Made by a program: the position numbers and the translations under genes | The notes under the pieces: generated by a model | The model's input: the letters and a program-made list of their open reading frames with translations, nothing else | The model's database searches: none | What the model was told of the DNA's origin: nothing | Shown here: positions 1 through 26,562 of the stretch, piece after piece | Numbering within the stretch: position 1 is the first letter of the stretch | How the letters are laid out: each line of letters begins with the position of its first letter | IMG/VR virus record: IMGVR_UViG_3300030107_003338 | Location: 1-26,562 of that record | Source: a virus | Direction: 5' to 3' (one strand) | DNA length: 26,562 nucleotides

Positions 1-182
1 TAAAATTTATGGAATTAGACCTTAAACGACAGGAATTAGGTTTAAAAGGTCAGACAATGCAGGTAGAATCAGCCGCAGATTTAATGGATGCTCAAGCAAA
101 TCTTATGGAAGCGGAAGCTGACATGATAGAAGCGGGTAAGCCGCCAGAGTCGGAGACTAACATAACTGTAAACATGACATAA
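1..182 (+). CDS. C-terminal end of an upstream gene, probably portal protein (partial)
   Basis: The frame is open from the left edge to a TAA at 180-182. It encodes a charged, Ala/Glu/Met-rich helical tail ending in NITVNMT. An ATG lies at 9 but has no ribosome binding site before it, so this is more likely the end of a longer protein than a 57-aa gene. The next genes are a scaffold-like protein and the major capsid protein. In podoviruses with N4-gp56-type capsids the gene just before the scaffold is usually the portal, and long helical C-termini are common in portals. The assignment rests on position and helical character only; no portal core is present in the window. Confidence 0.5.
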   Translation, partial: KFMELDLKRQELGLKGQTMQVESAADLMDAQANLMEAEADMIEAGKPPESETNITVNMT

Positions 183-195
183 CAGGGGTATATCA

Positions 196-1059
196 ATGGC
201 AGAAGAAAATGCGCTCTTAGAGCCAGACCAAAATGAAGCACCTACAATTCCTACACCGACTGAATCAGAACCCGAATCTGAACCAGTACGGGAAGAAGCC
301 CAACCGCCAGTTGAGCCTAAAAACGAATTTGAGGACAAATACAACAATGTGCGAACCGCCCTTAGAGATGAACGGCAACAGAAATCGCAATTACAACAAC
401 GACTTCAAGGGATGGAATCGCAACTTGGGGATGTACAGCAATTAAGAAATGAGCTGAACAGTTATCGACAAAGCCATCAACAAAACGAGCAGCAAGACAA
501 ATTTAACGATGACCCTGCTGGGTTTTTAAAACAAAGGGTTGATGAGCTAGACCAAAGGCATCAAGATTTAGTTAATCAAAGCCAGCAAGCAAACCAAGAA
601 GCACTAGCGTTTAACAATGAAATGAACGCTATTCGTTCACAAGCATCCCAATACGCCCAACAAAACCCAGATTACAATGAACGGTTTAATTTTGTTCAAA
701 ACCGTAGAATGAAAGAATTTGAATTATTGGGTGTGCCACAAGAACAATGGCAAGCACAGTTGGAAAATGAATCCATACAATTAGCAAGGGTAGCAATGCA
801 ACAGGGCAGAAATCCAGCGGAATTATTGTCTGAATTAGCTACTCATTGGGGCTATCAGCCACAACAAACGCAGCAACCAACAGCACAAACTGAAACTAAC
901 GAACAAAACTTGCAACGCTTGGAGCAAGGGCAAAAAGCAGCTAGTACGTTAAGTAGCGGTGGACAAAGTGATGATAGTCTGCTAAAAAGAATAGAAAATA
1001 TGTCAGATAAAGAATTTGATGATTATTGGAATAAAAGTATCAAACCGACATATAGGTAA
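196..1059 (+). CDS. Capsid scaffolding protein
   Basis: 287 aa. The N-terminus (about residues 1-45) is acidic and Pro/Glu-rich. A long Gln/Glu/Arg-rich coiled-coil-like section follows (about 50-240, with stretches such as DERQQKSQLQQRLQ). The C-terminus is a short charged segment (SDKEFDDYWNKSIKPTYR). This composition, lack of a globular enzyme motif and position directly before the major capsid gene are typical of podovirus scaffolds, which line the procapsid and leave before DNA packaging. The start is supported by CAGGGG about 9 bases upstream and a 13-nt gap from the previous stop. No protease domain is seen, so this does not look like a protease-scaffold fusion. The name rests on context and composition, not a specific motif. 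Confidence 0.75.
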   Translation: MAEENALLEPDQNEAPTIPTPTESEPESEPVREEAQPPVEPKNEFEDKYNNVRTALRDERQQKSQLQQRLQGMESQLGDVQQLRNELNSYRQSHQQNEQQDKFNDDPAGFLKQRVDELDQRHQDLVNQSQQANQEALAFNNEMNAIRSQASQYAQQNPDYNERFNFVQNRRMKEFELLGVPQEQWQAQLENESIQLARVAMQQGRNPAELLSELATHWGYQPQQTQQPTAQTETNEQNLQRLEQGQKAASTLSSGGQSDDSLLKRIENMSDKEFDDYWNKSIKPTYR

Positions 1060-1158
1060 ATTCGTATGTCTACGTTACAGACTTCGCAGGGATGCGTTAA
1101 AGCCAAATCGCAAGACAGCGTTATGTCAATCGTTTTAACTAACTAAGGAGATTATGCA
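1060..1158. other. Scaffold-capsid intergenic leader
   Basis: This is the longest gap in the head module (99 nt). It carries a strong ribosome binding site (AAGGAG at about 1145-1150) 8 bases before the capsid ATG. I could not identify a convincing sigma70 promoter or a T-tailed hairpin. A separate leader before the most abundant virion protein is common, so a capsid-specific promoter or RNA-processing site may be present but is not demonstrable here. Confidence 0.35.
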
Positions 1159-2250
1159 ATGGCACAATCAAATTGGGGTGTAAACGATGCGGAAGCCGTA
1201 AAACTCTGGTCGCGTAAAACCATACATGAAGCGTTAAAAACAACTTATGCTTCACGGTTTATGGGGTCAGACAGTAACTCTTTATGTCAGATTGTAGATG
1301 ACATGAGCAAGAGTTCTGGTGACCGTGTACGAAACATCCTTCGTATGCAGTTAACAGGAAGCGGTGTCCAAGGCGATAGCACCCTCGAAGGTAACGAAGA
1401 AGCCCTCGTAACTTATACTGACGATCTATTAATCGATCAGTTAAGACACGCAGTACGCTCTGGCGGTAAAATGTCAGAACAACGTGTGCCTTTTGAAGTT
1501 AGAGAGGAAGCTAGGATGGCTCTCACCGATTGGTGGGCAGACACCTATGACACATGGTTTTTTAATCAACTCAGTGGTAATAGTGCAGTAACAGATACTC
1601 GTTTAACGGGTAACAATTCTGCGGTTGCTCCTGACAGTGGACACCAGATTTTTGCTGGTGTAGCTACAGCCGAATCTAACTTGTCAGCCAATGCTACACA
1701 AACTTTTAGTTTGGCAGTAATTGACAAAGCGGTATTGGCAGCTAGGACCACCACTCCAGTGATTAGACCTCTTAACAACCAACAAGAAGCTGGCAAACAT
1801 CAATTTGTGATGTTTATTACTCCAGAGCAGCATTATGACTTAAGGCAATCGACTAGCGATGGTCAATACGCCGATATTCAAAAGTATGCTCTAGCAGCTA
1901 ACGCATCAGAAAATAATCCGTTATTGTCTGGAGCGATAGGTGTATACAACGGAGTAGTTATGCACGAAACATCCCGAATGTTTACGGGTGCTGGGGCTAG
2001 TGGAACGGCAAACACAATCGGTCGTGCTGTACTCTGCGGAGCGCAAGCGGCGGTAATGGCGTTTGGCCGTGGCTATACCCAGAATCGTATGGAATGGGTT
2101 GAAGAAATGTTTGACTACGGAAACCAGCTTGGCGTAAGTACGGGTTGTATTTGTGGATTGAAAAAGACGCGATACAATTCTAAAGACTTTGCGACAATGG
2201 TTGTTTCATCATCACACTCTGACGCAGCTAGAAATGCGTCACAACGATAA
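1159..2250 (+). CDS. Major capsid protein, N4-gp56 family
   Basis: 363 aa. The N-terminal region (AVKLWSRKTIHEALKTTYASRF, then DRVRNILRMQLTGSGVQGD) and the segment with DQLRHAVRSGGKMSEQRVPFEVREEAR followed by Asp/Trp-rich WWADTYDTWFF match the N4-gp56 family of HK97-fold capsid proteins as I know it. About residues 205-330 contain the family-like NQQEAGKHQFVMFITPEQ segment and a late MEWVEEMFDYGNQLGVSTGC motif. Length is near the family norm. It builds the icosahedral head. The start has AAGGAG at good spacing, and the neighbours are scaffold upstream and a small beta-rich protein downstream. No signs of truncation. Confidence 0.93.
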   Translation: MAQSNWGVNDAEAVKLWSRKTIHEALKTTYASRFMGSDSNSLCQIVDDMSKSSGDRVRNILRMQLTGSGVQGDSTLEGNEEALVTYTDDLLIDQLRHAVRSGGKMSEQRVPFEVREEARMALTDWWADTYDTWFFNQLSGNSAVTDTRLTGNNSAVAPDSGHQIFAGVATAESNLSANATQTFSLAVIDKAVLAARTTTPVIRPLNNQQEAGKHQFVMFITPEQHYDLRQSTSDGQYADIQKYALAANASENNPLLSGAIGVYNGVVMHETSRMFTGAGASGTANTIGRAVLCGAQAAVMAFGRGYTQNRMEWVEEMFDYGNQLGVSTGCICGLKKTRYNSKDFATMVVSSSHSDAARNASQR

Positions 2251-2264
2251 GGGGGTAAGCTAAA

Positions 2265-2687
2265 ATGGCACATTTAAATGCAGACGCTATGACCGCTGGC
2301 CCCGCCCCTGCGATTCATGCAGGAGTGAACGCCCAAATCTGTAAATTCAGCATGGGTGCAACTTCCTCTGGGTCGTTGACTGTAAGCCTTACACCTTTAC
2401 CCGCAGGGGCAGAGGTAATTGGAGTACGGTCTGTCCAGTCAAATACGATTGGAACAGGTGGTGAGTTAATCAGTGTGTATGCGACAATCGGTGGTACTAA
2501 GGTACAGAATTATATTACTAGTTCTGCGTCTGGTATCGTAGTTGAACAAAATGGTCAGGAAATCGGACAACGGTTAACGGCTTCAGCTAACGCTGTATTT
2601 TCGTTGACCAACCAAGTCGGGACAGGGACAGCATCGTGCGATTTTACTGTAATCATTGAGTATTTAGCACAGAAACGAGGCGATTAG
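2265..2687 (+). CDS. Small beta-rich virion protein, possible head decoration or completion protein
   Basis: 140 aa, rich in Gly, Ser, Thr, Val and Ala, with alternating hydrophobic stretches (SGSLTVSLTPLPAGAEVIGV, CDFTVIIEYLA) expected of a beta-sandwich. No signal peptide, membrane segment or catalytic motif. It sits 14 nt after the capsid gene with GGGGG before its ATG, so it is probably co-transcribed and made in large amounts. Capsid-adjacent small proteins of this type often decorate the capsid lattice. I do not recognise a named family, so decoration is inference. The 9035-9397 gene encodes a protein of similar size and character. Confidence 0.6.
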   Translation: MAHLNADAMTAGPAPAIHAGVNAQICKFSMGATSSGSLTVSLTPLPAGAEVIGVRSVQSNTIGTGGELISVYATIGGTKVQNYITSSASGIVVEQNGQEIGQRLTASANAVFSLTNQVGTGTASCDFTVIIEYLAQKRGD

Positions 2688-2704
2688 TGGTATGGCTGGC
2701 GGTG

Positions 2705-2733
2705 GGTTTAAACAACCCCTGTCAGTTTAAACC
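2705..2733. repeat. Inverted repeat with two GTTTAAAC palindromes
   Basis: GGTTTAAAC (2705-2713) and GTTTAAACC (2725-2733) form a 9-bp inverted repeat separated by 11 bases. Each arm contains the self-complementary octamer GTTTAAAC. A second short stem, AACCAG/CTGGTT (2730-2735 with 2743-2748), overlaps the right arm. The element lies in the 112-nt non-coding gap between capsid genes and the glycosyltransferase cassette. It may be a protein binding site or part of an RNA regulatory structure. Confidence 0.5.
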
Positions 2734-2754
2734 AGTACATCGCTGGTTATACAC

Positions 2755-2776
2755 GGGGACGGTTCACGCCGTCCCC
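2755..2776 (+). terminator. Strong hairpin after the capsid genes, possible terminator
   Basis: GGGGACGG (2755-2762) and CCGTCCCC (2769-2776) form a perfect 8-bp GC-rich stem with a 6-base loop. Only ACCTTTATA follows, so the U tract is poor. It may be a weak or factor-dependent terminator, or an mRNA-stabilising hairpin protecting the abundant capsid transcript. It sits 68 bases after the 140-aa gene and about 24 bases before the glycosyltransferase start. Confidence 0.45.
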
Positions 2777-2799
2777 ACCTTTATAGAGGACAGGGCTAT

Positions 2800-4263
2800 A
2801 TGGGTAAATTGATTGGTGAAGTCATGGAGGAGTTACAGGCAACTCAGGTTGAATGTAGCGAATCCAACGACTTTGAAAGATTGCAAACCGTTATAGATGG
2901 ATATAAACAGCTTCTGCTGGAAGCCCCACACGATCCAATAATCATGTTCCAACTCGGAACAGCACATCTTCAGAAACAGGAATACGGGATAGCCATAGTT
3001 ATTCTGCAACGTGTTCTGGATTACATTCCAGACAATTCGCATATCTGGTCCAATTTAGGCTGTTGTTATCGGTCAATTCATATGTTGGAACAAGCAAGGG
3101 ATTGTTTTATGAAAGCGTTAATGTTGGAAGAAAAAGCAGAAACTTACAGTAATCTAGCATCGTCTTATGTCAATGAAGATGCAGCAGAGGAAGGGTGGAA
3201 ATATGCGGTTAAAGCAATGGAGCTAGATCCAGACGCAGCTAAATCAAAATGGAACGCAGCGTTATTGCAATTAGAAATGCGAAACTGGAAAGAAGGTTTT
3301 GCGATGTATGACGCTGGGTTTTTCTGTGGTGAGCGAGGGCTACGCAGTTATTCTAACGACACGCCAGATTCTACAGCGTGGTTTGATGGTGATTTGCAAT
3401 CGGGTAAGACATTGGTTTTGTGGGATGAACAGGGATTAGGGGACCGATTGTTAGCGGCAGGATTGTTACGCAATTTAGAAAAGTCTAATTTAAAAATAAT
3501 ACTAGAATGTCACCCAAGACTAGAATCTATTTATAAACGCTCTTTTCCGTGGATAGACGAAATATACCCTACCGCAAAAAAGGATTTTATTGAATGGCCT
3601 AAAGACCATCCTGTAGATCAGAAAGCAGCGGTATTTAGTTTAGCTAAACACTTCTGGCAGAAAGAAAGTGATTTTTATCCAATGCCATATTTAATACCTA
3701 ACCCAGAACTACAAGCTAAATACAGAGCGGAATTTGAAGCGTTAGGACCGCCGCCTTATTACGGTTTAAGTTGGAAAGGTGGTGCATTAAAAACAAATAC
3801 CAGTTATCGCTCATTGAAATTAGGATGGTTTAAAGATGTTATTAAACAAGCAGGTGGGACTTGGATTTCTATGCAATACCATGAAGATGCTAAAGAAAAA
3901 GTGGAGCGATTTAGAGAAGAAACAGGTTTACCGATATATCATTGTGATGGCGCACAAGAAATGGATTATGACCACACGTTGGCTGCGTTGGCGGCTGTAG
4001 ATAAAACTTTTACTTGTTGTAATACGGTAGTACATACCTGTGGTGCGGCGGGATTACCTTGTACAGTATTTGTACCAAGGAAACGAGCATGGCGATATCC
4101 CGCTGGTCCTTATTTCCCTTGGTATTCTGACAATGTAATGATGCTACATCAAACAGAACATCAAAACTGGCAAGACGTTATTAAAGTGGTAGGGAGGTCG
4201 TTAGAAAATGCAAACAGTGATAGTCGGACACGGGCCATCGATACTAAGGCAAAAATTAGGTAA
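2800..4263 (+). CDS. TPR-repeat glycosyltransferase-like protein
   Basis: 487 aa. Residues about 25-165 are tetratricopeptide-type repeats (for example HIWSNLGCCYRSIHMLEQA followed by FMKALMLEE), usually a protein-binding scaffold. From about residue 200 a GT-B-like domain follows, with LVLWDEQGLGDRLLAAGL resembling the GxxGLGD(x)L element of heptosyltransferase (GT9)/TPR-GT proteins, then GLSWKGG and a late HTCGAAGLPCTVFVP segment placed like the nucleotide-sugar binding loop of that fold. It likely transfers a sugar, perhaps to a protein held by the TPR part; substrate unknown. It is the first of four overlapping sugar-modification genes and overlaps the next by 56 nt. The start follows GAGGACAGGG. 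It shows no sign of decay. Confidence 0.75.
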   Translation: MGKLIGEVMEELQATQVECSESNDFERLQTVIDGYKQLLLEAPHDPIIMFQLGTAHLQKQEYGIAIVILQRVLDYIPDNSHIWSNLGCCYRSIHMLEQARDCFMKALMLEEKAETYSNLASSYVNEDAAEEGWKYAVKAMELDPDAAKSKWNAALLQLEMRNWKEGFAMYDAGFFCGERGLRSYSNDTPDSTAWFDGDLQSGKTLVLWDEQGLGDRLLAAGLLRNLEKSNLKIILECHPRLESIYKRSFPWIDEIYPTAKKDFIEWPKDHPVDQKAAVFSLAKHFWQKESDFYPMPYLIPNPELQAKYRAEFEALGPPPYYGLSWKGGALKTNTSYRSLKLGWFKDVIKQAGGTWISMQYHEDAKEKVERFREETGLPIYHCDGAQEMDYDHTLAALAAVDKTFTCCNTVVHTCGAAGLPCTVFVPRKRAWRYPAGPYFPWYSDNVMMLHQTEHQNWQDVIKVVGRSLENANSDSRTRAIDTKAKIR

Positions 4264-4852
4264 AGAGATAGACTTGTTTGACTGCGTAATCCGCATGAAA
4301 CGAACATCGGATTTAACTAAAAACAGGCCAGATTTGTACGGAAAAAAAACAGACGTAGTAGTTAGTTCTTTAACTTTAGGCCGAGTAATTATGGACGCTT
4401 GGAAAGGCGTAAAGGATTTTTGGCTGTTTGATGATACAAGAACCGAAAATGATGATGACAAAGTAATGCCTAAAGGAGCGCACTTAGACAGGGATACTTG
4501 TCGTGTTTGGCGTACTCAATATCGGCGGTTAAGAAAAACGTACACTAAAGCTAATTCCCAAAAACCTAAAGATGGATTAAGTGACGATAAAGGTCATTTG
4601 CATCCGTCAGCAGGTTCCCACGCCATTATGTATACCATGCACAAATTAAATCCAGACCGCATTACGTTATATGGGTTTGATAGTTTATTGTCTGGAAAAC
4701 ATGATTGGTCTATTACCAGAGGAAATGAATATAAAGAATATCCAGATCATAATTGGGTAGCAGAACAAGAGTTATTAAAATTATTGTGTGATGTGTATAG
4801 CTATAAACTGGATGTGAAAGAGACAGGGAGTGCAGTTTTAAATGCAGCTTAA
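4208..4852 (+). CDS. Sialyltransferase-like glycosyltransferase (GT29-type)
   Basis: 214 aa. Three elements match GT29 sialylmotifs in order. An L-motif-like segment VIVGHGPSIL...FDCVIRMK lies at residues 4-31. An S-motif-like segment HPSAGSHAIMYTM...RITLYGFDSL lies at about 132-160. A VS-type His-x4-Glu (H181, E186 in HNWVAEQE) follows. GT29 enzymes move sialic acid from CMP-sialic acid to acceptor glycans; distant bacterial and viral members may use other sugars. The protein has no signal peptide or membrane anchor, so it would act in the cytoplasm, presumably on virion components or a lipid-linked glycan. GGGAGG at 4192-4197 sets the start inside the preceding gene. Family call is fairly firm, donor and acceptor are not. 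Confidence 0.72.
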   Translation: MQTVIVGHGPSILRQKLGKEIDLFDCVIRMKRTSDLTKNRPDLYGKKTDVVVSSLTLGRVIMDAWKGVKDFWLFDDTRTENDDDKVMPKGAHLDRDTCRVWRTQYRRLRKTYTKANSQKPKDGLSDDKGHLHPSAGSHAIMYTMHKLNPDRITLYGFDSLLSGKHDWSITRGNEYKEYPDHNWVAEQELLKLLCDVYSYKLDVKETGSAVLNAA

Positions 4853-6089
4853 ATTTGTAACTAGTATGAACCGCCGTATGTATGACGAGTACGGTGAAAT
4901 AATGATGGACACATTTTCTCAATACTGGCCTAGTGGCGAGTTGCACGTTTATACAGAAGATGAGTTTTTTCCTTACAACAACGCTAGAATTGTATATCAC
5001 GACTTAATGCAAGTAGAAGGCATGGCTGACTTTTTAGAAGGCATTAAACACTTCCCCGTATTTTATGGATTAATTGGTGAAGTTAAAAACTATAAATATA
5101 ATATTAATGCGTTTTGTAGAAAGGTATATGCACAGATAGATGCAGCCAAAGATTATAAAGGTTATTTGTTCTGGGTTGATGCAGATATAAAAACTTTTAA
5201 ATCAATACCAGCAGTTAATCTAGAAGAATATATGCGTGGTTGTTTTATGGCAGTCATGAAACGTAAAACATGGCATTTGTGCAGTTCTTTTGTTGGCTGG
5301 GATTGTTCTCACGCTTTTAGCGCAAGTTGGTGGGAGCATTACAAAAATATGTATAAAACAGGTTCGGTGTTTATGCTGCCACAATGGGACGATGCGTTTG
5401 TGTTAGAGAAAACAATAGAGGATTTAGTAGGCGTAAAAAACATAGCAGAACACGTTAATGGCGAAGGTCCGTACAATGTGTTTGATGGCGTATTTGAAGG
5501 TTATGCAACACATGATAAAGGACCAACTAAACACGCTGTCAGGTATATACATTTGTTAGAGATTGTTAAACAAATGAAGCCAAAGCGGATACTAGAAATA
5601 GGGACATGGAATGGCGCAAGGGCTAGGCAAATGTTAGAACTTAGTCCTAATTCAGAATATTTTGGTTTTGATTTATTTGAAGAAGCTACAGACGAAACAG
5701 ATAAAGAAGAAAAAAATGTTAAGAAACATTATTCACTAGATGATGTTACAGAGCGTTTAAACGGTCTAAATGCGAGACTATATAAGGGGAATAGTCGCAA
5801 TACATTAAAAGAATATTTAAATGAATATGGTGAAAACTCAGCAGATTGCGTATTTATTGACGGTGGACATAGTGTAGAAACAATACAAAGTGATTACGAT
5901 TATGCGAAAAAAATAGTGCAAAAAAACGGCATTATTATATTCGATGATTTTTATACTGAAATGCCAGATGAAGAATTAAAGTTGTATGGGGCGCAAGAAA
6001 TATTAAAAAATGAAGAATATTATTTAATGCCCACAAGGGATCATGTTAAAGGTGGGGGTAGAGTACAAATGGCGGTAGTCCAATGTTAA
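4842..6089 (+). CDS. Glycosyltransferase-methyltransferase fusion
   Basis: 415 aa with two domains. Residues 1-220 resemble a GT-A-like glycosyltransferase, with a DxD-type metal site in FWVDADIKTF (D113, D115) and a later QWDDAFVLE. From about 225 a class I SAM-dependent methyltransferase of the Methyltransf_24 type follows, with motif I RILEIGTWNGARA (249-261) and the D-x-x-F-I-D-G-G-H motif with an acidic pair after it (DCVFIDGGHSVE at about 335-346, IIIFDDF at 364-370). A single protein could add and then O-methylate a sugar. It overlaps the GT29-like gene by 11 nt and the next by 7 nt, so the cassette is translationally coupled. The GT half is less certain than the methyltransferase half. 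Confidence 0.78.
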   Translation: MQLKFVTSMNRRMYDEYGEIMMDTFSQYWPSGELHVYTEDEFFPYNNARIVYHDLMQVEGMADFLEGIKHFPVFYGLIGEVKNYKYNINAFCRKVYAQIDAAKDYKGYLFWVDADIKTFKSIPAVNLEEYMRGCFMAVMKRKTWHLCSSFVGWDCSHAFSASWWEHYKNMYKTGSVFMLPQWDDAFVLEKTIEDLVGVKNIAEHVNGEGPYNVFDGVFEGYATHDKGPTKHAVRYIHLLEIVKQMKPKRILEIGTWNGARARQMLELSPNSEYFGFDLFEEATDETDKEEKNVKKHYSLDDVTERLNGLNARLYKGNSRNTLKEYLNEYGENSADCVFIDGGHSVETIQSDYDYAKKIVQKNGIIIFDDFYTEMPDEELKLYGAQEILKNEEYYLMPTRDHVKGGGRVQMAVVQC

Positions 6090-6790
6090 AACAAATAAAC
6101 GTATATATAGGTTATGACCCGTCAGAAGGAATAGCTGCACAGGTATTAGCTCACTCTATAACTTCACGGTCATCGATACCTGTCAACATTACGTTTTTAA
6201 TGCTAAACCAGTTACGGCAAATACATAAACGGGAGAGGCATGAATTACAAAGTACGGATTTTTCGTTTACCCGTTTTTTAGTTCCTTATCTTTCTCAGTA
6301 TCGCGGTTATAATGTGTTTATGGACTGCGATATGTTAATGCTTGATGATATAGCTAATCTAGATAATCAGTACGGCGGCACAGTTTATCCAGTAAGAGTA
6401 GTGAAACATAACTATAAACCGACTAATACCACTAAAATGCTAGGTCAAAAACAAACGCAATATCCGTGTAAAAATTGGTCTAGTTTTATGGTTTTTTGGT
6501 CAGCACACGCCGATTGCGGTACACTAACACCAGAAATAGTAGATAATGAAAGCGGTTTGTATTTGCACCAGTTTAAATGGACCGATAGAGTAGGAGAATT
6601 GGACGCAAGGTGGAATCATTTGGTAGGATATGATAAAGAAAAACCAATAGAAAATATTAGCGTATTACACTGGACAGAAGGTGGTCCGTGGTGGGGAAAA
6701 TACAAAAACACAGAATACGCAGATGTTTGGTTTGAAGAAAAAGCTAAGATGGAACAGGCGTATGAACGCCCAAAGGTCGTAGCAAAATGA
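6083..6790 (+). CDS. GT8-like glycosyltransferase
   Basis: 235 aa. It starts with a nucleotide-sugar-type strand (INVYIGYDPSE), followed by FSFTRFLVPYL (60-70) and the metal-binding DxD motif in YNVFMDCDMLMLDD (D81, D83). A late WNHLVGY and VLHWTEGGPWW correspond to the acceptor/diphosphate loop of GT8-like and related GT-A enzymes. It is expected to be a retaining glycosyltransferase using a nucleotide sugar and Mn2+. No membrane segment. It ends the sugar cassette and overlaps the next small gene by 4 nt (ATGA). The acceptor is unknown; a virion protein, a host surface glycan or modified DNA are all possible. Confidence 0.8.
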   Translation: MLKQINVYIGYDPSEGIAAQVLAHSITSRSSIPVNITFLMLNQLRQIHKRERHELQSTDFSFTRFLVPYLSQYRGYNVFMDCDMLMLDDIANLDNQYGGTVYPVRVVKHNYKPTNTTKMLGQKQTQYPCKNWSSFMVFWSAHADCGTLTPEIVDNESGLYLHQFKWTDRVGELDARWNHLVGYDKEKPIENISVLHWTEGGPWWGKYKNTEYADVWFEEKAKMEQAYERPKVVAK

Positions 6791-6969
6791 ATGAAGCAAC
6801 AGGCAGAAGACGAAGTATAGTTTTTGGCAAGCTACAAAAACAGATCGAGACAGGCGAAGCTGAATTGTTTTCCGAAGAGGAAAAGCCAAAAAAACCAGCA
6901 GTAAAACGCAAAAGGCGTAAGAGGGTAAAAAATGGCAACATTAGCGGAGCTAGTGAACGAAGTCAGTGA
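6787..6969 (+). CDS. Small basic protein of unknown function
   Basis: 60 aa. It has an acidic middle (ETGEAELFSEEE) and a strongly basic C-terminal half (KPKKPAVKRKRRKRVKNG) like a nucleic-acid-binding or linker peptide. The ATGA overlap with the glycosyltransferase before it and a 38-nt overlap with the adaptor gene after it suggest a real, translationally coupled gene. The last 12 residues may be constrained only by the overlapping adaptor frame. No family recognised. Confidence 0.55.
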   Translation: MNEATGRRRSIVFGKLQKQIETGEAELFSEEEKPKKPAVKRKRRKRVKNGNISGASERSQ

Positions 6970-7543
6970 TGACATAGCTAGAGAAGATTTAACATCGCAA
7001 TGTAGTGACGCAGTAGTAATGGCGATACGTCATTATGACCACAAGCGATGGTGGTTTAACGAAGCGTCATCTACGTTTACAACCACAGCATCTACAACTA
7101 CTTACGATTTACCTAGCGATTTTCGTGCTATTGATTATATTGAAGCACGAATAACAGGCGATGAATTTCAAGAAGTTAAACCATACGATTTTCCAGCCAT
7201 AAAAAAAATGTTGGAAGGTACTTCTGTAACTGGTTATCCAGAAGCGTTTGCTATTCGTGACGAAAAGTTATGGTTGGCTTATACGCCTAATGACGCTTAC
7301 ACCGTAAGAATGTATTACATAAGAGCGTTAGAAGATTTAACAGCAGGGGCAAGTAACGCTTGGACTACCGATTGTAAAGATTTAATACGGGCGGCAGCAA
7401 GTCGTACTGTTGCAACCAGAACGCTACACGATGCAGAACTGGTAAATTTTATGGCTACCATAGAGCAGACAGAGCTAACTCGGTTATTAGCCGAAAATGA
7501 CCGTAGAGTGGCTACTAACTCTAAAGTAACGCCAGTGTATTAA
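6932..7543 (+). CDS. Head-tail adaptor protein (SU10 adaptor-like)
   Basis: 203 aa. The N-terminus LAELVNEVSDDIAREDLTSQ, an aromatic IRHYDHKRWWFNEAS segment, and the Thr-rich TTTASTTTYDLPSDFRAID followed by IEARI are the pattern I know from podoviral adaptor (connector) proteins. These form a ring under the portal and join it to the nozzle. Length is normal for the group. AAGAGGG before the ATG supports the start, which lies within the preceding small gene. The nozzle-like gene follows after 1 nt, the usual order. Confidence 0.75.
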   Translation: MATLAELVNEVSDDIAREDLTSQCSDAVVMAIRHYDHKRWWFNEASSTFTTTASTTTYDLPSDFRAIDYIEARITGDEFQEVKPYDFPAIKKMLEGTSVTGYPEAFAIRDEKLWLAYTPNDAYTVRMYYIRALEDLTAGASNAWTTDCKDLIRAAASRTVATRTLHDAELVNFMATIEQTELTRLLAENDRRVATNSKVTPVY

Positions 7544-7544
7544 G

Positions 7545-9035
7545 ATGCAATGGACTAAATTAAAATTTGGCGAATGGATGCCTGACCAGCCAGACTTTGA
7601 AAATGCTGGTGCAACTGTAGCAACTAATTGTTACGCAGGTGCAACCAGTTATAAACCGTTAAAACAGCTTTCAGAGTATGGCGATGAAATGGCTACGTCT
7701 AGTAGTGATTTTGTGCGGGGTGCGATATCAATAAAAGATTCAACAAACACAGCAAGAGTTTATGCAGGTGACGCAAGTGCTTTATATCGTTTGTCTGCAC
7801 AAAGTTTTGATGCTATAGCCACAGGATTTTCAGGTACAGCTACAGATAATGTTTGGAATTTTGCTAATTATGGTACAGACCGATTGCTAGCAACTAACTT
7901 TAATAATAATATTCGTAAAATAATTCACGGAACAAGTGTTAGTGAATTAGGCGGTAGCCCACCTAGAGCAAAATATATTCAGACAGTCCGAGATTTTGTA
8001 GTGTTAGCTTGGATTAATGATGGAAGCAATAGACCTAACAGGGTTCAATGGTCAGGATACAATGATTCTGAATCGTGGATAGCAGGAGATATTGCAAGGC
8101 AGTCAGATTTTCAAGATATTTACGAAGGCGGCTGGATTAGCGGTATAGCAGAAACAGGTGGTAATTGTTTAATTATTCAAGAAGAGGCTGTTACGTTAAT
8201 GCAATATGTCGGCCCTCCTTTAGTTTGGAGTTTTACACGAATAGCTAATTCTGTAGGGAGTCGAACACCAAGAAGCATTATTCGACACGCTGACCGTGTT
8301 TGGTTTTGGGGAACTAATGAAATCTGGGAATATGCTGGTGGTCAAATTAAACCAATAGCAGGAGAAAAAATAAGTGATTTTTGGGCTAATGATTATAACC
8401 CAGAATTTAAAGAGCGAGTTAGTTGTGCTATTGACAGAACACATAAATTAGTAATGTGGAGTTATCCAAGCAATACGGCTACAGGTGGATTGCCAAACCG
8501 ATTATTAATTTATGCGTGGGATATAGGAAGATGGACGTATGCCGAAGTAACAGGCGATACATTACACCATCATTTAGCGGCAGGTAAAACGCTAGAGGAA
8601 ATGGATGCAATTAGTGACGATGTAGATACTTCTACTTGGACTTTATCTTTTGACCATCCAGTCTGGAAAGGTGGCGATATATCGCAAGGCATTTTTAAAA
8701 ATAAAAAACTACATTTGTTTTCTGGCGATAGTATGAAAGCAACAATAGATACTGGTGAGTTTAAAGCCCCAACAGGCAAGACAATGGAAATTATAAACGC
8801 TAGGCCATTGCATGAAGGCGGTGATGCGGCAATAGCGGTAGGCACTCGCTCAGTGCAACATCAATCAGCTACCTATACAACGGCGGCAGGTGTTAACCGT
8901 TTTGGTGAAGTAAACATGAGAACCAGCGGTAAATTTGTGAGAGGTCGCATGGAAATATCGGGTAATTGGTCGCAAGCAATAGGACTTGAATTACAAATGC
9001 GTGGTGGTGCAGATCGCAAGAAGGGGGCTGACTGA
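7545..9035 (+). CDS. Tail nozzle / packaged-DNA stabilisation protein
   Basis: 496 aa, beta-rich throughout with many Trp, Gly and Asn. It starts with WTKLKFGEWMPDQPDFENAG, and a segment of VVLAWINDGSNRPNRVQWSG then FQDIYEGGWISGI and TLMQYVGPPLVWSFTRIA, as in P22 gp10-like and SU10-type nozzle proteins with a beta-propeller body. It plugs or extends the connector below the adaptor, holding packaged DNA until ejection. Position after the adaptor fits. The C-terminal ~120 residues (after a TGKTMEIINARP segment) look like a separate beta domain. No cleavage signals or membrane segments seen. Confidence 0.7.
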   Translation: MQWTKLKFGEWMPDQPDFENAGATVATNCYAGATSYKPLKQLSEYGDEMATSSSDFVRGAISIKDSTNTARVYAGDASALYRLSAQSFDAIATGFSGTATDNVWNFANYGTDRLLATNFNNNIRKIIHGTSVSELGGSPPRAKYIQTVRDFVVLAWINDGSNRPNRVQWSGYNDSESWIAGDIARQSDFQDIYEGGWISGIAETGGNCLIIQEEAVTLMQYVGPPLVWSFTRIANSVGSRTPRSIIRHADRVWFWGTNEIWEYAGGQIKPIAGEKISDFWANDYNPEFKERVSCAIDRTHKLVMWSYPSNTATGGLPNRLLIYAWDIGRWTYAEVTGDTLHHHLAAGKTLEEMDAISDDVDTSTWTLSFDHPVWKGGDISQGIFKNKKLHLFSGDSMKATIDTGEFKAPTGKTMEIINARPLHEGGDAAIAVGTRSVQHQSATYTTAAGVNRFGEVNMRTSGKFVRGRMEISGNWSQAIGLELQMRGGADRKKGAD

Positions 9036-9397
9036 TGCCAGAATATTACGCACCAGCAGTTTTATTAGGACAGATTAATACAGCGGCAACGTCAGGTCCG
9101 ACACTAGCCTACAGTGCGGTACATCACAGTGAGATTAAAAGACTAATTGTTGTCAATACCAATCTTTCTGCGACAGCGGGACAATGCACTATTTATCATG
9201 CGGATAGTGGAGAAGGATTTAGCGCGGGTAATGCGTTACGTTTCGGGCATAGCATGGCAGCAAAAACACATATTGAAATAATAGGTCAAGATAATGGGTC
9301 AGGCATATCTGTTAAAGCAGGTGGGAAAATTGGCATCTCAGCAACAACTAGTAGCATGACGCTATCTATTTATGGCGTAACGAGGTCGGGAAGATAA
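9035..9397 (+). CDS. Small beta-rich virion protein
   Basis: 120 aa, with strands such as IKRLIVVNTNLSATAGQCTIYH and SMTLSIYGVTR, Gly/Ser/Ala-rich, no Cys cluster, no membrane segment. It overlaps the nozzle gene by 1 nt (TGATG) and the next by 1 nt, so it belongs to the tail operon. The size and look resemble small phage head/tail accessory or decoration proteins, including the 140-aa product at 2265-2687. I do not recognise a family. Confidence 0.6.
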   Translation: MPEYYAPAVLLGQINTAATSGPTLAYSAVHHSEIKRLIVVNTNLSATAGQCTIYHADSGEGFSAGNALRFGHSMAAKTHIEIIGQDNGSGISVKAGGKIGISATTSSMTLSIYGVTRSGR

Positions 9398-10665
9398 TGG
9401 TAGTAAAAACTATTTTTGATGATAAACAAAGTGGTTTTGTAAATCCGTTTTTGCAAAGTGCAGAAATGTCGAAACAAGCAAAAGCAACCACGCAAAAAAA
9501 AGCAGCAAAAGCTACCCAGCAATTTAAAGAACTTGGTAGACCAAATTACAGTTGGGTAAATGACCCTAAATTATTGCAAATAGCACCGAACACTTACAAC
9601 TATAAAAATATGCCGTACCAAGGCACATATGGTTTAGGATTAGCTAACGCTGGAATTAATGAAAATAACATCAGTTATTACCTTGATTTAATGCGTTCAA
9701 AAAATCGTGCTAACGATAAAAGTGGCGGTTGGAAAGAAATTTATGGTCATATGGAAAAATGGTCAGACCAGTACAACCCACAACTAAAACAATATTTAGA
9801 AACAGGTAAATCGACTAAAGGTGTTAGTGCAGATACTATTTTACAAGCTACAGATTATGGGATAAGAGCAGCCGCACAAAAACAACAAAATAAACAAAGT
9901 TTTTTAGGTGAATTTGCTAAAAGTTTTATAGGTCCAGCAGTAGGCATGGCTTTTCTAGGCCCATTAGGGGCTGGATTAACTTTGCCAACAGCAGGGGCTG
10001 TAGGAGGGTTTGCACAAGGTGGAATTACCAGTGGTTTTGATCCAAAACAAACAGCATTATCTACATTAGGTGGTTATGGAGCAGGTAGTGGTGCGGATTT
10101 TATAGCCAGTAGAGTTTTATCACCTGCCCAATATGCAAACATAATGCCTCCAGTTACTTCTATGGGTGCAATAACGCCAGCAAGTAGCGCATTGATAAGG
10201 GCGTTACCAACAGCCGCTTTACCCGCAGCAGGAGCTATAGCAAGAGCAGGTGATTTATTATCAAAAGGTGCGGGATTAGCAGCTACAGGGTTAGGAGCTT
10301 CCGCATTAACAAAACAAGCTGAAGATGCAAAACTAGCATCTATTCCGCAGTCAATTTTAGAAGCAGGTGCAATTAAACCACAATTTACACAAGACTCGCC
10401 GATTGCTGCCCCAATAGACATTGGTAATATTTTTGCATCGCAACCAACAGTAGCCAGTGGTAATTTAGGCTTGCCAGCTAATCCTTTATCTGGAGAAGGG
10501 TATTATAACCAGTTAGCCAATGCGTTGGCGTTAAACACGCCTTTACCTAGTTTAAACGTATCACCAGAGGTATTATCAGCGGCAAATCAGCGATTTAGCC
10601 CGTTTAGAACGCCAGTTACCTTGCAAGATTCGTATAGGAGGTTAAATCCATTAGCAGTCGTATAA
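9397..10665 (+). CDS. Gly/Ala-rich virion protein, probable DNA-ejection protein
   Basis: 422 aa. A basic N-terminal helix (KQAKATTQKKAAKATQQ) precedes a Tyr/Asn-rich section. From about residue 165 there is a long, weakly hydrophobic Gly/Ala/Leu region (FIGPAVGMAFLGPLGAGLTL, later ALPTAALPAAGAIARAGDLL) with glycine-zipper character. The C-terminus is Pro/Asn-rich. Such proteins in podoviruses travel inside the capsid and form a membrane conduit when DNA enters the cell. Position between nozzle and the other ejection-type genes supports this. No lytic-transglycosylase motif was found. Function is inferred from composition and context. Confidence 0.6.
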   Translation: MVVKTIFDDKQSGFVNPFLQSAEMSKQAKATTQKKAAKATQQFKELGRPNYSWVNDPKLLQIAPNTYNYKNMPYQGTYGLGLANAGINENNISYYLDLMRSKNRANDKSGGWKEIYGHMEKWSDQYNPQLKQYLETGKSTKGVSADTILQATDYGIRAAAQKQQNKQSFLGEFAKSFIGPAVGMAFLGPLGAGLTLPTAGAVGGFAQGGITSGFDPKQTALSTLGGYGAGSGADFIASRVLSPAQYANIMPPVTSMGAITPASSALIRALPTAALPAAGAIARAGDLLSKGAGLAATGLGASALTKQAEDAKLASIPQSILEAGAIKPQFTQDSPIAAPIDIGNIFASQPTVASGNLGLPANPLSGEGYYNQLANALALNTPLPSLNVSPEVLSAANQRFSPFRTPVTLQDSYRRLNPLAVV

Positions 10666-11087
10666 TGTTTGTTACGCCAGTAAATTTGCACAACATAGGA
10701 ACGGTTTGGCCGTTTTGTGTAGGCCATGTAGCAGACGCTTTAAAACACGCTGATGGCGAAATGGAAATTGAAGACGTTTTGCGATATGTTCTAGGAGGAA
10801 ACTGGACTTTATGGACGGTAGTAGATGATCGTAAAATTATTGCTAGTGCGGTAACAGAAATAGTCGATTATCCGCGATTACGGGCGTTACGGGTAATAAC
10901 ACTAGGTGGAAGGAATATGAAAAAATGGTTGCCTGATTTATTAACAGCGTGGGAGAAACACGCAAAAAACATAGGGTGCAACCGATTAGAAGCAAGTGGA
11001 CGCAAGGGTTGGAGTCGAGCGTCAGCAAAAGCAATGAACGACAATGGGTTTAGAGAATCGATGCGAGTAACGGTCAAGGATTTATAA
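10665..11087 (+). CDS. GNAT-fold-like internal virion protein (T7 gp13-like)
   Basis: 140 aa. The pattern of a long N-terminal helix, beta strands WTLWTVVDDRKIIASAVTEI, ALRVITLGGRNMKKW, an amphipathic helix LLTAWEKHAKNIGC and strand NRLEASGRKGWSRA followed by a final FRESMRVTV matches the acetyltransferase-like fold seen in small core proteins of podoviruses. The acetyl-CoA loop (QxxGxG/A) is not clearly present, so enzymatic activity is doubtful. The ATG overlaps the previous stop (TAATG). Found among ejection-type genes, it likely assists their packaging. Fold assignment is by eye. Confidence 0.55.
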   Translation: MFVTPVNLHNIGTVWPFCVGHVADALKHADGEMEIEDVLRYVLGGNWTLWTVVDDRKIIASAVTEIVDYPRLRALRVITLGGRNMKKWLPDLLTAWEKHAKNIGCNRLEASGRKGWSRASAKAMNDNGFRESMRVTVKDL

Positions 11088-11088
11088 T

Positions 11089-11922
11089 ATGGGTAAAAGT
11101 AGCGGAAGTGGTCAAACGGGTACATCACAAATAGATACCAGTGGTATTAGTGAACCGTGGTTGCCACAACAGAAGTTTCTTACAACAGGTTTTGAGCAAG
11201 CGTTAAATGCTTTGCAACAAGGCGGTCCATCGCCTTTTCCCAATCAAACCTACGTTGATTTTAGCCCACAAACACAACAAGCAATGGGCATGATGGAACA
11301 ACGTGCGTTGGCAGGTAGCCCATTAAATGAAGCGGCACAGAATTTAACGCAACAAACTTTAGAAGGTCAATTTTTAACACCTGATTCCAATCCGTTTTTA
11401 GAGCAATACTACCAACGAGGGGCAGAACAAATACAACCTAACATAGCGGCAATGTTTGGTGCTGGAGGTCGTACTGGATCTGGAGCGCAAGCAATGGCGT
11501 TAGGCAGAGGGTTGGCTGATTTATCAACAGGAATTTATGGCGGTGCATACGACCAAGAAAGAAGACGGCAAATGGATGCTACTCGTTTAGCACCAATGCT
11601 TGCACAACAAGATTACATGGATATAAATCAATTAATGGGCGTAGGTCGTATGGCTGAAGCAAAAGGCATGGAACAGATACAAGACCAGATGCAACGCTAC
11701 TACGCTAATCAGATGCGTACAGAAAACGCATTAGACCGTTATCTAGCAAGGGTTAGAGGCAACTATGGCGGTGTGCAGACAGGACAGCAAATGCAGCCTG
11801 TTTATGGACCAACTACAGGCCAGAACATTTTAGGTGGGGCTATGCTTGGAGCATCGCTAGGTGGAGCTAATCCAATACCTTACGCATTAGGCGGTGGTTT
11901 GCTAGGCGGAATATTTGGATAG
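11089..11922 (+). CDS. Virion protein of the ejection module
   Basis: 277 aa. N-terminus is Gly/Ser-rich (MGKSSGSGQTGTS). A helical Gln/Ala-rich body follows with PWLPQQKFLTTGFEQALNAL, PFPNQTYVDFSPQT, and GGRTGSGAQAMALGRGLADL then a YDQERRRQMDA helix. The C-terminus is a Gly/Ala hydrophobic tail (LGGAMLGASLGGANPIPY). I recognise this as a widespread unnamed phage family located between tail and ejection genes, with the PWxxQQ / PFPxQTYVxFSPxT signature. The C-terminal glycine-rich stretch may insert into membranes. No enzymatic motif. Confidence 0.6.
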   Translation: MGKSSGSGQTGTSQIDTSGISEPWLPQQKFLTTGFEQALNALQQGGPSPFPNQTYVDFSPQTQQAMGMMEQRALAGSPLNEAAQNLTQQTLEGQFLTPDSNPFLEQYYQRGAEQIQPNIAAMFGAGGRTGSGAQAMALGRGLADLSTGIYGGAYDQERRRQMDATRLAPMLAQQDYMDINQLMGVGRMAEAKGMEQIQDQMQRYYANQMRTENALDRYLARVRGNYGGVQTGQQMQPVYGPTTGQNILGGAMLGASLGGANPIPYALGGGLLGGIFG

Positions 11923-11931
11923 GAGTGTAAT

Positions 11932-13560
11932 ATGGCAAGTTTAAGTGGCATGGGTGGAGCAATGAGTAGCGGTCTGCAAAGTGCTATGTCAAACCCGATG
12001 TTTTATTTGGGGGCGCAATCATTAATGCAAACGCCAAGCGTAGGACGGCCAGCACCTAATCCGTTTTCCATGCAAAATATTTTAGCTGCACAACAAATGG
12101 CTGATGCTCAAAAACAACGCCAGTTTTTACCTAACTTGTTAGCTGAAAAAGAAGCGTATGACCAGTATTTAACTGATAGAAAAGGTATAGACAGTGACTA
12201 CTTATCAAACATAGAGAATTTAACAGAACCTTATACGCCCTCTTTCTTAGAGGCAGATTATTTAGCTGATATAGAAGCGTTAGGCCCAGTACCTACTGAT
12301 CCACAACAATATGATCAATACAAGTTAAAGAGAAAGGATGTAGACAATCTTTATGGAGAAATAGTACAAGATGAAATGGCAGAGCAAGCACCATTGTCTG
12401 CTTTAAAATCAAATTTATATGGGCTTCAACGTGAAGAAGCGTTAGAAGCGTTAGGACCAGCCCCTACGAATCCGTTAGCACCAGCTAATATAATGGAATC
12501 TATGTTAACAAGTGGCATCCCAGCTTATCACAATATGTATTTACAAAGACTAATGACACCGTCTACGCCATTTACAATACCAGAAGGCAGCACCGTGTTA
12601 ATGCAAGATGCTTTTGGAGGGTTATCGCCGTTAAAAGATTCATCAGGTCAAATAATTTCGGGCAGACCAAAAATGTCAAACCTAGAAAGGGAAATGAGAT
12701 ATGTTCAAGAACTTAACCCAGATATGCGACGGGAAGAAGTTGCTAAGTTAGCAATGCGATCTATGGGGCCAACAACTTTTAATCAAGCCCCTAGTGCTTT
12801 TGAAACAGCATCAGCAAAAAGTTTTGGACAAACAAGAGATGCAGCAGAAGGAGCAAAAAGTGTACTTAACACAGTATCAATGATGGGCGAAGCGTTAATG
12901 AATCCAGATTTTGATACTAATAAATTAGAAGGATTAAGAAATAAAGGTAGGGCATTTGCCTTTGCGTTAACAGGCGATCCAGTAATGGGTGAAAGAGTAG
13001 CCCAAGCGGAAACATTTAACGCAATGGGTACAGAATTATTACGATTAAGTTTAAACGCTGCTACAGGTCCACAAACCGATAGGGATGCTGCTGTTTTGCA
13101 ACAAGGATTGCCATCTGAAGGAAAAACAAAGAGAGCCAACGAAATATTAGTAGACATGATTAAAGGTACTAATTATCGAATTATAGAAAAAGAACAATTT
13201 ATTTCAAATTATATGAACGACAAAGTACAAAACGAGGGTCGGCGTAGAGACGCTACGTTGTACGAAGAAGCATTAGGTAAATATAGAAAACAAGAAGATT
13301 ACGGGTTGTTTCAAGAAAACCCAAATTTTGATAAAAATCATCCTAGAAATAAAACAGCTAGAAGATTGCAAAAACATAGAGCATATTTACAGGGAAAGGA
13401 AAATACAATAGCAATCGATCCAAACATTAAAGTGTTACCAACCGAAATCCCAGCAACTAATACTCCCGCAGTAGAGGAATGGGGCAGAGCTAATGGAGTG
13501 CAAGAAGGCGAGTCTATTAGGGTAGGTAATGAAGTGTTTACAATGAGTTATACAAAATAA
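11932..13560 (+). CDS. Large virion protein of the ejection module, unknown
   Basis: 542 aa, mostly helical. The N-terminus is Ser/Gly/Met-rich (SLSGMGGAMSSGLQSAMSN). Two related stretches, ALGPVPTDPQQYDQYK and ALGPAPTNPLAP, suggest an internal repeat around residues 117-180. The middle contains AAEGAKSVLNTVSMMGEAL and AFALTGDPVMGERVAQAETF; a Thr-Gly-Pro-Gln-Thr-Asp motif follows (RLSLNAATGPQTDRD). The last part is charged and basic. The 1-nt overlap with the next gene marks co-expression. Similar helical proteins in this position are internal virion proteins. No transglycosylase or protease motif seen. I do not recognise a family. Confidence 0.55.
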   Translation: MASLSGMGGAMSSGLQSAMSNPMFYLGAQSLMQTPSVGRPAPNPFSMQNILAAQQMADAQKQRQFLPNLLAEKEAYDQYLTDRKGIDSDYLSNIENLTEPYTPSFLEADYLADIEALGPVPTDPQQYDQYKLKRKDVDNLYGEIVQDEMAEQAPLSALKSNLYGLQREEALEALGPAPTNPLAPANIMESMLTSGIPAYHNMYLQRLMTPSTPFTIPEGSTVLMQDAFGGLSPLKDSSGQIISGRPKMSNLEREMRYVQELNPDMRREEVAKLAMRSMGPTTFNQAPSAFETASAKSFGQTRDAAEGAKSVLNTVSMMGEALMNPDFDTNKLEGLRNKGRAFAFALTGDPVMGERVAQAETFNAMGTELLRLSLNAATGPQTDRDAAVLQQGLPSEGKTKRANEILVDMIKGTNYRIIEKEQFISNYMNDKVQNEGRRRDATLYEEALGKYRKQEDYGLFQENPNFDKNHPRNKTARRLQKHRAYLQGKENTIAIDPNIKVLPTEIPATNTPAVEEWGRANGVQEGESIRVGNEVFTMSYTK

Positions 13561-15647
13561 TGGGATTAGTAAAACCACAATCAGATGCAGTGCCGTTTAA
13601 ACAACGGCAGAAAGCACCAATATTTGATCCACAATGGTCGGATTCGTTAGGTGCTGGGCAAATAGCAACAATGTCTTTTGCCCGTGACCCAAACGCAAAA
13701 TCAAATTATATAGCTAAAGAATTAAATTTGCCGCCTAACCGCATAGATTTTTTTGACAACTTGCCAGTTTATATAAATGACCAAGGACAGCAATTATCGC
13801 TAGTGCCAGAATGGAGTTTTAATCCTAGTGACATATTAAAACGATCAGCTTTTTTTGCAGGAGACTTACCAGTAACGATAGGGTCTATTGGATCAACCGC
13901 TATTCCAGCCCCCGTTCCTCCATTAACTAAAAGTGCAATAGGGACAGGTATAGGTGAAACAGTTAGGCAAGGCATAGCAAGTGTGGCGGTTGGCGAAGAT
14001 TTGTCTGGTATGGACAAGGCAAAATTTCAATTAATGGAACAAGGTTTTAATTTAGGTGGGGAAATGGCTGGCAACTTTGTAAGCCGTTTAACAGGTAAAT
14101 ATGTACCTGTAAATATTTTTGCTAAAGAATTGTCAGATAAGCGTTTAAATGAATACAACGAATTATTAAAAAAAGCACAACAAGTAGGGGTAGATTTTTT
14201 ATCGCCAGCAGAAGGAACTAGGTTAAAATCATTTGCGGCTATGGAACAAGTATTGCAACGATCTCCTATGTCAGCAGAAGTAATAGAACAAGTGCTAGAG
14301 TTAAGAAACGAACAAGTGTCAGATGCCGTTTTAAAATATATTGATATGATTTCGCCAACTACAGGAAGTTTAGTGGAATCAGGCCAATTAGCAAAAAATG
14401 CTGCTAACGATGCAATACAGGCAAAAATAAACGCATTGCGAGCTGAAGCAGGGCCAATGTATAAACAAGCGTTTAGAATGGGCGGTCAAATAGACATTAC
14501 TAAAACGCTAACAAAAATAGCACGAATGAGAAGAAAAACACCTGATGGTTCACCTTTGAGGTCGGTGTTAGATAATTATTATGAGCAATTAACATGGCGA
14601 AAATTATCAGATAAAACAGGAACAAGATATCGCAGACGAAATTTAGAATTATTGCACGAGGTAAAATTAGATATAGACAGGGCATTAAAATCAATCGATT
14701 CACTAGGGGAAGGGCAAAAAGTTCGATTATTCAAAATAAAAAAATCATTGTTAAACGATATTAGAAAAAACGGTATTGGAGATAATGGTAAAGCGGCTGG
14801 TGAATTATATGATGAAGCTAGAAATATTTACGAAGAAGGTATGCCAGCAATTACGCAACTGGATTCCAGTTTAGTTAATATAGTTGCAGAAACAAAAGAA
14901 ACTAATTTGCACAAAGTGGCTGATTCTATTTTTAATCCAGCAATGTCTGATCCAAAAACAATGTTGCAGGTAAAACAAATAATTCAAAGCCAAAATCCCG
15001 AAGCGTGGACAGCGTTAATAGGAACGTATTTACAACAACAATGGATGAAAGCACCAGAAGCAGTAACAGGCAATATTTTAGAAGGCGCAAAATTTAGAAA
15101 AGCAGTTTTTGGTAATAAAGCAAAAAGACGAATGTGGGAAGCTGCGTTAGAACCTGAACAATTTAAAGCATTGTCCGATTTAATGGATGTATTAGAAGTA
15201 ACAGGAAAAGTATTTTCTTCTCAACAATCAATTACAGCATTTGCTGGAGTAGCATTAAAAGATATAGAAAAAAGTGGTAGTGCTTTAGCTAATGTTCCTA
15301 GAGTATTATCACCGCAACTTATAGGCGAAAATATTTCAATGTGGTTAAAAGAAAGAGGCGCAAGAACAATTACCAAGCGTTTAGCAGAAATTATTACTGA
15401 ACCAGATGCAATAGAAAATTTAAGAAAGTTTAAATTATTAGGCGATAAAAATACCAGACAAATAATTGATTTATTAAAATTGTTAGGTGTACCTTATTTA
15501 AGAAGCGAAGCAACTCCAATGTTTGCACCAGAAAGACGAGATGACATACCACAAATGCAACCAACAACAAAGCAAAATGATTTAAAAGGATGGCCCGAAG
15601 GTGCAGTTAACATACCAACGCCTAATTTGTTTGGAGGAAACAATTAA
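13560..15647 (+). CDS. Large internal virion protein, probable DNA-injection protein
   Basis: 695 aa. The first 110 residues are a mixed domain with PPNRIDFFDNLPVYINDQGQ. A short hydrophobic Gly/Ala/Pro stretch (IGSIGSTAIPAPVPPLTKSA, then IGTGIGETVRQGIASVAVG) could be membrane-active. The remainder (about 180-650) is long amphipathic helix with many Lys/Glu, as in large podoviral injection proteins. The C-terminal 45 residues are Pro-rich. It is the last gene before the fibre, the usual site of the largest ejection protein. No catalytic motif recognised. Codon use is AT-rich and like its neighbours. Confidence 0.6.
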   Translation: MGLVKPQSDAVPFKQRQKAPIFDPQWSDSLGAGQIATMSFARDPNAKSNYIAKELNLPPNRIDFFDNLPVYINDQGQQLSLVPEWSFNPSDILKRSAFFAGDLPVTIGSIGSTAIPAPVPPLTKSAIGTGIGETVRQGIASVAVGEDLSGMDKAKFQLMEQGFNLGGEMAGNFVSRLTGKYVPVNIFAKELSDKRLNEYNELLKKAQQVGVDFLSPAEGTRLKSFAAMEQVLQRSPMSAEVIEQVLELRNEQVSDAVLKYIDMISPTTGSLVESGQLAKNAANDAIQAKINALRAEAGPMYKQAFRMGGQIDITKTLTKIARMRRKTPDGSPLRSVLDNYYEQLTWRKLSDKTGTRYRRRNLELLHEVKLDIDRALKSIDSLGEGQKVRLFKIKKSLLNDIRKNGIGDNGKAAGELYDEARNIYEEGMPAITQLDSSLVNIVAETKETNLHKVADSIFNPAMSDPKTMLQVKQIIQSQNPEAWTALIGTYLQQQWMKAPEAVTGNILEGAKFRKAVFGNKAKRRMWEAALEPEQFKALSDLMDVLEVTGKVFSSQQSITAFAGVALKDIEKSGSALANVPRVLSPQLIGENISMWLKERGARTITKRLAEIITEPDAIENLRKFKLLGDKNTRQIIDLLKLLGVPYLRSEATPMFAPERRDDIPQMQPTTKQNDLKGWPEGAVNIPTPNLFGGNN

Positions 15648-16787
15648 ATGTCAGAAATTAACAGATACGGAATATCGGGTGGAGCAGCGGTTCAAGTCGC
15701 ATCGGGATATTTCCCAGAAGGGCAAAGTCCGTCAAGTTTAAATGACGGGTCTCGCACCATAATGGCTGATGTACGGCGTTATGTAGAACAGACCACACCA
15801 GAGACTACAGCAACGTACAGTGGAGGAGTTTATACGTTATCCCTGACAAGGGATTTAAGTGCAGGAGAGTTAACACAGGGCTTTACAGCGGCATTTATAG
15901 CAGGGTCTACTAACTCAGCTTCAGCGACTTTAAACATTAATAGTACGGGGGCTAAAAACCTGCTTGATAATGCTGGTACTCATATTGTGGGAGAAGCTAT
16001 CCAGAACCATCAACCTGTTAACGTGGTCTATGACAAAAAGAAAGACGGCTACAGGGTTATGGATCAAACAAACACGATTTTCATGGAATTAAATTTAAAA
16101 AACTCAACTTCTGAGGACACATCAGGAGGCAGAGAGTCTCAGGTTGTTTTTAAAGGGTTACAGTCTGGCGGTGAAGAAAGTACGCTAGTGAAAATTCAAG
16201 CTAGTCATGAAGGGACCAGTGACGATGAAAAAGGCCAATTAATAGTAGGAGTTAATGATGGTAACGATGGTTCAAGTCCAACAACCGCAGTAACAGTAGC
16301 TAGTACGGGTATTGTGACGTTTGACAAAATGCCAATAACGCCTAACCCAACTTTTAGGGTTTATAGAAATTCAGATCAAACGGGGATATCAGACGCAAGT
16401 TTTACAAAAGTTCAATTTGATACTGTGGCTTATGACGCTAGAAACGAATATGACGAGTCAACAAATTATCGTTATTCACCTACAATTGCAGGAGTTTATA
16501 GTTTTTTTGCAGGAGTAAGGGTTGGAGGTTCTGTAGGCACTTGGCAATGTTTTTTAGCGTTGTACAAAAATGGGTCAAAAGTTTTGCAAGTAAATAATAG
16601 AATATCATCTTCTGATGACTTAGCTTCAGCTATTCCACAACTAGCAGTCCATGATACTACTGATGGTGATGATTATTATGAAATTTTTGTTTACTTGAAC
16701 ACTAACGGAAGCAACGGTAGTTTAGGTGGAAGCTCTAGTGGGTTTAACACTTACTTTGGTGGAACTTTATTAAGTAGAACTACATAA
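15648..16787 (+). CDS. Tail fibre with C-terminal C1q/TNF-like tip
   Basis: 379 aa. The N-terminal part has the YFPEGQSPSSLNDGSRTIMADVRRY-type signature (residues about 21-45) found at the start of many phage fibres and a following beta repeat region (TATYSGGVYTLSLTRDLSAG). From about residue 235 (TFRVYRNSDQTGISD) a C1q-like jelly-roll seems to begin, with YRYSPTIAGVYSFFAGVRVG and FLALYKNGSKVLQVN as its characteristic strands; it ends at FGGTLLSR. C1q-like tips trimerise and bind surface sugars or proteins, so this is the likely receptor-binding protein. The start follows TTTGGAGGAAAC and directly abuts the previous stop. Confidence 0.8.
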   Translation: MSEINRYGISGGAAVQVASGYFPEGQSPSSLNDGSRTIMADVRRYVEQTTPETTATYSGGVYTLSLTRDLSAGELTQGFTAAFIAGSTNSASATLNINSTGAKNLLDNAGTHIVGEAIQNHQPVNVVYDKKKDGYRVMDQTNTIFMELNLKNSTSEDTSGGRESQVVFKGLQSGGEESTLVKIQASHEGTSDDEKGQLIVGVNDGNDGSSPTTAVTVASTGIVTFDKMPITPNPTFRVYRNSDQTGISDASFTKVQFDTVAYDARNEYDESTNYRYSPTIAGVYSFFAGVRVGGSVGTWQCFLALYKNGSKVLQVNNRISSSDDLASAIPQLAVHDTTDGDDYYEIFVYLNTNGSNGSLGGSSSGFNTYFGGTLLSRTT

Positions 16788-16800
16788 GTGAAAATATGAT

Positions 16801-16977
16801 ATGGCAAATTTAAAACAAAAAATAATAAAAATACACCCATCATTAACTGATGCCGATTTTTTTGCTGATGAGGGAACGATTGAATTACAAAATAATTCAG
16901 ATGGGAAAGGAGATTTTATAAGCAAATGGAATCACCCGTCGTTATCTAAACCAACAGATGAGCAATTAGCTGATTGA
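16801..16977 (+). CDS. Small XkdW-like tail-associated protein
   Basis: A 58-aa reading frame starts at ATG 16801 and ends at TGA 16975-16977. Its product has IHPSLTDADFFADEGTIELQ followed by DGKGDFISKWNHPSLSKP and ends PTDEQLAD. The pattern hydrophobic-x-P-x-L-x-x-x-D-F ... D-G-x-G-D-F-I-x-x-W ... P-T-x-E-x-L matches small XkdW-like proteins that commonly follow tail-fibre genes. It sits 13 nt after the fibre stop. The ribosome binding site is weak (AAGTGAAAA), and an ATG at 16796 in another frame closes after five codons. Function in the family is unknown; fibre attachment or folding is a guess. Confidence 0.7.
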   Translation: MANLKQKIIKIHPSLTDADFFADEGTIELQNNSDGKGDFISKWNHPSLSKPTDEQLAD

Positions 16978-17010
16978 TGTTGTGTAAAATGTGCAGCGTT
17001 GGAAAGTTAA

Positions 17011-17193
17011 ATGGATGAAGCTCGACTTTATAGTTTGGAGTCAGAGCTAAACAGTCATCAAGCTCGTTGCGAAGAGCGCGACAAGACAATATTTAATCGC
17101 TTGGACAACATCGAGCGTAACATTAACAAACTATCATTTATTCTTTTAACCAGTATGGCAGGGCTTATTATAACTTTACTACTGCAACGCTAA
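17011..17193 (+). CDS. Small coiled-coil plus C-terminal membrane protein, XhlA-like
   Basis: 60 aa. Residues 1-40 form a charged coiled coil (SLESELNSHQARCEERD, then IFNRLDNIERNINKL). A single membrane helix (about 41-58, FILLTSMAGLIITLLL) follows and the protein ends QR. This is the layout of XhlA/haemolysin-type proteins that help holins, with the coiled coil in the cytoplasm. GGAAAG precedes the ATG. A second lysis cluster with endolysin and holins lies at 25445-26521, so here it could instead anchor another protein at the membrane. Confidence 0.6.
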   Translation: MDEARLYSLESELNSHQARCEERDKTIFNRLDNIERNINKLSFILLTSMAGLIITLLLQR

Positions 17194-17210
17194 GTTGCTA
17201 GGAGTGAAAA

Positions 17211-17696
17211 ATGCCCGATCCATTAACGGTGTCAATGGCGATTACGGTCGCATCCAAGGCTTTTAAAGGCGTTCAAAAAATGGTGGAACTTGGCCGTGAG
17301 GCCGAAGACACTTTTGGTCAAATCGGCAAATGGATGGAAGCATCCCACGATGTTAACAAAGCAAAAGAACGTGCGGAAAAACCTTCCCTGTTTAAAAAAC
17401 TAACTGATAGTGGTTCGGTCGAGCGTGAGGCTTTAGAGACTATAGTGGGGCAACGTAGACTCTATGAACAGAGGAAAGAATTGCGAACAATGATTGTGAT
17501 GGCTTATGGAAAAGAAAGCTGGGATGAATTGTTGGCAATGGAAAAATCAATTCGAGCAAAACGCACACGGCTAATTCATGACCGAATTAAAGCACGACAA
17601 AAATTATTAGACGGGGCTATTATTGTATTTGGTGTTTGTGCAATAGCAGGGTTAATAGGTGGGACGATTTACATCATTATGCAAGGCGGTAAATAA
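17211..17696 (+). CDS. Membrane-anchored protein of unknown function
   Basis: 161 aa. The N-terminal 30 residues are an amphipathic segment (TVSMAITVASKAFKGVQKMV). A long charged helical middle (EREALETIVGQRRLYEQRKE, SIRAKRTRLIHDRIKARQK) leads to one C-terminal membrane helix (about 134-157, IIVFGVCAIAGLIGGTIYII). It looks like a tail-anchored cytoplasmic coiled coil. AGGAGTG lies 8 bases before the ATG, and it is followed with a 1-nt overlap by the next gene. I know similar unnamed proteins from marine phages, but no function. Spanin is unlikely because the helix is C-terminal and there is no lipobox. Confidence 0.6.
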   Translation: MPDPLTVSMAITVASKAFKGVQKMVELGREAEDTFGQIGKWMEASHDVNKAKERAEKPSLFKKLTDSGSVEREALETIVGQRRLYEQRKELRTMIVMAYGKESWDELLAMEKSIRAKRTRLIHDRIKARQKLLDGAIIVFGVCAIAGLIGGTIYIIMQGGK

Positions 17697-17914
17697 TGCC
17701 AGAAATGATTTTAGCGTTTGTGCTGACAGTGTATATTGATGAGCAGCAACAACCTAACCCACAAGCATTTTATGACGTCAACCGCTGTTTGTATTTTGCT
17801 AAAAGGATTAGACAACAAGGGGCTGACTACAGATGGCAAAAATATCCTTCTCCTGTAATCAGCGCAACTTGTGTCCCTAAGTTAGTAGATAAAAATTCTA
17901 GGATATGGAAGTAG
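17696..17914 (+). CDS. Small possibly exported protein with two Cys
   Basis: 72 aa. A short hydrophobic start (MILAFVLTVYI) is followed by a polar part with FYDVNRCLYFAKRIRQQGADYRW and a late ATCVPK. The CLYFAxR...Q and C-terminal Cys-x-Pro pattern is found in small unnamed proteins of marine phages. The two Cys could form a disulphide if exported. The hydrophobic segment is short for a signal peptide, so export is uncertain. The ATG overlaps the previous stop by 1 nt (TAATG), and its end overlaps the convergent 82-aa gene by 17 nt. Confidence 0.55.
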   Translation: MPEMILAFVLTVYIDEQQQPNPQAFYDVNRCLYFAKRIRQQGADYRWQKYPSPVISATCVPKLVDKNSRIWK

Positions 17915-18146
17915 GTATCCAATCGTAGGTCCAAGTATCCCAATGTGGGTTAGACTGTTTAAACGCTGTTAAACTAACATCCATGTCTAGAATTGTGGTG
18001 TGGCGCGGAACCCAAACGTGCAAGTGGTTCCAGTGTAAATCGTAAGCATATTTGCCGTCTACCAACTGTCCTGTTTTATCCGTAGTTGAACCTATGTACG
18101 GATGGCTTACCTTCCCTTTCCATTTGCAGTCATAAGCTATACTCAT
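17898..18146 (-). CDS. Small protein of unknown function, leftward
   Basis: 82 aa, Trp/His/Tyr-rich (LHWNHLHVWVPRHT, PHWDTWTYDWIPTS), with no membrane segment. The start is well supported: GGGAGG sits 8 bases before the ATG in the leftward direction. It lies downstream of the SprT-like gene on the same strand, so it may be read from the 18.87-kb promoter, passing through the 18.2-kb hairpin, which is oriented to stop rightward transcripts. It contains one GTTTAAAC copy (17957-17964). No family recognised. Confidence 0.6.
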   Translation of the reverse strand: MSIAYDCKWKGKVSHPYIGSTTDKTGQLVDGKYAYDLHWNHLHVWVPRHTTILDMDVSLTAFKQSNPHWDTWTYDWIPTSIS

Positions 18147-18213
18147 ATTATCCTCCCTTGAGATATTGTTAAAGTTAGTTTACTCTAAAAGCTCTTGTTT
18201 TTTCCTCTTATAT

Positions 18214-18239
18214 GGGGGCTGCCTCCCAGCCCCCTTTTT
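18214..18239 (+). terminator. Intrinsic terminator ending the late rightward operon
   Basis: GGGGGCTG (18214-18221) and CAGCCCCC (18227-18234) form a perfect 8-bp stem with a 5-base loop, followed by TTTTT. The U tract is on the rightward side only; in the leftward direction the bases after the stem are ATATAAGAGG. It should therefore stop late structural-gene transcripts before they run antisense into the SprT-like gene and the recombination operon. Confidence 0.85.
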
Positions 18240-18245
18240 AAGAAT

Positions 18246-18818
18246 CTAGTGAACGATTAGTGAGTTTGAGTCGCAGACAGGGCAAATACGACATTGGTCT
18301 GCCACTGTGCGACTAGCTCTAAAAGTTATCCCACAGTTATTACACTCGACTTTAATCAACCTCGTTGACTGCTTTTTCCGTTGGCTGTAATCGATAGAGG
18401 CATGACCGTAATCTCCTAGCTCTGAAATAACAGGGTTAATAAAGTTATCTACTAACTCTTGTGACTCAGTAGTAGCTGTCATTTTTCCTTCCAACCCAAC
18501 AGATAAAGCGCATTTTTTAAAAGGTTTTCGATGTCCATGCTCGCAGCCAACAGCGGCGTGAACCATTTCATGTATAAGAACCCCTATAGCTTGCTTTGGA
18601 TCATCAACTACCATAGAAACGATTATCTCAGTAGTTCCGTCTTTACTTAGTTCGGGCGGCCAACATTCTCCAATGCGCCCTCTCTTTAACGAAAAAGCTC
18701 CCTTGTGTGGAAAGCCACACGTTACTCTATACTTCGGGAGCGTGTAGCCGTTAGGCTTAAACAATTCTACTTCTGCTTTTTGTGCTACCGCTAATAAATA
18801 TTCTTCTCTTGTTTTCAT
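18246..18818 (-). CDS. SprT-like zinc metalloprotease
   Basis: 190 aa using the ATG at 18816-18818, which has AAGGAG 7 bases upstream; an in-frame ATG 23 codons earlier has none and overlaps the promoter. A zinc protease motif lies in GVLIHEMVHAAVGCEHGH (H83, E84, H87, probable third ligand around H94-H97), as in SprT/Spartan enzymes. A C-terminal zinc ribbon follows (C159, C162, C179, C182 in CNNC and CPVC). Cellular Spartan proteases cut DNA-protein crosslinks; phage copies may clear host proteins from DNA. It has its own promoter and sits beside the recombination genes. The family is fairly firm, the role is inferred. Confidence 0.82.
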   Translation of the reverse strand: MKTREEYLLAVAQKAEVELFKPNGYTLPKYRVTCGFPHKGAFSLKRGRIGECWPPELSKDGTTEIIVSMVVDDPKQAIGVLIHEMVHAAVGCEHGHRKPFKKCALSVGLEGKMTATTESQELVDNFINPVISELGDYGHASIDYSQRKKQSTRLIKVECNNCGITFRASRTVADQCRICPVCDSNSLIVH

Positions 18819-18855
18819 CTCAATCTCCTTGTGTTTAAACGTCTTCGATATGGTT

Positions 18856-18884
18856 ATATTAAGATAAGAGTAACCATAAGTCAA
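18856..18884 (-). promoter_or_regulatory. Sigma70-like leftward promoter for the SprT-like gene
   Basis: Read leftward, TTGACT (-35; 18884-18879) and TAATAT (-10; 18861-18856) are separated by exactly 17 bases. This is near consensus and lies about 38 bases before the SprT-like ATG, with a GTTTAAAC (18833-18840) in the leader. The spacer contains the 16-bp element that also occurs at 21170-21185, so the promoter is probably controlled by a DNA-binding protein. Confidence 0.75.
18865..18880. promoter_or_regulatory. Candidate operator, copy 1
   Basis: The 16 bases TAAGAGTAACCATAAG lie between the -35 and -10 boxes of the leftward promoter and touch the -35. The same 16 bases occur at 21170-21185 just after the -10 box of the rightward early promoter. 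Exact recurrence at two promoters and nowhere else I could find suggests a shared regulator site. Binding here would block RNA polymerase directly. Confidence 0.55.
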
Positions 18885-18920
18885 CACTTACACAAAACTT
18901 TTTTTCGGTATAAAAATCAG

Positions 18921-19154
18921 CTACTTACGAGCAGTTTTAGTTTTATTTTTGGGAGCAGCTACTAAAGTTTTAGCAAAATCACGCAATTTTTGAACATTGG
19001 ATTTGTGAACCCATAAAGTTATCTCAGCCTGATTCGCTTTTTTCTGACGCTCTCGATACGCTTGTTGGTTCATTCGTTTGCGTTCAAGATACTCAGGTGT
19101 CTTAGGATACAGTTTCCCATTGTTTTCGTAGTAACCAGTTTTAGAAAGGGACAT
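18921..19154 (-). CDS. Small basic protein, possible ribbon-helix-helix DNA-binding protein
   Basis: 77 aa from the ATG at 19152-19154 (SLSKTGYYENNGK...). AAAGGAG lies 6 bases upstream; the earlier ATG two codons before abuts the binding site and is unlikely. A basic stretch (ERKRMNQQAYRERQKKANQ) is followed by AEITLWVHKSNVQKLRDFAKTL, which fits a beta strand then two helices as in ribbon-helix-helix regulators. The tail is Lys-rich. It overlaps the mini-SSB gene by 14 nt and is last in the leftward recombination operon. It is a candidate for the protein that binds the shared 16-bp element, but this is inference. Confidence 0.6.
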   Translation of the reverse strand: MSLSKTGYYENNGKLYPKTPEYLERKRMNQQAYRERQKKANQAEITLWVHKSNVQKLRDFAKTLVAAPKNKTKTARK

Positions 19155-19383
19155 CGCCATCTCCTTTAAAAGATTTTTTTGGTTCAACGTCATAAGCGTT
19201 TACCATAACCCTGCTGTCTCCTTCACGCCTATCGAAAGCCGCAAGGTTAATGTGAGACTCTAAAGTAATGTACTCCCCGTACTGACCATCGTGTATGTGA
19301 CCTATCGTCACATAACTATTTTTTTCCTCACCGTTTTTATTTGTGTAAGTTCCATTCTTTACGACTAACCGTTTCTTAATCAT
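19141..19383 (-). CDS. Short single-stranded DNA-binding protein-like (OB fold)
   Basis: 80 aa from the ATG at 19381-19383, preceded by AAAGGAG; an ATG 23 codons earlier has no such signal. Strands LVVKNGTYTNKNGEEKNSYV, TIGHIHDGQYGEYITLE and a late SRVMVNAYDV fit a short OB fold. The last residues GDGDVPF match the acidic SSB tail (D-D-x-P-F) that recruits repair proteins. The operon partners are an exonuclease and an ERF annealing protein, so it probably coats single strands for annealing. It overlaps the exonuclease by 8 nt. At 80 aa it is far shorter than bacterial SSB (about 170 aa). Confidence 0.65.
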   Translation of the reverse strand: MIKKRLVVKNGTYTNKNGEEKNSYVTIGHIHDGQYGEYITLESHINLAAFDRREGDSRVMVNAYDVEPKKSFKGDGDVPF

Positions 19384-20305
19384 TGTTTTCTCCTTTACCG
19401 CTAATTCTAGTCTGAGTAGTTTTGTCAGCGCGATACTGTTCGAGTTCGTCATCAGTCAAACTAGACAGGTGTTCGCTCACAATTTTTTTGTAGTCAATAT
19501 TTCCCTTCCGATGAGAGACAGTAAATTTAAAACCGCCGCCCATCGTGTTTCTGTTATCAACTAAAATCTCTATTTGTTTTTTAATTTTTGTCTTGTTTGC
19601 TTTGGCTTCTGTTTCAGAAGTGTGGGCTTCCAAATACTGGCGAGACAAATCCAACCATTCCTCCGTTTTACTTTTATCAACTTTTACATAATCAAAATCT
19701 TGTGGTGCAGGTGGAGTGTGACTGATGTAGTTGACCCAGAACTTATCCCAAGCATCGACTATATTTTCAATCCACACTTCATCAAGCTCAACAGGCATAT
19801 AAGTGATGCTGTCTGCCTTCTTACAGTAGACCGCAAAAACTAAGCTGACATCATGTGCGCCGTTCCAGCCATCTAAAGAAGCAGCAAAGTGATCGTCCCC
19901 TACCATAAAGGCAGGGGGGAAATCATCTGACAATTTTTTTTCTAATAACTCTCTTGCACGAGGTTCATACTTTAAACCGTCAGTCATATATTTATTGACT
20001 GGAATTATTTTATCTCCAGTCTTTACTTGAAATAACTGTAGCGGTGTTTTTGGTTCCCAAGGACTCATGCCTAACAACGCAGCAGTCTCACTCGCCATCT
20101 TAAGCGTTCGGCGTACCTGTAGCCATTGTGAACTGCCTTGCTCCAAGTCAGGTACATCTCCCCACCCTTTTGCAAAGCAATCCATTACGAACAGCTGATG
20201 CTGAACCTGTGCCATGTAGTGGTCAGGCAATGGTTGTTTGTTTTCAACAATATCCCACAAAGGACTGCTAATACCTTGAGCAGGTGTTTTTATTTCAATT
20301 ATCAT
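19376..20305 (-). CDS. YqaJ/lambda-type exonuclease with permuted catalytic block
   Basis: 309 aa. The residue blocks of a YqaJ/lambda-exonuclease are all present but in an unusual order. The ExK motif (IIEIKTP; E4, K6) and the following HYMAQVQHQLFVM (Q33, Q35) are at the very N-terminus. Then comes what is normally the start of the family, EQGSSQWLQVRR...SETAALLGMSPW (R65, 55-83), then GLKYEP (E114) and FAASLDG (D145). After SLDG, where ExK should follow, the chain jumps to SLVFAVYCKK and the usual C-terminal helices. The enzyme should resect 5' ends to give substrates for the ERF protein. The start is fixed by GAAGGAG and an ATGA overlap with erf, so this is not a wrong start. Whether it is active is unknown. 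Confidence 0.85.
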   Translation of the reverse strand: MIIEIKTPAQGISSPLWDIVENKQPLPDHYMAQVQHQLFVMDCFAKGWGDVPDLEQGSSQWLQVRRTLKMASETAALLGMSPWEPKTPLQLFQVKTGDKIIPVNKYMTDGLKYEPRARELLEKKLSDDFPPAFMVGDDHFAASLDGWNGAHDVSLVFAVYCKKADSITYMPVELDEVWIENIVDAWDKFWVNYISHTPPAPQDFDYVKVDKSKTEEWLDLSRQYLEAHTSETEAKANKTKIKKQIEILVDNRNTMGGGFKFTVSHRKGNIDYKKIVSEHLSSLTDDELEQYRADKTTQTRISGKGENND

Positions 20306-21021
20306 TCGTACTGCTCCTTCAACTCGTTAACCAAAACGGTCCATTGGTCAATTCGTTTCATAGCATTATTAGTTTCAGAAAACTTGGTACGCCACGCAGT
20401 TAATTCTTTAATAGTTTTTTGCAACTCGTCTTTACTGTCAACCATAGCCAACCTGTCATCAATTCCAGATGCCATCTTATCAGCTTGAGTTTGCAAATCG
20501 TTATTCTTATTTTTATTGTTAGAATTTTTAGTCGCAGGTTTATTAGGTTTAGAACCCGAAGCCAAATTTCCGTCATCATCTGCATCCTCCCCAAAAATAT
20601 TTAACAAAGCAATCTGGCAATACCTTTTTGAATAAGTGATTGCACTTCCATATGCGTGTGGAGTTTTTGCTGTTGGTGGAACCCAAAAATCAAATTCAAT
20701 TTTTGCTCCACTAGTATGAACCAACTTGGTTACCAACAAACATTGCCCATCGTTTTTAGTAATAGGAAGTTGAATAATTAGTAATCCGTTTTTTGTTAAC
20801 GCAGGAACAGTGGCTCTCTGGATGGCCCCAAGAGTCACATACCGAGATCCGAAGTGTGGGTTATTGCTGTCGAATACCACTTCATCAAATTCAGATCGTG
20901 CTTTCGCTAACGCCATATAGAGTTCAGTTAACTTACCTTCCTCTCGTATAGACCCTACACTGTAATTAGGAATGCAAGGTATTTGCTCTCCATCGAAACC
21001 AAAACTACTTTCATCTTTCAT
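20302..21021 (-). CDS. erf: ERF-family single-strand annealing protein
   Basis: 239 aa from the ATG at 21019-21021 (MKDESSF), with GAGGAG 7 bases upstream; the in-frame ATG five codons earlier lacks one. Residues about 35-150 match ERF: LYMALAKARSEFDEVVFDS, PHFGSRYVTLGAIQRATVPA, LTKNGLLIIQLP and the signature HAYGSAITYSKRYCQIALLN, followed by FGEDADDDGN. A Lys/Asn-rich linker and a helical C-terminus follow. ERF rings bind single strands and anneal complementary ends, serving recombination and genome circularisation. It is first in the leftward operon with exonuclease and mini-SSB. Confidence 0.92.
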   Translation of the reverse strand: MKDESSFGFDGEQIPCIPNYSVGSIREEGKLTELYMALAKARSEFDEVVFDSNNPHFGSRYVTLGAIQRATVPALTKNGLLIIQLPITKNDGQCLLVTKLVHTSGAKIEFDFWVPPTAKTPHAYGSAITYSKRYCQIALLNIFGEDADDDGNLASGSKPNKPATKNSNNKNKNNDLQTQADKMASGIDDRLAMVDSKDELQKTIKELTAWRTKFSETNNAMKRIDQWTVLVNELKEQYE

Positions 21022-21133
21022 TGTTTTTCTCCTCAAATAGTGAAATCACACTTTACCACAGCAATTTAAAATATGCAAAAACCACGGTGTAGACGCAAAT
21101 TTAACAGCGTTTAAACATTCTTTAAAAAAATAG

Positions 21134-21161
21134 TTGCTTTTATGTGTGCCTATGATATTCT
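21134..21161 (+). promoter_or_regulatory. Rightward early promoter with extended -10
   Basis: TTGCTT (21134-21139) and TATTCT (21156-21161) are 16 bases apart, and TGA (21153-21155) just before the -10 box gives an extended -10 (TGn). Expected transcription start is about 21168. It would drive the run of small early genes, replication genes and NinB/NinG. The 16-bp repeat lies at roughly +2 to +18. Confidence 0.6.
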
Positions 21162-21169
21162 GTCAAGGG

Positions 21170-21185
21170 TAAGAGTAACCATAAG
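21170..21185. promoter_or_regulatory. Candidate operator, copy 2
   Basis: Identical to 18865-18880 over 16 bases (TAAGAGTAACCATAAG). It overlaps the expected start of transcription of the rightward early promoter, 9 bases before the ATG of the first early gene, so a bound protein would stop initiation. The core GGTAAGAGTAACC is only an imperfect palindrome. Confidence 0.55.
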
Positions 21186-21194
21186 GAAAACAAG

Positions 21195-21446
21195 ATGAAA
21201 ACAGTAGATGACCTTTTGAAAATTCGAGCAGAACTTTCGCAACTGAAAAAAGAAGAAGCGAAACTTGCGGAAGAAATAAAAGCATTGGGCGTAGGAACAT
21301 ATAAAGGGAAAACAGGTTCGGTCCAAGTTATCGAAAAATCACAAAATCGTTTGGACACAGTAAGCCTCAAGAAAAAGTTAAGCCGTCAAATGATAACCGC
21401 CCACACAAATTTAATTTCATTTTTAAAAATAGAAAAAGTTGTGTAG
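21195..21446 (+). CDS. Small early coiled-coil protein
   Basis: 83 aa, first gene after the rightward early promoter. The N-terminal half is a coiled coil (LLKIRAELSQLKKEEAKLAE). A short Gly/Val-rich strand region follows (GTYKGKTGSVQVIE) and then a basic helical end. The start has AAGGAAAAC 7 bases upstream. Small phage proteins with an L-x-x-L-R-x-E-coiled coil then a TYKGKTGSV-type hairpin are common early genes without known role. Confidence 0.65.
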   Translation: MKTVDDLLKIRAELSQLKKEEAKLAEEIKALGVGTYKGKTGSVQVIEKSQNRLDTVSLKKKLSRQMITAHTNLISFLKIEKVV

Positions 21447-21448
21447 CC

Positions 21449-21694
21449 ATGATTGAAGCAGGACAAAATTTAAAAACAGCAAAGCAATTTGCAATGCAGT
21501 TGTCAAAAAATAACCCGAACAAATACATCATGCTTGTTGCTTGTTTCGGAATTTTTGCGGTGGTCCACAACCGCTTAAATGTTTTTGCCCCTAGTGATAG
21601 TTGCTGCAAATCGTATTGGCTGAATGGGAAGGAAAAAAAATTTACGACAGCGCAAAAAGTGGCAGACCAAAATGCTACTCCAAACTTAATTTAA
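21449..21694 (+). CDS. Small early protein, unknown, with one hydrophobic segment
   Basis: 81 aa, 2 nt after the previous gene. The start (MIEAGQNLKTAKQFAMQLS) is amphipathic. Residues about 25-40 (YIMLVACFGIFAVVHN) are hydrophobic enough for a short membrane helix. Three Cys occur (VACF, SCCKS). No clear ribosome binding site precedes the ATG, so translation may be coupled to the gene before it. No family recognised. Codon use is like its neighbours. Confidence 0.45.
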   Translation: MIEAGQNLKTAKQFAMQLSKNNPNKYIMLVACFGIFAVVHNRLNVFAPSDSCCKSYWLNGKEKKFTTAQKVADQNATPNLI

Positions 21695-21711
21695 AACACA
21701 AGGAGATAACG

Positions 21712-21951
21712 ATGGAGCTACAACAAAAATACTTACCTTACTTTGACGCAATGCTTGAGTGGAATGGTGTTAAAGAAGATTGGAAAAGAAGTTTTAACGC
21801 CATGATACCTTTTGCTGAGTTTAAAATTTATAACGAGGCTGCTGAATTTTTTACTGGCGCAACTTTAGAAATAGTAGGTTGGGCTGGCAATGTAGGTGAA
21901 GGCGAGTGTTTGGTTTTGTGTAAAGGTTATTACGAGGTGTGTGGTTCATGA
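21712..21951 (+). CDS. Small early protein, unknown
   Basis: 79 aa from the ATG at 21712, which has AAGGAGATAACG directly upstream; a longer in-frame reading starting at 21601 overlaps the previous gene and lacks a binding site. It is Trp/Phe/Glu-rich (YFDAMLEWNGVKEDWKRSFN, EFKIYNEAAEFFTG), ends CLVLCKGYYEVCGS with three Cys in the last 15 residues, and has no membrane segment. It overlaps the next gene by 4 nt (ATGA). Confidence 0.6.
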   Translation: MELQQKYLPYFDAMLEWNGVKEDWKRSFNAMIPFAEFKIYNEAAEFFTGATLEIVGWAGNVGEGECLVLCKGYYEVCGS

Positions 21952-22124
21952 GTGAAAAAACAACATTAGAAATAATGGCTGAGACTTTGCCGTTAGGCAA
22001 AAGTGCTACGCCTTTAAACGAAGGCGGTTTAAGCGGTGCAGTCATTTTTGAAATGACTGACGAGGTAGGTAGTTTTTTCATAGGAACTTTAGGTATCAAA
22101 TCAAAACGCAAGGAGAAAAAATAA
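21948..22124 (+). CDS. Small early protein, unknown
   Basis: 58 aa starting at the ATG that overlaps the previous stop (ATGA), with GAGG 8-10 bases upstream; a start three codons earlier is possible but unsupported. Sequence features are TLEIMAETLPLGKSATPLNE, a Gly-rich middle (GGLSGAVIFEM) and a basic tail (KSKRKEKK). The stop overlaps the next ATG by one base, with that gene's AAGGAG inside this frame. No family recognised. Confidence 0.5.
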   Translation: MSEKTTLEIMAETLPLGKSATPLNEGGLSGAVIFEMTDEVGSFFIGTLGIKSKRKEKK

Positions 22125-22348
22125 TGCACATTAATGAACTGGATGCGGAGACGCGAAAGAGGATGGAAGAATTAAACCCAGAGTTGGGCGAGATTCTAAA
22201 AGAGCAAAAGAAAGCGAACAAACCAAATCGGTTTACGGCAGAAGATGAAAAGAGATACGCCATCCAGTGCTTAAACGTACTGGTGAAATTAGACTCACGA
22301 GAACGAGCAAGAGTTTTGAAACGAGCATTGAAACAAAACGAGGTATAG
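22124..22348 (+). CDS. Small charged early protein, unknown
   Basis: 74 aa, almost entirely helical and charged (AETRKRMEELNPELGEILKE, SRERARVLKRALKQNEV). No membrane segment or cysteine cluster; one Cys at QCLNVL. AAGGAG lies 8 bases before the ATG. The IQCLNVLVKLDSRERARVLK part resembles short helix-turn proteins common in phage early regions, but no specific family is recognised. Confidence 0.6.
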   Translation: MHINELDAETRKRMEELNPELGEILKEQKKANKPNRFTAEDEKRYAIQCLNVLVKLDSRERARVLKRALKQNEV

Positions 22349-22360
22349 GGAGGTAGGATA

Positions 22361-22624
22361 ATGTTTAAGGTAGAAAAAAATATAGCCATGCCAGATCCAA
22401 AAAGGGGTCGCACACAGATTTATCCTTGGAAAGAAATGGAAGTGGGTGACAGTTTCCAAATTCCAGCATTTAAAGTTAATTCAGCTAGGTCTTCAGGTAG
22501 TCATTACTCTAATGCTAAAACAGGAGGGCAAGCAAAATTTATATATAGAACAATAAAAGATGCCGATGGAAACCCTGTTGTTGAGGATGGTGCAATACAA
22601 TTTAGAGTTTGGCGTTGCAAATGA
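22361..22624 (+). CDS. Small beta-rich early protein (YPWxEMxxGDSF type)
   Basis: 87 aa. It contains RTQIYPWKEMEVGDSFQIPA, a central Arg/Ser/Gly/Lys-rich segment, KFIYRTIKDADGNP and the end IQFRVWRCK. The YPWxxMxxGxSF...RxxxxAK...KFxxR...FRVWR pattern is one I know from many unnamed phage proteins of about 80-95 aa; function unknown. GGGAGGTAGGATA upstream gives a strong start. Confidence 0.7.
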   Translation: MFKVEKNIAMPDPKRGRTQIYPWKEMEVGDSFQIPAFKVNSARSSGSHYSNAKTGGQAKFIYRTIKDADGNPVVEDGAIQFRVWRCK

Positions 22625-22974
22625 TTTTTCTAACTGATAGTGTTGGGGGTGTGGAGCCAGTGACTAGCTGGCTCCACTTATCCGAAAGAGTTTTGAGGAG
22701 ATTCGGACTTTTCAAGTCTATAGAAGTCTCTACAAAATTTCAAATCGGTCGGACTCCACCCGCAGTAGGAGCGTTGACCAATCGCTGCTTGGAAGAAAAG
22801 TTGGTCTGGGGATTAAAGACCCGCCATGTCTCCCCACTGGTGAAGCCCTACGGGGTTGATTCATACAGAAGAATTACTGGAGCCTTTTTGGGTTATTTGA
22901 ATGGTAGACTAGGAGAAATAAGTCTAATGTCCATTCACCAGAAAATGGCTAACTGTGCAAGAAAGAAAAATTGA
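22621..22974 (+). CDS. Open frame across a structured region, doubtful protein
   Basis: 117 codons from an ATG that overlaps the previous stop (ATGA) to a TGA overlapping the next gene's GAGGAG, as is usual for real genes here. Against a protein: there is no own binding site, codon choice differs from all neighbours (many CTC, TTC, GTC, ACC, CCC, CGC, AGG), GC is higher (about 47% against about 38% next door, counted by hand), no domain is recognised, and the DNA folds into a tiled set of hairpins (next feature). It could be an acquired gene, a chance frame over an RNA, or both. Confidence 0.35.
   Translation: MIFLTDSVGGVEPVTSWLHLSERVLRRFGLFKSIEVSTKFQIGRTPPAVGALTNRCLEEKLVWGLKTRHVSPLVKPYGVDSYRRITGAFLGYLNGRLGEISLMSIHQKMANCARKKN
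22641..22945 (+). ncRNA. Candidate structured RNA with about nine adjoining helices
   Basis: Perfect local stems follow each other. (1) 22651-22660 with 22668-22677, 10 bp, 7-base loop. (2) 22681-22686 with 22702-22707, TCCGAA/TTCGGA. (3) 22776-22781 with 22801-22806, GACCAA/TTGGTC; alternative 22744-22750 with 22776-22782 around CTCC/GGAG. (4) 22807-22812 with 22831-22836, TGGGGA/TCCCCA, plus inner AGAC/GTCT. (5) 22837-22844 with 22934-22941, CTGGTGAA/TTCACCAG, closing a multiloop holding (6) a C-UACG-G tetraloop stem (about 22844-22857), (7) 22858-22862 with 22871-22875, (8) AGCC/GGTT and (9) 22905-22910 with 22921-22926. Helices 3, 4 and 5 abut without gaps, which suggests coaxial stacking. 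No known RNA class recognised. Strand is inferred from transcription direction. Confidence 0.45.
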
Positions 22975-22984
22975 GGAGAAAACA

Positions 22985-23149
22985 ATGAAAGTGAGTAGAG
23001 AAGAAATATTAAAGGTGTTGGAAATCGTTTTAGTGGAAACTAATTCACTGATGCCATATTTGACAGAGCCGTGGCTGGAGAGCCAAAAAAACATGCACAA
23101 AATTGTTAAGGATTTGGAAAAAAAATTGGAGGGAGAAAACAATGAGTAA
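22985..23149 (+). CDS. Small early helical protein
   Basis: 54 aa from ATG 22985, with GAGGAG 8 bases upstream; an in-frame ATG ten codons earlier lies inside the previous frame without a binding site. The product is one or two helices (SREEILKVLEIVLVETNSL, ESQKNMHKIVKDLEKKLEGE), acidic and basic residues alternating. It overlaps the next gene by 8 nt. No family recognised. Confidence 0.6.
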   Translation: MKVSREEILKVLEIVLVETNSLMPYLTEPWLESQKNMHKIVKDLEKKLEGENNE

Positions 23150-23357
23150 TGAAACAGTGGCAGATGCAGTTATGAGAATGTGCAGAGAAGGAAAAAGTTA
23201 CGAGGAAATTTTTTGGGCTGTCGTAAAAAACAACAGGGAGATGGGCTACGACAATTTTGAAACAAAACGCCAACAACAAGGTTTGGCAAACAACATTGCA
23301 ATTCTTTTGAACAGCAATGTGTTTAGCACTGCAAGGATTCCTGATGAACCTGCCTGA
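23142..23357 (+). CDS. Small early protein, unknown
   Basis: 71 aa from ATG 23142, with GGAGGGAG 7-14 bases upstream. Helical start (ADAVMRMCREGKSYEEIFWA), then a Gln-rich turn (ETKRQQQGLANNIAILL). The REGKSYEEIFWAVVKNN segment resembles a short helix-turn-helix-type unit but is too weak to name. Overlaps the next gene by 14 nt. Confidence 0.55.
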   Translation: MSNETVADAVMRMCREGKSYEEIFWAVVKNNREMGYDNFETKRQQQGLANNIAILLNSNVFSTARIPDEPA

Positions 23358-23676
23358 CATTTTGGAGCCGCCAGAGTATCTCCCACAGGAATTGTGGGAG
23401 GACTTTGTGGCTTTTCGTAAATCGCACAAAACAAAAAAGTTTACAGTGCTTAGTCAAAAAATGTTTTTTCGGAAATTGGAAAGGCTAAGAAAAGAATACG
23501 ACCCCATTTTACTGGTCGAGCAAAGCATTGAAAAAGAATGGCTAAGCGTGCATCCAAACGAGGAGTGTCGATATGGAAAAGATAAACAACATCCTAAACT
23601 TTCAGCAGCCGAAAGAGTCAAAGCGAAAGCAAGTGCCAGAAGAAACAATGTTAGTTCTCTGGGTTTCAATGGCTGA
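23344..23676 (+). CDS. Stand-alone domain like the C-terminus of lambdoid O-type replication proteins
   Basis: 110 aa from ATG 23344, preceded by AAGGA. Residues about 10-70 carry PPEYLPQELWEDFVAFRKSH, then FTVLSQKMFFRKLERLRKEY and EQSIEKEWLSVHP. This matches the short C-terminal part of many phage replication initiators (LPxxxWxxFxxxRK...QSIxxGWxxLxP), here with no N-terminal origin-binding domain. The C-terminal basic tail (ERVKAKASARRNN) overlaps the next gene for 104 nt. With the P-like gene it could load helicase. Stand-alone use of this domain is unusual. Confidence 0.6.
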   Translation: MNLPDILEPPEYLPQELWEDFVAFRKSHKTKKFTVLSQKMFFRKLERLRKEYDPILLVEQSIEKEWLSVHPNEECRYGKDKQHPKLSAAERVKAKASARRNNVSSLGFNG

Positions 23677-23980
23677 GATGTACGGTTCAAAATGGACTCA
23701 CCACTATGGCCTTGAGCCTAACACTTCTTGGGCTGTGGCATTAGCTGATTTGACGAACAGGCACATTGCCAGAGGGATAAATGCTGTGATAGACAGCGGC
23801 GAGGAATGGCCCCCTAGTCTTCCTAAATTCAAGTCGTTGTGCAAAGCTGGGGAGGGTTGGCAGTCTCGACAGCCCTATGTTCCTTTGCTGACTAAAGAAA
23901 CTACGGAGGAAGAACGCCAAGAGTTTGTGCAAAAGCTAAAAGAGTTGCGTCAGGTTCTAAATGGGGATGACAGTGCGTAG
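23573..23980 (+). CDS. Lambda P-like replication protein, DnaB helicase loader
   Basis: 135 aa. MLVLWVSMAEMYGSKWTHHYG (26-46), followed by WAVALADLTNRHIARGINAV and EEWPPSLPKFKSLCKAG, corresponds to the conserved core of the lambda P family (W...M...YGxxW, WxxxLxxL...IxxGI, WPPSLxxFxxxC). Phage lambda P binds host DnaB helicase and delivers it to the origin. At 135 aa it is shorter than lambda P (233 aa). GAGGAG 7 bases upstream fixes the start inside the previous gene, a 104-nt overlap, so both are probably read from one mRNA in two frames. Confidence 0.78.
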   Translation: MEKINNILNFQQPKESKRKQVPEETMLVLWVSMAEMYGSKWTHHYGLEPNTSWAVALADLTNRHIARGINAVIDSGEEWPPSLPKFKSLCKAGEGWQSRQPYVPLLTKETTEEERQEFVQKLKELRQVLNGDDSA

Positions 23981-24368
23981 GTTTATTTTACGGAATACGG
24001 ATATTAGGGAGCGTTGCGTAGAGGCGATTAGAGAGGCTCCTGACGCTCCATTAATGGAAGTCGTCATCAAACAACACAAGTCATCTGGAAGTACAGAGCA
24101 GCGAAACTTCTATTGGGCGGTTGTAAGAGAGATAAGCAACCACTTGGGCTATCCACCTGCTGAACTCCATGAAGCGTTTAAACAGCTTTATTTAACCCCT
24201 ACAGTGATAGCTATGGGCAAGGGTGACGAGGTGCTGGATGTAACTGTGCCGCCTAGCACCACTCGCTTAAACAAAAAAGAATTTGTAGAATACCTTGATC
24301 GGGTATTGCAATTCGCAGCAGAACATGGGGTAAGTATCGATGGCAGGGATAAAAGTTACGGCGGCTGA
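23961..24368 (+). CDS. ninB: NinB-like recombination protein
   Basis: 135 aa. The strand FILRNTDIRERCVEAIREA, then MEVVIKQHKSSGSTEQRNFYW and AVVREISNHLGYPPAELHEA fit NinB (lambda Orf), which binds single-stranded DNA and SSB and acts as a mediator in recombination. The late SIDGRDKSYGG is at the overlap with the next gene. ATGs at 23961 and 23967 are both possible; the first has CAGG at fair spacing. It overlaps the P-like gene by 20 nt and NinG by 29 nt, as in lambdoid nin regions. Confidence 0.8.
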   Translation: MGMTVRRFILRNTDIRERCVEAIREAPDAPLMEVVIKQHKSSGSTEQRNFYWAVVREISNHLGYPPAELHEAFKQLYLTPTVIAMGKGDEVLDVTVPPSTTRLNKKEFVEYLDRVLQFAAEHGVSIDGRDKSYGG

Positions 24369-24783
24369 CCGTTGGTTTAGTTTAGCAATCAGGGAGGCTG
24401 CTAACTGGACCTGTGCTAGTAGCGGTATGGTAGACCCAGACGCACAGGCTAAAGGCTCTAGCAAACGCCTAGAGTGTTGTCATTTTTTTGGCCGTAGGAA
24501 CAAAAGCACACGTTGGCACGTTGATAATGTAGTGTGTCTTAGTCATTCAGAGCATAGACGCTTTACGGAAAACCCAGCAGATTTTACCTTGTGGTATCAG
24601 GATTACTTGGGTGCAGGGCGGTATGAAATGTTGTTAGCGAAAGCAAGTGATATCAGAATTAAATACAGCAAACAAGAACAGGCAAAAGACATACCTAGAC
24701 ATTATCGTGAAGAATACAGGCGGTTAAGGAAAGAACGCAAACAAGGTGCTACAGGAATATTGGAAGTCATTAGTTACGAATAA
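24340..24783 (+). CDS. ninG: NinG-like HNH recombination endonuclease
   Basis: 147 aa. RWFSLAIREAANWTCASSG (11-29), then LECCHFFGRRNKSTRWHVDN (44-63) and CLSHSEHRRFTENPADFTLW match the order of NinG/Rap proteins (WFSxxIRxRxxWTC..SG; LxCxHFxGRRxxSTRWxxxN; CxxCHxxL...P..F..W). These cut branched DNA. Several zinc ligands differ from the usual pattern: the first pair reads C-A-S-S and the second C-L-S-H, so the metal centre may be altered. HH-type catalytic residues around H49, H60 remain. It overlaps ninB by 29 nt. Confidence 0.75.
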   Translation: MAGIKVTAADRWFSLAIREAANWTCASSGMVDPDAQAKGSSKRLECCHFFGRRNKSTRWHVDNVVCLSHSEHRRFTENPADFTLWYQDYLGAGRYEMLLAKASDIRIKYSKQEQAKDIPRHYREEYRRLRKERKQGATGILEVISYE

Positions 24784-24871
24784 GGCGGCGGTTCTTACCG
24801 TGGCATTGGTCGCGTTGACAATTCTAAATGGTTTTGGTATTGGACTAATAATTTACCTAGTGGTAAATTAA
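24746..24871 (+). CDS. Possible 41-aa single-membrane-helix peptide (GTG start)
   Basis: In a different frame from NinG, a GTG at 24746 opens a 41-codon frame ending at 24871. It has EYWKSLVTNK followed by a hydrophobic helix VALVALTILNGFGIGLIIYL, ending VVN. The charge pattern (Lys before a 25-residue hydrophobic run) is that of a small membrane protein, such as small lysis or toxin-like peptides. There is no good ribosome binding site and the start is uncertain (other GTG at 24800). T-rich DNA gives hydrophobic frames by chance, so this is low confidence. Confidence 0.22.
   Translation: MLQEYWKSLVTNKAAVLTVALVALTILNGFGIGLIIYLVVN
24815..24870 (+). promoter_or_regulatory. Possible promoter with inverted repeat before the lysis block
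   Basis: TTGACA (24815-24820) is an exact -35 box; 17 bases later lies TATTGG (24838-24843), a poor -10. Just after it, TAATTTACC (24849-24857) and GGTAAATTA (24862-24870) form a 9-bp inverted repeat with TAGT in the centre, placed where a start site would be. It could be an operator or a small RNA hairpin in the leader of the 24897 gene. Confidence 0.35.
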
Positions 24872-24896
24872 ATACAGTATTAGGGAGTATAAAATT

Positions 24897-25442
24897 ATGG
24901 CAAGAATAGGCGCATACGGGTTAGGCGGTTTCAACCCTAATCCAATATACGATTTTTATAATCAACCAATAGCTTACAATCCAATAATTCGGCAAAATAT
25001 TTATGCTCCGATGCCGCCGCATATCAGGCAATTTATTAACAATCAAAGACAGTCAATTGCCAATCAACCAAGCGAACAAACATTTTTAGGTGACACCAAA
25101 ACTAGGAGTGCTACAGGGCCAAGCAAACCAGATTACAACGAAACAGTTGAAATGATGGACGTAGATTTGCCGCCAGACTTTGGTATGGGTAATGCTCAAC
25201 CATTTCAAATGCCAGTTAATCCTTTTTTGAATATGGCAGCGGTGCAAAACCAAGCCCCAATGCCAACCCCAATGCCAGCCCCAATGCCAGCCCCAATGAT
25301 GCCTAATATAAATGTTTTAGCACCAAAGGCAGCACAAGTAGATCCACGCATAGCGGCTGTAATAGGAAGTACGCCCAACGGCAAGGTATCTCCTTTAAGC
25401 GTAAAACCTGATAGTCTTATAGGGCAAATGGGCTATAAATAA
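24897..25442 (+). CDS. Pro/Met/Asn-rich protein, unknown
   Basis: 181 aa, low-complexity and probably disordered. The start is MARIGAYGLGGFNPNPIYDF and the C-terminus has PMPTPMPAPMPAPM repeated from a 12-bp unit (25255-25298). It contains SKPDYNETVEMMDVDLPPDF in the middle. No Cys, no membrane segment. AGGGAG upstream supports the ATG. It opens the lysis block. Composition resembles virion accessory proteins of this phage (for example, the Pro/Asn-rich C-terminus of the 9397-10665 product), but no family is recognised. Confidence 0.55.
   Translation: MARIGAYGLGGFNPNPIYDFYNQPIAYNPIIRQNIYAPMPPHIRQFINNQRQSIANQPSEQTFLGDTKTRSATGPSKPDYNETVEMMDVDLPPDFGMGNAQPFQMPVNPFLNMAAVQNQAPMPTPMPAPMPAPMMPNINVLAPKAAQVDPRIAAVIGSTPNGKVSPLSVKPDSLIGQMGYK
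25255..25298 (+). repeat. 12-bp tandem repeat inside the Pro/Met-rich gene
   Basis: The unit CCCCAATGCCAG (first copy ends AA) occurs three times plus a partial fourth copy (25255, 25267, 25279, 25291). It codes for repeated P-M-P-A. Such short in-frame repeats can change in number by slippage and alter protein length. Confidence 0.75.
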
Positions 25443-25444
25443 AT

Positions 25445-25825
25445 ATGGCTGAAAGCGCAAAATATTTTTCTAAAGGCGAACTGAGTTGCAGCCATTGTGG
25501 GGATTGTGAAATGGAGCCAGCGTTCTTAGAGGAGCTAGACAAACTTCGAGAAGCGTTTGGCAAACCCATGACACTTAGTTCTGCCTATCGATGTTTAGAG
25601 CATCCAGTAGAAATAAAGAAAGCCAAGGGTGGGTCGCACACAAAAGGTCGAGCAGTCGATGTATTGGTGAAAACAGAGGATGCGTTTAAACTGCTTCGCA
25701 TAGCAACCACCATGAACTTTACAGGGATAGGTTTTAGTCAGAAAGGTGAGCATGGCTCACGTTTTATCCACCTAGACAACCTGACAGGTCCAGAATTTAC
25801 ACGGCCTACCATCTGGAGTTACTGA
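25445..25825 (+). CDS. M15-type peptidase endolysin
   Basis: 126 aa. Peptidase M15_3 pattern: TLSSAYRCLEHPVEIKKAKG followed by GGSHTKGRAVDV, giving zinc ligands H65 and D72 (S-x-H-x-x-G-x-A-x-D type), and RFIHLD with H109 as third ligand and D111. These enzymes are zinc D,D- or L,D-type peptidases that cut peptidoglycan cross-links. The N-terminal CSHCGDCEMEP has three Cys. No signal peptide, so release probably needs a holin. It lies 2 nt after the Pro/Met-rich gene and overlaps the EF-hand gene by 1 nt, a lysis cassette. Confidence 0.88.
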   Translation: MAESAKYFSKGELSCSHCGDCEMEPAFLEELDKLREAFGKPMTLSSAYRCLEHPVEIKKAKGGSHTKGRAVDVLVKTEDAFKLLRIATTMNFTGIGFSQKGEHGSRFIHLDNLTGPEFTRPTIWSY

Positions 25826-26136
25826 TGGATCTGAACCCTAAAGAGCTAATAAAGAATTTCGATTTAGACGGTAGTGGGACAGTTAGCGAAAAAGAAATAG
25901 AGCTATCTAAAGAGTTAATAGAGATTTCCTTACGAGAAGATAAGTCAGCATCGCAGAAAAGAATGGCGTGGGTTGCGGTAGGAAGCATGTGTATTTTTGC
26001 AGTATTGCCCCTGATGCCTTTTGTTCCAGCATCCCGATTGGATACACTGGCATCTCTGAGTGATATGCTGTTTCTCAGTCAAGCCAGTATCGTAGGATTA
26101 TATTTTGGTGCAACTGCAATGATGCACAAAAAGTAA
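25825..26136 (+). CDS. EF-hand membrane protein, candidate holin
   Basis: 103 aa. A canonical EF-hand loop is present at residues 13-24: D-L-D-G-S-G-T-V-S-E-K-E, with D13, D15, S17, T19, S21 and E24 in the six ligand positions, flanked by helices. Two membrane helices follow (about 47-66 AWVAVGSMCIFAVLPLMPF, and 78-97 SDMLFLSQASIVGLYFGA), with a MMHKK tail. Its place directly after the endolysin and before a 3-TM holin-like gene argues for a holin or antiholin. Calcium control is an inference; only one EF-hand is visible, where most function in pairs, so dimerisation may be needed. Confidence 0.7.
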   Translation: MDLNPKELIKNFDLDGSGTVSEKEIELSKELIEISLREDKSASQKRMAWVAVGSMCIFAVLPLMPFVPASRLDTLASLSDMLFLSQASIVGLYFGATAMMHKK

Positions 26137-26146
26137 AGGAAAAAAG

Positions 26147-26521
26147 ATGTTAAATTTTCTTGGACCAATAGCCAACCTAGCCAACACATTTGTAGAGGGT
26201 AGGGTAGAAAAGACTAAGGCGGTAGCCAAAGCCAAGGTAGCTAGGGCAGAAGCAGAAGCAGAAGTTATGAAGGTTGCGGCTACGCATGAAGCTGGTTGGG
26301 AAAAGATAATGGCAGAAGCCAGTCAAGATAGTTGGAAAGATGAAGCGTGGACAATTTTGTTTATAGCCATTATTGCAGCTTCATTTATCCCGTGGTGTAG
26401 ACCTTATATTGCTGAAGGATTTGCGGCATTGGAAATAGCACCCGACTGGTTTACTTATGCTATGTATGCGTCAATAGCAGCATCGTTCGGTATACGTGGT
26501 ATTAAAGGTTTTAAGAAATGA
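26147..26521 (+). CDS. Holin, 3-TM GTA-type
   Basis: 124 aa. The amphipathic N-terminus (LNFLGPIANLANTFVEGRVE) leads to an Ala/Lys/Glu-rich helix (AKAKVARAEAEAEVMK). Then DSWKDEAWTILFIAIIAASF (81-100) and IAPDWFTYAMYASIAASFGI-RGI follow. The SWKDExWTLLF ... PDWF ... ASFGIRG pattern matches the GTA/3-TM holin family, which opens the inner membrane to the endolysin. AAGGAAAAAAG precedes the ATG. The following gene overlaps by 4 nt. Confidence 0.8.
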   Translation: MLNFLGPIANLANTFVEGRVEKTKAVAKAKVARAEAEAEVMKVAATHEAGWEKIMAEASQDSWKDEAWTILFIAIIAASFIPWCRPYIAEGFAALEIAPDWFTYAMYASIAASFGIRGIKGFKK

Positions 26522-26562
26522 AATTGCTTCACGCTGCTAAACTTTACTGGATGGCAATTAAA
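26518..26562 (+). CDS. Start of another gene (partial, right edge)
   Basis: An ATG overlapping the holin stop (ATGA) opens a frame that runs off the window after 15 codons, MKLLHAAKLYWMAIK. It is in the usual overlap arrangement of this genome. Too short to identify; in lysis cassettes a spanin or terminase gene is common next. Confidence 0.55.
   Translation, partial: MKLLHAAKLYWMAIK

Follow-up and report, generated by a model that had tools for sequence, protein, structure and literature searches.

A lambda-exonuclease/YqaJ-type viral nuclease with two exchanged internal segments, encoded next to an ERF-family annealing protein

The virus contig analysed here over its full 26,562 bases (the window), on which no host genome is present, encodes on its minus strand a 309-residue nuclease of the YqaJ/lambda-exonuclease type (19376..20305, assigned by profile matches) whose segments run in the order B-A-C instead of A-B-C. 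Here, the strand and helix that bear the ExK and QxQ motifs (module B) stand before the segment that ordinarily opens the protein (module A), and the C-terminal part (module C) keeps its normal position. The reshuffled order is real and under selection, and is not an assembly error. The gene very probably descends from an ordinary YqaJ/lambda-exonuclease of the TIGR03033/phrog_434 type in which β3-αB was moved to the front, the core having refolded into a working enzyme that partners an ERF-family protein.

Module B (residues 1-44; 20174..20305, minus strand), which corresponds to Pfam YqaJ 108-148 and phrog_434 159-196 and whose usual place is between A and C, consists of β3 with the ExK motif (E4, K6), a loop, and a helix with QVQHQL (Q33, Q35). 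It is followed on the same strand by a new B-to-A linker of about 10 residues (residues 45-54, the AKGWGDVPDL region; 20144..20173), which in the alignment is without counterpart in normal-order relatives. Module A (residues 55-146; 19868..20143, minus strand), matching YqaJ 1-96 and phrog_434 52-150, contains EQGSxxW...R, ASET, SPW, G..xEP (E114) and SLDG (D145). A new A-to-C junction (residues 147-156; 19838..19867, minus strand), seen in the alignment as a clean gap in the permuted rows, leads into module C (residues 157-309; 19379..19837, minus strand), in which phrog_434 201-362 and DSSP of the predicted model delimit β4/β5, a W..FW helix, a long helix and a C-terminal domain. Normal-order relatives align through A and C, and the permuted rows lack about 43 residues precisely at the usual site of B, between SLDGW.G..D and the β4 strand. 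One cut site therefore lies just before β3 and the other between αB and β4; since the permuted protein begins directly ahead of β3 and module B ends past the helix with QVQHQL, both are loop positions.

The Pfam YqaJ profile (PF09588) matches the nuclease with 52.3 bits against a cut-off of 22, in two stretches: residues 2-42 align with profile positions 108-148 and residues 60-146 with positions 1-96, the remainder corresponding to the normal C-terminal part. The NCBIfam model TIGR03033 (lambda-exonuclease family) scores 79.1 against a cut-off of 68.05, and every permuted protein passes the curated threshold of this model in two stretches, compared with a single unbroken one in a normal-order relative. 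When the protein was cut into pieces, each scanned on its own against Pfam YqaJ and phrog_434, residues 1-56 matched YqaJ 108-148 (E 4.6e-6) and phrog_434 159-196 (3.5e-7), residues 31-150 matched YqaJ 1-96 (1.1e-6) and phrog_434 52-150 (1.2e-13), and residues 146-309 matched phrog_434 201-362 (2.2e-15), similarities that are far beyond chance. By sequence homology the nuclease is thus a member of the YqaJ/lambda-exonuclease family, yet it departs from the collinear motif order usual there, showing two out-of-order stretches instead. The initial annotation had proposed the order B-A-C with each element present once, and both points are borne out: the segment mapping with all three profiles gives this order, and no second copy of segment A or B was found elsewhere in the 26,562-base contig. 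Its further suggestion of a circularly permuted core stands as regards the reshuffled order and falls as regards a circular permutation of the whole chain, as A and B alone have traded places and C is unmoved.

The beginning of the protein is well defined. The start codon ATG (20305-20303) shares bases with the stop codon TGA of the ERF gene upstream (ATGA), and a ribosome binding site, AAGGAG, is found in the sequence on the minus strand before the ATG that opens module B (20314..20319). A check of the sequence confirmed this start, which had been assigned from the same two features, together with the open reading frame, the strand and every residue previously named. An overlooked normal N-terminus was ruled out, because the frame stays open for just 7 codons 5′ of the ATG (the stop-to-stop frame is 316 residues).

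The B-A-C order is conserved in three lineages: besides the nuclease of the window, it is found on three other contigs in two distinct proteins that are 62% and 38% identical to it. The 62% relative (L101) comes from a third dataset and was reached by a wider scan; the 38% relative is L102/L103. A search with the major capsid protein retrieved contigs encoding a 96% identical one, two of which, G003 (37.2 kb) and G007 (19.6 kb), each yielded a full-length, 38% identical nuclease in which YqaJ 108-146 precedes YqaJ 1-96. All three permuted proteins start with M-[IL]-[IVL]-E-I-K, and the search of relatives for the same N-terminus that the initial annotation had called for returned [IL][IVL]EIK[TC]P in L101 and L102/L103, permuted identically. 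At each of the three permuted loci an ERF-like gene lies immediately upstream, its end overlapped by the nuclease start, a ribosome binding site precedes that start, and downstream lies a short gene whose product of 75-80 residues contains the motif YTNKNGEEK. The permuted set comprises 17 ORF records that reduce to three distinct sequences, and no more are known; ORFs with both segments among the fetched loci numbered 55 in normal order against these three. A scan of viral contigs for the start pattern ATG-I-x-EIK gave no permuted gene beyond the one on the L101 contig, which was known already. Matches in named phages and in plasmids included no recognised permuted member, the fetched phage loci having the normal order by the segment-order test, and the nucleases at the other loci found via the downstream small gene were, where present, more distant and in normal order.

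The permuted proteins group together in trees built separately from A, B and C, and in the joint tree they form a clade with 96% ultrafast bootstrap; a single clade in all trees is most simply explained by one rearrangement event. Support for the nearest normal-order sister of this clade is just 46. A likely origin would be a tandem duplication giving A-B-A-B-C, from which the first A and the second B then dropped out, and no A-B-A-B-C intermediate was found among the loci fetched.

The fold was predicted with AlphaFold2 from three permuted and fifteen normal-order rows, giving a confident single domain (mean pLDDT 93, pTM 0.73). Residues 1-50, which are covered essentially by the permuted rows only, reach pLDDT 96-98. 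DSSP, which assigns a strand only where it is paired with another, places residues 2-6 in a strand and residues 28-45, with QVQHQL, in a helix. When the 38% relative was modelled with just the three permuted rows, the prediction failed (pLDDT 39); for A and C, the good model therefore depends on the normal-order rows. The best PDB matches by Foldseek, which compares in sequence order, are lambda Exo (3sm4, 1avq) and LHK-Exo (3sz4); the TM value against lambda Exo is 0.33-0.36 (by query length) at an rmsd of 5-10 Å in an order-dependent alignment, a low value of the kind that a permuted B, left unaligned by such a comparison, should produce, though it is not proof of a permuted fold. The best match in a viral structure library has TM 0.61/0.67 over 291 alignment columns. 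The structure prediction and comparison with lambda Exo proposed in the initial annotation thus gave a model that fits a permuted core: a single domain, a strand at residues 2-6, and lambda Exo as the top match. It is unlikely that the active site is instead completed between molecules, with module B docking into a neighbouring subunit of a lambda-Exo-like ring (a domain swap) instead of its own core; module B is now tethered by one linker only, and lambda Exo forms a ring-shaped trimer (PMC7496540), but the monomer model places the very residues concerned in a confident single-chain fold.

Segment-wise alignment pairs lambda Exo W24, R28, S35, E85, D119, E129, K131 and Q157 with W61, R65, S72, E114, D145, E4, K6 and Q33 of the nuclease, so that counterparts are present for all tested residues of the active site and phosphate pocket. 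The lambda Exo active site includes Glu85, Asp119 and Lys131, its 5′-phosphate pocket is made by Trp24/Arg28 (PMC7496540), and Glu129 is a metal ligand (PMC3118119). Across the three distinct sequences of the permuted clade, E4, K6, Q33, Q35, W61, R65, S72, E114 and D145 are invariant. Comparison of the window with L101, at synonymous divergence close to saturation, gives pN/pS of 0.26 for module A, 0.30 for module B and 0.42 for module C; the permuted nuclease is under purifying selection in all modules, and the moved segment B thus shares the constraint on the other two. A permuted but inactive or repurposed protein, a DNA-binding or regulatory remnant that is no nuclease, might be argued from the faster divergence of the C part (31% identity to L103), but the invariance of the catalytic and 5′-phosphate residues, the selection on every module and the coupling to ERF in every permuted locus make it rather improbable. 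The complete conservation of the catalytic set points to an active enzyme, and the nuclease is most likely a working 5′-3′ exonuclease partner of ERF.

A local misassembly or binning artefact that reshuffled a normal gene, which the initial annotation had named as grounds for refutation, is of negligible probability and is rejected: the gene is known from a single metagenomic virus contig, and the close capsid-protein relatives L012 and L013 (both fragments) have no match to it, but L101 and L102/L103 share its N-terminus and permuted order, the three sequences come from contigs of different datasets and carry the same three junctions, every junction keeps the reading frame, a ribosome binding site and a start codon are present, and no exact direct repeat of at least 12 bases occurs within or beside the gene.

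The preferred reading is thus a segment swap within one chain. In it, β3-αB with ExK and QxQ would have been relocated before the module that bears the 5′-phosphate pocket, the metal-binding Glu and SLDG, and the chain most likely regains the usual PD-(D/E)XK core, its strands and helices now connected differently. The catalytic strand would become the new N-terminus, the linker of about ten residues would span from αB to helix A, β2 would run straight into β4, and the active site E114/D145/E4/K6 would be re-formed in the refolded core. The nuclease would then resect double-stranded DNA ends 5′ to 3′ and the translationally coupled ERF protein would anneal the 3′ strands, making up a functional two-component recombinase of an annealing protein and a segment-swapped exonuclease. 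We consider it probable that this is a natural segment swap in the lambda-exonuclease core with full activity kept, the catalytic ExK strand at the N-terminus and C unmoved.

The ERF-family single-strand annealing protein whose stop overlaps the nuclease start is encoded at 20302..21018 on the minus strand (PF04404, E 3.1e-22; phrog_2324). On the other side, the small gene which, by alignment, the three permuted loci share as the neighbour directly after the nuclease lies at 19141..19383 on the minus strand (weak match to phrog_37570); its 80-residue product (YTNKNGEEK...HINLA), also found beside the annealing proteins of phages whose nuclease has the normal order, is possibly a small recombination accessory protein. 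Further members of the recombination set are found at 23961-24783 on the opposite strand, where NinB-like and NinG/Rap-like proteins are encoded, and a SprT-like zinc metalloprotease-like protein, under the Pfam cut-off, lies downstream of the recombination genes (18246-18830). Within the structural region, positions 2800-6790 hold a sugar-transfer-like block made up of a TPR protein, a family 29 sialyltransferase-like protein and a Methyltransf_24-domain protein. The major capsid protein (1159-2250) is 96% identical to that of relatives at the protein level, the structural-module DNA being only about 72% identical, and phages with a 96% identical capsid protein have a recombination nuclease only 38% identical; this contrast may reflect either strong constraint on the capsid or module exchange.

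No report of a permuted YqaJ/lambda exonuclease or of permuted PD-(D/E)XK nucleases was found in the accessible part of the literature; a major survey of PD-(D/E)XK nucleases may mention permuted members. Natural permutations that split and rejoin a catalytic motif set and are kept over long divergence are rare. The PD-(D/E)XK core is used throughout DNA recombination and recombineering, and the present permutation, which breaks the β2-β3 meander and the β3-α-β4 crossover of the nuclease core, offers a direct test of how much strand connectivity can change with activity kept. It also illustrates that annotation by motif order can split or miss true family members.

Members of the YqaJ/lambda-exonuclease family are processive 5′-3′ double-stranded DNA exonucleases that form a trimeric ring. 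All three segments of the permuted nuclease are homologous to this family (PF09588, TIGR03033, phrog_434), and it shares with the family the catalytic Glu and Asp, ExK, QxQ, the phosphate-pocket W..R and a gene position adjoining that of an annealing protein; unlike the family, it has the order B-A-C with ExK at residues 4-6, so that the chain opens at the active site, and has gained two loop connections. Phage relatives with the normal order, such as L111, L107, L113, L117 and L104, are 33-39% identical to it by segment-wise alignment, most with the same C-terminal domain, and have the same long ExK-QxQ loop (GRDSDLW / GISSPLW), but their B lies between SLDG and β4, as in lambda Exo. The nearest analogue in kind is provided by the permuted classes of DNA methyltransferases (Bujnicki 2002 and Jeltsch 1999, cited in PMC1829167), in which the motif order of a DNA enzyme has likewise been reshuffled naturally with the fold kept. 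The methyltransferases differ in fold and chemistry; the nuclease exchanges an internal pair of segments and leaves its C-terminal part fixed.
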